Assembly (NCBI RefSeq): GCF_001027925.1
Contig: NZ_LECT01000029.1
Coordinates: 124,001 to 188,000, forward strand
DNA length: 64,000 nt
Origin: Rhodopirellula islandica
GTDB lineage: Bacteria > Planctomycetota > Planctomycetia > Pirellulales > Pirellulaceae
Direction: 5' to 3'
Shown here: positions 1 to 64,000 of the stretch, one piece after another
How positions within the stretch are numbered: position 1 is the stretch's first letter
Layout of the letters: every line of letters starts with the position of its first letter
Made by a program: the position numbers and the translations under genes
Notes under the pieces: generated by a model
The model's input: only the letters and a program-made list of their open reading frames with translations
Told to the model about the DNA's origin: nothing
Databases searched by the model: none

Positions 1-1
1 G

Positions 2-2017
2 GTGCGTCGCCGTGTTGCCTTGAAAATCGTCAAGCCCGGGATCGGTTCCAAAGAAGTCATCGCTCGGTTCGAAGCCGAACGCCAGGCTGTCGCATTGATG
101 AATCACCCCAACATCGCTCAGGTATTCGATGCGGGGGTGACCGCGGACCACCGCCCCTATTTCGTCATGGAATTGGTGCGTGGGTTACCCATCACCGAGT
201 TCTGTGACGAAAAGCAATTGGATGTGCGCGATCGTCTGAATCTGATGATCGACGTGTGTTCCGCCGTCCATCACGCCCATCAAAAAGGAGTGATTCATCG
301 AGACATCAAACCATCCAACGTCATGGTGACTCTGCACGACGGAAAAGCGGTCGCGAAAGTGATCGACTTCGGGGTCGCCAAGGCACTGGGGCAGAAGCTG
401 ACGGAGAAAACGGTGTACACGCGTTTTTTCTCGATGATTGGAACGCCGCTCTATATGAGTCCCGAACAAGCCGAGATGAGCGGTCTCGACGTGGACACTC
501 GCAGCGATATTTATTCGCTGGGTGTGCTGCTGTACGAATTGCTGGTGGGGGCAACGCCCTTTGATCGTGGTCGACTGGACTCCGCGGGGTTGGACGAGAT
601 GCGGCGAATCATTCGGGAAGAAGAACCGCCGCGGCCCAGCACGCGGCTGTCAACCTTGACCGCCGAACGCATCCGGAGCTTGGGGATTCAGTCCGGCGGG
701 ATTGGCCCTTCTCAATCACGAAGTTTAAGTTCTGACCTGCGTGGTGACTTGGACTGGATTGTGATGAAAGCATTGGAAAAGGATCGGACTCGCAGATACG
801 ATTCCGCTGCCTCCTTGGCGGAAGACATCCGGCACTACCTGCAGGGCGAAACGGTCACCGCGAGACCACCGAGCAAGTTCTATCAATTCCAGAAATTTGC
901 TCGCCGGAATCGAGTGGTGATTGGCACCGCGACGGTGGTCGGATGCACCATGGTTTTGGGCACAGCGGCGAGTCTTTGGCAAATGTCCCAGGCAATTCAA
1001 GAACGAAATGCGAAGGACGAAGCGTTGCGCGGCGCGATGGTCGCCAAAGCGGAGGCGATCACTGCCAAGCAGGAGGTCGAGCTGTTTGCCACTCACTTAA
1101 CCCAGGCCAATGAGCTTGTCGCCAGTGGCCATGCCCATCTCAATGCGGGCCAATGGAGCGAGGCCGCCCGCGACTACGATGCCGCCGTGGAAATTCAGCC
1201 CAGCTACTACTTGCCGCGGGTACAGCGAGCCCAGCTTTACGCTCGCTTGCATCTTTGGCCGGAAGCCGCGGAGGACTATGCGATTGCGCTCGCAAATGGT
1301 GCTCGCACCAATCAGCCTCAGTGGTGGGGCGTCCCGGCGTTGTTTCGATTCACGGGGCATCCGGAAGAATACCAGCGGTTGGTAGAGCAATACCAAGTCC
1401 AGTTGATGAAAGAGTCGGAGGAACCTGATTGGCTATTGATTCGGGGCTTGATGGTGGGAGATTCAGTCGATGATTCCATTGATGAAGACGCAAACGCTGA
1501 CCTGGCTCATTTCTGGTTGTGGGAACGTCAATTTGGGCCACCGGCCCAGCCAGCGAATCCGGGGTCGCCTGATGAGCGTCGGCAACGTGACTACCTTGGC
1601 CGGCTTCGACCACCCGATAGTTCTCCCTTGTGCGTTTGTCAATTCATCACGGGGCTGGCGGAGTTGCGCGCAGGAGCCTTTGAATCGGCCGTTGATTTGT
1701 TCCTCGAAGCGGGAGCGGATTCACGGTGGCCAGCCCAATACATGGTGGATGCACCTCTGGCATTGGCCTACCATTTTCAAGGTGATTTTGAGCTCGCTCA
1801 ACAAGCTTTGAAGCGATCGACGCTGTCTTTAGAAAGCCAGCTCGACGAACTGCAGCGTCAGAACCAACTGAGCAGTCCATCGCCATGGTTCGATCTCATG
1901 GAAGCCCTGGTGCTGCACGAAGAGGCCTGCCGGAAGGTCTCTGGCAAAGCCTCTTCGTTGAGTTCCCGGATTGACCAAATTCGACAAACCTCCCTGAGCC
2001 TCATCGAACAGCACTGA
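2..2017 (+). CDS. Membrane-anchored Ser/Thr protein kinase with C-terminal TPR region (5' partial)
   Basis: This is a Hanks-type protein kinase expected to phosphorylate Ser/Thr residues and to signal across the cytoplasmic membrane. The readable protein begins at the beta-3 strand (VALKIV), so the glycine-rich loop and the true start lie upstream of the window. Visible motifs are HRDIKPSN near residue 100, DFG near 124 and SPEQ near 154. A hydrophobic helix at about residues 304-327 is the predicted membrane segment. It is followed by a short coiled stretch and TPR-like repeats at about 370-435 (spacing of A, Y and P residues). The rest, to residue 671, is helical and unassigned. Planctomycete kinases of this layout (kinase, one transmembrane helix, TPR) are common and often follow an ECF sigma gene, which cannot be checked here. 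The gene is convergent with the peroxidase gene. Confidence 0.93.
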
Positions 2018-2130
2018 CTGTTCGGTGAGTGCTCGGCTGGATCGAGAATGATGCAGGGCGATTGCAGTTCGGGCGGCGTCGTGGAACATTGTCACAGGAA
2101 TGACGCGTGTTCTCCAGACTTCACGTGTTG

Positions 2131-4491
2131 CTAGACCAGCACCGTGAAGTCCATGTCTCGAAGCGATTCTTCACCATTGCTGATCTGGGCCTCCAGCGAA
2201 TTGCTTCCGAGCACAGTGTAGCCGTCCGACGAACTCATTCGAACGGTGTACGAACCGGAATGGTCAAAGTCAGTGAAACGATAGTTTCCTTGTTCGTCCG
2301 TGGTCGCAATGTCCACCACGTCACCATTGCGATCGAGCAATTCCACTGCCACGCCAACCATCGGTTCCGCTCGATTGTTGCCGCGACGATCGTCTTGGCC
2401 CATCGCATTGTGGGACTGATCACGTGCTAGCAATTCCACATCTCCGTCAGGAACAATGCTGGATGAGTTCAGTCGATCAGAACGCTCCCGGGCGTTGTTT
2501 TCCACCTGCGTTGACGTTTGCTCAGCGACCACCGTGCCGGTGATTGTCGGCGAGAAGAAGAACACGTTTTCCTGCAATGAATTGACGTTCGTGTTTCTCG
2601 CAATGATGTCACCCAATGAAGTGTTTTCGATTTCGCGTACTTCGCGATCCGTCATCGTGTTCTCGTACCAGAACCGGTCGCCATCGCGAAGTCGCTCGAA
2701 TTGGTCCGAGATGATAGCCGTTGCGGTTTCGCCGAGCGAACCATCTTCGGTGTGGTCTTCCGCCAGCAACCCGACCCACAGGTCGATGTTGTTGACGTCC
2801 CCATACAAGGCTTCCAAGTTGGCGGCCACGTCAGCGTCGCTGGTGATTTGGTCAAACGATTCCACCGCTTCCAGCCCGTAGGCTTCTCGGGTGGAGTTGA
2901 AATCTGCCAGGCCGTGATCTCGTCCTCGTTGGATATTCAGCGAGACCAGATCGAAGCCACCGGCACCGGGAGGACCGAACAGAAAATTCCGCAGGCTATC
3001 GACCACTTCCAAGTCCACTTCTTGTGACAGTGACGAGGCAGCGTATTTCAACAGCGGGTCGATCCCGGTGTCCTCCAATAACTCAGGCTGGAAGAACGCG
3101 TCGGCCAGTGCAATCGATTCCGCGATCTCATTGCCATCATTGTCGACAAATCGGAACTCATCGTTCAGCGTCGTGTGACCGAATCGGAACGCGGCGGTAG
3201 AGAACTCATTGGCGATCGAGGGATCCACGGCCGAGTCATACCCGCTGTATTCCGAAATCGCATCTTCGCCCAGCAAGGCGGGAAGATATTCGTTGAGGGT
3301 GATCGACTGCATTTCTGCGATCACGGTCGCACGGGCCTCTTGGTAAATTTCCTCGTCACTGAGGGAAGGATTCTTCGCCGAAATCTCGTCGGCCAATCGA
3401 TTGTGTTCGCGGACGAACAGGGCCTGCATCGATGTCAGGATGACATTTTCGGCGGCACGAATGTCTCCTGCCAACAAGCCCTCATTCTCGTCGGTTGGTA
3501 ACAAGCCATCCTCTGTGATCAGGAGACGACCGCCCACAAATTCACGCAGGGAGTCCGCGGTCTCTTGATCGCTGCCATAAACCTGTGACCCATCAATCCA
3601 AGCTGTGATGGCATTGACCTGTTCGGCTGGATTGTCGACCGACGTTCCGGTTCCGTCCGCCATCACGGATCTTGTCAGGCCAATCGTGGCTTCACCAGTG
3701 CTGAATGGATCAAAGTACGCGTCGCCCTCTGGCACTTCAATGTCAAACGACTCTCCCTCCGTATCCTGTGTCAATGACAAGTCGATGTCGTGGTCGATGA
3801 ACTGTCCCCATGCGTAGACAAAGGAAGTCAGATCGCGGTCATTCGTGGTTCCCTCAGGGTCGGCGGCGGCCAAGGTGTTGCTGATCTCACGAGCACTTGG
3901 CCGGTCTTCTCCGCTGGGTTCTGTAATGCCATCGGCGTAGTCGTTCTCGGTGGCTCGCAACAACTCCGTGTTGGTGGATCCCAATTCGGGGTTCTCGATG
4001 TTGTTGCCCGTCCCATCAATGGAACGAACTTCGTCGGAAACCGAATCGGTGTTGTTTGGTGTTTCGGGGACTTCATCCGGACGGTCAATTTTGTTGTTGG
4101 CATCCCGGTCTCGGTTGAGTCGATTGATCACCAACAGTGCATCGAGCGCCGTGTCTCGGCCATCGTTGTTGACATCGGTCATTCGGCCTCGGGATGGGCG
4201 TGAGTTTTCGACCCGCTGCCCTTCGCTGTCAGCGCCCTGCAACTGCGAACTCAAGCCACTTGCGCTGTCGCTGTTCATCTGATTGATGATGGCCAACGCG
4301 TCAATCGCAGAGACCTGACCGTCTTCATTGACGTCTTCGGGGAAGACATCGTTGTGGAACAGATTGGCCGCGAGCAGTTTTCTGGTCTCCAGCGTCTCGG
4401 ATCGCAAGCGACGTCGCTGTGAAGTTCGCCGCCGACGGTTCTTGCGTGACGATTGGGGGCCTCCGATCCAACGATTCCAGAATTTTGCCAT
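2131..4491 (-). CDS. Secreted animal-type haem peroxidase with dockerin-like repeats and C-terminal SdrD/Cna-B-like domain
   Basis: This is a member of the animal haem peroxidase (myeloperoxidase/peroxidasin) superfamily, which oxidises halides or organic substrates with H2O2. The basic N-terminus carries SETLETRKLLA (about residues 31-41), which resembles the planctomycete LEPR-like export/surface motif. Two dockerin type I-like, EF-hand-like repeats follow at about 53-73 and 106-126 (DVNEDG..., DVNNDG...). In the peroxidase core, WGQFIDHD at 228-235 matches the distal Gln/Asp/His set (Q230, D233, H234), and FREH-like FVREHN and FRFGHT (H439, proximal haem ligand) follow. Residues from about 660 form an SdrD/Cna-B-like beta domain (GVAVELLDRNG ... 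GNYRF). Length is 786 residues. The gene stands alone and converges with the kinase gene. The combination with dockerin repeats suggests surface or matrix attachment, which is inference. Confidence 0.93.
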   Translation of the reverse strand: MAKFWNRWIGGPQSSRKNRRRRTSQRRRLRSETLETRKLLAANLFHNDVFPEDVNEDGQVSAIDALAIINQMNSDSASGLSSQLQGADSEGQRVENSRPSRGRMTDVNNDGRDTALDALLVINRLNRDRDANNKIDRPDEVPETPNNTDSVSDEVRSIDGTGNNIENPELGSTNTELLRATENDYADGITEPSGEDRPSAREISNTLAAADPEGTTNDRDLTSFVYAWGQFIDHDIDLSLTQDTEGESFDIEVPEGDAYFDPFSTGEATIGLTRSVMADGTGTSVDNPAEQVNAITAWIDGSQVYGSDQETADSLREFVGGRLLITEDGLLPTDENEGLLAGDIRAAENVILTSMQALFVREHNRLADEISAKNPSLSDEEIYQEARATVIAEMQSITLNEYLPALLGEDAISEYSGYDSAVDPSIANEFSTAAFRFGHTTLNDEFRFVDNDGNEIAESIALADAFFQPELLEDTGIDPLLKYAASSLSQEVDLEVVDSLRNFLFGPPGAGGFDLVSLNIQRGRDHGLADFNSTREAYGLEAVESFDQITSDADVAANLEALYGDVNNIDLWVGLLAEDHTEDGSLGETATAIISDQFERLRDGDRFWYENTMTDREVREIENTSLGDIIARNTNVNSLQENVFFFSPTITGTVVAEQTSTQVENNARERSDRLNSSSIVPDGDVELLARDQSHNAMGQDDRRGNNRAEPMVGVAVELLDRNGDVVDIATTDEQGNYRFTDFDHSGSYTVRMSSSDGYTVLGSNSLEAQISNGEESLRDMDFTVLV

Positions 4492-4780
4492 CGCGACACC
4501 TGTGCGGGTTTTGAAGAGAAGAATTGGAGGTGCGAGGACGCGTCGGTTTCTGAAGAGCGACCCGTCTTTCTTTTAGGTGTGGTATTCTTCGCGAAATGTC
4601 ACGTTTCGGGGGCGGGAAATGCCGCTCAGGGGCTTGAATGGCTCTTCGAGTCACGAAAACAGGCTTGTTGCTTCGTTTTTGATGTCCCGATTTGTTGGTG
4701 GATGTCGCATTCCTCTTCAGCGAAAGTCACTGCAAGTTTTCCGCGATTGTCCAATCCATTCCTTCATAGCACCCACCTTC

Positions 4781-6043
4781 ATGATGTTTCGATTCATTTT
4801 TGTTTGCCTGTGTTCGCTCGCCACGGTGTCCCTGTCGTCAGCTGGTGACTGGCCCGAATTTCTGGGCCCAGGCGGATCGGCGCACTCGGTCGAGGTGGTT
4901 CCGACAAACTGGGACGACGCAAATCACTTGGCTTGGAAGGTCGATTTGCCGGGCGGTGGTTCCTCGAGTCCGATCGTTGTCGGTGATCGAGTCATCGTGA
5001 CTTGTTATGTCGCTGGCGATGACACTACGAAACGCCAGGTGTTGAGCTTTGACAAGAACAGTGGCGAACAACTTTGGGCGGTCGATTTCCCAGTCGACTA
5101 TCGCGAAGACGGCTACCAGGGATACATCACCGAGCATGGCTACGCGAGCAACACGCCGGTGACCGACGGGCAGAATGTCTTTGTCTTTCTGGGGAAGGGA
5201 GGCGTTCACTGCCTCGATCTCAACGGGCAAACGCTTTGGAGCGTGGACGTTGGCAAGGAATCGAGCAATCGCCGCTGGGGATCAGCGGCCAGTTTGGTCT
5301 TGTTCGAGAACTTGGTCATCGTGAATGCGGCAGAAGAATCCAAGTCCATTTTTGCGCTGGACAAAGGCACCGGCAAAGAAGTTTGGCGTCAAGAAGCCGG
5401 GATGTTGGAATTGACTTACGGAACACCGCGGATCGTGCCAACCGAGGGAGGCGAGTCGGAGTTGGTCATCAGTGTGCCTGGCGAAATTTGGTCGTTGAAT
5501 CCTGCAACGGGCAAATTGAAATGGTTTGCAGAGTCTCCCATGACCGGCAACGTCACCCCTTCGGTCATTGTTGATGGCGACACCGTCTACAGCTTTGGTG
5601 GCTACCGAGCGTCTGGAAGCATCGCAGTCCGAGCGGGCGGGGACGATGACGTGACGGATTCCCACGTTCGTTGGACGAATCGATCCAGTTCTTACGTTGC
5701 CACACCGTTGTTGCATGAGAAAAAGCTGTATTGGATCGATGACCGCGGAATTGCGTACTGCACTTCGGCCGACGATGGCGAGGTCATCTACCGCGAACGA
5801 GTCAACAACTTGGAAAGTGGTCGCCCGGTCTACGCTTCGCCTGTCCTCATCGGTGACTACATCTATGTCGTGACCCGTCGTAGCGGCACGCTGGTCTATC
5901 GCCCAGGCGATTCCTTTCGTCCCATCGCCCAGAACATCTTTGAATCCGACAAAACCGATTTCAATGCGTCCCCTGCGGTCTCCGAACAAAAGCTCTATCT
6001 GCGTAGCGACCAATCGCTGTACTGCATCGCGGAAGGCAAGTGA
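4781..6043 (+). CDS. Secreted PQQ-like beta-propeller protein
   Basis: This is a PQQ-binding-like beta-propeller protein of about 420 residues. Blade motifs recur through the protein: LSFDKNSGEQLWAVD, LDLNGQTLWSVD, FALDKGTGKEVWRQE and LNPATGKLKW. The open frame extends upstream to 4577, but the extension looks non-coding. The pair of ATGs at 4781 and 4784 begins a good signal peptide (MFRFIFVCLCSLATVSLSSA) followed by DWPEFLGPGG, the usual mature start of planctomycete proteins of this family. No catalytic PQQ-dehydrogenase residues are obvious, so an enzyme role is doubtful and a periplasmic binding or scaffold role is as likely. It is divergent from the peroxidase gene, about 290 bases away. 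Confidence 0.9.
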   Translation: MMFRFIFVCLCSLATVSLSSAGDWPEFLGPGGSAHSVEVVPTNWDDANHLAWKVDLPGGGSSSPIVVGDRVIVTCYVAGDDTTKRQVLSFDKNSGEQLWAVDFPVDYREDGYQGYITEHGYASNTPVTDGQNVFVFLGKGGVHCLDLNGQTLWSVDVGKESSNRRWGSAASLVLFENLVIVNAAEESKSIFALDKGTGKEVWRQEAGMLELTYGTPRIVPTEGGESELVISVPGEIWSLNPATGKLKWFAESPMTGNVTPSVIVDGDTVYSFGGYRASGSIAVRAGGDDDVTDSHVRWTNRSSSYVATPLLHEKKLYWIDDRGIAYCTSADDGEVIYRERVNNLESGRPVYASPVLIGDYIYVVTRRSGTLVYRPGDSFRPIAQNIFESDKTDFNASPAVSEQKLYLRSDQSLYCIAEGK

Positions 6044-6264
6044 TCAGGGGGCTCGGTTCGCTCTGCATTCGAGTTCGCCGCCGCAGTTTGGTGTTTCGAG
6101 GCAGTTCGTAGCGAATGTTGTCAAGGCTTTCGGCGGATGGTGTTGCCAACGGAAGCTCTCGACGAGTTCCAGTTCTCTAGCCTTCAGTAGCGGCGGGAAT
6201 TGAGAAGGTGAGTGAAGTTGATGCGCTGGAAACTGCGATGCAAGGAAGCCGTCTGACCTCTGAG

Positions 6265-7845
6265 TCAGTCGACTTCCGCATGGTCATACAGCGGCAGGTG
6301 GCGGTAGTAAACTTCCAAGCAATAGATCGACAAACACGTCGTGTACAGGCGACCGGCGTAGCCACCCCAAGCGTCTCCGGTCGGTGACCAGCTTCCGTGT
6401 TCACGACCCCGTTTTTCCTGGCGAGCGGGCAACGTGGCCTTCATCTCCTCATTCCACTGGTTCCACAGCGGTCCTCCATAGTGGTGCAACGCCTGAGTCG
6501 CGTAGTACCAATAGTAAACGTCGGCTTCGTTTGCCTTGACGGGATGGTTTTGCACCAACGTGTCCAAGCTTTGTGCCATCCCCGGCATGGTGCGTGGACG
6601 GCCGAGATACTGATGACACAAAACGCCTTCGGCGGTCATCGCGGGACTGGCGGCGAGGTTCGGCATGTAGGAATAGCCGCCTGTGTACCCTTGGCTAACC
6701 GAATCGAAGTAGCGTTCGATCTTCGGCCAAATGTATGGGTCCACTTCCAGGCCGCCGGCATCACCGCTCTTCAGTCCCATCACGAACCAACCTGTGACCG
6801 ACGTGTCGCTGTCCATCCGAGGTTGATACCGCCAACCGCCTTGGGGTGACTGGGAGGCAACTGCGAAATCGCAGGCCGATTGTGCGTAGGGACGAATCCA
6901 TGAATCACCGGTCATCGCATACAACTCACACAGTGCGATGGTCGCTTGGGCCTGCGAATACATCCGTTCGTGCCCCATTTCCGATCCCGCCAGGAACCCT
7001 TGCCTGTCTTGTTTTGCGACCAGCCAACGTGCTGCTCGGAGCAGTTCTTTTTGATAGGGGCCACCGCGGTGAGTGCTTCCGGCACCCATGAAGGCCAGCA
7101 TTGCCATTGCGGTGGCGCTGGTTTGGTTCTCCCCTCGAGCACCGTTGGCGTACGGCCCGTGCAAGCTCCAACTTCCATTGCGGAGCTGTTGCCGTTTGAG
7201 CCAAACCAAGCCTGCCGAGACCGCATCTTCGGTCGCTTGATCGCCACCATATCTCCTTAGCAATTTCTGTTTCATTGCGCCGCGACGTCCTTCGAACATG
7301 TTCTCTGGCTTGGCCACGGAACTTGTCGAGGAAACTGTCGGATCGAAAAGGTCCGCGTCCAATTTCGGCACCGCCGAGAAGATTTCGTCACTGATCTCGA
7401 TCAGAGCAAATGAATCCAGTGCCTCAATGTCGACCTGGTCCTCTTCGATTGAGGTTTCGAGTGCATCCAGGGGCGCCACCGAGGCGATTGAAAATTCGAC
7501 CAGTTCATCCGCGACGGGATCGTCCGATTGTCGAAACTGCAATTCAATGCGGTCGGTTTGGTGAGCAGAACGGCTGATCAGTGCCAGACCCAGCAGCACG
7601 GCCAGGTGCGCAACCAAGCTGACCAACCAGGAAGGCATTTCATTCAGAGTTTGACGGCTCCAGGTACGAATTCTTGCTGGAATGGACCCGTCGGTGACAT
7701 TCGCCTCACCGGTCTGCGGAGGTTCTGGGTTGGCAGAGGAGTCGGATTTCGGCGGACTCTCACGCCAGCGTTTTCGTGGCTGGGGGTGCTGCTGCGAATC
7801 AACGCGGGAGTGCCGTTTCGGCAGAGCAACGGAAGACAGGATCAT
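6265..7845 (-). CDS. Membrane-anchored prenyltransferase/squalene-oxidase-repeat protein
   Basis: The C-terminal two-thirds (about residues 205-510 of 526) is an alpha/alpha toroid of the squalene-cyclase/prenyltransferase repeat type. QW-like repeats are visible, for example GLVWLKRQQLRNGSWSLHG, AARWLVAKQDRQGFL, GGWRYQPRMDSDTSVTGW and the LPARQEKRG...GSW region near the end. The N-terminus is basic and proline-rich, with one hydrophobic helix (LVSLVAHLAVLLGLALI, about residues 75-92), so the toroid probably faces the periplasm. The canonical DxDD acid of squalene-hopene cyclase is not evident, which argues against true triterpene cyclisation. The open frame continues to a TTG at 7875. I prefer the ATG at 7845. 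Confidence 0.88.
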   Translation of the reverse strand: MILSSVALPKRHSRVDSQQHPQPRKRWRESPPKSDSSANPEPPQTGEANVTDGSIPARIRTWSRQTLNEMPSWLVSLVAHLAVLLGLALISRSAHQTDRIELQFRQSDDPVADELVEFSIASVAPLDALETSIEEDQVDIEALDSFALIEISDEIFSAVPKLDADLFDPTVSSTSSVAKPENMFEGRRGAMKQKLLRRYGGDQATEDAVSAGLVWLKRQQLRNGSWSLHGPYANGARGENQTSATAMAMLAFMGAGSTHRGGPYQKELLRAARWLVAKQDRQGFLAGSEMGHERMYSQAQATIALCELYAMTGDSWIRPYAQSACDFAVASQSPQGGWRYQPRMDSDTSVTGWFVMGLKSGDAGGLEVDPYIWPKIERYFDSVSQGYTGGYSYMPNLAASPAMTAEGVLCHQYLGRPRTMPGMAQSLDTLVQNHPVKANEADVYYWYYATQALHHYGGPLWNQWNEEMKATLPARQEKRGREHGSWSPTGDAWGGYAGRLYTTCLSIYCLEVYYRHLPLYDHAEVD

Positions 7846-7961
7846 GGAACGACCTTTGATAAGAAAAGGCCTCAACCATCCGTGTCACGCGGTCAAACGG
7901 TTCACGCCCCTGTTTCAAAGGACGCTTTCTTCGGGGCAATGTCACACTTTGTGCGTTCGAA

Positions 7962-8453
7962 TCAATTCGATAGCGAAAGCATCAAAGCGACGATGGTCCC
8001 CAAAAATGCCATCGGAGCCCATGCCAGAATCACGGACCAAATTCCATAACCGAATAGGAAACGAGAGGGAAAGCTGACCGGCAAGTTGTTCGCAAGGCGA
8101 TGTTCCACACGGTCTTTCCATGCCAACAGCGCGCCAAGAAAACCTCCGGCGACAGCGGAGAGCGACAGGATCAGTCCGACCATCAGCGGGTCGAGGTCGA
8201 GCTTCAGGTCCGCGTTGCGAACGACGAATTTCCTGTACATGCCTCCCACGACCACCGGCGTGACCACGGCGCCGATCAAAATCTTTTTCCAAAAGCTTGC
8301 GTGGATCGGGGCGGCCGTTTCGTCTGTGATTCCTACGCCGCGGGCATCAGCCGTCGAATCGATGCCGCTTGTTGGTGGGATGCTGGACGCGGGTTTGTCA
8401 AATGGGTCTTGATACAACGTGTCTCTCTCATCGGCGATCGGTGGAACGTCCAT
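7962..8453 (-). CDS. Small integral membrane protein, unknown function
   Basis: This 163-residue protein has a polar N-terminal region (about 1-52) followed by three hydrophobic segments: ILIGAVVTPVVVGGMY (about 58-74), LMVGLILSLSAVAGGFLGALLAW (about 89-112) and FGYGIWSVILAWAPMAFLGTIVALML (about 133-160). I do not recognise a named family. It is co-oriented with the squalene-cyclase-like gene, with about 115 bases between them, so the two may be co-transcribed. The regular alternation of hydrophobic helices and charged linkers supports a real gene. Confidence 0.7.
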   Translation of the reverse strand: MDVPPIADERDTLYQDPFDKPASSIPPTSGIDSTADARGVGITDETAAPIHASFWKKILIGAVVTPVVVGGMYRKFVVRNADLKLDLDPLMVGLILSLSAVAGGFLGALLAWKDRVEHRLANNLPVSFPSRFLFGYGIWSVILAWAPMAFLGTIVALMLSLSN

Positions 8454-8697
8454 GGACGTTCCAAAATATCACCCACCCCCGTGAGAGCAGGACGTGTCAC
8501 CGTTGAAGAGAGCTTCGTCTTTGAATCTTCTCGGTTCTCCTGCTGAACTCTTGACCGAATTCTCATCTGGGCAACGCCAGCCACGGTCAGTCTCCTCGCA
8601 TGGACACGTCAATTGACGTGAAATCCTCTTCGTTGGTCAAACGTCGACCAACCGTTGGAAACGGGACTGCTCTCTTTGGCGAGAGCCAGCGGGCGAA

Positions 8698-9633
8698 TCA
8701 AGTGTTTCGCCCGATAACACGGCGTGGCCGTTGGCGAAGTTTCATTTGCCCATAGGTTTCACGGACAAGCGGTTCGCCATACGTTCGTTCGAGACGGCGG
8801 ATCGTGAAGTGGGCACGGGCGAGGTCTTGATAGTGATCGATGAAGTAGCTGTTGATCAGCGCACCGCCGACCGCTCCGATGATGGGGATCGCTTGCGCCG
8901 CCACCTTTTCGCTGACGACAACGCCAAAACGCTTCCCAATTTGCGTCACCAATCGTACGAGAGGCGGTGCGGCAGAATCCTTGATCCCATTCTTGAGGAT
9001 GTATTTCGACGCGTCTTGGATTTGCTTCGCCATCGCGGCTCTCACTGCGAAGTACCCGATTTCGGTCTCGTCGTCGATGTCGGAGGACTGACCAGGATCG
9101 AGAGCAAAGACTTCCAAGCATGCCAGGCGTGCTTCCACCTCCGAAAGATCTTCCCCCTCACTGCGAGCGATGTCAGCGACGCTTCGCAGAATCAGCACCG
9201 TCGAGACGGGCAGTTCCGCCGCGACGGTGGCGCCGCCAAGTGCGCCACCCGCCGCTCCGCTGAGTCCCGCCAGCAACTTGTGCGTCAGCAGTTTGGGTTT
9301 GCCTCGGGCGTTCGGGCTCGACGGATCCTTGTCGGTTCCCAAGGTTCGCAAAGCGACGTCGAGTGCGACGTGCAATGACTTTTCGATGGCGGAATGAACG
9401 GCTGACTCGACACTGTCGGGCAGCATCTTCAGTGAGGCCGTGACTGGCGTTCCGATCATCTCGGTCAACCGATCCGCGATCCCGTGATGTTCCAAGATTT
9501 TCTTGGCTTGACGCAACTCTTCCAAAGTTTCCTCGGGAAGGCTTCCGGTGATCAAGTTGTCGCTCAAGGTGGATTCCAATCGGAGGAGGTTACGAGCCGC
9601 GCTCGGGTGGGAGCAAATTCTTCGCTGAGACAA
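8698..9633 (-). CDS. EcsC family protein
   Basis: This 311-residue protein matches the EcsC family (Bacillus ecs operon type). It has the typical glycine/alanine-rich helix GLSGAAGGALGGATVAAELPVSTVLILRS (about 125-153) and a second one, AIPIIGAVGGALINSYFIDHYQDLARAHFTIRRLE (about 248-282), with EIGYFAVRAAMAKQI between them. Biochemical function is not established for the family. The reading frame starts with TTG at 9633 and no ATG occurs before the family-like core, so the exact start is uncertain (other TTG codons lie within the first 30 residues). It reads away from the small gene at 9842. Confidence 0.8.
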   Translation of the reverse strand: MSQRRICSHPSAARNLLRLESTLSDNLITGSLPEETLEELRQAKKILEHHGIADRLTEMIGTPVTASLKMLPDSVESAVHSAIEKSLHVALDVALRTLGTDKDPSSPNARGKPKLLTHKLLAGLSGAAGGALGGATVAAELPVSTVLILRSVADIARSEGEDLSEVEARLACLEVFALDPGQSSDIDDETEIGYFAVRAAMAKQIQDASKYILKNGIKDSAAPPLVRLVTQIGKRFGVVVSEKVAAQAIPIIGAVGGALINSYFIDHYQDLARAHFTIRRLERTYGEPLVRETYGQMKLRQRPRRVIGRNT

Positions 9634-9841
9634 AAGAGGCTTGCCAGCAACGCTTCATTGAAGGGGACGGGGCAGGAGCCTGCCAGCTACCTTGCAAACG
9701 CTGCGCCCAGGTCGGGGATTTGGCACGCGTGTTGCTTCCTCTGGTTATCAAGCCGTGCATCGATCATATGAGACTTTATCGAATGAGACATTTGAGTGCA
9801 CTGCTGAAGGCTCTCCCAAATCACACCTCCGAGGAAAACTC

Positions 9842-10123
9842 ATGGCAAATGCAACGACCGATCACGATTCCATCCGAAATTGGGTCCACGAACGAGGTGG
9901 TGTGCCCGCAACGGTGGAAGCGACTGCCGATTCCGAGGATGGAAGCGGATTGTTGCGAATCGATTTTCCTCACGGCAGCCGCAACGACAACTTGTCCACG
10001 ATCAGCTGGGACAGCTTCTTTGACAAGTTTGAGGAATCCAACCTCGCGTTTTTGCATGAGGAGAAAACCGCCGGGGGAGAACTCAGTCGGTTCTGCAAGT
10101 TCATTGATCGCGAGGAAAAGTAA
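9842..10123 (+). CDS. Small conserved protein, unknown function
   Basis: This 93-residue acidic protein has the conserved look of a small bacterial family whose members are sometimes mislabelled as 1,4-alpha-glucan branching enzyme: an N-terminal HDSIRNWVHERGGVPATVEAT, a central GLLRIDFP and ISWDSFFDKFEESNLAFL near the end. It is much too short to be an enzyme of that kind. The open frame extends upstream to 9692, but the ATG at 9842 is preceded by GAGGA about 8 bases away and begins the conserved part. The hydrolase gene follows after 44 bases in the same direction, so the two are probably co-transcribed. Confidence 0.75.
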   Translation: MANATTDHDSIRNWVHERGGVPATVEATADSEDGSGLLRIDFPHGSRNDNLSTISWDSFFDKFEESNLAFLHEEKTAGGELSRFCKFIDREEK

Positions 10124-10167
10124 CAAGATCTCTTCAAACCGAATGGCAACCTTCCAACACCCGTTTC

Positions 10168-11019
10168 ATGGCAATTGAAATCGAAGAATCAACACTCAGC
10201 ACCCCCGACGGACGTCAACTGCACTGTCGCCGATCTGGACCTTCATCAGCAGAGATCGCGTTCGTGCTCGTGCACGGATTGGGCGAACACTCCGGTTGCT
10301 ACGAAGACTTTGCCAAACGGATGTCGGCTCTGGATCGGGGGGTGGTCGTTTACGACCAACACGGTCACGGACAGAGTCCTGGCGCCCGCGGCGACGCACC
10401 CAGTTTTGACACGCTGGTCGATGACATTGCAGTTGCTTGCGAATTCGCGGCGCAGCAATTCCCGCGAGCCGAACTCGTGTTGCTCGGGCACAGCATGGGA
10501 GGAAACTTCGTTCTGAATCATCTTCTCGGCCGCGATCACGAATACGTGAAGCGAGCGATTGTCACCAACCCAATGATCCTGCCGCCCAATCCACCCACGC
10601 GTCCGCAAGCCTTCGCGGCGTGGCTGACCGGCAAACTCATCCCGCACATTCGTTTGTCGGCGACAATTGAGCCGACGCAGTTGACTCAGGACGTGGAGGC
10701 GCGACGCGAACTCGCGGACGACGATTTGATTCACGAAAAACTCTCGATTGGAATCGGCAGCCAATTGCTCAGCCATGGCATTTGGTTGACGGATCACGCG
10801 AAAAAGTTGAACGTCAAGTTGTTGGTTCTGACGGGCGCAGACGATGAGCTGTGCGATTCGGACACGACCGACGAGTTCATTGAGAAAGCCGGCCGATTTT
10901 GCCACCATGTCTGCTTCGAAGGACTTCGACACTCGTTGTTGATCGAAGATGAACGCGAGCAAGTCTACGAAGCGATTGAAACCTGGTTGCTCGACACCGC
11001 CGCACTCAGCATCGAGTAG
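10168..11019 (+). CDS. Alpha/beta hydrolase, monoacylglycerol-lipase/lysophospholipase type
   Basis: This 283-residue cytosolic serine hydrolase belongs to the Hydrolase_4 (monoglyceride lipase, PldB-like) group. The oxyanion-hole region HGLGEHSG lies at 36-43, the DQHGHGQSPG motif at 63-72 and the nucleophile elbow GHSMG at 107-111 (Ser109). The acid is Asp225 or Asp226 in LTGADDELCD, and the histidine is His255 in GLRHSLL. All catalytic elements are present and the length is typical. The likely substrates are acylglycerols or lysophospholipids. It lies 44 bases downstream of the small conserved gene. Confidence 0.92.
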   Translation: MAIEIEESTLSTPDGRQLHCRRSGPSSAEIAFVLVHGLGEHSGCYEDFAKRMSALDRGVVVYDQHGHGQSPGARGDAPSFDTLVDDIAVACEFAAQQFPRAELVLLGHSMGGNFVLNHLLGRDHEYVKRAIVTNPMILPPNPPTRPQAFAAWLTGKLIPHIRLSATIEPTQLTQDVEARRELADDDLIHEKLSIGIGSQLLSHGIWLTDHAKKLNVKLLVLTGADDELCDSDTTDEFIEKAGRFCHHVCFEGLRHSLLIEDEREQVYEAIETWLLDTAALSIE

Positions 11020-11115
11020 AACCAGCCTTTTCAACCATCTTCGCTTGCATCACTGGTTGGGCGATCAGTCGACGGTCTCAGTTGGATGGAAGCCGAGGCG
11101 TCCCGTGATTCGGCT

Positions 11116-12408
11116 TCACGCCAAATTGAATTCTTCGCACAGCTCGTCGATGACGTCTTGCTGCATCACCGAGACATCGCCGATCGCTTTTGCGTTGATC
11201 ACCGCTTCGGCGGTCGATTCGAGCACTTCCAAGCGATCAAACGCATCCAAGACTGTTGTTCCGGTGACTAGCACGCCGTCGTTTTCAAGGATCGCGGCCG
11301 GGTTACGACTGCACACGTAATCGGCAACCGATCCATCGCCTGAATACTGAACACCATAGGGAGCACGAGCCACGTCGCGTAGGAAGACGTAGCTTTCAGG
11401 GATGGTTCGAACATCCAAGGGTACACTGGTGACGCTGAATGCTGTTGCGTTGACCGGATGAGCGAACACGATCGCTTGCACGTGAGGGTGCCTTTCGTAG
11501 ATTGCGCGGTGAGCATTGGCGGCTCGACTGGCCAGTTTTCCGTATTCACGAAATTCGCCTTTGACCAGCACAAAGTCCTCGGCTCGCAACAACTCACGGT
11601 CTCGCTGCGTTGGCGTGATCAAGAATGAATCGTCTTTCAAACGAGCTGAAAAACTGCCTTCGGTGCTGATCAACAAACGCTGCCGGCATCCCCGACGCAC
11701 AAACTCGCAGAGTTGCCGACGTAGTTCTTGCTCTTGCGTGGTGGCGGCGGGCGGTTGGTAGCTAATGAAGTCAACGCTTCGATGGGCGGCTTGATCCAGT
11801 TGGGAATCGTCGAGGTATCGAACTTCGCCAATCTGTTTGGCTTTGATCAGCGTCTTGCCCGCGAATTCGAACGCTTCGAATCGTTGGAACGCCGACGCGA
11901 AATCTTGACCGGCAACGACGACGCCGTGGTTTTCCAAGATCACGCTGTCGCATCCGTCTTCGAACTGCTTCGCAATGCTGGCCCCGAGTGCTTCCGTTCC
12001 TGGACAAGCATAAGGTGCGAATCCGACTTTGCCGCAAACACTGTGTGCTTGATGGAACAACCGAGTGTCGGGGGTCCCGCGGCAGATGCTGAAAGCGACC
12101 AGGGCGACCGGGTGAGCGTGCACGATCGCCTTCACATCCGGCCGGGCTTCGTAGATCGCTTTGTGAAACGGAAACTCCGAGGATGGCGGGTGCGGGCCAT
12201 CGACGGATCCATCGGCGCGGACGCAGATGATGTCGTTTCGAGTCAGGTTGCCTTTGTCGACTCTCGCCGGCGTGATCCAAATGTTGCCTTCGCTGTCTCG
12301 GATCGATAGATTGCCACCCGAAGTCGTCGTCATGCGGTAACGATAGATCCGATCCATCGTTTGCATGATTCGGTCCCGTGGATGTTGGACATCTCGCGAA
12401 TGGCTCAT
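11116..12408 (-). CDS. Tandem class II aldolase/adducin protein with one degenerate half
   Basis: The 430-residue protein carries two class II aldolase (L-fuculose-1-phosphate aldolase-type) domains at about 1-205 and 225-430, twice the usual family length. The first has the set expected for zinc and catalysis: Glu78 in PPSSEFPFH, His97 and His99 in VHAHP, and His161 in LENHG. In the second the matching positions are Ala296, Phe315 with His317 retained (FAHP), and Asp377 (LENDG), so it probably binds no metal. Class II aldolases of this type cleave fuculose- or rhamnulose-1-phosphate to DHAP and lactaldehyde. The gene lies 46 bases after an aldehyde dehydrogenase gene, which could oxidise such an aldehyde. 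Substrate is inference. Confidence 0.9.
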
Positions 12409-12454
12409 TCTATTTCCGTCGGTGAAGGATCAATCAGAAGGTCAGCGGAGGAGA

Positions 12455-13942
12455 TTACAGAGGTCGGACAACCGACGTGCTGCGGTAGTAGTCCATCAGC
12501 GTTTCAGGCGAAAGCACGCCGCCGCCCATGCCGCTTTTCTTGACGCCGCCGTAAGGGACACCGTGTGCGAACACATTGTGAGCGTTGATCCAACTGTTGC
12601 CAGCGATCATCGCCTCAGCGACCCGGTTGGCGCGTTCGGTGTCGGTGGTCCAGACACTGTTGGCCAATCCATAGTCGGTGTCGTTGGCTTTCGCGATCGC
12701 ATCGGCTTCATCGGAAAACTTTGCCAGGTATGCCACGGGGCCAAAGATTTCTTCGCGAGCGGCGACGTTGTCCAGCGGTCCAGCCAACAGAGTTGGTTTG
12801 ACATAGTTCCCGTTCAATCCGTCGACCGTCGCGGGACCACCACCGCACAAGCACTGAGCACCGCCAGCGGTGCCTTTTTCTTGATACCCGAGAACACGCT
12901 CTCGTTGTTTCGGATTCACAACCGGGCCCATGTCACTGTTGGGGTCCAGTGGGTGACCGATGCGGACTTTCTCCATCAACTGCTTGCACTCCGCAACGAA
13001 TTCATCGTAGATGTCTTCGTGGATCAACCAACGCGTTGCATCGCAGCAGACTTGCCCGGTGTGGAAAGTGATCGCACCGACCAACGCTTGAGCGGTGGCT
13101 TTGACATCCACATCATCGAAGACAACCGCGGCGCCTTTGCCCCCCAGTTCCAATTTGACCGGCACCAAGTTGCGTCCGCATGACTCGCCGACCAAGCGGC
13201 CGACTTCGGGCGAACCGGTGAAGGACATGCGTTTGATTTCGGCGTTGTTGGTCAGGGCGGCACCCGCCGTCGCACCACGACCGGTGACCACGTTGATCAC
13301 GCCATCGGGCACACCGACTTCCTTGGCCAATTGAGCCAAGTAGATTGCTGAGAGCGACGTGTCTTCGGCGGGTTTGATCACGACCGTGTTACCGGCAGCC
13401 AATGCTGGCGAGATTCCCCAGCCGATCAACAAGAACGGGAAGTTCCATGGGAAGATGAATGCACAGGCACCCCAAGGTTGTTTGACCGTGTGGGCATCGT
13501 GGCCGGGCACGTCCAACTTCGTGCGTTTCTCGACTTTGTCAGACAACCCAACGAAGTAACGCAGCGTGTCGACGAAGTTTTGCACATCGCCCGCGGCTTG
13601 GGCTTCGATTTTGCCGGCATCGAGTGCCTCGATCTGGGCGATGATCGCTTTGTGACTCTCCACCGCATCGGCGAGCTTCAGCAGAATGCTGCTGCGTTCT
13701 TGTTGCGACAAGCCTGACCAAGCCGGGAACGCTTCGTTGGCGATTTCCACCGCACGGTCAATCTCGGCGGCATTCAGATCGTGGATTTCAGCAAGTTGAT
13801 TGCCCGAGCCTGGGTCGATCGTTGCGATCACGTTTCCTTCTCCGCTCGGGAAGGCTTTGCCGCCGACGAAGCTCGCCAGGGGGGATTGATCCAGGAACGA
13901 TTGAACTTCGGGAAGCAATGTGTGTTGGGTTGCGACGCTCAT
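12455..13942 (-). CDS. NAD(P)-dependent aldehyde dehydrogenase
   Basis: This is a full-length (495 residues) member of the ALDH superfamily, close in appearance to betaine/lactaldehyde-type enzymes. Catalytic residues are Asn167 (FPWNFPF), Glu265 (LELGGKG) and Cys299 (GQVCC), with the cofactor motif FTGSPEVG at about 241-248. It would oxidise an aldehyde to the acid in the cytosol. It sits between the sulfatase genes and the tandem aldolase, all on the same strand with gaps of 72 and 46 bases. In that context lactaldehyde from deoxy-sugar breakdown is a plausible substrate, but the sequence alone cannot fix it. Confidence 0.93.
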   Translation of the reverse strand: MSVATQHTLLPEVQSFLDQSPLASFVGGKAFPSGEGNVIATIDPGSGNQLAEIHDLNAAEIDRAVEIANEAFPAWSGLSQQERSSILLKLADAVESHKAIIAQIEALDAGKIEAQAAGDVQNFVDTLRYFVGLSDKVEKRTKLDVPGHDAHTVKQPWGACAFIFPWNFPFLLIGWGISPALAAGNTVVIKPAEDTSLSAIYLAQLAKEVGVPDGVINVVTGRGATAGAALTNNAEIKRMSFTGSPEVGRLVGESCGRNLVPVKLELGGKGAAVVFDDVDVKATAQALVGAITFHTGQVCCDATRWLIHEDIYDEFVAECKQLMEKVRIGHPLDPNSDMGPVVNPKQRERVLGYQEKGTAGGAQCLCGGGPATVDGLNGNYVKPTLLAGPLDNVAAREEIFGPVAYLAKFSDEADAIAKANDTDYGLANSVWTTDTERANRVAEAMIAGNSWINAHNVFAHGVPYGGVKKSGMGGGVLSPETLMDYYRSTSVVRPL

Positions 13943-14014
13943 ATTCTTTCTCGCTCAAACTTTCTCTGCGGTGAATGGGTTGAAATAGCAGTGTACAACG
14001 ATTGTCGATGGACT

Positions 14015-15976
14015 TCATCGAGGCAGTGGACGTTGGACGGGAAGCCCATCCAACAAACCGGGGCGGGCGGGCCCCGTTCGAAACCGGTACCAGAACGCGC
14101 CATCGTTCAAACCCCCGGCGGGTTGATTGCCAACTGTGATCCAGCCCGGATCTGACAACGCGAAATACGTCGTGTTCGGCTTCAGTCGCGGCAGATCGTT
14201 GAATGTGATTTGTCGGGAGCCCTCGTCAGGGTGCCCAGGTTCAGGATCCGCTTGCCAAATGACCGTTTGGGTGTCACCGGCTTCGTACAAGCGAAGGGTT
14301 TTGCCGGTTGAATTCGCAAACCGAATTGGCCTCGAAAAATGGAAGCTCCAATCTGTATCGCATGGGACATCCATCGCGGACATCGCAGGAACGGCACGCA
14401 CATAAGCGGGCATGATCATGCGAATGCGGTGGTATCCCCAACCTTCTTGATATTCCTTCAACGGTGCACGCCACGACGCAGGCATCTTCGTGTTTTCGCG
14501 AGCGAACTGGAACCAAGCGTCGCTCATCGCTGACAACACCTCGGGGCGCTCCGCCGCCAAATCGAGTGATTCTGCCGGATCGTTTTGAATGTCGTGCAGT
14601 CGCCACGGCCCGTCACTGATACTGGAAATTTTCCAGTTGCCCTTGGTCAGTGCTTTGCCCGTCTGGTTGAAGCACCAAAATATCTCGTCGCGAATCGCGA
14701 GATTCGGCAGGTCAGGGTTTCGAAGCAATGGGAGTATCGAATTTCCATAAAGCGGTTCCAGCTTGCGATCGCCATCATGAGTTGGATACTTCGCACCCGC
14801 CAATTCAAGCAGCGTTGGATACAAATCCGTGACGTGCAACCGCTGTTTGCGAATGGCTCCTGCTTGTCCCGACAATTGCGCTGGCCAACGCACGATCAAC
14901 GGCACAGACACGCCGCCCTCTTGCGCACACGATTTGTACCAGCGGAATGGAGTGTTCTTCAGATACGACCATCCGTTGGACACGAACGCGTTGCTGCCGG
15001 GTTCCCACGGGATTTGTTGGTCGTAGGTGCGGATGTCGCCGTTGCTGTAAGCACCACCATTGTCCGCCATGAAGATCACGATGGTGTCCTCATCGAGTCC
15101 TTGGTCGCTCAAGTGTTGAAGCAACCGCCCCACGTTCCAGTCCAATCGATCCAGCATCCCGGCGTAGGCTGCCATGCGTCGGTTTTCTTGCTCTTGAATC
15201 GTCGCCGGCAACTCGTCCCACCGTCGCACTTCTGCATCCGGCTGGGACATCACGTAACGTTCGTCGATCAAACCCATCGCGATCATTCGGTCGTAGCGAT
15301 CTCGACGCAGCTTTTCCCAACCCGCTCGGTAGCGTTCGTAGTACTTTTCGACGCTCTCGCGAGGTGCGTGCAGCGGTGTGTGCGGCGCATTGAACGCAAC
15401 CTGGGTGAAGAACGGTTTGTCTTGCTTTCGTGCCGAATCGATCTCTTCCATCGCACGGTCCGTGAACGCGTCCGAACTGTACCATCCCTCGTTCACTGGT
15501 TCCGGGGATTGCCGGTCGGTTTGAATCGCCGGTTTGCCTCGTTCGATGCCGGTCCAGCTGTCGATTGCACCACCGAGGAATCCGTAAAACGAGTCAAAGC
15601 CAGCGTCGAGTGGATTGCCGGGTTGATGCCACTTGCCGGCGAGCGACGTCGCATAGCCGGCCTTCTTCAGCAGACGAGCCACCGGTAGCGAGCGTCGATA
15701 ATCATCCGACTGGGAATGCGTGTGGCCGGTCATCAGGCTGGTTCGCGTCACCACGCACATTGGATTGACATGAAATTCGCTGAAGCGAACTCCATCGGCT
15801 GCCAACTGATCCAAATGGGGCGTGTCGATCTCACCGCCGTAGCAACCGAGATCCGAGTAGCCCACATCGTCCGCGATGATGAGCAAGACGTTTGGCTGGT
15901 CCGCCGCTGAAACGTTTGGTTTAGCGGGCAGCACCAGCAACAGGGCGGCAGAAACAAGAAACAAACTTCGCACCAT
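14015..15976 (-). CDS. Secreted arylsulfatase-type sulfatase with atypical CVVTR active-site motif
   Basis: This 653-residue sulfatase of the alkaline-phosphatase fold has a signal peptide (MVRSLFLVSAALLLVLP..., cleavage near residue 25). The metal-binding start PNVLLIIADDVG is at about 28-39. The formylglycine site reads CVVTR (Cys74-Arg78) where CxPxR is usual. KWHQPG and ADNGG-type motifs (FMADNGGAYSNG) follow. The C-terminal roughly 150 residues beyond the sulfatase core are a beta-rich extension. It removes sulfate esters, presumably from algal polysaccharide, in the periplasm. Its ATG overlaps the stop codon of the preceding sulfatase gene by one base (TGATG), showing translational coupling. 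Confidence 0.93.
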   Translation of the reverse strand: MVRSLFLVSAALLLVLPAKPNVSAADQPNVLLIIADDVGYSDLGCYGGEIDTPHLDQLAADGVRFSEFHVNPMCVVTRTSLMTGHTHSQSDDYRRSLPVARLLKKAGYATSLAGKWHQPGNPLDAGFDSFYGFLGGAIDSWTGIERGKPAIQTDRQSPEPVNEGWYSSDAFTDRAMEEIDSARKQDKPFFTQVAFNAPHTPLHAPRESVEKYYERYRAGWEKLRRDRYDRMIAMGLIDERYVMSQPDAEVRRWDELPATIQEQENRRMAAYAGMLDRLDWNVGRLLQHLSDQGLDEDTIVIFMADNGGAYSNGDIRTYDQQIPWEPGSNAFVSNGWSYLKNTPFRWYKSCAQEGGVSVPLIVRWPAQLSGQAGAIRKQRLHVTDLYPTLLELAGAKYPTHDGDRKLEPLYGNSILPLLRNPDLPNLAIRDEIFWCFNQTGKALTKGNWKISSISDGPWRLHDIQNDPAESLDLAAERPEVLSAMSDAWFQFARENTKMPASWRAPLKEYQEGWGYHRIRMIMPAYVRAVPAMSAMDVPCDTDWSFHFSRPIRFANSTGKTLRLYEAGDTQTVIWQADPEPGHPDEGSRQITFNDLPRLKPNTTYFALSDPGWITVGNQPAGGLNDGAFWYRFRTGPARPGLLDGLPVQRPLPR

Positions 15977-17625
15977 CAGTTGGCTCGCTTCGATCGTTTC
16001 GAGTCGTCCATCGAATCACGCAAAAACTGATCGCGTAATTCCCACCAACGGTCCGCCATCCGTTGGACTCGTTCAGGATGCTTGTCCGCCACGTCGTTTT
16101 GTTCAGCCCGGTCGTTGGCCAGGTTATAGAGTTGCCAATCGCCGTCTTCTTTGGACTCCTTGGCAGCGGTTTCGGAACGCAGCCAAGGAAAGGGGCGAGA
16201 GATGTTGGAGTGGATGATCTTCCAGTCACCCTGCCGCAGTGCCCAGTTGCCTTCGTGATAGAACCACAACTCGTCATGAATTGGGGCATCGCTATCATCA
16301 AAAGACGGTTTCAAACTTTGGCCACTCATTGGTGGGCCGGCGGTTTCATCCAGTTCCATCCTGGCGAGATCCAACACCGTCGGTGCAATGTCGATCGCAT
16401 GACCGAGATTGGTCCGCAACTCGTTGGTCGAACGGATTCCCTCGGGCCAATGAACGATGAACGGCGTCGAGATGCCTCCTTCATGCACCCATGTCTTGTG
16501 CCGACGGAACGGGGTGTTCGCCGCGCTGCTGAATCCAGGTCCCAAGCACAGATACGTCGCTGCGGATCCGGGTGACGCGGAAGAATCGTGTCCTTCGCCA
16601 CGGACCATGATCTCCGCACTCGCACCGTTGTCCGACAGGAAACAAATCCAAGTGTTTTTGAACTGGCCCATTTCTTTCAACTGCGTGAGCACACGCCCGA
16701 TCTCCTGATCCATGCGATCCACCATGGCCGCGTGGATCGCCATCTTAGTCGCTTGGAATTGTTGTTGCTCTTTGGTCAGTTCATCCCATGGCAACGGGCG
16801 AGTGATCTCCCCTTCGCCGAGCACCTCGAGTTGGTCGGGGAAGGCATAGGGCGGCCCCACCTCTGTCTCGATCGGAGACAGAGGTCCGACGTCCAGCCTG
16901 AGTTCACGTTGTCGCTGATTGCGTTCTGCTCGCAACGCATCCCAACCGGCGATGTATCGGTCTCGGTACCGCTGGATGTCTTCCGGCAAAGCGTGCAGCG
17001 GAAAGTGAGGGGCGTGGAATGCGAGGAAGTGAAAGAACGGCTGGTCAGCATGATCCTCGGCGTGTTCCTGCAAACAATCAATCGCGTGTTGAGCGGTCGC
17101 GGTGGTCCGATAGAACTTGGGATCGCGGTTCTTCTTGCGGATCGAGTCAAAGAAGCCCGGGCTTCGGGTGGCTTCGTCAGAGAGATCAAACCCGTTGTCA
17201 GTTGGTTTCCCATCGATGTGCCATTTGCCCGAGTGGTAGGTGCGATACCCAGCCGGGCGAAGGTATTCCGCCAACGTTTGAGCCCAATCGGGGCGTTTTC
17301 CACCGCCGCCGTATTGCCGCGTCGCCCCTGGCATGCTGTCACGACGGACTTGTTGTGGGTAGTAGCCCGTCATCACCGCCGCTCGCGTCGGCCAGCATCG
17401 AGCCGTGTTGTAGAACTGCGTGTACCGCAATCCGCCGGCAGCCAGGGCATCCAAATTGGGAGTCGCAATCTCACCGCCGTAACATCCAGTATCTGAAAAC
17501 CCCAGGTCATCGGCCAGGATCACAAGGAAGTTCGGTCGCTCGGCTGCCAGCAAGGGATTGCAAACCACGCCCATCCAGGCGACTGCCATCACCCAAACCA
17601 GATTTCGCACGTTTCGAAAGTTCAT
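15976..17625 (-). CDS. Secreted sulfatase (CWPTR type)
   Basis: This 549-residue sulfatase has a signal peptide (MNFRNVRNLVWVMAVAWMG..., cleavage near residue 29), the metal-binding motif FLVILADDLG, the formylglycine motif CWPTR at Cys77-Arg81, and downstream HSGKWH and LSDNGAS motifs. The frame continues open to 17946, but that extension lacks a signal peptide and covers a repeat-bearing spacer, so I chose the ATG at 17625. The family often carries the TARCWPTRAAVMTGYYPQQ signature of planctomycete and Bacteroidetes arylsulfatases. It is the middle gene of a three-sulfatase run and is coupled to the downstream sulfatase by a one-base overlap. Confidence 0.93.
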   Translation of the reverse strand: MNFRNVRNLVWVMAVAWMGVVCNPLLAAERPNFLVILADDLGFSDTGCYGGEIATPNLDALAAGGLRYTQFYNTARCWPTRAAVMTGYYPQQVRRDSMPGATRQYGGGGKRPDWAQTLAEYLRPAGYRTYHSGKWHIDGKPTDNGFDLSDEATRSPGFFDSIRKKNRDPKFYRTTATAQHAIDCLQEHAEDHADQPFFHFLAFHAPHFPLHALPEDIQRYRDRYIAGWDALRAERNQRQRELRLDVGPLSPIETEVGPPYAFPDQLEVLGEGEITRPLPWDELTKEQQQFQATKMAIHAAMVDRMDQEIGRVLTQLKEMGQFKNTWICFLSDNGASAEIMVRGEGHDSSASPGSAATYLCLGPGFSSAANTPFRRHKTWVHEGGISTPFIVHWPEGIRSTNELRTNLGHAIDIAPTVLDLARMELDETAGPPMSGQSLKPSFDDSDAPIHDELWFYHEGNWALRQGDWKIIHSNISRPFPWLRSETAAKESKEDGDWQLYNLANDRAEQNDVADKHPERVQRMADRWWELRDQFLRDSMDDSKRSKRAN

Positions 17626-17669
17626 CTTAGTTGTCTCTAGAAGTTGGTTGCGATGTTTTGGAGGTGGTG

Positions 17670-17720
17670 TCCGTAGGTTGGACTTCCAAACCAAACATCC
17701 GTAGGTTGGGCTTCCAAGCC
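17670..17720. repeat. Pair of near-identical 23-bp direct repeats
   Basis: Two copies of TCCGTAGGTTGGRCTTCCAA start at 17670 and 17698, 28 bases apart, in the 151-base spacer between two sulfatase genes. The second copy also contains a small hairpin (GGGCTTCCAAGCCC). It looks like part of a dispersed intergenic repeat family, which would need a genome-wide search. Confidence 0.7.
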
Positions 17721-17776
17721 CGACCAAAACAAAAGACGCTGTTCTCCCGACGGTCTTGGAAGACCATTGTACGTGC

Positions 17777-20449
17777 TCAGCGACCTGCGTCCGCGAAGTT
17801 CCATTCGTGAATGGGGACGCCGTTGCCATCGAGCAAACGCATGTTCTGAATCTCGATTTGGCCGGCGCCATTGGACGGGTCGATTCGGACGCCCTGCACT
17901 GGGCCCTGCGGCGAAAGCTGGATGGAATAGGTATGAACGTTTCCATCGTGGATCACATCAAAGCCTTGGCTTCGCTCCGCTGAATACGGCTGGCCAACTT
18001 CCTTCCAGAACACCTGCCCGCGACCTGATGATTTTGATCGCATCTCAACGGTGAATGTCATCGTGGATGCCTTCACCACTTCGGGAAGTGAGGAACTCAA
18101 GTGGGGATCACCGCCGGTGCTGTTGACTCGCAACTTGCCATTGGACAGCGACAGCTCACACGTTCCACCAGGGAGCCAACCGGCGACCGGATTTTGGCGA
18201 GCTTGGTTCTTGGGGGGCTTCTTTTGGTTGGCGCTGCCTTTCAGATTGCCTTTGCCTTCCGCGGCCGCGTTGTACTTGGCGGGAACAAAGTTTTTGTTGG
18301 CCAGCGGTCTGACGGCTTTGGTTTCAACCAGATGCTGCTCGATCAACTTGTCCATCTGCTGGACCCGGTCGGGATGTTTTGCCGCTAGGTTGGTTCGTTC
18401 ACCGAGGTCGTTGTTCAAGTTGAAAAGTTTGTAGCGATGCGACGCGTTTGGACCGCCATGAAAGATGCGGATGAGTTTCCAATCGGCTTGATGCACGCTG
18501 ACCGAAGGCGGCATCCAATTTGGCACGGGAGGATCATGAGGGAAGTAGGTGAAGATCGCGTCTCGCTGCAGCGGCTTCTCCTGCAATGCGGGGACGATGC
18601 TGACACCATCGAAACGCTGGTCCGGCTGAGCGTCGATCGACAACATCTCCAAGAGCGTCGGATAGAAATCGATGCTTTGAATGATCGCATCGCTTCGTGA
18701 TCCGGGCTCCACCACACCGGGCTGGACAACGATCGCCGGGCCACGCACACCGCCTTCGTACATCGTCGCCTTGCCGCCTCGCAGCGGAGCGTTGCTGGTT
18801 GCGGTTGTGCCATCGACTTCGTTGTACATGTTGCCACCGTTGTCCGATGCGAAAACGATGATCGTTTCGTCGGCGATTCCCAGACGGTCCAGCGTGTCCA
18901 GCAACGTGCCAATCGCATCGTCCATGCTTTCGATCATTGCGGCGTAGGTCGGGCAGCGTTGAGGATCTTTGGGGTCGACGCGATCTCGATATTCTTCGAT
19001 CAACTCTTTCTTGGCGTCAAACGGTGCGTGAACGCTGAACATCCAGTAGTTCAGGAAGAACGGCTCGTTTGTGTGTTGCTCGAGGAAGCGAACCGCTTCT
19101 TTGGCCATCCTGTCTTCGAGGTGCTCGTCCGGGATCATCGGATCGTGATCAAAGTCCTTGAACTTCCAAGGTGCGACGTAGCTGCCAGCAGGACCCGGGC
19201 CAGGATGGTGCGGCACGTCGATGTCAAAACCATGTTCCAACGGAGAGTAGGGTTCAGGACCCAGATGCCATTTTCCAAAATGCCCGGTCGCGTAGCCGTT
19301 GTCTTGGAACATTTCGGCAAGCGTGTAGTACTTGGTGTCCAACCGCGAAACGGATTCGGGAATCGTTGAGAACTTGTTCGGTGGTCCTGTCGTCGGCACC
19401 TTCGGTTCCAAAACCACCTTCGGCAGGTGACAGGTCGGGGAAGTGATGCCGTGCCGCGCGGGGCTGAGCCCGGTCAAAACACTCGCTCGTGTTGGCGAGC
19501 ACAGCGGACTGGACGAGTATGCCCGAGTGAACGTCATCCCACGCTTTGCGAGTCGTTCGATATTGGGTGTCTGATAAAGCTTCGTCGTTCCAAACAGCGT
19601 CGTGTCGCTCCATCCAAGATCATCGGCCAGGATGAACAGCACGTTGGGACGCTTCGATGCACTGGTCTTCGGCGACGCAGCGGGCTTGTTCGCCAGTTCT
19701 TTCACTCGGAGGTTCTTCCACAGCACGGTGCCTTTTGCACCTTTGTGAACCTGCAGGCCGAAGAAGCCTTTGGGATAGGATCCGTCGTCAATCCAGTGGG
19801 CGGCTGGAACACCATTGATCCAAGTTTTGACGACGTTGCCCTGGGCAGAAATCGTCACGCGATTCCAAATGTCTTCCTTGGTGGCCGCTCTCGCTGCCTG
19901 GTGCTCTTTCAACCACAGCGGATAAAAGTAACCGCCGCAGCTTTGACCATAGATGCCACCGGACCAATGGCGATCTTGACTGAATCCCTCCATCTCTGCC
20001 TGAGGGCCAAACACCGTTTCAGTTTCGTTTTTGCCTGGCTTGGATTGAGCACGGAACATCACACCGCTGTTGCAGGACTCTTCCCACTTCATGTCGCAGG
20101 TGAAAATAAAGTCGTCGAAGTCATCTCGTTCGGTCGACAAATAGGTGCTGTTGGAACCTGGAACGACTTGGCCAACAAGGATCCCGTCTTGCACCGTGAA
20201 CTTGCAGGTGCCTCCCTTCGGAGTCCAGCCACTCAGGTCCTTGCCATTGAACAACGAGGTGAAGCCTTTCGACAGATCCGGCTCGGGGTCTGTGTTGAGC
20301 AGCATCTCCTCGGGCAAAGGAGCATTCGCCTGGTCTTTGTACTTTGCATGCCACGCATGCTGCTGAGGGTCGAGTTCACCCGCCTCAGCAGAATGGCTCG
20401 CACAGAAGCACATCGCGAGAGCGAGCAAAGGAAGAGGAAGTCGTTTCAT
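17777..20449 (-). CDS. Three-domain fusion: DUF1080, sulfatase (CSPTR) and C-terminal beta domain, secreted
   Basis: This 890-residue exported protein begins with a signal peptide ([23 protein letters not shown]). Residues 60-252 are a DUF1080 (3-keto-disaccharide hydrolase/LamG-like) domain beginning [14 protein letters not shown]. Residues 267 to about 700 are a sulfatase with [14 protein letters not shown], formylglycine motif CSPTR (Cys317-Arg321), GKWH and FASDNGG. From about 745 to the end is a beta-rich domain reminiscent of carbohydrate-binding modules. The ATG at 20449 is preferred to the open extension to 20557 because it starts the signal peptide. It is the first gene of the minus-strand run that continues through two sulfatases, ALDH and aldolase. 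The sugar-recognising ends probably tether the sulfatase to its glycan (inference). Confidence 0.93.
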
Positions 20450-20770
20450 GGAGTTTGTCCTGGTGGGATCGGCAGCCAGTGTTGCGGCCGGATGGGCAAG
20501 GTGTGGGGGGATTTGGCAAACAACCTGCCAATGGATCATGATGTTTGGCTGAGTCACTTTGTGACAAACAACCGTTGACCGTTCTAGCGTGACATCGCAG
20601 CGATTCCAAGAAAAGGATGGCCTTTTCGGTCAAAATCGAGGGCAATTACTGCCGCATCGTGCCAGTCTGGCGTCCATTGTGGCTTGCTGCTGTGCTAGCA
20701 AGTGATCCCATTCGATCTACACTGATTGAATCCTGCCAACTATCCCGCCGCCGAACGCTGGTCATCATCT
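20450..20770. other. Divergent intergenic region (321 bp)
   Basis: This spacer separates the divergently transcribed sulfatase fusion and the PSCyt1/DUF1553 gene and must hold promoters for both directions. I see no strong sigma-70 boxes, no clear operator palindrome and no gene in it. Confidence 0.5.
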
Positions 20771-23437
20771 ATGCCATTCCACCGGGGCCGCTTCCCATCC
20801 GTGTTTGCACGCGAGACGCGGTTGCAACGAGTTTTGATGCTGGCTGTGGCTCTCTGCTCATTCATCGTCTGTTCGCTCCTGCATTTGCGTTCGCATGCCG
20901 AGGACATCGCTCGCCCAACGGAGAACGCCGGCCCTGGCTCGGCTACAAGCGAGCCATCGGTTTCGTTCAGTCGCGACATCCGGCCGTTGCTTTCGAACCG
21001 ATGCTTTGCCTGCCACGGTCCAGATGCCGGTTCACGAGAAGCCGGTTTGCGGTTGGACCAGCCCGATGGGGATGAGGGGGCCATCGGAAACGCGATCGAA
21101 CCACAAGCGGTCGAAGAGAGTGAGGTCTGGCACCGGATCACCAGCGATGACGAATCGATGTTGATGCCGCCGCCGGATTCACACTTGAAGCCGTTCAACG
21201 AAGAAGAAACGGAACTGATTCGGCGATGGATCGAAAGCGGAGCTGTTTACGAAGACTTCTGGGCATTCCGTGCCCCCGAACATCCGTTGCCACCGATCAC
21301 GAGCGATGCGGAGTGGAGCACTCAGGCGGTGGATCGATTCGTTCTTCGAAAGCTGGATTCACTGCAGCGTCTGCCTTCGGAAGAAGCCAATGCGAGAACT
21401 CTGTTGCGACGGTTGACATTCGACCTGACCGGTTTGCCACCCCGCCGAGAAGCGATCCGCCAGTTCGAATCGGACTACGCCCATTCCCCCGAGTTGGCCT
21501 GGGAAGAATTGGTGGATGACCTTCTCTCAAGTCCGCAGTTTGGAGAGCACATCGCCCGCCACTGGTTGGATCTGGTGCGATTCGCTGACACCAACGGGAT
21601 GCACAAAGATTTCTATCGCAACCACGTCGCCTATCGGGATTGGGTGATTCAGTCGTTCAACGAAAACCTTCCGTACGATCAATTTGTTCGAGACCAGATC
21701 GCTGGCGATTTGCACCCGCAACCGACCCGGGACCAGTTCGTCGCGTCGGGATTCAATCGGCTGCACCTGATCATTGATCGTGGAACCGCTTTGCCCGAGG
21801 AAAGCCACGTCAAGAACGTGTTGGATCGCGTTACCGCTGTCGGCACCGCGTTCATGGGTCTGACGGTTCAGTGCGCACAATGCCACGATCACAAGTTTGA
21901 TCCGATCACGCAGAAGGATTTCTTCTCACTATACGCGTTTTTCAACAACATCGATGCCGAGCCCGAAACCAACCCGCGACAAGTCGTGGATGGTTTTCAA
22001 GCGCCTTTCGTGCGATTCCCCACCGATGCTCAGCAATCCAAGTTGGATCAAATGGATGCGGATTTGGCCGCACTCGAACAGCAAATTGCTCCTCGCAGCA
22101 AGCGAGTGAACCAAGTCACCAAGCAGTTGCAACAAATCAAAGAGATTCAACCCGAGGAGGAAGCGTCCGACGACGAGTTGGCGAAAAGCGATGTGGTGGA
22201 AGCTGTGACGCCTGAGGAAGAGGCTCGCGCGAAGACAATTCGAGCGTGGGACGCTCTTAAAGACTCGCTCCAAAACGAACTCGATCAGTTGAAGTCGCCG
22301 CTGGAGAAGTTGCAGAAGCAGCAGGCCAAGCTTCAACGCGAAAGAAACTCGGTCGAACATGGTGTCGACAAAGTGATGGTGATGAAGGAACGCGATGAGG
22401 TTCGAAAGACATTCGTTCTGGTGCGAGGTCAGTACGATGCCCCTGGGGAAGAAGTTCAGCGAGGGGTTCCCGGCTTCCTTCCACCACTGGAGACGGAAGC
22501 GGATTCGCCATCCCGCATGGATCTGGCCAATTGGATGGTGGCTCCCGAAAACCCGCTGACCGCACGCGTGGCAGTGAACCGGTTTTGGCAACTCTTTTTC
22601 GGCGTCGGGTTGGTCAAAACGTCCGAGGACTTTGGCAACCAGGGCGAGGTCCCCAGCCACCCTGAATTGCTGGATGAATTGGCGGTGTCGTTTGTCGACT
22701 CGGGATGGGACGTCAAAGCCTTGCTCAAGCGAATCGTGATGAGCAAAACGTATCGTCAATCTTCGCGAGCCACGCCGGAGCAGTTCCAAGCGGACGCAGA
22801 CAATCGATTGCTCAGTCGCGGCCCCCGCTATCGGCTCGATGCCGAAATGATCCGCGACCAGATTCTGTTTTCGAGCGGATTGTTGTCCACTCGAATGCAT
22901 GGGGCGAGCGTTAAACCACCGCAGCCGGACGGGTTGTGGAAAGCGGTTTCGATGACGGGGGAACGTTTTCGGGCTGATCAAGGTGAATCGACTTATCGCC
23001 GTAGCATTTACACGTTTTGGAAACGTGCGATGCCACCACCGCAAATGACCATCCTCAACGCACCCAATCGTGACGCGTGCATCGCGCGTCGCGAAAGAAC
23101 GAACACGCCAACACAAGCTTTGCTGCTGCTCAACGAGAGCGAATACCTTCGAGCCGCCCGGCAATTGGCGCAGTCCGTTTTGGTGGAACCCGCCGAAAAT
23201 CGTATTGCGTTTGCCTACGAAACGGTCACGGCCAAACTCCCTGATTCAACGGAAGTGAACGTTCTGCAAACACTGTTGGATGATCTGCGTGACGAGTATG
23301 CCAGCTCACCCGATTTGGTCGAAGATTTGTGCGAGGGAGTGTCCATCGACGAACTTCAGGACAAAGTCGAACTCGCCGCTTGGACGGTGCTGTGCAACAC
23401 GCTTTACAACCTCGATATCACCAAGACCAAAGATTGA
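20771..23437 (+). CDS. PSCyt1/DUF1549/DUF1553 planctomycete cytochrome C-type protein
   Basis: This 888-residue exported protein has the standard planctomycete layout. A hydrophobic leader (LMLAVALCSFIVCSLL) is followed by the PSCyt1 haem motif CFACH, DUF1549 (from about residue 170, with a second [11 protein letters not shown] motif) and a long coiled coil of about 110 residues (near 420-540, rich in Q, K, E and L). DUF1553 follows, with [24 protein letters not shown] and [20 protein letters not shown]. Biochemical activity is not known; periplasmic oxidoreductase or glycan-related roles have been proposed for the family. The frame is open from a TTG at 20726, but the ATG at 20771 is more likely. 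The DUF1501 partner gene follows 6 bases after the stop. Confidence 0.93.
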   Translation: MPFHRGRFPSVFARETRLQRVLMLAVALCSFIVCSLLHLRSHAEDIARPTENAGPGSATSEPSVSFSRDIRPLLSNRCFACHGPDAGSREAGLRLDQPDGDEGAIGNAIEPQAVEESEVWHRITSDDESMLMPPPDSHLKPFNEEETELIRRWIESGAVYEDFWAFRAPEHPLPPITSDAEWSTQAVDRFVLRKLDSLQRLPSEEANARTLLRRLTFDLTGLPPRREAIRQFESDYAHSPELAWEELVDDLLSSPQFGEHIARHWLDLVRFADTNGMHKDFYRNHVAYRDWVIQSFNENLPYDQFVRDQIAGDLHPQPTRDQFVASGFNRLHLIIDRGTALPEESHVKNVLDRVTAVGTAFMGLTVQCAQCHDHKFDPITQKDFFSLYAFFNNIDAEPETNPRQVVDGFQAPFVRFPTDAQQSKLDQMDADLAALEQQIAPRSKRVNQVTKQLQQIKEIQPEEEASDDELAKSDVVEAVTPEEEARAKTIRAWDALKDSLQNELDQLKSPLEKLQKQQAKLQRERNSVEHGVDKVMVMKERDEVRKTFVLVRGQYDAPGEEVQRGVPGFLPPLETEADSPSRMDLANWMVAPENPLTARVAVNRFWQLFFGVGLVKTSEDFGNQGEVPSHPELLDELAVSFVDSGWDVKALLKRIVMSKTYRQSSRATPEQFQADADNRLLSRGPRYRLDAEMIRDQILFSSGLLSTRMHGASVKPPQPDGLWKAVSMTGERFRADQGESTYRRSIYTFWKRAMPPPQMTILNAPNRDACIARRERTNTPTQALLLLNESEYLRAARQLAQSVLVEPAENRIAFAYETVTAKLPDSTEVNVLQTLLDDLRDEYASSPDLVEDLCEGVSIDELQDKVELAAWTVLCNTLYNLDITKTKD

Positions 23438-23443
23438 ATCGCC

Positions 23444-24916
23444 ATGCATCACCACAACAGCTCGACAAGCGAAAATCGTCGTCGGTTCTTGGCCAGTGCC
23501 GGCATGGGATTGGGGACAACGGCGCTTGCATCGTTGGTTCTGGGACCAAAGTTCGCAAACGCAGCGGCCCCGAACGCCGCGTCCGGTGCACCATCCGATA
23601 TCCCGGCGGGGTGCCATTTTGCACCCAAAGCGAAACGCGTCATCTTTCTTTTCATGGCGGGAGCTCCCAGCCAAATCGACTTGTTCGATTACAAGCCGGA
23701 ACTGGTCAAGCAATTCAATCAACCGTTGCCGCCATCGGTTAGCCAAGGCCAACGCGTGACCGCCATGACGCGTGGCAAAGAGCAACTGATCGTCCCCAGT
23801 CGCTTTGGTTTTTCGCAGCAAGGCGAAAGCGGCATGTGGATGAGCGATCTGTTGCCGCACCTTTCGACGCAAGTCGACAAGCTGTGCTTCATCGATTCGA
23901 TGCACACCGAATCGATCAATCACGACCCGGGCAAAACCGCGTTCTGCACCGGAACGGAACTGCCAGGCAAACCAAGCATGGGGGCCTGGTTGAGCTACGG
24001 ATTGGGAACTCTGAACAAGGACTTGCCAGACTACATCGTGATGCCTTCGGCTTACTGGAGCGGCAAGGTCAACGTGCAAGCGTTGTACTCTCGTCTCTGG
24101 GGCAGTGGTTTTTTGCCGTCCAAGCACCAGGGCACCAGCTTCCAAACGTCGGGCGATCCGGTCCTGTTTCTATCCAACCCCAGCGGCATCGATCCAGCGA
24201 TTCGGCGACGCATGCTCGATTCGCTGGGCGAACTCAATCGCAAGCACTTTGGGGAGATCGGGGATCCCGAAATTGAGACGACCATCGCTCAACAAGAGAT
24301 GGCGTTTCGGATGCAAACATCGGTCCCCGAACTGACGGACATCTCCGACGAGTCTCCCGAGACACTGGCGATGTACGGCGAAGAAGTGAACAACCCGGGT
24401 TCTTACGCCCGCAACTGTTTGCTGGCCCGTCGGATGGCAGAACGCGATGTTCGCTTCATCCAGTTGTTCCATCGCGGGTGGGATCATCATTCGAAGTTGC
24501 CTGCGAACTTGCCCGGGCAGTGCCAGGATGTTGACCAACCGACCACAGCGCTGCTGAAAGATCTCGAGCAACGTGGATTGCTCGAAGACACCCTGGTGGT
24601 TTTCGCCGGTGAATTCGGCCGAACAGTTTATGGCCAGGGCAAATTGGACATGGACACCTATGGTCGCGATCACCACCCCAGGTGCTTCACTGCGTTGTTG
24701 GCGGGCGGCGGCGTCAAAGGCGGGATACGACACGGTGCGACGGATGAGTTCAGCTACAACGTCGTTGCCGACCCGGTTCATGTTCGTGACCTGCATGCCA
24801 CGATGCTTCATCTTCTTGGCGTCGACCACAAACGGCTCACGTTCCCGTTCCAAGGACTGGAGCAGAAATTGACCGGAGTCGAGCCCGCTCGAGTGGTCAA
24901 AGAGATCATTGCCTGA
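23444..24916 (+). CDS. DUF1501 protein with Tat signal
   Basis: This 490-residue protein starts with a twin-arginine signal (ENRRRFLASAGMGLG at about 10-24). The DUF1501 core follows: KRVIFLFMAGAPSQIDLFDYKPEL, GTELPGKPSMGAWLSYGLG, LFHRGWDHHSKLP, VFAGEFGRT, GRDHHPRCFTALLAGGG and FQGLEQKLTGVEPARVV. The fold is related to the alkaline phosphatase/sulfatase superfamily, but the sulfatase cysteine is absent. It is coupled to the upstream PSCyt1/DUF1553 gene (6-base gap), the usual pairing in planctomycetes, so the two proteins probably act together outside the cytoplasm. Confidence 0.94.
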   Translation: MHHHNSSTSENRRRFLASAGMGLGTTALASLVLGPKFANAAAPNAASGAPSDIPAGCHFAPKAKRVIFLFMAGAPSQIDLFDYKPELVKQFNQPLPPSVSQGQRVTAMTRGKEQLIVPSRFGFSQQGESGMWMSDLLPHLSTQVDKLCFIDSMHTESINHDPGKTAFCTGTELPGKPSMGAWLSYGLGTLNKDLPDYIVMPSAYWSGKVNVQALYSRLWGSGFLPSKHQGTSFQTSGDPVLFLSNPSGIDPAIRRRMLDSLGELNRKHFGEIGDPEIETTIAQQEMAFRMQTSVPELTDISDESPETLAMYGEEVNNPGSYARNCLLARRMAERDVRFIQLFHRGWDHHSKLPANLPGQCQDVDQPTTALLKDLEQRGLLEDTLVVFAGEFGRTVYGQGKLDMDTYGRDHHPRCFTALLAGGGVKGGIRHGATDEFSYNVVADPVHVRDLHATMLHLLGVDHKRLTFPFQGLEQKLTGVEPARVVKEIIA

Positions 24917-25441
24917 GTCGATTCAAAGGCTTCTCTGATAAAGCCGACCTCTCGGCATCGAAGAGGTGTGGCTGGGGAGAGTCGTATCGTTGTGAAGTGC
25001 TGCGCAGTACTGTCTTGAGAACCCCGCCCGCGCAGCGGTCGTGCAGTTTTATTTTGCCCTCCCTTTGGGAGGGGCGGCCCGCTTCGGGCCGGGGAGGGTT
25101 ACGCGCTGGTTCCGATGCTCGACCCTCCCCTCGCTTCGCTCGACCCTCCCAGGGGGAGGGTGATGAGAAACGCTTGGCAACACAGCAGTTAAACACTGCA
25201 CGACCTCCGCAGCGGGATGGGGCGGAAAGCGAGCGTTCAGCGAGAATTCCGAGGAGGGGGTGCGCGCCGTTTTCCATGCTCGGCCCTCACCGTCGCGTAC
25301 ACCTGAACGGCGTCGCTCGACCTCTCCCCAAACTTCGTTTCGGAAGAGGTGCGCTACGTGGAAATCTGCCGAAAAGCGGTCTCAGAATGCTGCTCGGCCT
25401 CCTAGGTCAACGTGGGCGCCATCCAAAAGGTTTCAATGAGA
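24917..25441. other. Convergent intergenic region (525 bp) with palindromic repeats, no gene
   Basis: This region lies between the convergent DUF1501 and sulfatase genes. It contains hairpin-forming CCCTCCC/GGGAGGG blocks (listed separately) and short translated fragments such as LWEGRPASGRGG that are typical of intergenic repeats, not proteins. I see no credible coding sequence. Confidence 0.6.
25057..25160. repeat. REP-like cluster of C/G-rich hairpins
   Basis: Three palindromes are visible: CCCTCCC-TTT-GGGAGGG at 25057-25073, CGGCCCG-CTT-CGGGCCG at 25075-25091, and CCCTCCC...GGGAGGG around 25144-25160. Copies of GACCCTCCC also recur at 25121 and 25142. The cluster lies between convergent genes and could also stop transcription, though no T-tract follows. 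Confidence 0.65.
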
Positions 25442-26764
25442 TCACTTTCCGATGACGGGCGTGCTCTCGAGCCATTCGTCGATGATGTTTGAAAGACGTT
25501 GGACTTTGTCTGCGTCCTGTGCGGCGAGATCGTTTCTGTCATCTGGATCCTCCTGGAGATCGTAGAGTTCTTTGCCGCTTGGTCGGACGATCAGCTTGTC
25601 CCATCCGTCGATGACGACACGAGCTTGCAAGCCATTGTCGATGTCATCGAGTTGTTCAAGATCGCTGTCGTGGTCGTAGACGTCCACGAAGATTCGGTTT
25701 CGCTGACGCAGTGCCTCGGGATCGCGCAGGTCCAAGCCGGACATTTCCTTGGGAGGCTCAATCCCGCAGGCTTTCAGAATGGTGGGAGCGACATCAATGT
25801 TGCTGGCAAGCGTGGATGAATCTCGCTGAGGTTTCACGGCCCCGGGATGCGTGATGATGATCGGCGTCCGAATCCCAGCTTCCACGGGCTCACGCTTGGA
25901 GCGAATGCTCGTGTTCATCCGGTTGGGATCTTGCACCCAGCCGTTGTCGCAGGTGTAGACAAAAATCGTGTCTTCGTAGAGTCCCTTGTCTTTCAAGTAC
26001 TGAATGATCTGACCACAACCTTCGTCCAACCATTCCACATTGGCCCAGTAGCGAGCGGTTGGTTCATTGGGAGCGATGTCTTTGTACTTGTTGAACAAAC
26101 GGTCGGGAGCGTTGTGCGGTGCGTGCGGCAGGAAGACTCCGTACCAGATGAAGAATGGCTTTTTGTCCTCCACGGCGGAATCGACGAAGTCGTACACCGG
26201 TTTCATCGTGGTTCGCCCGATCTGCAATCCCACGTCGCCGTGACGTCCGCCTCGCGAAACGTCGCCGTGGGTCATGGCATCGGTGAAACCATGATCCAGC
26301 GGGTTTTCTTCCCACCACTTTCCGGTTTGCAAAGTTGCGTAGCCGTTGTCCTTGAGCGACCGGATGAACGAGGGCTGTTGGTGCAACGGTGCCGTCATGC
26401 GTTTCCGCAACGACGCGAAGAGCTGCCTGTTCTTCTTGCGGTTCAGGCCAGTCGGCATCACGGGATCGTTGCCGCGAATTCCGGTCTGATGCGGATACAA
26501 ACCTGTCGCGAGACTTGCCAAGGAAGGCCGGCAAAGCGGCGCTGTGACATAACCTCGCTCATACACCAAACCAGACTTCGCTAATTGGTCGATGTTGGGT
26601 GTTTGGATATGCGGATGCCCCATGAAACCATAGTCGGTCCACGATTGGTCATCGCTCAACAAGAACACAACGTTGGGTTGTTTGGCCTGCGTTTGGTCAG
26701 CGGGCCAAGCTCCGGCGATCAAGACCAAACACGCGGCGATGAGGGAGATTCGGATACAGTTCAT
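25442..26764 (-). CDS. Secreted sulfatase-family protein with CRPSL active-site motif
   Basis: This 440-residue protein has a signal peptide (MNCIRISLIAACLVLIAGAWP) and the sulfatase fold: NVVFLLSDDQSW, GKWWEENP, FVYTCDNGW and a C-terminal LYDLQEDPDDRNDLA. The formylglycine site reads CRPSL (Cys78-Leu82), with leucine where arginine normally stands. A CRPSLA version is known to me from a subset of planctomycete sulfatases, but I cannot search to confirm how common it is. A second possible ATG lies five codons upstream at 26779. It is the last gene of a minus-strand run with another sulfatase and the DUF1080 giant, with gaps of about 64 and 2 bases. Confidence 0.92.
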   Translation of the reverse strand: MNCIRISLIAACLVLIAGAWPADQTQAKQPNVVFLLSDDQSWTDYGFMGHPHIQTPNIDQLAKSGLVYERGYVTAPLCRPSLASLATGLYPHQTGIRGNDPVMPTGLNRKKNRQLFASLRKRMTAPLHQQPSFIRSLKDNGYATLQTGKWWEENPLDHGFTDAMTHGDVSRGGRHGDVGLQIGRTTMKPVYDFVDSAVEDKKPFFIWYGVFLPHAPHNAPDRLFNKYKDIAPNEPTARYWANVEWLDEGCGQIIQYLKDKGLYEDTIFVYTCDNGWVQDPNRMNTSIRSKREPVEAGIRTPIIITHPGAVKPQRDSSTLASNIDVAPTILKACGIEPPKEMSGLDLRDPEALRQRNRIFVDVYDHDSDLEQLDDIDNGLQARVVIDGWDKLIVRPSGKELYDLQEDPDDRNDLAAQDADKVQRLSNIIDEWLESTPVIGK

Positions 26765-26828
26765 GCTTTCTAACTTCATTATCTCAGGTGCAGTGATTTT
26801 CGATCGCGACTGAATCTGCCGCGAGGGT

Positions 26829-28223
26829 TTATGGTTTGCGAGGAACCCATGTTTCGGGAGCGTTCAGCATGAGCGGTTTGTGAAAGACCGTCAGTTCGTC
26901 GCCTTGAGTTCGCATCCAATCTTTCAGTTCCGCCAGCAGACGCGATCGAACGCTGGCCAGTTCTGGATCATCTGCCAAGTTCTTGGTTTCGTTCGGGTCG
27001 CCGGTCAGGTCGAACAGTTCAAACTCAGGTCGTCCGTGATGGCTTGCGACAACGTCTGCGGCATGAGGATCACTCTTGGCCGCCTCGGTCCACTCCTTGA
27101 AATAGTCCCCTGATGTGGCACGCAGCAACAAATCGATGTGCGTCGTGAACGCAAACTCGGGGTGCGGGTTCCAGATCAATTTGTACTGGTCGGTGCGAAT
27201 GCTGCGGCTCAGGTAGACGTTCATCATCTTGTCGCCGCTGTGCGTCGTGAAGATTCGCTCGCGATGACGTTTGGCTGGATCCTGCAACACTCCGGCGAAT
27301 GACTTCCCGTCGATTTCTTGGGGCACTTCGCCACCACCGACTTCGATCAAGGTTGGCAAGATGTCGACCCAACTGACCATCGCGTCGGTGCGTGAACCAG
27401 CCTCGATCATTCCTTCGCGAGAAACGATGAGCGGGATGCGAATGCCTTCGTCGTAGAGCGTCCATTTTCCGAAGGGGAACTGAGCCCCGTGGTCACTCGA
27501 AAACAGAAACAAACGATCTTCGGATAGGTGTTTGTCAGCCAATTGCCGCAGTTCACCGAGGTAGGCGTCCAAGTCCTTGACCTCTTGCAGGTAGCGAGAT
27601 CGCTGGACTCGAGTCTGTGGTGTGTCGAGCAACTTCACCGGCAACGTCATCGATTGCGGGTCCACGGTGGATTCACTTGGCCATGGAACGTGCGGGTTGG
27701 AGACTCCAACGAACAATGCCAGCGGTCGCGGATCGTTGCGGTTCTCCAGGAAGGCTCGCACGTTCTTTCGAACCGCGGGAATGTCCTGTGCTCGGTCGTG
27801 TGTATCGAACTGATAGTCCGGTGCACTTCGCAAGTGAGCCACCTTTCCGAATGCGACTGTCTGATAGCCCAGTTCATTCAAGACGACGGGCAGTTTCAGC
27901 ACATCCTCGCGGGGGTACGTGTGGTTTTCCTCCGCGCCATTTCGTGCGGGCATCAACCCTGTCAACAACGCGGCCCGACTGGGGGCGCATGACGGGCTGG
28001 CGACGAAGGCACGATCGAACGTCATGCCTTCCTGAGCCAATTGGTCGATGGCGGGCGTCTCAATGTTGGTGCCGCCATACAGTGCCAAGTCCGAGGCGGA
28101 CAAATCGTCCGCCAGATAAACCACGATGTCGGGTTGGCGTTCTACTTCCTTCGCGGTTGCAATCGCAGCACCGAAGAAAACCGTGATCGCCAGTCCGGTC
28201 AAACAATTCGTGATTTTGCTCAT
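26829..28223 (-). CDS. Secreted sulfatase (CAPSR type)
   Basis: This 464-residue exported sulfatase has a signal peptide (SKITNCLTGLAITVFFGAAIATA), PDIVVYLADDLSASD, a canonical formylglycine motif CAPSR at Cys79-Arg83, FGKVAH, and FSSDHGAQFPFGKWTLYDEGIRIP. It resembles the iduronate-2-sulfatase/heparan N-sulfatase-like branch with the SSDHG motif (inference from motif). The ATG at 28223 lies two bases after the stop of the upstream gene. An in-frame GTG at 28226 would overlap that stop. Confidence 0.93.
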   Translation of the reverse strand: MSKITNCLTGLAITVFFGAAIATAKEVERQPDIVVYLADDLSASDLALYGGTNIETPAIDQLAQEGMTFDRAFVASPSCAPSRAALLTGLMPARNGAEENHTYPREDVLKLPVVLNELGYQTVAFGKVAHLRSAPDYQFDTHDRAQDIPAVRKNVRAFLENRNDPRPLALFVGVSNPHVPWPSESTVDPQSMTLPVKLLDTPQTRVQRSRYLQEVKDLDAYLGELRQLADKHLSEDRLFLFSSDHGAQFPFGKWTLYDEGIRIPLIVSREGMIEAGSRTDAMVSWVDILPTLIEVGGGEVPQEIDGKSFAGVLQDPAKRHRERIFTTHSGDKMMNVYLSRSIRTDQYKLIWNPHPEFAFTTHIDLLLRATSGDYFKEWTEAAKSDPHAADVVASHHGRPEFELFDLTGDPNETKNLADDPELASVRSRLLAELKDWMRTQGDELTVFHKPLMLNAPETWVPRKP

Positions 28224-28225
28224 CA

Positions 28226-31200
28226 CTATTTCCCGTACACCTTGGCTTTGGGGTCACCACCGGACAGCAAGTACGCGATCAAATCACGAACTTCTTCTGC
28301 GTTCAACGAATTCAACATGTCAGTCGGCATCTGCGAGATCGGCGAGTCTTTGGCTGAGATGACTTCGTCCGGTTCCACGACGACTGGTTTCACCGTTTCG
28401 CCGACCTTGCTGACGGGATGGATTTCGATTCGGTCCTCATTTTCGACCATCAACCCGGTCAGCACGCGACCGTCTTCCAGCAACACCACCTTGGATCCGT
28501 ATTGATCGCTGATGACTTTGCTGGGTTCGATGATGGATTCGAGCAAGTAGTTGGCGTTGAATTTATTCTTCACCGTTGTCAGGTCGGGGCCGATATCGCC
28601 CCCGAGTCCATCGAACCGGTGACAAGAGGCACACTGAGCGGCATGGAAAAGGTTGCGGCCGCTTTCATAGTTGGCCTGACGCAAGGCACCGCCGGTGTGC
28701 TTGTTCGCTTCTGCCAAGGTCCATTTTTTGCCTGGTCCCTTGGGAGCGGTGATTTCAAAGTCGGGGACAGGGTTGAAGTCTTCGCCGCTGATGTCGGAAA
28801 GTTCTTCCCGCTGTGCGTTGCTGAGATGCCCCAACACTTCGTCTCGCAGGTTCGCGAGGAACTTGCCGTAGCTGTTCCCGCCGCTGTATTTCGCGGCTTG
28901 GTTGATGAACTGGATGTACGCCCGAAGGTTTTCCATTGTCCAACCATCACGCAGGTTTCGCAGCATGAAAGCGTAGTTGATTTCATGAGAAGGCGGTTGG
29001 TTCTCAAGCATCTTCACGACTCGCGAACCGTAACGTTGGTTGCGTTGGAAATCAACGTTTTCCACCCAAGCCGGAGGCGTGGGTTTCGCGTTCGTCATCA
29101 TGGCGATTGCTTTGTCGATCACCGTGGGTGATTCCAGATAGACCAGCAAGCGAACCAGTTCCGTGTTCACGTCTTTGCTTTTGTTCGGAAGCAATGCATC
29201 GAGCTCTTCGATGACCCGTTCGCGTTCTTCTGCGATTGGTTCGCCGAGTCGAATGAAGGTCAACGCGTAGGCTCGCAGCAGTCCGAGCAGTTGCGGTTCG
29301 GGCAATTCGCTGGGGTTCATTTCCAACAACGCGTTCACCAAGTCGGATCGATGGGATTCATCCCCTCGACGTGCCAGAGCGACGGCGCCGGTGATCCGGG
29401 CTTGCGTGTTGGATTCGTCGAAGACTTTGTCGGCCCATTGCTCGGTCGGTTGCGACTCGACAGCGATTCGTGCCGCGTATCGAAGCCAACGATCGTTGCT
29501 CGAAAGATGGGGCCATGCTTTGGCGACTGCGTCCGCGTGCTCTTTCCCGTGGAAGGCTTCCAAGCTTCGGCGTTGTTGGCGAGCTTCTTCACCAGGGATC
29601 GGGGCCGAAACGGGGGCGGTCGAGTCGTCGCCTTCGTACGTGATTCGGAACAGAGCGGACTGGGTGCCACGTCCACCAACGGTGAAGTACAACGCACCGT
29701 CTTTGCCCACGATGGCATCGGTCACGGGCAAAGGTGCTCCGTAACAAAACGCTTCTTGGTGAGCTTTCCAGCCAGCCCCATTGGGTTCCAAGTGAATCGC
29801 GTAGATCGTTCCGAAGGTCCAATCGAGTGCATAGATCGCGTCTTGATACTTGGCGGGGAACTTGGCTCCTTGGCCGCCGACCACACCGGTCGGGCTGCCG
29901 GGACCGATGTTCAAGACCGCTGGCAAGCTGTCCTCGTAGTACTCCGGCCATTTCCCGGAACCACTTCGCCATCCGTAGTCCGATCCGCTGACGGCGTGAT
30001 TGATTCGCGTCGGGCGGTACCATGGCGAACCGAGGTCCCATTCCATGTCAGCGTCATAAGTGAACAGATCACCGGCACGGTTCAATGCGATGTCGTATTG
30101 GTTGCGATACCCCATCGAGATGACTTCATGTTTGTTCGTCTTCGGATCGAACCGGGTGATCCAGCCGCCGGGTGCGAGTCGACCGCGAGCGTGTCCGTTG
30201 GCGTCCCATTCGCGTGGCAACAGCAGGTCTTCGTTCCAAGTCGGAATGCGTGATCCAGCGATAATGGACTCGTCCGGCAGATTCGTGTGGTTGCCCGCGG
30301 CGACATAGAGAGCGTCGCCGTCTTCGGTTGGAATCACCGCGTGGTTCCCGTGCTCTCCGCCACCATGCGTGCCAAACAATTCCTCGGCATGATCGAGCAA
30401 CCCGTCGCCGGTGGAGTCCGTGACGCGATACATCGGGCTGCTTCCGCGATTGAAATACAAGGCACCGTCGTGCCAAGCCATGCCTTGAGCGCCCGAGATC
30501 TTCACCGGCATCTTCTCGACCTGGACGCTTGATTCGCCGGTTGCGTTGGAAGAGCTTTCATCGAGCGTGATTCGATACAAACCCGCTTCGCCTTGATCGC
30601 TGGCGTACAAGCGACCTTGATCGTCGGTCGTCAACGAGACCCAGCTTCCTTGGCGGACTTTGGGAACTTGATAAACGAGTTCGACCTTGAATCCATTGGG
30701 CACCGTGACTTCGTCGGCACTGAAAGAAGTGTCCCCGGATGCCTGGTCCGTTCCAACTCCCGGTTTTCCCCATGGTGATTTTCCAAAATCGCCCAGCGAC
30801 TTGGCGGCAACGTTCCACTTGGAATCATCGTAAGCGGCGGTCTTCCAATCACCGGTGGCTGCGTTGGCCAGTTTCCAGTTCGGGCTCGAGATGACTTGAT
30901 GAACGGTTCCATCCTCGGTTTCGACTTCGAGTTTGAAAACGAAAGCCGCCACGCCACCTCGGTTGCCGGCTTTCACTGCGATTTGGTTCTTGCCTGCTCG
31001 GACAAACTGACGAGCATCCAGTTCTTTGATCGGATACTTCCAATCGGGACAATCACCGACGGACTTCCCGTTGATCCAAACGGTCGCTTCGTTGTCGCAG
31101 GTGGCATACAAGCGGGCCGAGCGAATGGCTTCTTTGGATCCCTCGGGCATGAATTCGAACTGATGCCGCAGATAGAGCGGGTCGTTGGACGAGGGCTGAT

Positions 31201-32140
31201 CCTGACGCCAAATCCATTTTGGTGTTGGTGACTTGGCAACCCAATCAAACGCGGTCGCAGCAGAAGGTTTTTTGGCGTTCTGGCCTTTGGAGGCAGCTCC
31301 ACTTTGCACGTAGGAGTTCAACACGGACTTGGCGTTCGCGGGATCCAGCTTTTGAAGTTGAACGTCTTTGAACTCACAAGTCATCGAAGGTCCGGCGTGC
31401 AACTGCAACGCTAGAATTCCGCTGCGGCGAGCTTCCGGATGGTTGTCGGTCAGGTCCATCGTGGTGACGCCGTTGACCTGGTGAATTTGCCGATCGCCCA
31501 CCGCGATGATGGTCAGCTCGTTCCATTCCCAATCGACCAACTTTTGTGAGCGGTCACCGACCTCGCCGACCACCTTGGGTTTGCCATCGGCACCGACTTC
31601 GACCTTTTGGAATCGTTTGGCGACGATGCCACGCCATTTTTCCGCGTAGAGCATTCCAAAGAAGTCGGGCGATTTGTGCAGGTCTGCTTGATAGCCTTTG
31701 ACGACAAAGTCTTTGGGATCGATCTGTTCGCTGCGATATTGCACGCCGCTGTTGTTGCCGCGAAAACGGACTTTGGTTTTGAAGACAAAATCGCCGACCT
31801 CTCCGCCCTGCCACACCAAGAACGTGTTGCCCTTGGTTGGATTCTCTTTCGTGGTTTCGCCATGAATGACTCCATCGCGAACGGACCAAAAGGAGTCGTT
31901 CCCGGCCCATCCAGAAAGGTCTTTTCCGTTGAACAAGTTTTCAAAGGAATCTTCCGCCTGGACGGAAAGAGAACAGACAAACGAAAGAACGAGACACGCG
32001 CGTGTCAAATATCCGATGTAGGTCACAGTGGCTTTGCAAATAGGTGGGAGGAAACGAGGCGGGGCGTCGTTCGAAACCGACGGTTGGTGCGAGCCAATGG
32101 TCGCGGCTGTCAAACGTCGGTTTTCAATCGCACCACGCAT
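28226..32140 (-). CDS. Giant secreted DUF1080 + PVC-type haem-binding dehydrogenase-like + HEAT + cytochrome c protein
   Basis: This 1304-codon protein has, in order, a hydrophobic export segment (about 45-62, CLVLSFVCSLSVQA), DUF1080 (about 64-265, [12 protein letters not shown]) and a galactose-binding-like region (about 310-460). It continues with the PVC-type membrane-bound dehydrogenase/six-bladed propeller domain (about 480-830, VPNGFKVELVYQVP), HEAT-like helical repeats (about 850-1120) and a cytochrome c domain with CASCH and a GPDLT motif (about 1175-1300). The annotated ATG gives an unusually long leader. A GTG at 32026 would give a normal signal peptide, so the start is uncertain. 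The protein probably links sugar binding or hydrolysis to periplasmic electron transfer (inference). It is the first gene of the run ending in two sulfatases. Confidence 0.92.
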   Translation of the reverse strand: MRGAIENRRLTAATIGSHQPSVSNDAPPRFLPPICKATVTYIGYLTRACLVLSFVCSLSVQAEDSFENLFNGKDLSGWAGNDSFWSVRDGVIHGETTKENPTKGNTFLVWQGGEVGDFVFKTKVRFRGNNSGVQYRSEQIDPKDFVVKGYQADLHKSPDFFGMLYAEKWRGIVAKRFQKVEVGADGKPKVVGEVGDRSQKLVDWEWNELTIIAVGDRQIHQVNGVTTMDLTDNHPEARRSGILALQLHAGPSMTCEFKDVQLQKLDPANAKSVLNSYVQSGAASKGQNAKKPSAATAFDWVAKSPTPKWIWRQDQPSSNDPLYLRHQFEFMPEGSKEAIRSARLYATCDNEATVWINGKSVGDCPDWKYPIKELDARQFVRAGKNQIAVKAGNRGGVAAFVFKLEVETEDGTVHQVISSPNWKLANAATGDWKTAAYDDSKWNVAAKSLGDFGKSPWGKPGVGTDQASGDTSFSADEVTVPNGFKVELVYQVPKVRQGSWVSLTTDDQGRLYASDQGEAGLYRITLDESSSNATGESSVQVEKMPVKISGAQGMAWHDGALYFNRGSSPMYRVTDSTGDGLLDHAEELFGTHGGGEHGNHAVIPTEDGDALYVAAGNHTNLPDESIIAGSRIPTWNEDLLLPREWDANGHARGRLAPGGWITRFDPKTNKHEVISMGYRNQYDIALNRAGDLFTYDADMEWDLGSPWYRPTRINHAVSGSDYGWRSGSGKWPEYYEDSLPAVLNIGPGSPTGVVGGQGAKFPAKYQDAIYALDWTFGTIYAIHLEPNGAGWKAHQEAFCYGAPLPVTDAIVGKDGALYFTVGGRGTQSALFRITYEGDDSTAPVSAPIPGEEARQQRRSLEAFHGKEHADAVAKAWPHLSSNDRWLRYAARIAVESQPTEQWADKVFDESNTQARITGAVALARRGDESHRSDLVNALLEMNPSELPEPQLLGLLRAYALTFIRLGEPIAEERERVIEELDALLPNKSKDVNTELVRLLVYLESPTVIDKAIAMMTNAKPTPPAWVENVDFQRNQRYGSRVVKMLENQPPSHEINYAFMLRNLRDGWTMENLRAYIQFINQAAKYSGGNSYGKFLANLRDEVLGHLSNAQREELSDISGEDFNPVPDFEITAPKGPGKKWTLAEANKHTGGALRQANYESGRNLFHAAQCASCHRFDGLGGDIGPDLTTVKNKFNANYLLESIIEPSKVISDQYGSKVVLLEDGRVLTGLMVENEDRIEIHPVSKVGETVKPVVVEPDEVISAKDSPISQMPTDMLNSLNAEEVRDLIAYLLSGGDPKAKVYGK

Positions 32141-32504
32141 CGGGCGAATCGCTCGGGCTGAAGAAGGACGAGCTTGTCAAATGCGTTGACGATGCAGGCA
32201 GGGAGCCTGCGGAGGCGAGTTGCTGTGGGTGGGATTTGGGGCGACAGCCAAGCCTATAGACCGCCATCGACAAGTAGATCATAGATGCTCTGATGCCGCG
32301 TTCAATCGGCCTCCACCAAAATCGAACCATGGAAGTTCGCTATCGGCCAGCCTCTTTCCCCGCAAATTCTGCTCGTCGGTACTCCGGAACGAGACATCCG
32401 GAAGCAAATCCGGGCTTCGAGACGCGGGCATCGTTGAAGGAAAGAGTCCGTTTCGGGCGGAACCATTCGTCCACCCTCAACCATTGCGACGCGGGATCAA
32501 TCCA
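32141..32504. other. Intergenic region (364 bp), nothing supported
   Basis: This spacer separates the DUF1080 giant from the small secreted protein. It holds a weak GCAGGC/GCCTGC hairpin near 32190-32210. Open frames here are short shadows with no recognisable family. Confidence 0.45.
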
Positions 32505-33023
32505 TCAGTGCTTTTCGGCCGGTGTGATCTTCCCGAACAGGTGGCCGCCTTTGGCGTCGTGTTGCCAAGTCCCAGCGTAACGTCCGTCGTGGATCAGGAC
32601 GCGAGACGAGAAGGTTCCCAGTCCGGGGATCCAAACGGAATCCATGGTGATGACGGGAGTCCGGTCGGCCCACAGAATTTTGAGCTGCATGGGGAACTCG
32701 CCGTCGGTGTCACCGTATTGGATTGCGACTTTCATCGAGTACATGTCGGGCTCGGGAAGTTTCTCGCACGACTTGATCGTGTACGACTCGGGCTTGAGGG
32801 CTCGGTCTTCTTTGCCGTCGACGGTGAAGTGGCCTGTGAACGTGGCTCCGCTGAGGTACTTGGCCAAACGCAATTCGCGATCGGTGGGGTCCGCTTTGGG
32901 GGAGGCGGGTTCGGTGGTGATCTCGGTGGGATCTTGCGCGGTGGCCACAGGCAGGCAACTGTTCAACGCTGCGAAAGACGTGGCTGTCAAACAAGTGAGC
33001 AACAAGGCGTGGGATCGGATCAT
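32505..33023 (-). CDS. Small secreted protein, unknown function
   Basis: This 172-residue protein begins at the ATG at 33023 with a signal peptide (MIRSHALLLTCLTATSFAALNSC..., cleavage near residue 29). The mature part has alternating hydrophobic strands (FTGHFTVDGKEDRALKPESYTIKSCEKL, MYSMKVAIQYGDTD, PMQLKILWADRTPVITMD, AGTWQHDAKGGHLFGKI) suggesting a lipocalin-like or other small beta barrel. I do not recognise a named family, though similar proteins occur in planctomycetes. The stop of the cinA gene lies 4 bases upstream of this start, so the two are co-transcribed. Confidence 0.75.
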   Translation of the reverse strand: MIRSHALLLTCLTATSFAALNSCLPVATAQDPTEITTEPASPKADPTDRELRLAKYLSGATFTGHFTVDGKEDRALKPESYTIKSCEKLPEPDMYSMKVAIQYGDTDGEFPMQLKILWADRTPVITMDSVWIPGLGTFSSRVLIHDGRYAGTWQHDAKGGHLFGKITPAEKH

Positions 33024-33027
33024 GGTT

Positions 33028-34302
33028 TCAGACTCCTGACGTGGCGGCGGCAAAACACTTTCGTAACCAGAACAAACCCGCTTTGGCGACGCGGGCGTGC
33101 AAGATGCTGGGATGAGCCCCGAGGTGTTGCGTCTGCGACGGGAAGGTTCCATCGGGGGCGGCAACAGTGAAGGTCACATCGCTTCCGGGCAATGGATGAT
33201 CGCTGGTTCGGTGCAGGCTGGGATACTCGTCGACGAGCAACACCCAGTCGGCCGACAAACGTTTTTGGAGAGCGGTCAAACAGCTTTCTGCGGAAGCGTC
33301 CTGGGGCATCCCCGTCCATTGTCGCAGATCCTCGACATCGGCGAGTGAGATTCCACCGACGAATGCGGGGACATCGGCGGTGAAGCCAGGTTCGTCCGAG
33401 ACGGCGGCAAACCGATCGCCCAGTGGAGCGGCGCGGCCGAGTTCGACCAGCAGCAATCGCTGGCCGATTTTGTTGAGATGACGGATGACGGCGTGGTGTT
33501 GCTCGAACGTTTCCCCGTCACCAAAGTAGAACTCGCCGGCTTGGTCGAGGATCTCGGCGCGAGTTTTGGCAATCGCCGATTCGCATTCCTCGGGGGAGTC
33601 CCCTGTGGCGACGATTCGCAAGGAGATCGTTGCTGCGCTGACGGTGATTCCAACACGTGGTTGACGGTCGCGAGCGATCATGTCGCCCAACCGTTGTTCC
33701 ATGTCGCTTTCGCCGATGCCAAAGAACTTCATGATGTGGTGAGCGATGTGTTGACGTTGCCCATTGGACGCCAGAACGGCGGCCGCGACCGTCTCGTCGA
33801 ACATCGTTTTCATCTCCGCTGGCACGCCGGGGAGTGCGAAGATGCGAGACTGCGTGCCATCCTCGCGAGGTGCGATGATGTCGATCCCGGGAGCGGTTCC
33901 CTGAGGGTTGTGGATAGGTGTGGCACCGAGCGGAAACATCGCTTGGCAACTGTTGCGTTCGGGCATTTCTCGCCCGCGACGCTGAAACATGGACCGGATG
34001 AACTCCAGCGAAGGTTCGTGCAATTGCAGTGGCAGCCCGAGGGATTCCGCGATCGCTTCCCGGGTCAAGTCATCACGTGTGGGGCCCAATCCACCCGTCG
34101 CAACGACGATGTCGGCCCGGCGGGCTGCGATCCGAAACACATCGGTGTTGTGCGAGAGCGTGTCGCCAACCGTGGAATGAAATTGAACGTCCACGCCCAG
34201 TTCCCCTAGACGCTGGCTGAGCCACTGAGTGTTGGTGTCCAGGCGGGCTCCGGTGATCATTTCATCGCCAATGGAAATGATTTCGGCCGTGATGTGTGGC
34301 AT
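33028..34302 (-). CDS. cinA: CinA-family protein with degenerate C-terminal (NMN deamidase-like) domain
   Basis: This 424-residue CinA homologue starts at ATG 34302, where the family core begins (MPHITAEIISIGDEMITG). The N-terminal molybdopterin-binding-like (COG1058) domain is intact: TGGLGPTRDDLT at about 69-80, FPLGATPIHNPQGTAPG, and ALPGVPAEM. The middle KH-like domain follows. The C-terminal CinA (PncC-like) domain has lost its signature: where AESCTGG is expected the protein reads VELGRAA (about 286-292), and the later TGIAGP region reads LVDEYPS. NMN deamidase activity is therefore unlikely, while the ADP-ribose pyrophosphatase-like N-terminal function may persist. It is divergent from the eboE-like gene. 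Confidence 0.88.
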   Translation of the reverse strand: MPHITAEIISIGDEMITGARLDTNTQWLSQRLGELGVDVQFHSTVGDTLSHNTDVFRIAARRADIVVATGGLGPTRDDLTREAIAESLGLPLQLHEPSLEFIRSMFQRRGREMPERNSCQAMFPLGATPIHNPQGTAPGIDIIAPREDGTQSRIFALPGVPAEMKTMFDETVAAAVLASNGQRQHIAHHIMKFFGIGESDMEQRLGDMIARDRQPRVGITVSAATISLRIVATGDSPEECESAIAKTRAEILDQAGEFYFGDGETFEQHHAVIRHLNKIGQRLLLVELGRAAPLGDRFAAVSDEPGFTADVPAFVGGISLADVEDLRQWTGMPQDASAESCLTALQKRLSADWVLLVDEYPSLHRTSDHPLPGSDVTFTVAAPDGTFPSQTQHLGAHPSILHARVAKAGLFWLRKCFAAATSGV

Positions 34303-34500
34303 TCGTTTGGCGTGACAAAATGGAAGCAAATGGAAGATCAAAAAGACCGGGTTGCCGCACTGACCTGGGGCGACAAATCTTGTCACGCAGCTTAACCTTT
34401 GCAGGACAGTTCGTCATTGGATTGGGATTTCGATGGTGAACTGACTGCAACGAGACGCACCGCCTGACGCCCCCCCGAGCAAACTGGACCTTCGCCAAGC

Positions 34501-35904
34501 ATGACATCATCGCCCAACGGTTTTCCCGACGTCACTGCGGTCATCGAAAAATCAAACGCCGGCCCAGAGGCTAACGGAGCAAACGGAGCCAGCCCTGCTG
34601 ATGATTCCAGCTCGCCCATTCGCTGGACGGTGGGGTACTGCACCAACATTCATGCGGGTGCGGATGTCCCCGGGGTGACGAGCAACTTGGAATCCATTTC
34701 GGCGGAAGTTCGCCGACGAATCCTCGATTCCCAGTATTCGGATGAGAGCGGTTCGCCCAAGATCCAAACGGGAAAGAATTTCGCGACCATCGTCAGTACC
34801 GCTCCGCCGCTGGGCATTGGATTGTGGTTGTCATCGGAAGCCACGACCGACCTGCGACGCAACGGATTGGAACCACTGACCGCCGCGATGAAGAAGGCTC
34901 GCTTGCTCGCCTACACCTTCAACGGATTCCCACACGACAACTTCCATCAAGACGTCGTCAAGCACGCGGTGTATTCGCCGACTTGGTGGGAAGACTCGCG
35001 GATCGGCTACACTCGTGACCTGGCGAAAATTTTGGCTGAGATTTTGCCCGCGGACACCAACCTGGGTACGATCAGCACGCTGCCGATCGGTTGGCCGCAA
35101 AACACGGACGATGAGGGCAATCGGGTCCAAGTCACCGATGACCAACTGCACCATGCGGGAACCAACCTGCGGCGGATGGCGGAAGATCTGCGGCGTTTGG
35201 AAGACCGGACGGGCAAACGAATTGTGTTGGCGATCGAGCCTGAGCCCGGTTGCATCTTGGACACCGCCGCGAAAGTGATCGAGTGGTTCGAAAAGCAATT
35301 GCCTGATGCGACACACCGTCGGTACATCGGTGTTTGCCATGATGTTTGTCATTCTGCGGTGATGGGTGAGTCTCAACACGATGTCTTGGCGGCCTACGCC
35401 AAAGCCGGGATTGTGGTCGGCAAGGTTCAGGTCAGCAGTGCCATTGTGGTGGACTGGAGCCGAATCGCGGACACCGATCGCGAAGCAACCCTGACTCAAT
35501 TGCGCTCGTTTGCCGAAGACCGCTACCTGCACCAAACCGGTCGCGTCACGGCATCCGGGAAGTTCGTGTTGGAAGAGGACTTGCCCGCCGTGTTGGCGGA
35601 GATGGAAACGAATCCCAGTCGCTACGCGGGGGACAAGCGATGGATGATCCATTTCCATGTGCCAATTTTCGCCGAGCAGTTTGGGCACCTTGAGACCACC
35701 CGTGGCGATGTTCTGGACACCTTGAAGAGCCTCGTCGAGTTGACGGACCCCGCCAAACGCCGACAACCGCTGCAATTCACCGGGCACTTGGAAGTCGAAA
35801 CCTACGCTTGGTCGGTGCTGCCCGAATCGGCCGGTCGAAGTGACCTGGCCGGCGACATCGCCTCCGAACTCATTTGGCTGCATGGTGTCTTATCGGACTG
35901 TTGA
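34501..35904 (+). CDS. eboE: EboE-like TIM-barrel protein (metabolite traffic protein)
   Basis: This 467-residue protein resembles EboE, the xylose-isomerase-like TIM-barrel member of the ebo gene cluster involved in export or traffic of metabolites. It shows the family start GYCTNIHAG (about 46-54), GIGLWLSSEA, LAYTFNGFPHDNFHQDVVKHAVYSPTWW, IEPEPGC, GVCHDVCHSAVMGE, KVQVSSAI and HFHVPIF. Acidic and histidine residues at strand ends (E and H of IEPEPGC, CHDVCH, HFHVP) could bind a metal. The first about 40 residues are low complexity. No other ebo genes (eboA, B, C, D, F) are adjacent here. The neighbours are cinA (divergent) and pdxJ. Confidence 0.7.
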   Translation: MTSSPNGFPDVTAVIEKSNAGPEANGANGASPADDSSSPIRWTVGYCTNIHAGADVPGVTSNLESISAEVRRRILDSQYSDESGSPKIQTGKNFATIVSTAPPLGIGLWLSSEATTDLRRNGLEPLTAAMKKARLLAYTFNGFPHDNFHQDVVKHAVYSPTWWEDSRIGYTRDLAKILAEILPADTNLGTISTLPIGWPQNTDDEGNRVQVTDDQLHHAGTNLRRMAEDLRRLEDRTGKRIVLAIEPEPGCILDTAAKVIEWFEKQLPDATHRRYIGVCHDVCHSAVMGESQHDVLAAYAKAGIVVGKVQVSSAIVVDWSRIADTDREATLTQLRSFAEDRYLHQTGRVTASGKFVLEEDLPAVLAEMETNPSRYAGDKRWMIHFHVPIFAEQFGHLETTRGDVLDTLKSLVELTDPAKRRQPLQFTGHLEVETYAWSVLPESAGRSDLAGDIASELIWLHGVLSDC

Positions 35905-35952
35905 TCAGCCGGAACACGCCAGCGTCCGTTTCGTATTCGGTAGCCGTGGGCC

Positions 35953-36079
35953 AGTGGTCTGTCAGGACTTGTTTTTAGGGTAGTGGACGAGGCCACGAGT
36001 CCTGAACTGGCGTGAAATCCAAGGACTCGTGGCCTCGTCCACTACGATCAACCCTGACTTTTAGCTGTGACAGACCACT
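35953..36079. repeat. MITE-like nested inverted repeat
   Basis: A 12-bp outer inverted repeat (AGTGGTCTGTCA at 35953-35964; complement at 36068-36079) encloses a perfect 23-bp inverted repeat (35981-36003 and 36022-36044) with an 18-base loop. The element is 127 bases long, holds no coding sequence and lies between the eboE-like gene and pdxJ. The layout fits a non-autonomous miniature element or a dispersed REP family. Confidence 0.8.
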
Positions 36080-36156
36080 AGCGCCCATTGGCTGATGGTT
36101 CGATCTCCGAACGATGACGACTTCCCTTCCCCTCATTTCATTTTTTTATTCCACTC

Positions 36157-36897
36157 ATGCCGCACTTCATCGATCTTGGTGTCAACGTCGATCATGTCGC
36201 CACGCTTCGTCAAGCTCGTCGAGGGCAGGAACCCGATCCCATCATCGCAGCTGCCTTGGCGGAACAGGGCGGCGCCGACGGGATCACGTTTCACCTGCGA
36301 GAAGACCGGCGTCACATCTCCGACCGGGATGTCGAACTGTTTGTGAAAACGGTTCAAGTGCGTACGAATTTTGAACTGGCATGTGCCGCGGATGTCTTGG
36401 CGATTTGTTGTCGCGTGCAACCGGATTGGGCGTTGTTGGTCCCCGAGAGTCGCGAAGAGGTGACGACCGAGGGTGGCTTGGACGTCGCTGGTGACACTGG
36501 CCGAATCGCTGACGCCATTCAAACGCTGAAGGATGCCGGCATCGCAACGAGCCTGTTCCTGGATCCCGAACCGAATCAAATCGAAGCGGCTGCGAATTTA
36601 AAAGTGGACGCGGTCGAATTGCATACCGGGCCGTATGCCTTGGCCAAGGGAGCCGCCGTCGAACACGAACTCGGACGTTTGGCCGACACAGGCAAGATGA
36701 TTCGTGATGCCGGCATGCGTTTGCACGCGGGGCACGGTTTGAATTACGTGAACGTCCGACCGGTCGCCGCGATCGAAGGCATGGCGGAGCTGAACATCGG
36801 GCACAGCATCGTCAGTCGATCCGTGATGGTCGGGATGCGAGAAGCGGTGGCGGAGATGCGACGGTTGCTGGACAGCGTGACAATTGCGGCTGGGTGA
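36157..36897 (+). CDS. pdxJ: Pyridoxine 5'-phosphate synthase
   Basis: PdxJ condenses 3-amino-2-oxopropyl phosphate with 1-deoxyxylulose-5-phosphate to form pyridoxine 5'-phosphate, the last ring-forming step of the DXP-dependent vitamin B6 pathway. At 246 residues it is full length. Diagnostic motifs are GVNVDHVATLRQARRG (8-23), DGITFHLREDRRHISD (41-56, with the catalytic/phosphate-binding His and Arg), NFELAC, SLFLDPE, VELHTGPYA, LHAGHGLNYVNV (about 188-199) and ELNIGHSIVSRS. It is preceded by the nested palindrome and has no co-oriented operon partner close by. Confidence 0.97.
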   Translation: MPHFIDLGVNVDHVATLRQARRGQEPDPIIAAALAEQGGADGITFHLREDRRHISDRDVELFVKTVQVRTNFELACAADVLAICCRVQPDWALLVPESREEVTTEGGLDVAGDTGRIADAIQTLKDAGIATSLFLDPEPNQIEAAANLKVDAVELHTGPYALAKGAAVEHELGRLADTGKMIRDAGMRLHAGHGLNYVNVRPVAAIEGMAELNIGHSIVSRSVMVGMREAVAEMRRLLDSVTIAAG

Positions 36898-37177
36898 ATT
36901 GTGGGACGCGGGGGTGTGAGTGCAGGGGGAGATGGCAATTTGCAAATTGGACATTGCAAATGGGGAATCGGGTGGTGAGACGCGGGGGGACGCCTCGCTT
37001 TGTTCCAAAGCATCGGCTGGGGTGCCATGTGAGACATGGCCTACCGACACATCGTGGCTGGATTCGCCAGAATTCAGATGTGTGAGATCGACGTTCCGGT
37101 AGGTGCCAGCCACCATGCGGAATCAGCCACCATGCGGGATTGATGGGTGGCCGAGGGGGGCGGGAAAATGCACGTCC

Positions 37178-37265
37178 AGTCGCGGAGCGACGATAGCCGC
37201 CAGCCTTGGGTTTCAACCCAAGGCCATCCGTGCGTCTCGCGATTCACGCAGTCGCGGAGCGACGA
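37178..37265. repeat. REP-like unit: 17-bp direct repeats flanking a 9-bp hairpin
   Basis: CAGTCGCGGAGCGACGA occurs at 37178-37194 and again at 37249-37265. Between them lies a perfect hairpin CCTTGGGTT-TC-AACCCAAGG at 37204-37223. This architecture is typical of dispersed intergenic repeats. Confidence 0.7.
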
Positions 37266-37316
37266 CAGTTGGGAACGTGCCGTGACGATCTGTTGCCGCT
37301 CCGCGGTTGGGATCTT

Positions 37317-37454
37317 CGATTGCCGATTGCCGATTGCTGATTGCTGATTGCTGATTGCTGATTGCTGATTGCTGATTGCTGATTGCTGATGCTGATGCTG
37401 ATGCCGATGCTGATGCCGAGTACGAGTACGAGCTAGAAGCTAGAAGCTAGAAGC
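37317..37454. repeat. Composite microsatellite
   Basis: Ten uninterrupted copies of the 7-mer YGATTGC (37317-37386) pass directly into five copies of the 6-mer YGATGC (37387-37416), then CGAGTA twice (37417-37428), then three copies of TAGAAGC (37434-37454). The array ends seven bases before the stop codon of the following minus-strand gene. The odd unit lengths mean copy-number change would not be constrained by coding. Confidence 0.85.
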
Positions 37455-37460
37455 TAGCTC

Positions 37461-38909
37461 TCACCGACTCGGTGTGATTTGGACTTGGTAGGCTTCTTGC
37501 GGGGGGGTGGTGGCCTCGACCGGGGAGTGACCGGCGGGGAGATTGATTCTCAACAGCACCCACGAAGGTTCGGTGATCTCGACGAGTTGCGATCCGGTGA
37601 CGGGGGTGTCTTTCGTCGAGGATGGGGATGCCGTGAAAGCGGCCACGTCGGCTCGGGGGATGACCGGGCGAATGTCCAATGGCGGAATCGTCTTGCCGGC
37701 GGGTGTCGCGATCGGGAGCACGCAGACTTGCAGTTGTCCAAGCGGAGAACCGCGGTTGTATTCCAGCGTGATGCCGGCTGGTTCGCTGATCCAATCCGGG
37801 GTGACGTGGCAGCGACCTTCCGCAGCGAATCGTAGCTTGGCACCCTGGGGGAACCACACACCAACGGATTGCCAGGACTGGTCGGGCGTCACGTTCATTT
37901 GGATCACCGATCCGTTGGCTCGCGGGTCGGCGGTGGAGAGTTGCACTTGGTGACGCGACCAGTCGAACCCATAGTCCAAGTCGTGGAGCATCAATCGCCA
38001 ACGCGCTGACAGGACCGGCCATTCTGCGGCAACGTCTCGATAAAACTCCGAGGTGAATGCCTCGGTCTGATCCGAGCCCCGGCGAGCCGCTTTCAAAAAG
38101 GCGTCTCGTGATTCGGGGGCTTGTGTGAACAACGACGCGGCGGCCCAGCACCAGGTGTAGGCTTCGACTTTGCCGTTCAGTTGGGTGGGAAGTTTCAAAA
38201 CACTTTTCAGCGTGGGCTGTGTTCCCGCTTCACGCTGGCGAGCCACCATTTTGTAGCGGCCCCAGCCCGGTGTGTCCAAACGGTTGCGAGGCAGTTGGTT
38301 GATGGTGAAAGCATCCATCGATTGAGCCAGCACACCCGCGTTGCCGGGAACTCCTAAGCGAGGTTTCCGCGACGGCGCGGGCACGCGATCACGGTGCAGG
38401 GCCAGCAGTTCAGCGGTGCCTTCCATGTACCAACTCGGGCCACCAGCCCCGAACAATTCAATCGCGAGTGAGTGGATGCCTTCGTGCAGCACCAAGTGCC
38501 GATTGTAGTAGGGCGTGTCTTGGTACAGGATCCAAATGGTGTTGGGCGTCGCGTAACCGTGTTCAAATCGTGGCAGGTAATCGGGCACGGCTCCTGATTG
38601 CCGAAACGCGTCCACGTTCTGCATCAAGTAGGCTTGGATCTTCCACTGAGCGGCTTGGGATTCAGGCACGTTCCAAAACGCCAGCCACTGAGGGACCGCG
38701 TCGTCAAAGGATCGCACCAAATCGTCCAGCAAGGCCGGGTCGTCGACGTCGCTGGTCAATCGCAAGTGCTGGCTTTCACGAGTCAGCCATCCAGCCTTGG
38801 AATCGGAACTTTCGTCCGCAAAGAGAGTTGGGAGGGGGAACGAAACGATCCCACCGATCGCCATCGCGAACAGCACACGCCATAATTGAGTCTGCAATCG
38901 TTTGTCCAT
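37461..38909 (-). CDS. Secreted HExxH-type putative metallopeptidase (DUF1570-like)
   Basis: This roughly 482-residue protein starts at the ATG at 38909, just after GGAGGA, with a signal peptide (LWRVLFAMAIGGIVSFPLPTLFA). The motif HLVLHEGIHSLAIELFG contains HEGIH, matching the HExxH zinc site. It is followed after about 20 residues by WYMEGTAELLAL, whose Glu could be the third ligand, the gluzincin-like arrangement seen in DUF1570-type planctomycete proteins. The C-terminal third is a beta-rich domain (YQVQITPSR end). The catalytic role is predicted only. The frame stays open to 39092, but the upstream part overlaps the divergent solute-binding gene and reads as shadow. Confidence 0.8.
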   Translation of the reverse strand: MDKRLQTQLWRVLFAMAIGGIVSFPLPTLFADESSDSKAGWLTRESQHLRLTSDVDDPALLDDLVRSFDDAVPQWLAFWNVPESQAAQWKIQAYLMQNVDAFRQSGAVPDYLPRFEHGYATPNTIWILYQDTPYYNRHLVLHEGIHSLAIELFGAGGPSWYMEGTAELLALHRDRVPAPSRKPRLGVPGNAGVLAQSMDAFTINQLPRNRLDTPGWGRYKMVARQREAGTQPTLKSVLKLPTQLNGKVEAYTWCWAAASLFTQAPESRDAFLKAARRGSDQTEAFTSEFYRDVAAEWPVLSARWRLMLHDLDYGFDWSRHQVQLSTADPRANGSVIQMNVTPDQSWQSVGVWFPQGAKLRFAAEGRCHVTPDWISEPAGITLEYNRGSPLGQLQVCVLPIATPAGKTIPPLDIRPVIPRADVAAFTASPSSTKDTPVTGSQLVEITEPSWVLLRINLPAGHSPVEATTPPQEAYQVQITPSR

Positions 38910-38935
38910 CATTCCTCCAGCGTACTCGGCCCGCC

Positions 38936-39994
38936 ATGTCATTGAAAACTGTCGATGCTCCTGCTGCCTCGTTTTCTGCCCTGAGCCGGGGTTTCCTGGT
39001 GGCGGGGCTGATGCTTTGTTCCGGTTGTGTGTCTCGTAGCGAATCCGACGTGGTCGTGTATTCGGCGCTCGACGAGGAATTTGCTTCGCCAATTTTGGCG
39101 GCCTTCGAGCGATCGGCCGACAACGAGATCGGTGTGGTGGGCAAGTTCGACATTGAATCCACCAAAACCGTCGGGCTGGCCAATCAATTGATCGCGGAGG
39201 CCGATGCCCCCCGTTGTGATCTGTTTTGGAACAACGAAATCATGCACACGGTCCGTCTGCAGAAGCTCGGCATCTTGGAACCGCATGATTGGCAAGTCCC
39301 GTCGACGTGGCCGCAGGACATGGTCGCCAGTGATGGAACTTGGTGCGGGTTTGCGGCTCGCGCTCGGGTGTTGTTGATCAACACGGAAATGATTGTGGAT
39401 GCTGATGAACGCCCGACTCGCGTGGATGAATTGGCGGACCCCAAGTGGGCGCAGAACTGTGCGATGGCTCGCCCTTTGTTTGGGACCACCGCCACTCATT
39501 TTGCCGTGCTGAGGGAGATCATGGGGCGGGAAGCGACGTTGGAATTGCTGCAACAGATCCATGACAATGCGGTGGTGCTGTCTGGAAACAAGCAAGTCGC
39601 ACAAGCCGTTTCGTCCGGCAAGGTGGCTTGGGGACTGACCGACACCGATGACGCGATCATCGAAAAGGATTTGGGGTACCCCGTCGAAATCATTTACCCG
39701 GACCAACAGCCCGAGCAGCCAGGGACCCTTCGGATTCCAAACACGCTGGCGATCCTCAAGGATGCCCCTCATCCGATCGCGGCAGGCAAGCTCGCTGATT
39801 TTTTGATGACCCCCGAGATCGAAGACCGTTTGGCGATGGGACGCAGCAGCCAATTGCCGATCAGCAAAGATTCCAACTTCCCGCCCGCCGTCTTGCCGGA
39901 AGAGCCGGTGCGATGGATGCGGGTGGATTTCGAAGCCGCCGCCGAGGATTGGGATACCTGGGCCAAGACGCTGGCGGATTTGTTTGCAAATTGA
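38936..39994 (+). CDS. Extracellular solute-binding protein, Fe(III)-type ABC transporter
   Basis: This 352-residue periplasmic-binding-fold protein of the FbpA/FutA group starts with a hydrophobic leader ending in a lipobox-like LCSGC, so it is probably a lipoprotein. The mature start SDVVVYSALDEEFASPILAAFE is diagnostic for the family, as are LFWNNEIMHTVRLQKLGIL, GFAARARVLLIN, MARPLFGTTATHFAVL, VAWGLTDTDDAI and IPNTLAILKDAPHP. It would capture iron or another ligand for an ABC importer, but no permease or ATPase gene lies next to it. Only 26 bases separate its ATG from the divergent HEGIH-type gene. The open frame upstream to 38468 is antisense shadow. Confidence 0.92.
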   Translation: MSLKTVDAPAASFSALSRGFLVAGLMLCSGCVSRSESDVVVYSALDEEFASPILAAFERSADNEIGVVGKFDIESTKTVGLANQLIAEADAPRCDLFWNNEIMHTVRLQKLGILEPHDWQVPSTWPQDMVASDGTWCGFAARARVLLINTEMIVDADERPTRVDELADPKWAQNCAMARPLFGTTATHFAVLREIMGREATLELLQQIHDNAVVLSGNKQVAQAVSSGKVAWGLTDTDDAIIEKDLGYPVEIIYPDQQPEQPGTLRIPNTLAILKDAPHPIAAGKLADFLMTPEIEDRLAMGRSSQLPISKDSNFPPAVLPEEPVRWMRVDFEAAAEDWDTWAKTLADLFAN

Positions 39995-40217
39995 GCAAAG
40001 GGCTTTGCCCAACACAGACGCTTTCAGCCAGTGGTGAAATATCACATGCCGCGAGCGTGTTTCCTCATTGTTGCTTGCGGTTCTAGGTTTAGCATCCAGT
40101 CGTTGATTGGATGGCAATGGCTTTGGTCGCCTTGTTTCGCGCGCTCGCCATGGACGCAACCGCGTCACGCCTCCCCCGAACACTTCGTATCACGGCATTC
40201 TTTGTCGTCCCAACCCT

Positions 40218-44687
<4,470 letters not shown>

Positions 44688-44785
44688 TCTGGAATTCGCA
44701 ACTTGTCTCGCGGTCACCACGCTGTTGCGAGATGGTCGCTTGGATGGGCTTGCGAAACCAGAGCGTTGAAACGTGGAGTGAACTG

Positions 44786-44845
44786 AGGAGCGGAGGTCGC
44801 GGAGTCATGCGGCCGACTGATATCTTCCGCGATCTCCGCTCCTCC
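44786..44845. repeat. 19-bp inverted repeat hairpin
   Basis: The arms at 44786-44804 and 44827-44845 match at 18 of 19 positions (GAGGAGCGGAGGTCGCGGA and its complement), with a 22-base loop. It lies about 100 bases downstream of the ThuA giant. There is no T-run after the stem, so it is more likely a REP-like repeat than an intrinsic terminator. Confidence 0.7.
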
Positions 44846-44950
44846 GCCTCTCCGCGTTTTTCATCGAGCGCGCCGCTTGTGGGTTTGACAATTCGCGTGC
44901 GCAAATTTGCTCGCCCTATCGTTCTTCAAATATCAGAGACCCTAGCAGCG

Positions 44951-45057
44951 TGTTGATTTAAAATGTTTCGCAGTTCGAACGATCAGCCGACGGACGCTAG
45001 CCCACGGTTACCGGAGACGAACCGGACGCTATCGCGTTCCGGCTGACTAAATCAACA
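44951..45057. repeat. MITE-like element with 10-bp terminal inverted repeats
   Basis: The ends TGTTGATTTA (44951-44960) and TAAATCAACA (45048-45057) are perfect inverted repeats. Inside, TCAGCCG (44983) pairs with CGGCTGA (45040), and CGGACGCTA occurs twice directly (44991 and 45023). The element is 107 bases long and non-coding. Confidence 0.7.
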
Positions 45058-45124
45058 GTCTGCTGAACGCAGAACGATCGAAAATGCTGAGATTGCGGAC
45101 TTGGTGCCGCCAGAAAAATGCCGA

Positions 45125-46282
45125 TTAGATCTTTCGGAACTTGCGTCGGTAGGTGGCCGGTGGATGTCCCATGACGCGTCGGAACGCGACGCTCATGTAT
45201 TCGTGGTTTTGGAAACCTGTTCGGCGAGAGATTTGCACGAGAGTCAGGTCGGTTTCGATCAACAAATAACGCACCCGTTCGATACGCCGCCGCGTGATCT
45301 CTTGGTGAGGGGTGCGTCCCATCAAAGCCAGGAAACGGCTTTCAAACACGCGTCGCGAGAGGGGGACTTTTTTAACGACGTCTTGCACGTTGATGCCGTC
45401 GCAGCAGTGGTCACGAATGAAGCGTACTGCGGCGGCAATCTCAGGGTCTTTGATGGCCAGCACGTCGGTTGATTGCCGAGTCGCCACGCCCAGGGGTTCA
45501 ATCAAATGCGGTTCTGCACCGACCTCCTCGCCCCGCATCATCGCATCCAACAGTCCTGCCGCTTCACGGCCTGTTTGATGGGCCGCAGGGACGACGCTGG
45601 ACAACGGTGGCGTGCACAAGTCGCAGAGCAACTCGTCATTGTCCACGCCCAGCAACGCGAGTTCACTGGGGACTTTGATGCCGTGCAAACGACAGATATC
45701 CAAAATCTTTTGGGCCATGATGTCGTAACACGCCAAGACTCCAATGGGATGTTGGAGCGACAAGACCCACTCCGCCAACCGTTCGCGTTCTCGTTTCAGG
45801 GATCGAGGACGTTGATCGTCCACATCAAAATCAAACGAGAGGCATTCGAACCCGTCTTCTTTGACGCGAGCTTCGAAGGCTTGGCGGCGGAGCACTGACC
45901 AATTGAATCTCGATTCGCCACAAAAAGCGAAGTGCTCAAAGCCGCGTTCGCGAAAATGTTGGTAGGCCAATTCGCCGATGGCAACGTCATTGGTTTCGAC
46001 CCACGGGATGTTGGGGATCCGGCGGGCGGCACTGACATCCACGACCGGGATCTTCAGTTGGCGAATCGAGGAGGCGATTTCTTCATTTTCGATCCGGGCA
46101 ATCACTCCATCCCCCTCCCAGTCATCCAGCCAAGATGGGGGCGCTGCCCCTCGTTCTTGTTCGACCAAGTAGATCGACCAAAGGTCATGCTCGTGGATAT
46201 ACGAGGCGATTCCACCGAGCAGGCCTCGCGCGTAAGCGTTGGACGTTTCGATGAGGAGAGCGACCGCTTTCTGCTTTGGCAT
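45125..46282 (-). CDS. XylR-type AraC-family transcriptional regulator
   Basis: This 385-residue regulator has an N-terminal LacI/ribose-binding-type sugar sensor domain (about 1-270; VALLIETSNAYARGLLGGIASYI, GVDNDELLCDLCTPPLSSV) and a C-terminal AraC DNA-binding domain (about 285-385; INVQDVVKKVPLSRRVFESRFLALMGRTPHQEI, LTLVQISRRTGFQNHEYMSVAFRRVMGHPPATYRR). This architecture matches XylR of Escherichia coli and many planctomycete paralogues. The ATG at 46282 starts the sensor fold, and the open extension to 46375 has no family similarity. No pentose genes are adjacent, so its target cannot be read from context. Confidence 0.93.
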   Translation of the reverse strand: MPKQKAVALLIETSNAYARGLLGGIASYIHEHDLWSIYLVEQERGAAPPSWLDDWEGDGVIARIENEEIASSIRQLKIPVVDVSAARRIPNIPWVETNDVAIGELAYQHFRERGFEHFAFCGESRFNWSVLRRQAFEARVKEDGFECLSFDFDVDDQRPRSLKRERERLAEWVLSLQHPIGVLACYDIMAQKILDICRLHGIKVPSELALLGVDNDELLCDLCTPPLSSVVPAAHQTGREAAGLLDAMMRGEEVGAEPHLIEPLGVATRQSTDVLAIKDPEIAAAVRFIRDHCCDGINVQDVVKKVPLSRRVFESRFLALMGRTPHQEITRRRIERVRYLLIETDLTLVQISRRTGFQNHEYMSVAFRRVMGHPPATYRRKFRKI

Positions 46283-46464
46283 CTTCGTCCAACAAATCAG
46301 GTCTTGCGAGCGAGGCGATTCCTCGCGATCCGATATGGAAAAAGGGCAGCCAGAGACCACCCAATCCACCGCCAATCATAGACGATCGACACAATCGTCC
46401 AGTGTCATAAAAGACATGTTGATTGATCTATTTGACGGGGCTTGGTCGTCGATCTCGAGATTGA

Positions 46465-47550
46465 TCAGTGGACATGGTCAACGGTCGCCGGACGCCCGTA
46501 CAGAAAACCTTGTCCAAGTTCAAATCCAAGTTGGACGCAGGTTTCGTGCTCGGCTTCCGTTTCAACCCCTTCCGCCAGTGTGATGGATCCCGTGTCTTGG
46601 GCAATTCGGATGAGTGATCTCAACAGGTCTTGCCGGCTCGCTGACGCTTGGTCAATGTCTCGGATCAACTGCATGTCGAACTTGAGTATGTCTGGCGGCA
46701 CTTCCACCAACTCCAACAGGCGTCCCTGTCCCGCGCCAAAGTCGTCATAGGAAAGCTGCATGCCGAGATGCGCCAATTGCTCGCGAAGTGAACGCATCTG
46801 TTCGACTTCGGTGACCGCGCCTTCGTGGATTTCAATCACAAATGCGAGGGAAGGGTACCGGTCACGAAGTTCGGCAAGGGACGTGAGCAGACGTTCGGTT
46901 GCGAGTTCATCCGGGTGCGTGTTGAGGAAGATTTTGGAATCGGTTTTATTCGCGGTCATCAACAACCGCGACGCCTCCTCACGCATCATTTCGCTGAGTG
47001 CTGCATTCTGACCCAAACGCTCCGCGATTTCGAACATCGCGGCGGGGCTCTTGAGTTCAGGCAAGTCGCTTCGCGCGAGAACCTCGTAACCTGGGGTGGA
47101 CAACCGATCCATCGTGATGATGGGTTGATAGTGCGGCACCACCGCTCGTTGCGATAGCAAACGCTCGAACGTCAGCAGCGTTTGTGCCCATGGGATCAGG
47201 CCTTCTTCCAGCGTTCCATCTGGTAACTCTTCTTGCTGGCATCCCACACGGAAAACGGCATTGGCGAACTGCAACAAATCACCTTCCACCAACGACGCCT
47301 GTCGCACCGGACGGCCGTTGTGATGGGTCCCATTGGTGCTGCCCAGATCCTCGACGTGCAACCCATCCTCGTCGACCCAGATTTTTGCATGTTGTTTGGA
47401 TACGGATGACACGGCAATGCACACGTCCGCATCGTCGGTGCGTCCGACGGTTGCGATTCGGTTGGGAACCTTGATCGTGCGACGCTGCTGGTTCCCGCTG
47501 CCGTACTCCGTCAGCACCCACTGACTTTGAGGTTGTGAGGGAGTGATCAT
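46465..47550 (-). CDS. FHA-EAL protein, probable c-di-GMP phosphodiesterase
   Basis: This 361-residue cytosolic protein joins an N-terminal FHA phosphothreonine-binding domain (about 25-103; GR at 36-37, SVSKQH at 49-54, DLGSTNGT at 68-75) to an EAL domain (about 120-357). Conserved EAL residues are all visible: E156VLAR (ExLxR), Asn210, EIHE at 240-243, DDFG at 269-272, K290FD, EGVE at 327-330 and QG at 347-348. The domain should therefore hydrolyse c-di-GMP. Its ATG overlaps the stop of the multidomain kinase gene by four bases (ATGA), implying coupled translation. The FHA domain plausibly reads phosphothreonine placed by that kinase (inference). Confidence 0.92.
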   Translation of the reverse strand: MITPSQPQSQWVLTEYGSGNQQRRTIKVPNRIATVGRTDDADVCIAVSSVSKQHAKIWVDEDGLHVEDLGSTNGTHHNGRPVRQASLVEGDLLQFANAVFRVGCQQEELPDGTLEEGLIPWAQTLLTFERLLSQRAVVPHYQPIITMDRLSTPGYEVLARSDLPELKSPAAMFEIAERLGQNAALSEMMREEASRLLMTANKTDSKIFLNTHPDELATERLLTSLAELRDRYPSLAFVIEIHEGAVTEVEQMRSLREQLAHLGMQLSYDDFGAGQGRLLELVEVPPDILKFDMQLIRDIDQASASRQDLLRSLIRIAQDTGSITLAEGVETEAEHETCVQLGFELGQGFLYGRPATVDHVH

Positions 47551-50500
47551 GACAAGCTACCTGCAAGAGGGAAGGCAAGGCGTTTGATTCGAGTTTCTGG
47601 GCTCCCAGGTAGATCCACCGACTCGATTTCGTCGTTCAGTGTGGGCAGGCAACCTGCCAAACTGCGATCCGCATAAATGGGCTCGGTCAGCAAAGTCGCA
47701 TTGCCGGCAAGTTCGGGAAGCATCGTGACGGCGCGTACTGTGCTGCCGAAATAGTCCAGTTGATTGTTTTGAGTCGTCATCAAGGTGGGGCCGCTGTGCA
47801 CGCCGATTCCCAGCCACACCTCTGCGAGTTTCGATTCCATCCACTCAGCCCGAATGCGCTCCGCTGCGATGATTGCGTTCTCGCGAGTCGCAAATGAAGC
47901 CAACGATTTTTCACCGATTGTTTTGACGAGTGTGCCCCCTGACCCTGCAACGCATCGTTCCAAAATCGCATGGTGGCCATGCACTGCCGAATAGGCCTCG
48001 GAGTCTCCCAGCGAAGTGTACAGTTCGTCGATGTTGTTGATGGATGTCGCCAAGAACGTCATCGTTTCGGTGAGGATTGGGTTGTTGCCCGCAAATTGTT
48101 GGTGAGGAAAAAGTTTTCGGAACATTGGATTTGCTGCCGCGGCCGCGGCGGTCACCACATCGCCGCGAGGGATCATGCGTTCGATCCGGATGACTTGAAG
48201 CGTTTCCAAATCGTTGTGCAGTGTCAGCACCTGGCGGCCAGCACGGAGTTTGGGGATGTAGTGGCTGGTTCCTAGACGGGAGAGTTCTCCGTCCCAAGTG
48301 GAAGGAGCCGAGGTCGATTGGACACGAAGGCTCTGCGTGTTCGGAATGCGCGGTCCTCGAAGGAGGTAGTCTCCTGGGGGCAAGTCTATCGGCAACTGCA
48401 AGCATTCACCGGCTTCGATGCGAAGTTGAACGACCACGTGAGGTGAGTGTTCCGGACCACCGATGCAGTACTGTCCCGTGTTGACTTGGCGGATTTCAGG
48501 ATGGGTTTGAAACACCATCTCGATTGCACCGGCCAAGTTCGATTGGAAGTCCATGTCACAGGCTTCGCAGTGCGTGTGGGATTCAATCTCGGCGAGCTGT
48601 TGCGTGTTGTTGGCCGAGACTCGGCAGGTTGGGCAGAGGACGTCCCAGTGGAGGTTCAGGATCCCCGCGTCGGCTGCCAAAAGACAAGCGTCGATCATCT
48701 CGCTGCTTGGGATCTTGAGTCGATCGGCGATCACCAGTGGACGTAGTGAGCCGAGCTCTTGCGGGGACCATTCCCGGACGACTTGTCCCAAGCAATTGGC
48801 AACTTCAGGACGCACGCCCGCTTCCTTCAGCTGGTTCAGTCTCTGGTTCAGGCGGAGCAACTGTGAACGCGTCATCTTCGGTGTGTCGGTGAACGCGTCA
48901 CTGCCTTGCTTGGTTGTCAATTTGCCTCGCAGCGAACGATCCATTCGCCGATAAACCTTGTCGAGATTTCGGAATCCCTTCCAGTCCGCCTCGACGGTCG
49001 TCAGAACACGTCCCAGGAAATTGCGTGGCTCAATTTTGATTTGGTGAGAAAGGCGGGTTCTGCCATTGGGATGTGGTTCGAGGGTGACGACACTCATGAA
49101 CCACTTGAAAGGCCCCGAGTCGAATTCGCGAAGAATGCCCATTCGTTGTCCTTCGATCCATTCGAACGGGTGCTCCTCCCATGAAACCTTGACGCCACTG
49201 AGCGAGAAGGAACCGAACTTTCGCAGTCCGAGTTTGGGGTCCTTCTCGGTTCGGTAGTCGACTGCCGGCAATCCGATGGCTTCATTAAGACGCTCGGTGT
49301 TTGATACGAGCGGCCACAAAGAGGGGGCGTCACTTTCAAGTTGCCAGGACGCGGTCTTCTCCCAAAGCTTCTTTTCAGTGTGGTCAGCGGGTAGACGAGG
49401 GTGAGCTTGCACGTCGGCGGGATCGCCTCGCAGCAATCGCTGGAGGTCCGTCAGCAGTTGGGATGCATCGCCGTAACGCTGAGTCGGGTCCTTTGCCAAT
49501 GCTCGTTGAACAATTCGGTTGGCTGATTCGCTGATCGTCGCGTTGCGTTTCTGAACGGATGGAATCGGATCGAAGCAGTGCATTGCGGCAAGCTTCATGA
49601 ATTCATCGGCTTGATAGGGAACGCTCCCGGTCAGCAGCTCGAACAAGGTGATGCCGATCGAGTAAACGTCGGTGGTGGGATCCAATTCGTCAGACGACTT
49701 GCACTGTTCGGGTGACATGTACTTGGGCGTGCCAAGGACCGAACCCGCCTGAGTCACTTCCATGGATTGGGATTGATGGACGTGTCTCGCAATCCCAAAG
49801 TCCGTCAATTTGAGAGTGAAGTCACTGAATGGGCGTTGTACCAGGGTGACATCGCTTGGTTGCGATGTCACCTCTGGCCTTCGCTTCAGCAGGATGTTCT
49901 CTGGTTTGATGTCACGATGGATGACTTCTTGCGAGTGAGCGTCCACCAAGGCTCGCGACAAATCCGCTGCGATTTGAAGGGCTTCTGATTCAGTCAATCC
50001 GGGCCGCTCCTCGAGCCATGTCTTCAGGTCGATTCCATCGACGAACTCCATCGCAAAGTAGTGCAGGCCGGCGTCCTCACCCACATCGATGAACTGAGTG
50101 ATGTGGTCATTTTGGACGTTGCCGAGCAAACGGGCTTCTTTGCGAAACCGCCGGATCGCATGCGCAACGTCCTTTCCGGCGTTTCGCAGGACTTTGATCG
50201 CGATTGTTTCATTGTTGGAAAGATCAATGGCTCGGTACACCGAACCCATGCCACCTTCGCCAATCAACTCTTGAATTTGAAAGCGTCCCAATTGCTGGGG
50301 AACCTCCGTGACTCGAATGCCGCCAGCAGCATCCTTGGTCCACCGACTGGTGCTGCCTGTTCCGATGGGCATGAATGGGGCTTGGATCACCCCGGTGGTG
50401 TCGACCGACGCATCGTTCTCTACCTCGATTGCGAAGGGGGCAAAGACGGACTTCCATTGGCCGAGCGAAGGCGCAGGTTGGTCGTCCGACTTGTGTAGCC

Positions 50501-51131
50501 ACTGCTTGAGGATGGCTCGTTGTCGACCGCGGAGATACTTGGAAACTTCACCCGGGAGTTCGGTGTCGGAGATATCATCCAGCAACCACGCCAACAAATC
50601 TCGCAGGCCGTTCAGATCACCTTCGATGGAGTGATCTGTGTTTCGATCTTCATCCGTGCAATCGGTCGCAGTGAAATCGATGTGGATGGATGCGTCGGAT
50701 TTTTCGTTGGCAACGGACACCAGAATCGTGGAAGCATGAAATCCACCTTGATACAAACCGACGCGATGGGCCTCGGCGCAAGCGTCCACCAGTTGGGTCG
50801 AGATGCGAAGTCTCGCCAGAAGTCCTAGTTCACTCGCTCGGTTGGAAAGCCGATCCTTGATCGGGTCCAGTCCATCAGGGATGGTGAGCTTGAGTTCCAA
50901 GACGCCGTTGTCAGCGTGCGACGGAATCACCGACCGAATGCACGGGTGATTGACCAGTGGGAACAGGCTGGACTGCAGCGTGATCTGTTGGACGCGTTCG
51001 GGGCTGGCTTGGTTAAGAATGCGCCATTCGAATCCACCATCATCGACGAGGATCTCCCCATCTGCCCCAGCGGAAATCATCCGAAGCGGGGTGGAAGCGA
51101 TCTGGACGTCGAGAGTGGCATCGCTAAGCAT
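47547..51131 (-). CDS. Multidomain Ser/Thr kinase: pseudokinase - kinase - SRPBCC - DUF5939 - nucleotide-cyclase-homology domain
   Basis: This 1194-residue protein has the following layout. Residues 35-232 look like a degenerate kinase lobe (ACAEAHRVGLYQGGFHASTILV in place of HRD). Residues 283-570 are a complete Hanks kinase: GEGGMG 291-296, Lys313, HRDIKPEN 405-412, DFG 444-446 and SPEQ 483-486. About 590-735 is an SRPBCC (polyketide-cyclase-like) domain. About 760-980 resembles DUF5939, with a zinc-ribbon pair (Cys833/Cys836, Cys855/Cys858). About 1022-1160 is a class III cyclase-homology domain (KTIGEK at 1070-1075, GIGVHSGP, LDYFGSTVRA). In the last domain the metal-binding aspartates appear replaced by Ser1030 and Glu1074, so cyclase activity is doubtful. 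No membrane segment is seen. It is followed by FHA-EAL. Confidence 0.93.
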   Translation of the reverse strand: MLSDATLDVQIASTPLRMISAGADGEILVDDGGFEWRILNQASPERVQQITLQSSLFPLVNHPCIRSVIPSHADNGVLELKLTIPDGLDPIKDRLSNRASELGLLARLRISTQLVDACAEAHRVGLYQGGFHASTILVSVANEKSDASIHIDFTATDCTDEDRNTDHSIEGDLNGLRDLLAWLLDDISDTELPGEVSKYLRGRQRAILKQWLHKSDDQPAPSLGQWKSVFAPFAIEVENDASVDTTGVIQAPFMPIGTGSTSRWTKDAAGGIRVTEVPQQLGRFQIQELIGEGGMGSVYRAIDLSNNETIAIKVLRNAGKDVAHAIRRFRKEARLLGNVQNDHITQFIDVGEDAGLHYFAMEFVDGIDLKTWLEERPGLTESEALQIAADLSRALVDAHSQEVIHRDIKPENILLKRRPEVTSQPSDVTLVQRPFSDFTLKLTDFGIARHVHQSQSMEVTQAGSVLGTPKYMSPEQCKSSDELDPTTDVYSIGITLFELLTGSVPYQADEFMKLAAMHCFDPIPSVQKRNATISESANRIVQRALAKDPTQRYGDASQLLTDLQRLLRGDPADVQAHPRLPADHTEKKLWEKTASWQLESDAPSLWPLVSNTERLNEAIGLPAVDYRTEKDPKLGLRKFGSFSLSGVKVSWEEHPFEWIEGQRMGILREFDSGPFKWFMSVVTLEPHPNGRTRLSHQIKIEPRNFLGRVLTTVEADWKGFRNLDKVYRRMDRSLRGKLTTKQGSDAFTDTPKMTRSQLLRLNQRLNQLKEAGVRPEVANCLGQVVREWSPQELGSLRPLVIADRLKIPSSEMIDACLLAADAGILNLHWDVLCPTCRVSANNTQQLAEIESHTHCEACDMDFQSNLAGAIEMVFQTHPEIRQVNTGQYCIGGPEHSPHVVVQLRIEAGECLQLPIDLPPGDYLLRGPRIPNTQSLRVQSTSAPSTWDGELSRLGTSHYIPKLRAGRQVLTLHNDLETLQVIRIERMIPRGDVVTAAAAAANPMFRKLFPHQQFAGNNPILTETMTFLATSINNIDELYTSLGDSEAYSAVHGHHAILERCVAGSGGTLVKTIGEKSLASFATRENAIIAAERIRAEWMESKLAEVWLGIGVHSGPTLMTTQNNQLDYFGSTVRAVTMLPELAGNATLLTEPIYADRSLAGCLPTLNDEIESVDLPGSPETRIKRLAFPLAGSLS

Positions 51132-51333
51132 GAGTCACATCGCAAAAGGAATGTGACGCCCGATGGATGAGTGGACCGCGCACGCGAGAGTCCGGGGTTT
51201 CCGAGTATCACCAACAAATGTGGCTCGGCATGGGCGGCGTGGTGTCAAAATCGGATCAAACGATTGTCGAACACGGCAAGGACCGGTTGCCTGAGGCAAG
51301 AACGGATGGTTATGCCGGTAAAATCGGATCGCC

Positions 51334-51831
51334 TTACCGTACCAAGTCAACCGAGAAGCTGGTCGGTGCCGCAACCGGTAGCAGCGGAGCGAATTGGGCT
51401 CGTTGAGATGTTTTCGCGTTGCCGAACGGGTACCAAACCAGTCCCAGAAAGGCGTCCACGGTTCCTGTGTCGGCAGGAGTTGTCAGGTTGGTTTCGCCGT
51501 GCATTGCCAAGGAATCGTTCAGTGGTGCCAAGAAGTCAGCGACGAAAACAACCGCATCGTCATGAGCAGGTGCAGCTCGAAAGGCGGCGCTGGCTTCGCC
51601 GTAATCGTCCACCAGTCCCAGCCAGATGGTGCCCTGGACCCCGGTTTCAAAGAGACGTCGTCGGAAGATTGATCCTTGATTGGTCGTTCTCGAAGTGACT
51701 GGATTCCCAATGAAAGTCGCTTCGTCATCAAACACGCGCGAACGTCCTGTGAATCCGATTTGGTGGATTGAGCGGAGGACGTTGCCATGCGACTCGTGCA
51801 ATCTCATTAGGTTGCCAAGGTCTTCAACCAA
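51334..51831 (-). CDS. C-terminal piece of a planctomycete secreted/outer-membrane-like protein family, probable gene remnant
   Basis: This frame encodes at most 165 residues. It has a compact, conserved-looking C-terminal half: GTIWLGLVDDYGEASAAFRAAP, FLAPLNDSLAMHGETNL, PADTGTVDAFLGLVWYPFG and FAPLLPVAAPTSFSVDLVR. These lines resemble the end of a family of larger Rhodopirellula proteins with beta-barrel character (I recall them as DUF6666-like, not confirmed). There is no signal peptide. The frame opens with a TTG, and a stop codon lies about 15 codons further upstream. The piece is therefore probably the 3' remnant of a broken gene. Confidence 0.4.
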   Translation of the reverse strand: MVEDLGNLMRLHESHGNVLRSIHQIGFTGRSRVFDDEATFIGNPVTSRTTNQGSIFRRRLFETGVQGTIWLGLVDDYGEASAAFRAAPAHDDAVVFVADFLAPLNDSLAMHGETNLTTPADTGTVDAFLGLVWYPFGNAKTSQRAQFAPLLPVAAPTSFSVDLVR

Positions 51832-52002
51832 GTGACTTTGATCCGGATGACATCGAGGTTCCCGCGATCAGACGTGCACCAGTGAGGGCTGCGAAATCGT
51901 CCAAGTATCGATTGGGCATCTCCGAACGGCATCTCGGGAACACACGGGGCGGTTAATACTGCTCCGATGCCGAGACCAGTCCGGTCGCATCTCGGACTCC
52001 GC

Positions 52003-53130
52003 TCAATAGCGGAAAACGGCGGCCAGCGGGTGAGTGGAAGAATTGTCCTGCAGCCGACGGACCGTTCCGCCTGACTTCAGGGTATGACGAACGGCAGTGT
52101 TGAGCAGATCGTTCCCTTCCTCATCGAGAGTGACCTGGTGGCTGGTTGCATCGCATCGTCCAAGGATTGGTTGGTCTTGTCCGAGCAGCAAGGTGTCCAC
52201 TCGGCCCTCCGTGGCAGCCAGCACCACCTCCTTCAAGTCATCGGAACCTTGGTCGTCCGCCATCGCCGAGCCCAATCGATTCACAATCACGTCGTCGTTG
52301 TGTTGATTGTGCTCTTTCGCAAAAGCGGTGATGCGTGCGTCCAGTTGGGAGTCCGTCAATCCATCTGGACTGACATGAATGCACTGGGCCAGTTCAAGCG
52401 ATTCGGTTGCTGCATCAAAGTGGCCAGCCACCTCTTCCGTTGCGATCACAACGAGTTGTTGGTCGGTGTTGTAGAGACGTTTCGAGACGTGCTCACCGAC
52501 ACGAGAGAGGTACGCACGGCGATCCGCCTTGATTTTGTCTTCCCCGTTGCCATGCCCGTGGTACATCACGGTTTCGGAACCGCCACCTCCGAAGGATTCG
52601 TGCGACGAATACTGAAGTTGCTTTTCAGGGTCGCGAGCGGTCACCAACTCGTCCATCGTCAGCGGGAAGATTTCGTCTTCGATCTCCATCGTCGTGTGAC
52701 CATTGGAACGGAACAAACGAGCACGCTCCCAGGAGAGAGCCAGTGTCATCAGGTTTGTTTCGCCGCATGCGACGCTGGCGATCGGGCGCACGTTGAACTC
52801 CGGGCCGATCGAGACGGACTCCCCGGGGTCATGGCTCAACAAGACTCGCTCTTCGAAATTCTCGCTGACGTAGATCGCCAACCCAGCGGCTTGATGTTGC
52901 CAGAACGTTGAGCTGCGAGAAAGATTTGCCAGTTCTTCCAGTTTGGGAAGCAGCGGGCTGTTCTGCTTTCGCGCTTCATCGGATGCCTGTCGGACCAAGT
53001 TTTTGAACCGAATGGAGTTCTGGTTGGTGTCGCGACCTGACTGGTAGGTGCCCATCAAAATGGAAACGCATTCCCCCTGTTCGTGCTCCAAGAGTTCAAT
53101 CAGTTGCGGTTTGGTTGGAAAAGCGATCAC
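52003..53130 (-). CDS. Bacterial archaeo-eukaryotic release factor (bAERF)-family protein
   Basis: This 375-residue protein belongs to the bAERF group of eRF1/Pelota-like proteins proposed to rescue or inspect stalled ribosomes. The N-terminal half has ECVSILMGTYQSGRDTNQNSIRFKNLVRQA and GLAIYVSENFEERVLL. The central part has GHGNGEDKIKADRRAYLSRVGEHVSKRL, then LVVIATEEVAGHF, and the C-terminal eRF1-like part has EVVLAATEGRVDTLLLGQDQPILGRCD. All blocks are in the usual order and the length is normal. It is transcribed away from the secreted acidic protein gene. The role in translation is inferred from the family only. Confidence 0.82.
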   Translation of the reverse strand: MIAFPTKPQLIELLEHEQGECVSILMGTYQSGRDTNQNSIRFKNLVRQASDEARKQNSPLLPKLEELANLSRSSTFWQHQAAGLAIYVSENFEERVLLSHDPGESVSIGPEFNVRPIASVACGETNLMTLALSWERARLFRSNGHTTMEIEDEIFPLTMDELVTARDPEKQLQYSSHESFGGGGSETVMYHGHGNGEDKIKADRRAYLSRVGEHVSKRLYNTDQQLVVIATEEVAGHFDAATESLELAQCIHVSPDGLTDSQLDARITAFAKEHNQHNDDVIVNRLGSAMADDQGSDDLKEVVLAATEGRVDTLLLGQDQPILGRCDATSHQVTLDEEGNDLLNTAVRHTLKSGGTVRRLQDNSSTHPLAAVFRY

Positions 53131-53690
53131 AGTCGACGTCCTTTCTTTCTGGCAGTGAAGTGGTTCAATCGTCTAGCGAAGCAAGCCGCAAATTCAATGC
53201 CGGCTGACGAGCTCGAGAGCGACTGCCCAGCGAGCGACCAGCCATCACGTTCCCTTCGCCTTGCATTTTCCGCTGATGGCAAGTTGGATTGCAGTTCCCG
53301 AGTCTCTTTCTTCCCGCGGATTTGGTCCCAGCCGATCAATCTGGCATGCCGGAACCAGTGTGCATGTGCTGTGAACAGGCAACATGGATGATTCGCGGTC
53401 GTTTGGTGGATTGGAGCGAGTGGTTGGGCTGGCCGATGGGCACCGTCCGTGTCGACGAAGTCGCGTGTTTGGGGCGTTGAGTGACAACTGCGGTTTCCTG
53501 GCACGATTCCTGCATATCCGTCACTCGCTCGTTTTGAGCTTCCTCCCCAAACCACTGACCGTTTGGCTTACGATGCAATGGAGCCCAACAGGCACTTTGT
53601 TATCTCAGCTGCCGCAGTGGGCGAACGAAGGGTGAAGCCAAACTCGAGTCTCGTCTCCCCGCTCGATCTAGCCAAACAAAGGACTTTTCC
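53131..53690. other. Divergent intergenic region (560 bp), nothing supported
   Basis: The spacer between the bAERF gene and the secreted acidic protein gene has open frames of 142 and 83 residues. Neither has a family signature, a signal peptide or consistent composition. Promoters for both genes must lie here, but no boxes are convincing. Confidence 0.5.
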
Positions 53691-55094
53691 ATGTCTCGTT
53701 CACGCAAATTGCAACCTCATGCTGATGGCAGCCTGCTGAAAAATGCTCGTGGCCTTGTCGTTTCATCTTCGCCAACGCAATCATCGCGAAGTTGGCGGCG
53801 ATCCACTCTGGCGGCGTTCCTGGTGGCAGGCATGGCAACCGCTGGGCTCGATAACGTTTCCGCGCAAGATTCGCGTGCCGTCGAGCGAGTCGATACGCAA
53901 CGGAACCTCTCGGGGCTCGAAAAGAGCGAGACCAATCGTATCAGCGACTGGGGATTGGCCGGCGTGATTTGGAGTGACGCGAGCTTGGTTCGCAAGCTTG
54001 CCTCCGAATCCGTTCAACGCACGAAGGACCCGCAACAGGTTGCTGAGTTTGAGCAATTGGTGCGGCAGTCGACCGAGGTGATTCAGTCCTTGGAATCGTT
54101 TGGCTGGAAATTGCGTGGGCAACAGGCTGAGCAATCGGGCAATCCTGTGACGGAATCGTCGCAAGTCAATTCCGAACGCCATCAAGCGGGATCGCAACAG
54201 CAATCCCCCGAGCGTCACTCGGAGGAGCCGTTGCCGGATCCAAAGGAAGTCGGGGAACAGCTCGCCGAAGAGTTGCGACGGACACGTCCACCCAAGGCGT
54301 CAGCGACCGAAAGTGTCGATCGATCAGAAGACCAACAAACCGTTCAATCCAATGGATTGGAACGATTCGATACCGAGACTCCCGCCGGCGTGGATGATCC
54401 CGGCAGCGATGATGAATGGACTGCCGCCCGTCCCCCGATCGATGTCGATAATTACCGGGTGGATGACTACGTCGATGAGACGCCTGCGGAAGAGGCCAAC
54501 ATGGCCGATGCCGTGGAAGACGGAGTGGAGGGTGCCATTGCTTCGGCTGCGGGCCGACTCGGCACCGGACGCGACTTGGGTGCCCGAATCAGTGAACGTG
54601 AAATCCAAACGCTTTCGGCAACGCTGCCCTATTCCGATGACTCCATCTATGACGCGGACGATTACGACCCAGACCGAGACTACCGGGTCGACAATCCATT
54701 GGCTGCTAACCCAGACGCCGAAACCGGTGCGGACCTGGGGGATCGCGACGATGACATCAGTCGACGTGCCGATCCGAAGGTGATCGACGGGGAAGACGAA
54801 ATGATCGCTGAGTTGGCAAATCCAGAACTGCAGCGGAAGACACCCGCAATGCAGCGTCGTTCGAACTACCAAAGGTTCACCACAGAAGAAACCGTTCAGG
54901 AACGTGACGCCCAATGGGTGCAGTTCCAGTTGGATTCAAATGAGTTGGTGCTGACGCGTCACACCACCTTGGGAAATCTGCAGCAGAGAACCAGGGATGC
55001 GGTCATGAAGCTGAAGTCCAACGCGAGTGTCGCATGGGACACCACCGAGAACGAGCAACTCAAATCCGTTCTCAAAGTCATCAGCAAGTTCTGA
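53691..55094 (+). CDS. Secreted acidic protein, unknown function
   Basis: This 467-residue protein has a basic N-terminus and a hydrophobic segment (STLAAFLVAGMATAGLDNVSAQ, about 39-60) that reads as a signal peptide with a long n-region. The mature part is strongly acidic and rich in D, E, Q and R, with a helical block near 90-125 (LASESVQRTKDPQQVAEFEQLVRQSTEVIQSL), a disordered middle, and a repeated Asp/Tyr stretch (DNYRVDDYVDETP, DDYDPDRDYRVDN). The C-terminal about 60 residues look folded. I recognise no family. A perfect bidirectional terminator lies 98 bases after its stop, so transcription appears to end before the tRNA. Confidence 0.75.
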   Translation: MSRSRKLQPHADGSLLKNARGLVVSSSPTQSSRSWRRSTLAAFLVAGMATAGLDNVSAQDSRAVERVDTQRNLSGLEKSETNRISDWGLAGVIWSDASLVRKLASESVQRTKDPQQVAEFEQLVRQSTEVIQSLESFGWKLRGQQAEQSGNPVTESSQVNSERHQAGSQQQSPERHSEEPLPDPKEVGEQLAEELRRTRPPKASATESVDRSEDQQTVQSNGLERFDTETPAGVDDPGSDDEWTAARPPIDVDNYRVDDYVDETPAEEANMADAVEDGVEGAIASAAGRLGTGRDLGARISEREIQTLSATLPYSDDSIYDADDYDPDRDYRVDNPLAANPDAETGADLGDRDDDISRRADPKVIDGEDEMIAELANPELQRKTPAMQRRSNYQRFTTEETVQERDAQWVQFQLDSNELVLTRHTTLGNLQQRTRDAVMKLKSNASVAWDTTENEQLKSVLKVISKF

Positions 55095-55192
55095 TCGAGT
55101 TCGGAGTGATCCACCTGGATTGTCCTCCTCCTCAACCGAATTCTTGGCGAATCCGGCTACGGGTGGGGGCGGAGGCAATTCCAGCCGCGCAT

Positions 55193-55227
55193 AAAAAAAG
55201 CCCAGCTGAAACAGCTGGGCTTTTTTT
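55193..55227. terminator. Bidirectional intrinsic terminator
   Basis: A perfect stem (GCCCAGCTG/CAGCTGGGC, loop AAA) is flanked by seven A on the left and seven T on the right. It therefore works on both strands: after the acidic protein gene on plus, and four bases past the 3' end of the tRNA-Asp gene on minus. Confidence 0.95.
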
Positions 55228-55231
55228 GAAG

Positions 55232-55305
55232 CGACGCGGACGGGAATCGAACCCGCAACCTCCGGATCGACAGTCCGGGGCTCTAACCAATTGAGCTACC
55301 GCGCC
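55232..55305 (-). tRNA. tRNA-Asp (anticodon GTC)
   Basis: On the minus strand the sequence folds into a full cloverleaf of 74 bases. The acceptor stem is GGCGCGG with CCGCGTC, the D arm is AGCTCAATTGGTTAGAGC, and the anticodon stem CCGGA/TCCGG encloses loop CTGTCGA (anticodon GTC). The T arm is GCGGG/CCCGT around TTCGATT, and the discriminator base is G. The CCA end is not encoded. It is followed immediately by a strong terminator. Confidence 0.97.
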
Positions 55306-56005
55306 TCGCAGAGGGAGATCAAAGCGTTCAAAAAACGACTTTCAATCTTCTTCCAAGGCTCACAGTGAAAGGAAGAAACTCTCATCTCCGCTGTGATGGG
55401 GTGGAGTATATCTATGCTCGGTTTGCTTGCAAGGCCGGTCTGAGGGGTCGCCGAAAATTTTGTTCGGTACCCTCTCTTCGGTGTCGTTTTGTGCCGGTTT
55501 TAGCGATCGAGCCTTGCGGGAATCTCGCATCTGAGGGTTTCTGCTTCGCAGTCCAGGGAACTGTCCGACGACTCAAGCTCCTCGAACTAGGTTTGGTAAC
55601 ACGTCTCCCGTGAAACACATGCAATCGAGAGTTCCGCCATGGACGCTTTCCTGCTCGCCTTTTCAATCGTCGATTACTTCTGGGACTGTTGGTGGGAGTT
55701 CAAACTTTACTTCCTTCACCTGACAAAATTCCAGTGGATGCTGCTTTCCACCGCATCCGTTTTGAGTGGATTCCTCTGCTTACGCGGTGACAAATTCCGA
55801 ATTTAAACGGATTGTCTCATCCAACGATCGACTTCGAAAAGCGACCACCCATTTGAATCAGCGAAGCCGCCGACCTGTTCGACGAGCTTCGTTTTTTCGT
55901 AGACTCAGAGCATTGCTCGGGAAACAAGTGTTGCGTGCCATTGGTGCACCGCACCCGAGGGGCCTTCCTGGCAAAGGTGCCAGGGGCTGACTTCCCGAAT
56001 GCTCC
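55306..56005. other. Intergenic region (700 bp) upstream of tRNA-Asp
   Basis: This spacer should contain the tRNA promoter on the minus strand just beyond 55305. Apart from one possible small ORF (55639-55806) I see no coding sequence. An 82-residue frame at 55365-55613 has no recognisable features. Confidence 0.5.
55639..55806 (+). CDS. Possible small aromatic-rich membrane peptide (55 aa)
   Basis: An ATG at 55639 opens a 55-codon frame with unusually hydrophobic, aromatic-rich content: an N-terminal FLLAFSIVDYFWDCWWEF, then LHLTKFQWMLLSTASVLSGFLCL and a short charged tail (RGDKFRI). This composition is not typical of random frames in GC-rich DNA and could be a small membrane protein. No ribosome binding site is convincing and no family is recognised. 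Confidence 0.3.
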   Translation: MDAFLLAFSIVDYFWDCWWEFKLYFLHLTKFQWMLLSTASVLSGFLCLRGDKFRI

Positions 56006-57562
56006 CTACGCGAGTAATTCGCGAACGACGCGAGCTTCTTCCACGCCCGTCAAACGCTGGTCCAGCCCTTGGAACGGGTAGGTGAATCGTTCGTGATCGA
56101 TTCCCATCTGATTCAGAATCGTGGCGTTCAGATCGCGGATGTGAACTCCGTCGCGAACAATGTTGTAGCTGAACTCGTCCGTCTCACCGTGCACCACGCC
56201 TTGCTTGATTCCGGCGCCGGCCATCCAGATCGAGAAACACTTCGGGTGGTGGTCTCGGCCATAGTTGGTTTTGGTCAACGCACCTTGGCAATAAATGGTG
56301 CGGCCAAATTCGCCGCCCCAGACCACCAATGTGTCATCGAGCAGTCCGCGTTGTTTCAGGTCGGTGAGCAGGCCCGCGGAAGGTTGGTCGGTGTCGCGGC
56401 ATTGGTTGGGCAGATCCTTCGGCAAGGCCCCGTGTTGGTCCCAGCCGCGATGGAAAATTTGAGTGAAGCGAACACCCCGCTCGGCCATCCGGCGTGCCAT
56501 CAAGCAACAGTTCGCAAAGGTGCCGGGGTTGGTGACGTCGGGACCGTAGAGATCGAGCACGTGTTGCGGTTCATCGCTCAAGTCGGTGAGTTCAGGAACG
56601 CTGGTTTGCATCTTGAACGCCATTTCGTACTGTGCGATCCGGGCTTCGGTTTCAGGATCATGCCAGCGGTCGAGCGTGTTGCGATTGAGTTCTTCCAGTG
56701 TGTCGAGCATCCGACGTCTGACACCGGGATCGATGCCGGCGGGGTTGGAAAGATAGAGCACGGGATCACCTGCACTTCGCAGTGCGACGCCTTGGTACTT
56801 GCTGGGCAGGTACCCGCTTCCCCAGAGGCGGTTGTAAAGCGCTTGGGCTTGTTTGCGCCCGGTCCATGACGCGGTCATCACCAGGAACGCAGGCAGGTCT
56901 TCGTTTTCGGTCCCCAGCCCGTAGCTCAGCCACGATCCCAAGGACGCTTTGCCGGGCAACTGATTGCCGGTGCAGATGTAAGTGATCGCGGGATCGTGAT
57001 TGATCGCCTCGGTGTACATCGATTTGACCAGGGCGATCTCGTCGACCTTCTTGGCCATGTGCGGGATCAGTTCGCTGGCCATCGTGCCGTTGGCACCGTG
57101 CGGGCTGAATTGATAAATGCTCGGTGCGATCGGAAAGCGGGACTGGCCGCTCGTCATCGTCGTCAAGCGTTGTCCCTGCCGAATGGATTCGGGCAAGTCT
57201 TTGTCAAACCAATCGGCCATCTGTGGTTTGTGATCCCACATGTCCATTTGGCTGGGGGCACCCGACATGAACAAGTAGATGGCTCGTTTGGCGGCCGGTT
57301 CGTGGTGTGGCAATCCAGGTTGCCCGGGGACGCCGGTGCCTGAGGGGCCGGCGGGAGGAGCGTCCAGCGAAACTGGTTGGCTGTCGACGGCGCGAGCCAT
57401 CCCTGGCATCGAGGCCAGGGCGGCGGCACCGAGTCCCGCCGCGGCGCTTGAAAACAACGACCGGCGGGTCAGGTGTTGCATGCGTTGCTGCAGGACGGAC
57501 GACATCAATGGTGATTGCGTCAGCGAGTTCCAGTCTTCGCAGGGAAATTCAGAGCGACTCAT
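56006..57562 (-). CDS. DUF1501 protein with Tat-like signal
   Basis: This 518-residue DUF1501 protein has a twin-arginine signal [19 protein letters not shown] near residues 32-50. The family blocks are all present: [80 protein letters not shown] and [17 protein letters not shown]. The ATG at 57562 overlaps the stop of the upstream PSCyt1/DUF1553 gene by four bases (ATGA), so this is the coupled partner. The frame extends open to 57613, but that part overlaps the neighbour. It is a paralogue of the DUF1501 gene at 23444. Confidence 0.94.
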
Positions 57563-60500
57563 TTGCAAACCACCTCGTCCAGGTTCAAAAGGGTGTTCAT
57601 CACGACGGTCCATGCGGCCAATTCAGGATCGGGGGCTCCGACCAACAGCCGGGCTTCCTCGAGTTGGACCGAATAGTGTTCGGTTAAATCTGCCAACAAG
57701 CGTTCGAGCGACCGCAGTTCGTTGGTTTCGATCGGCCGGAGGGTCACGCGTTGGAAAGCCGACTGGAGTCGCTTGCGTGAGATCGCTTCCCAGTCCGATG
57801 GATCGGGAGTCGGCGAGGCGGTGATCTCGTCCGCCATGGCTCGAGCTGCCTCTACCGCTTGCGTTTCATTGAGCAACAGCAAGGCTTGCATGGGCGTGTT
57901 GGTTCGTTCGCGACGCGCGGTGCAGGATTCGCGACTGGGGGCGTCGAAGGTCGACATCACGGCCGGGGCGCTGGTCCGTTTCCAAAACGTGTAGACGCTC
58001 CGGCGAACCGTTTTTTCGCCTTCGTCGGGCACAAAGTTGGCTGTGTCACTGTCTGTGTAACCCACCGCTTCCCAAAGCCCAGCGGGCTGAGGTGGTTTGA
58101 CGCTCGGTCCACCTCGCGTGGTGACCAGCAACCCGGAAACAGAAAGCATTTGATCGCGGAGCGTTTCCGCATCCAGTCGAAATCTCGGGCCACGTGCGAA
58201 GTAGCGATTGCTGGGGTCCACCGCCAGCATTTGGCTGGTCGCTGTCGCGTCACGGCGATAAGTCTCGGTCATCACCAATCGCTTCATCATCTCCTTCACG
58301 TCCCATCCGCTCTCGCGAAAATCGATTGCCAATTCATCTAGCAATTCAGGGTGCGAAGGCAGGTGCCCTTGGCTACCGAAGTCTTCACTGCTTTTGACCA
58401 AACCATGCCCAAACAGTTGTTGCCAAAATCGATTGACGGCAACGCGTGCGGTCAGCGGATGGTCCTTGCGAAGCAACCACTGGGATAGTCCCAAACGGTC
58501 GTTGGGAGCACCTTCGGGGAATTCAGGCAGGAAGCCAGGCACAGCTCGCTCCACCTTTTCACCGGGAGAATCATACAGCCCACGTTCCAAGATGAACGCG
58601 TCACGCGGGGTGGCCGTTTCTTTCCAAACCAACGTCGTGGGGATTTGGCCTTTGATCTTGTCTTGCATCGCCCGCATGCCGTCACGCATGTCATTGAGCG
58701 CGATCCAGCGGGGGTGATCACAAACCACTTCGCGGTAGAACGCTCGCGCGGCTCGCCAATCCAAACTCGGCGACTCTTCGTTGTCAGTTGGGGCGGGCAG
58801 AGCGGCCAATCGTTCCGTCAACGGTTCGGCAAACTGCACGCTGGGCGAGTCGATTGCAAACGTCAATGTCGCAGGCCCGCTGCGGTTGACGTGTCGGATG
58901 AACAAGTGATTGTCACCCTTTTTCAACGCCAGGGTGTGACGGTTGCTCAGAGGTTGGAACTCGTTGTCTTTGCGTTTGCCGAGTTTTTGTTTGGCGATTT
59001 CTTTGCCGTTGAGGAACAGGACGCTGCCCTCGTCCGTGCCCAGCATCAACTCAACCGATTGATCCGATGGCGAACGGATGAGTTGATGAACCACCGACAC
59101 GCTCGGTGAGTCATCCAGGGTGGGCAATTCGTTGGGAAGAATCGAAACGATGTCCGCACGAGGTTGCCATTGGTGTTCGCTGTCTTCGAGCGTGATTGCT
59201 TGGGTGGGATCCAATTTGTTTTGGTCCTCGCCTGCGAAAGTTTCGTTCAGGCCCTTGCCAACGTTCTCGATGGGAAGCGGGCCGATCAAATGCGATTCAC
59301 CCAAGACGATTCGCTGGTCCGCTGGCACTTGATTCGCGGAAGAATGCAGTGAGAGAGCAACCTTGCGAAGCATGTGAGAAACGTGCACGGACTCGTAGTG
59401 CAGCGAAACTCGGATTTGGCCGCTCTCGTTTTCTGAGACGGGGACTTCGGTAGCGGGGATCACGAACCAAGCCGTCCGGTCGCCCGTCGCTTCGTGACCG
59501 CCGACAGCCCAACCGGTGGTGGCATCGATCTTTCCGTCGATCGCTTTGTCCACTGTGAAACTGTCGCTGTCTTGCGCTCGCGTGGCGGTTGCCGATCGGA
59601 TTGGGATTTCGACCCAGTCCGATTGATCGTCGGGGCGAGTTTCAATTTTGATCTCGCTGAGCACTGCGTTTTGGTTGGACGCCGTGCCGACGCGTGGATG
59701 TTCTTCATCGGTGATCGCGTGCAATTGCAGCATTTGCCATGTGCCCGCTGGCAGAGGCGAGACAAGTTGCATCACTTCTTTGGCCGGCGGCGTGCCGTCC
59801 CATTCGACGGTGCCATCCTCGTTCTGTTTGAATTTGCCACTGTTCTTCGTGGTGACTTCCACGGGCATCAGATTCGCGTGAACCGATTCTTCGGTCGAAG
59901 CCAGCGATTGTTGCCATTGAAGTTGAGCGGCATCCACTTCCAGGAGTGGACCTGCCATTTCTCGATCCAGGTCGGCGATGTCGGATGCGATTTGCGACAG
60001 TTCAGCCGATTGTTCTTCGGAGGGAACACGGATCACAGGGGCATGATCTTTCTTGTTGCCGTCCATCGCTCGCCCGTCCAGCGAATTGAAGAATGCCGAC
60101 AGCGCGAAGTAATCTTTTTGGGAGATCGGGTCGAATTTGTGGTCGTGACAGACGGAGCATCCAGTGGTCAATCCAAGGAAAATCGTGCCGAACGAATCGG
60201 TGCGATCGATGACGTTGCGAGCGAAGACTTCGTCGTAGATGGAACCACCTTCGTTGGTCGTCACATTCAGCCGATTGAAACCGCTGGCGATCTTGTTGCT
60301 CAGTGATTCCGCTTCGTCGGTTTCGGGCAACAAATCGCCCGCGAGTTGCCGTGTGATGAATTGATCAAACGACAGGTTTTGATTGAAGGCATCGATCACC
60401 CAGTCGCGATACGGCCACATTTCGCGGTAGTTGTCCAGGTGCAAGCCGTGGGTGTCGCCATAACGGACCAGGTCCAACCAAAACCGAGCCATGTGTTCGC

Positions 60501-61173
60501 CGTAGTCAGGCGAAGCGAGCAGTTCCTCGATGTAATTTTCGTAGGCTTCCGGGGATGGATCAGCGACAAAAGCCTCGACTCGTTCCAGGGTCGGAGGCAA
60601 TCCGGTCAGGTCGAGCGAAGCGCGGCGGGCAAGGGTTCTGCGATCGGCGGTTCCTGCCGAGGACAGTCCCATGGATTGCAGTTCGACATCGATCCATTGG
60701 TCAATTCGATCTCTGCCAGCTGCTTCGTCGTCTTGGTCGATGTTCGAGGGCAGTTCGTGACGGCGAGGTGGCGTGAACGCCCAGTGCGAGGCGTAAACGG
60801 CTCCTTCGGAAACCCATTGCTTGAGCAGTTTGATTTGCTCGGGCGACAACGGTTTGTGGAAATCCGTTGGCGGCATGATCATGTCGGAATCGTCGGTTGA
60901 GACCCGCTCGATCAGCAAGCTTTCCTGCCAGTCATCTTGATCGATGATATCCGCGATTCCTTCGGCCGAATCCAATCGCACCCCGGCTTTTCGGTCGTGC
61001 TCGTCCGGTCCATGGCAGGCGAAGCAATTGTCCGAGAGAATTGGACGAATGTCGCGGCCGAAATCGATCTTGGCGGGTTGGGTTGGTTCGTCGGCCAACA
61101 CGGAGCTTGCGAGGAACAGCGTGGCAGCGATCCATCCAAAGGTGCGACAGGACGCGAAGACGTTCCAGATCAT
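57559..61173 (-). CDS. Long PSCyt1/DUF1549/DUF1553 protein with inserted beta domains
   Basis: This 1204-residue exported protein has a signal peptide ([17 protein letters not shown]), PSCyt1 with CFACH (near 51-55), DUF1549 (about 150-360, second haem-like motif [11 protein letters not shown]) and DUF1553 at the C-terminus (about 870-1190; [44 protein letters not shown]). It is about 300 residues longer than the paralogue at 20771. The extra length is a mid-protein insertion (about 420-800) with galactose-binding-like beta segments ([35 protein letters not shown]). This probably gives it a carbohydrate-binding function (inference). It is coupled to the DUF1501 gene downstream. Confidence 0.93.
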
Positions 61174-61345
61174 CGAGGAACCCAGGCAGGAGGAAGGTTG
61201 GGTGGGCGGGATGATCTATCTTACTACCAACGCCACCATGCTCCAAACCAATAGACTTGGAGCATGATGGAATGGTTTTCGTGATGATTCACCTCGACGA
61301 GTCGGGCAGCACGCAAGGAAACGCCCTCGTGGACCTCCAAGGGCT

Positions 61346-61939
61346 TCATTCGAAGCGGTCCCGAGTCCGTGTGTATCTCGGACCACCCATTCGACCGATC
61401 GTGAAAATTCTTTCCGGATCTGGCAATCCATTCGTTCCTGTCACGGAATCTGCGACGTAGAAAGAAACGATGCGACCGACAACCAAGTTGGCACCTCCCC
61501 GCCCGGGCCCCAATTGCATGGAGGTCAACATTTCACATTCCATCGCGGCGACAACATCGGCCACACGAGGCACATCGACTTTGACTGAAGGTGCCTTTTG
61601 CAAACCGGTCAAGACGAATTCGTCTTCATCGGGCCGCACGTCCGCCGCCGTTTCTTTCATGGATTCCGCAAATTCCTCCGTGACCACGTTCACCACGAAC
61701 TGGCCGTTCGCGCGAACATTGGCGAGCGTGTCCTTGGCGGTTCCGTCCAACCGATTGACCGGACAGAACATCACCGTCGGCGGGTTGGCACCCACACCGC
61801 CAAAGAAACTGTACGGAGCAAGGTTCGCGACACCGTCCGGTGAAAGAGTCGAAACCCAGGCAATCGGCCGAGGTGTGATCAGCGCGACCATGGATTCATA
61901 GACCGAGCTGATCGATACGTCATTGGGGTCGATGATCAT
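61346..61939 (-). CDS. Flavin reductase-like (FMN-binding split-barrel) protein
   Basis: This 197-residue protein of the flavin_Reduct family starts at ATG 61939. Conserved blocks are TPRPIAWVSTLSPDGVANLAPYSFFGGVGANPPTVMF (about 22-58), DTLANVRANGQFVVNVVTEEFAESM and VVGRIVSFYVAD. It probably binds FMN and reduces it or acts as an oxidoreductase partner. The start overlaps the stop of the inositol-monophosphatase-like gene by four bases (ATGA), showing an operon. Confidence 0.9.
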   Translation of the reverse strand: MIIDPNDVSISSVYESMVALITPRPIAWVSTLSPDGVANLAPYSFFGGVGANPPTVMFCPVNRLDGTAKDTLANVRANGQFVVNVVTEEFAESMKETAADVRPDEDEFVLTGLQKAPSVKVDVPRVADVVAAMECEMLTSMQLGPGRGGANLVVGRIVSFYVADSVTGTNGLPDPERIFTIGRMGGPRYTRTRDRFE

Positions 61940-62736
61940 GTGTCGCTCAATTGTTGGGTCAGAAGCGACTGCAGTTCCGGTGTGGCCGACACGCAGAACT
62001 TGGGGTTCCAATCATCAAATTCCGCGCCGCCATAGCCTTCCAAGACGGCACCTGATTCACGAGCGATGACGGTTCCGGCAGCGGAATCCCAGGCCGCGAC
62101 GTTGGTGGCCCAGTACCCATCGAGTCGTCCATCAGCGACGTAGCACATGTTGAGGGCGCACGAACCCAAGCGTCGCAACGAACGACACTTTTCGAGCACC
62201 TTCACGAACCGAGTGACCTCGGGGGAATCCGCGGTCACGCCCGCTCGAAAGCTGCAGGCAACCAGGCTTTCGTCCATCGCCGTGCATCCGCTGGCGGACA
62301 TTTTTTGCCCGTTGCAATGGGCGCCTTGTCCATCGATTGCGGTGAACATTTCATCTCGCGTGGGATCGTAGATGACACCCAGTCGCATTTTGCCAGCGGC
62401 GTACAGTCCGATGGAAACCGCAAAGCTCTGCAGTCGATGAACGAAGTTGATCGTTCCATCCAGCGGGTCCACGACCCAGCACGGGGGAGCGTCTGGATCC
62501 CCAGCACGGACGTTGGCGGGCGGATCGTTTTCACCCTCTTCTTCGCCAACAAATGCGTATTCCGGGTAGGCCTGGGTCAGCATTTCGCGGATCGCTTTTT
62601 GCGATGCGAGGTCAGCGTCGGTGACAAGGTCTTTGGGAGCTTTCTCGCTCACGACGCGATCGATGCGTCGTGACATCAATTCAGCGGCTCCGGCGCGCGC
62701 CGCGTCAACGGCCAGCCTCAAATGGGCATTGTCCAT
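61936..62736 (-). CDS. Inositol monophosphatase-family phosphatase
   Basis: This 266-residue Mg-dependent phosphatase of the IMPase/FBPase fold has both signatures: GEEEGEN near 64-70 (metal-binding Glu), WVVDPLDGTINFVH near 87-100 (Asp90, Asp93 with Gly94-Thr95), and WATNVAAWDSAAG near 205-217. It would hydrolyse inositol-1-phosphate or a related sugar or nucleotide phosphate (family also includes CysQ-like enzymes). The ATG at 62736 starts the fold. The open extension to 62952 overlaps the kinase gene and is shadow. It lies 49 bases after the kinase gene and overlaps the flavin reductase gene. Confidence 0.92.
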   Translation of the reverse strand: MDNAHLRLAVDAARAGAAELMSRRIDRVVSEKAPKDLVTDADLASQKAIREMLTQAYPEYAFVGEEEGENDPPANVRAGDPDAPPCWVVDPLDGTINFVHRLQSFAVSIGLYAAGKMRLGVIYDPTRDEMFTAIDGQGAHCNGQKMSASGCTAMDESLVACSFRAGVTADSPEVTRFVKVLEKCRSLRRLGSCALNMCYVADGRLDGYWATNVAAWDSAAGTVIARESGAVLEGYGGAEFDDWNPKFCVSATPELQSLLTQQLSDT

Positions 62737-62785
62737 GAAGTCTGTCTTGGGGTTGGTTGGAGGCGGTCCGAAAGGTCGGAAGCCG

Positions 62786-63904
62786 TCAGTCGTTTTCCAA
62801 CCGGCGAAGCTCTTCCAACCACAAACGAATGTCATTGTCGTATTCTGTCGACATATTGCCAATGATGAGCTGGCGATGGAATGCCGCTGCACCCTGTTCC
62901 ACGTGTTCTGCTGCTTCAGCGCTAATGAATCGCAGGGTTGGATCGGGGGCAATCAGTCCGCGTAAAAAATTCATCAACAACGCGTTCCGCAGAACTTCCT
63001 CGGGCAGAATCCGTTCCAGATTCATTGGCAGTTCGCGTTTGGCTTGCAGCAATTCGCCCAGGTTCTTGGTGTTGTTGAAAGGGTTGAACCCCGACAACAG
63101 TTCCACCAACACGTAGCCGACGCTGGCCAAGTCGCTGCGGGGCGTTGCATCGAGGTTGTCGAGCACTTCCGGAGCAGCATACAACGGCGTGCATTCGCGA
63201 TCCTTGGGTGGGTTGCGATAATCGATTGACGATCCCATGTCGATCAGTTTCGCGTGCCCACTGCGTTTCAGCATGATGTTGGCGGGTTTGACATCCCCGT
63301 GAACGATGCCGTCGCGGTGCAGCGCCGCCAAAGCAGCCAAGCATTCGCGAACGATGGCGACGGCGACGCCGGGTTTGAAACGAGATTGCTCGGGGCCTTC
63401 GGTGATGATCACATCGTTGATGTATTTCCACCGCTTGGGCGTGATGTGATCACGCAGCAATTCCAGGCACTTCGGCATGACCAGTTGCCGGAGATCGTAT
63501 CCGTCGACCCATTCCATCAGCATCACGCGGATGCGATCGCGTTCAAAAAAGTTCTGAACGTCGAGCAGATTGTCGTGCTGGATCAGAGCGATCCGAGCGG
63601 CGATCGAGGCGATTCGTTGCATCGCTTCGTCGTACGACCGAGCATCCGGGAATCGCTCGGGCGAGAAGATCTTCATGGCAACGGGAACGGTGAATCCGTC
63701 GGTGCCTCGGTGCTCGGTCAAGTAGACCTCGCCTTGTCCGCCACGGCCCAACATCCGGCGAAGGTTGTAGTGGCCGGTCCAGTTCATCTTACGACGACGC
63801 GTCAGTTCATCGTAACGCGATACCAATTTAGGATCGCATTGGCTGGATTGCTCTCCGAGATAAGTGATCGTCGGAACAGGTTCGTAGCGTGTGGTTGCAG
63901 GCAT
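62786..63904 (-). CDS. Ser/Thr protein kinase, non-RD type
   Basis: This 372-residue soluble Hanks-type kinase has GRGGQG at 53-58, Lys78 in VAMKIF, HGDVKPANIML at 202-212 (HGD in place of HRD, so a non-RD kinase), IDMGSS at 221-226 (DMG in place of DFG) and AAPEVL at about 243-249. No membrane segment is seen. The C-terminal about 60 residues are helical and may bind a partner. Starts at 63934 (ATG) and 63997 (TTG) are also possible, and I preferred the ATG at 63904. It heads the kinase, IMPase, flavin reductase operon. Confidence 0.9.
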   Translation of the reverse strand: MPATTRYEPVPTITYLGEQSSQCDPKLVSRYDELTRRRKMNWTGHYNLRRMLGRGGQGEVYLTEHRGTDGFTVPVAMKIFSPERFPDARSYDEAMQRIASIAARIALIQHDNLLDVQNFFERDRIRVMLMEWVDGYDLRQLVMPKCLELLRDHITPKRWKYINDVIITEGPEQSRFKPGVAVAIVRECLAALAALHRDGIVHGDVKPANIMLKRSGHAKLIDMGSSIDYRNPPKDRECTPLYAAPEVLDNLDATPRSDLASVGYVLVELLSGFNPFNNTKNLGELLQAKRELPMNLERILPEEVLRNALLMNFLRGLIAPDPTLRFISAEAAEHVEQGAAAFHRQLIIGNMSTEYDNDIRLWLEELRRLEND

Positions 63905-64000
63905 ACCATTCTTAACCGTCGCGGCGGCTTCCATGTCACCAAACGTAAACCAGCAACTGACAGGTGGGTTGCTGGGACGCTTTACATTAAGCGTCAAAGT

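Follow-up and report, generated by a model that had tools for sequence, protein, structure and literature searches.

Two neighbouring minus-strand genes of the window (the whole stretch of DNA that was analysed, 64,000 nucleotides in length) very probably encode a real and conserved partnership between a protein kinase and an enzyme predicted to degrade c-di-GMP. The first gene (47547..51131, minus strand) codes for a multi-domain Ser/Thr (Hanks-type) kinase of 1194 aa, recognised from its ORF, from Pfam and from its kinase motifs, and the second (46465..47550, minus strand) for a protein of 361 aa that carries an FHA and an EAL domain (hereafter FHA-EAL), recognised from its ORF, from Pfam and from PDB matches to both domains. 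As a previous reading of this DNA (the sequence-only reading) had reported, the two ORFs overlap by four nucleotides, the ATGA at 47547..47550 (minus strand) containing both the stop codon of the first gene and the start codon of the second, and an identical overlap of −4 is found between the kinase and FHA-EAL genes of the nearest relative (L039). In comparison with this relative, dN/dS is 0.08 for the kinase and 0.07 for the FHA-EAL gene, and by this sequence measure purifying selection is acting on both. In a scan for sigma-70 promoters and terminators, none of the former (1.8 expected) and 5 of the latter (5.4 expected) were found, and the operon structure is consequently based on the overlap and its conservation only. 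A putative XylR/AraC-type regulator gene, judged by eye (45125-46375, minus strand), lies downstream of the FHA-EAL gene at a distance of 89 bases and in the same orientation; in L039, a similar-sized ORF also follows the pair.

Conservation of the pair

Conservation of the two genes as neighbours in related genomes had been proposed as a check that could refute the sequence-only reading, and the reading passes it: of 44 distinct homologous kinase loci that were fetched, 21 have the pair, and these 21 come from eleven genera in three families of a single planctomycete order. The 44 loci are the fetched places that remained after removing duplicate sequences and represent a part of all kinase places, while the 21 paired loci comprise 20 identified by script and one, L192, recognised by eye, as the ORF called for its FHA-EAL protein has its start within the kinase gene. 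No FHA-EAL neighbour lies in the fetched stretch at the other 23 loci, of which two (L196 and L202) are cut off by the end of their contig and a third (L077) is 0.7 kb from such an end. L043 (genome G009), counted as unpaired, contains a short FHA remnant (7504-7671) starting about 40 bases after the kinase gene, with no FHA-EAL ORF called after it in the rest of the contig. These 23 loci indicate that the kinase family functions without FHA-EAL.

At the genome level, the C-terminal half of the kinase was detected in 8 of 60 relatives, in 22 of 296 genomes of the order (24 places, 11 of them directly adjoining an FHA-EAL gene) and in 45 of 241 genomes of the family. At least 18 of these 241 family genomes have the pair, including G380, whose FHA-EAL gene is cut by a contig end, and pairs were also found in other families (G059 and G093 in f7, G068 in f16). 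Within a sample of 392 genomes of the phylum, the pair is present in 5, all of the window's family, no adjacent pair was found outside the order, and both genes are present, but apart, in G606 and G773. As only three to eight first-look candidates were scored per genome in these searches, misses are possible. Finally, the pairwise distances of the kinases and of the FHA-EAL proteins (20 pairs) are correlated with an r of 0.91, a value to which shared ancestry of the genomes contributes and which was reached in 0 of 2000 permutations, and the two trees have most clades in common.

The FHA-EAL protein

The FHA domain (residues 34-95; 47266..47451, minus strand; Pfam 1e-15) possesses the conserved residues R37, S51, H54 and N73, so both profile and residues bear out its description as a phosphothreonine reader. 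The EAL domain (residues 129-354; 46489..47166, minus strand; Pfam 8.6e-44) retains all ten residues checked (E156, N210, E240, E243, D269, D270, K290, E327, E330 and Q347), which bind metal or substrate according to the EAL literature. It shares both its fold and these residues with known EAL phosphodiesterases (MucR and other PDB matches), from which the protein differs in its FHA input domain and in having EVL for the EAL signature. The fold and catalytic residues of the claimed phosphodiesterase are thus in place, and the protein probably cleaves c-di-GMP, as predicted from its sequence. All 17 FHA-EAL proteins encoded next to a DUF5939 kinase such as that of the window have the same ten EAL residues, and also seven FHA residues, intact.

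In the window's own genome there are 3 EAL domains, two of which belong to FHA-EAL proteins, so FHA-EAL is a main EAL-type route of c-di-GMP breakdown there (HD-GYP domains being outside this count). The second FHA-EAL gene of this genome has no kinase neighbour. Seven GGDEF domains were also counted, one in an ORF that also matches FHA, along with one ORF with two PilZ domains. An FHA-GGDEF-like ORF of the same genome is located at 5554-6549 of L210 (G000:C28).

Threonine sites in the kinase linker and a proposed mechanism

The kinase begins with a degenerate kinase fold (residues about 13-237; 50421..51095, minus strand), supported by a 13-sequence family profile that matches PknI at 2.7e-9 and by an AlphaFold model (mean pLDDT 79.5) whose Foldseek matches are kinases. 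This domain is followed by a Hanks-type kinase domain (residues 284-560; 49452..50282, minus strand; Pfam Pkinase, 1.1e-51), in which the catalytic motifs GEGGMG, AIK, HRDIKPEN and DFG are all found and which matches StkP/PknB. The linker between them is predicted to be disordered, with residues 238-252 and 254-275 below a pLDDT of 50, and contains a candidate FHA docking site, D-T-T-G-V-I (residues 244-249; 50385..50402, minus strand), in which Thr246, with Ile at +3, would be the phosphosite. A phosphothreonine followed by a hydrophobic residue at +3 is a common ligand of FHA domains. The string D-x-T-G-[VI]-[IV] is present in the linkers of the four paired kinases of the window's genus, and a similar string is situated at the very N-terminus in a distant clade that lacks the degenerate kinase.

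A general pattern that was not tuned to these sequences, T..[IVL], was counted in up to 130 residues N-terminal of the kinase domain, with L192 and the contig-end locus L196 scored as unpaired. It is enriched in the linkers of paired kinases (45 observed versus 23.9 in shuffles, sd 4.6) and not in those of unpaired kinases (31 versus 30.1, sd 4.6), although the sequences are related and the shuffles therefore overstate their independence. Motifs containing TG, all of them devised after inspecting the linkers, follow the same division: TG[VIE][VIFL] is found in 14 of 20 kinases scored as paired versus 2 of 24 scored as unpaired (L043, which has the FHA remnant, and L196), and a strict form, matched 3 times in the 278,981 residues of 818 other ORFs, in 11 of 20 versus 1 of 24. 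Among the newly fetched pairs, the strict form is present only in L195, a close relative of earlier pairs, whereas L190, L191 and L198 carry TGEV, TGVF or the like and L192 has none; altogether, 7 of 21 paired kinases lack any TG form. With its presence limited to these 11 linkers and most newly fetched pairs failing, the strict motif was ruled out as a universal signature.

We propose that the kinase would sense a signal through its SRPBCC, DUF5939/zinc and degenerate cyclase domains (described below), and perhaps through its degenerate kinase, and would then autophosphorylate threonines of the disordered linker that precedes its kinase domain; in the window protein, the site would be Thr246. 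The partner would dock on the phosphothreonine with its FHA domain, and docking would take the EAL domain to the kinase and control, most likely activate, its phosphodiesterase activity. We consider the chances of this docking-and-control mechanism to be about even. The direct relay from phosphorylation to c-di-GMP that had been claimed for the pair obtains indirect support from co-inheritance, from the intact active sites and from the enrichment of threonine sites only in paired kinases; the relay itself, with its autophosphorylation, docking, input signal and sign (that is, the direction of switching), is what we infer from these observations. Since the kinase and the c-di-GMP enzyme are encoded side by side and a candidate phosphosite can be named, the whole relay could be rebuilt in vitro. 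If the mechanism is true, it would provide a function for DUF5939 kinases and a hint at the partners of other planctomycete kinases, including the kinase-tubulin fusions considered below.

A different ligand might be used. In Bdellovibrio, the FHA-GGDEF diguanylate cyclase DgcB is a c-di-GMP enzyme gated by its FHA domain, whose ligand is a phosphothreonine, with Val at +3, in the N-terminal tail of DgcB itself; the tail has been proposed to be phosphorylated, and an upstream kinase was postulated and, in the available part of that report, not identified (PMC6733907). By analogy with what is available on DgcB, the window kinase could phosphorylate the FHA-EAL protein, whose FHA domain would bind that site, and the linker motif would not be the ligand. 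The pairing and the intact residues fit this alternative equally well, but it would not account for threonine sites being enriched in the linkers of paired and not of unpaired kinases, and the tail that precedes the FHA domain is about 33 residues long, its first ten being poorly conserved among five partners. We regard this alternative as unlikely. As far as the available part of the DgcB report (PMC6733907) allows a comparison, DgcB and the window protein are alike in the fusion of FHA to a c-di-GMP enzyme, in a phosphothreonine ligand with a hydrophobic +3 residue (in the window, a candidate from sequence) and in a kinase acting upstream, which is postulated for DgcB and proposed for the window. 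They differ in that DgcB synthesizes c-di-GMP, which the window protein is predicted to destroy, and in that DgcB has its own tail as ligand and no identified kinase, whereas in the window the enzyme gene has a kinase gene as its fixed neighbour.

FHA-EAL genes beside other kinases

The association with kinases extends beyond DUF5939. In 109 distinct FHA-EAL proteins that were collected, a part of the matches listed, the closest kinase gene encodes a kinase-Tubulin_2 fusion in 54 cases, a DUF5939 kinase in 16 plus one fragment, and another kinase in 5, the remaining 33 having no kinase in the fetched stretch. Because the matches to be fetched were selected, with a second group of lower scores among them, the proportion of kinase-tubulin neighbours should not be read as a census. 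When only FHA-EALs fetched through FHA-EAL searches are considered, a kinase gene is adjacent in 34 of 95 cases (33 on the same strand) and within two genes in 57 of 95, or in 15 and 38 of 76, respectively, without the clade of degenerate EAL domains described below. As a control, ORFs of 300-500 aa were called mechanically in 20 arbitrary 20-kb stretches from 20 relatives; among these 104 ORFs, 1 is adjacent to a kinase gene and 2 are within two genes of one, and adjacency by chance was consequently ruled out.

The ten EAL residues are intact in 35 of 35 FHA-EALs from four kinase-tubulin arrangements. By contrast, all 19 FHA-EALs of a fifth kinase-tubulin arrangement keep no more than five of these ten, with the FHA residues intact. 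In the tree, this group and two rows without a kinase neighbour form one well-supported side (21 loci: L067, L068, L109-L123 and L125-L128), and a receiver-GGDEF-CBS gene was found next to or near the FHA-EAL gene in 8 of the 8 loci tested among these 21. From their sequences, these decayed proteins are likely c-di-GMP or protein adaptors. The N-termini of the kinase-tubulin proteins were compared for four arrangements. Where the kinase is encoded two genes downstream, T.[VIL][VIL] is found in 8 of 9 of them, against 1.1 expected by shuffling (L055, L139, L140, L142-L144, L147 and L149 have these FHA-ligand-like sites), and in the three other arrangements no such enrichment was found.

It could be argued from this sister clade that information flows in the opposite direction also in the window, where EAL would serve mainly as an adaptor which depends on c-di-GMP, attaches to the phosphorylated kinase and passes the c-di-GMP signal on to the latter. 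The loss of at least five EAL residues in 19 of 19 cases with an intact FHA, together with the receiver-GGDEF-CBS neighbours, does imply that adaptor use probably exists in the FHA-EAL family. Beside DUF5939 kinases, however, the ten residues are kept without exception, and we think that reverse flow is quite improbable for the window pair.

The two genes could also be merely co-expressed, sharing an operon while the FHA domain reads phosphoproteins of other kinases and no direct relay exists. Such an arrangement would agree with the kinase loci that lack FHA-EAL (23 of 44) and with the 33 of 95 FHA-EALs for which the fetched stretch contains no kinase gene, bearing in mind that, of the 38 of 95 without a kinase within two genes, 10 are less than 3 kb away from where the fetched stretch ends. 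The congruent evolution of the two proteins and the linker enrichment restricted to paired kinases speak against it, and we judge co-expression without a relay to be an improbable explanation.

With docking in the linker as the preferred reading, a broader interpretation may be advanced tentatively, with somewhat less than even confidence. FHA-EAL could be a plug-in output unit of planctomycete Ser/Thr kinases that docks on phosphothreonines in their disordered segments and in this way serves two or more unrelated kinase scaffolds, one with SRPBCC-DUF5939-pseudocyclase and one that is tubulin-like. The resulting direct axis from protein phosphorylation to c-di-GMP would partly replace two-component control, and in one branch, next to a diguanylate cyclase, the decay of EAL would have left an adaptor for c-di-GMP or for proteins.

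The C-terminal half of the kinase

Of the five domains that had been assigned to the kinase, only the active kinase and DUF5939 (residues 764-885; 48477..48842, minus strand; 3.2e-14) are called by Pfam over the cut-off; the degenerate kinase, SRPBCC, cyclase and zinc site have no such call on the window protein. Profile and model support two of these, the degenerate kinase and the cyclase fold. DUF5939 is found in 26 of 26 homologues, and the zinc ribbon proposed inside it is corroborated by four zinc-type cysteines (Cys833, Cys836, Cys855 and Cys858; 48558..48635, minus strand) that are invariant in all 26. The weakest assignment of the kinase is the SRPBCC domain (residues 588-734; 48930..49370, minus strand), which we consider probable: 5 of 26 homologues, the window protein not being among them, match Polyketide_cyc2 with E ≤ 0.01 (2.1e-5 for the best), and the predicted model topology, beta-alpha-alpha-beta(6)-alpha, fits SRPBCC, but a PDB profile search for this domain gave no match.

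The C-terminal region (residues about 1019-1185; 47577..48077, minus strand) has a class III cyclase fold. Although Pfam gives only 0.0042 on the window protein, below the cut-off, the family profile matches class III cyclases at 5.8e-16, and the model of the C-terminal half (pLDDT 86.6) ends in this fold (Foldseek 9.7e-9). Catalysis is another matter, as the window protein has Ser, Glu, Arg and Met where the two metal-binding Asp and the Asn/Arg pair would be expected. All 25 kinase-fused rows, that of the window among them, lack the first metal Asp (Glu replaces it in two), and none of the 25 has the full Asn and Arg pair. The domain is therefore very probably not an active cyclase, and a system that couples cAMP or cGMP to c-di-GMP, which the fold alone might suggest, was ruled out by the missing catalytic residues as extremely improbable. 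Kinase-less relatives of the SRPBCC-DUF5939-cyclase half are found across the phylum (L088 and rows of 600-680 aa). L088, the only kinase-less row inspected, retains both metal Asp and the Asn/Arg pair, a point in favour of the active-cyclase reading; these residues also suggest that cyclase catalysis was lost after fusion to the kinase.

A role as a defence-system kinase (PD-T4-6, MADS) was also ruled out, since the PADLOC matches listed (25 of 35) all fall within residues 275-601 of the kinase protein, that is, its kinase domain; PADLOC gave no match for the FHA-EAL protein.

Relation to known systems

To our knowledge, few links between eukaryote-like kinases and c-di-GMP are known. The model TIGR03903 (TOMM system kinase/cyclase fusion protein), which we take from its name to have a kinase on the N-side of a cyclase-like end, resembles the window kinase in this order, but its match covers only the kinase domain, at 104 bits versus a cut-off of 706. 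A search of the open-licence literature found nothing under FHA-EAL or DUF5939 and, among the papers listed, no title or abstract start describing a kinase and FHA-EAL pair, and the accessible part of a review of c-di-GMP sensing contains no mention of FHA or forkhead (PMC8846402). The sequence-only reading that this is not a described system has to be qualified, as far as the available parts of these papers go, by the FHA-gated DgcB (PMC6733907) and by a remark on Psta_0487 (PMC2875224).

This remark was made by Reviewer 1 of Makarova and Koonin (2010), who noted that the diguanylate phosphodiesterase Psta_0487 is encoded beside an FtsZ-like gene in Pirellula staleyi; in the part of the paper available, the authors dismissed this neighbour as restricted to a single organism or a few relatives (PMC2875224). 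The likeness concerns Psta_0487 as a diguanylate phosphodiesterase, FHA not being part of the comparison. In our survey, FHA-EAL is a recurrent neighbour of kinase-tubulin genes. From what is available on them, the planctomycete kinase-FtsZ-like (Tubulin_2) fusions (PMC2875224, PMC11032199, PMC9871819) are similar to the window kinase in lying by FHA-EAL genes, as in the 54 of 109 cases above, and differ in their C-terminal half, which is tubulin-like instead of SRPBCC-DUF5939-cyclase. At 11 loci (L047, L089-L092, L094, L095, L097, L098, L106 and L108), the FHA-EAL gene directly follows the kinase-tubulin gene on the same strand, and near several such clusters there is a gene of 440-490 aa with weak AAA matches, below the cut-off.
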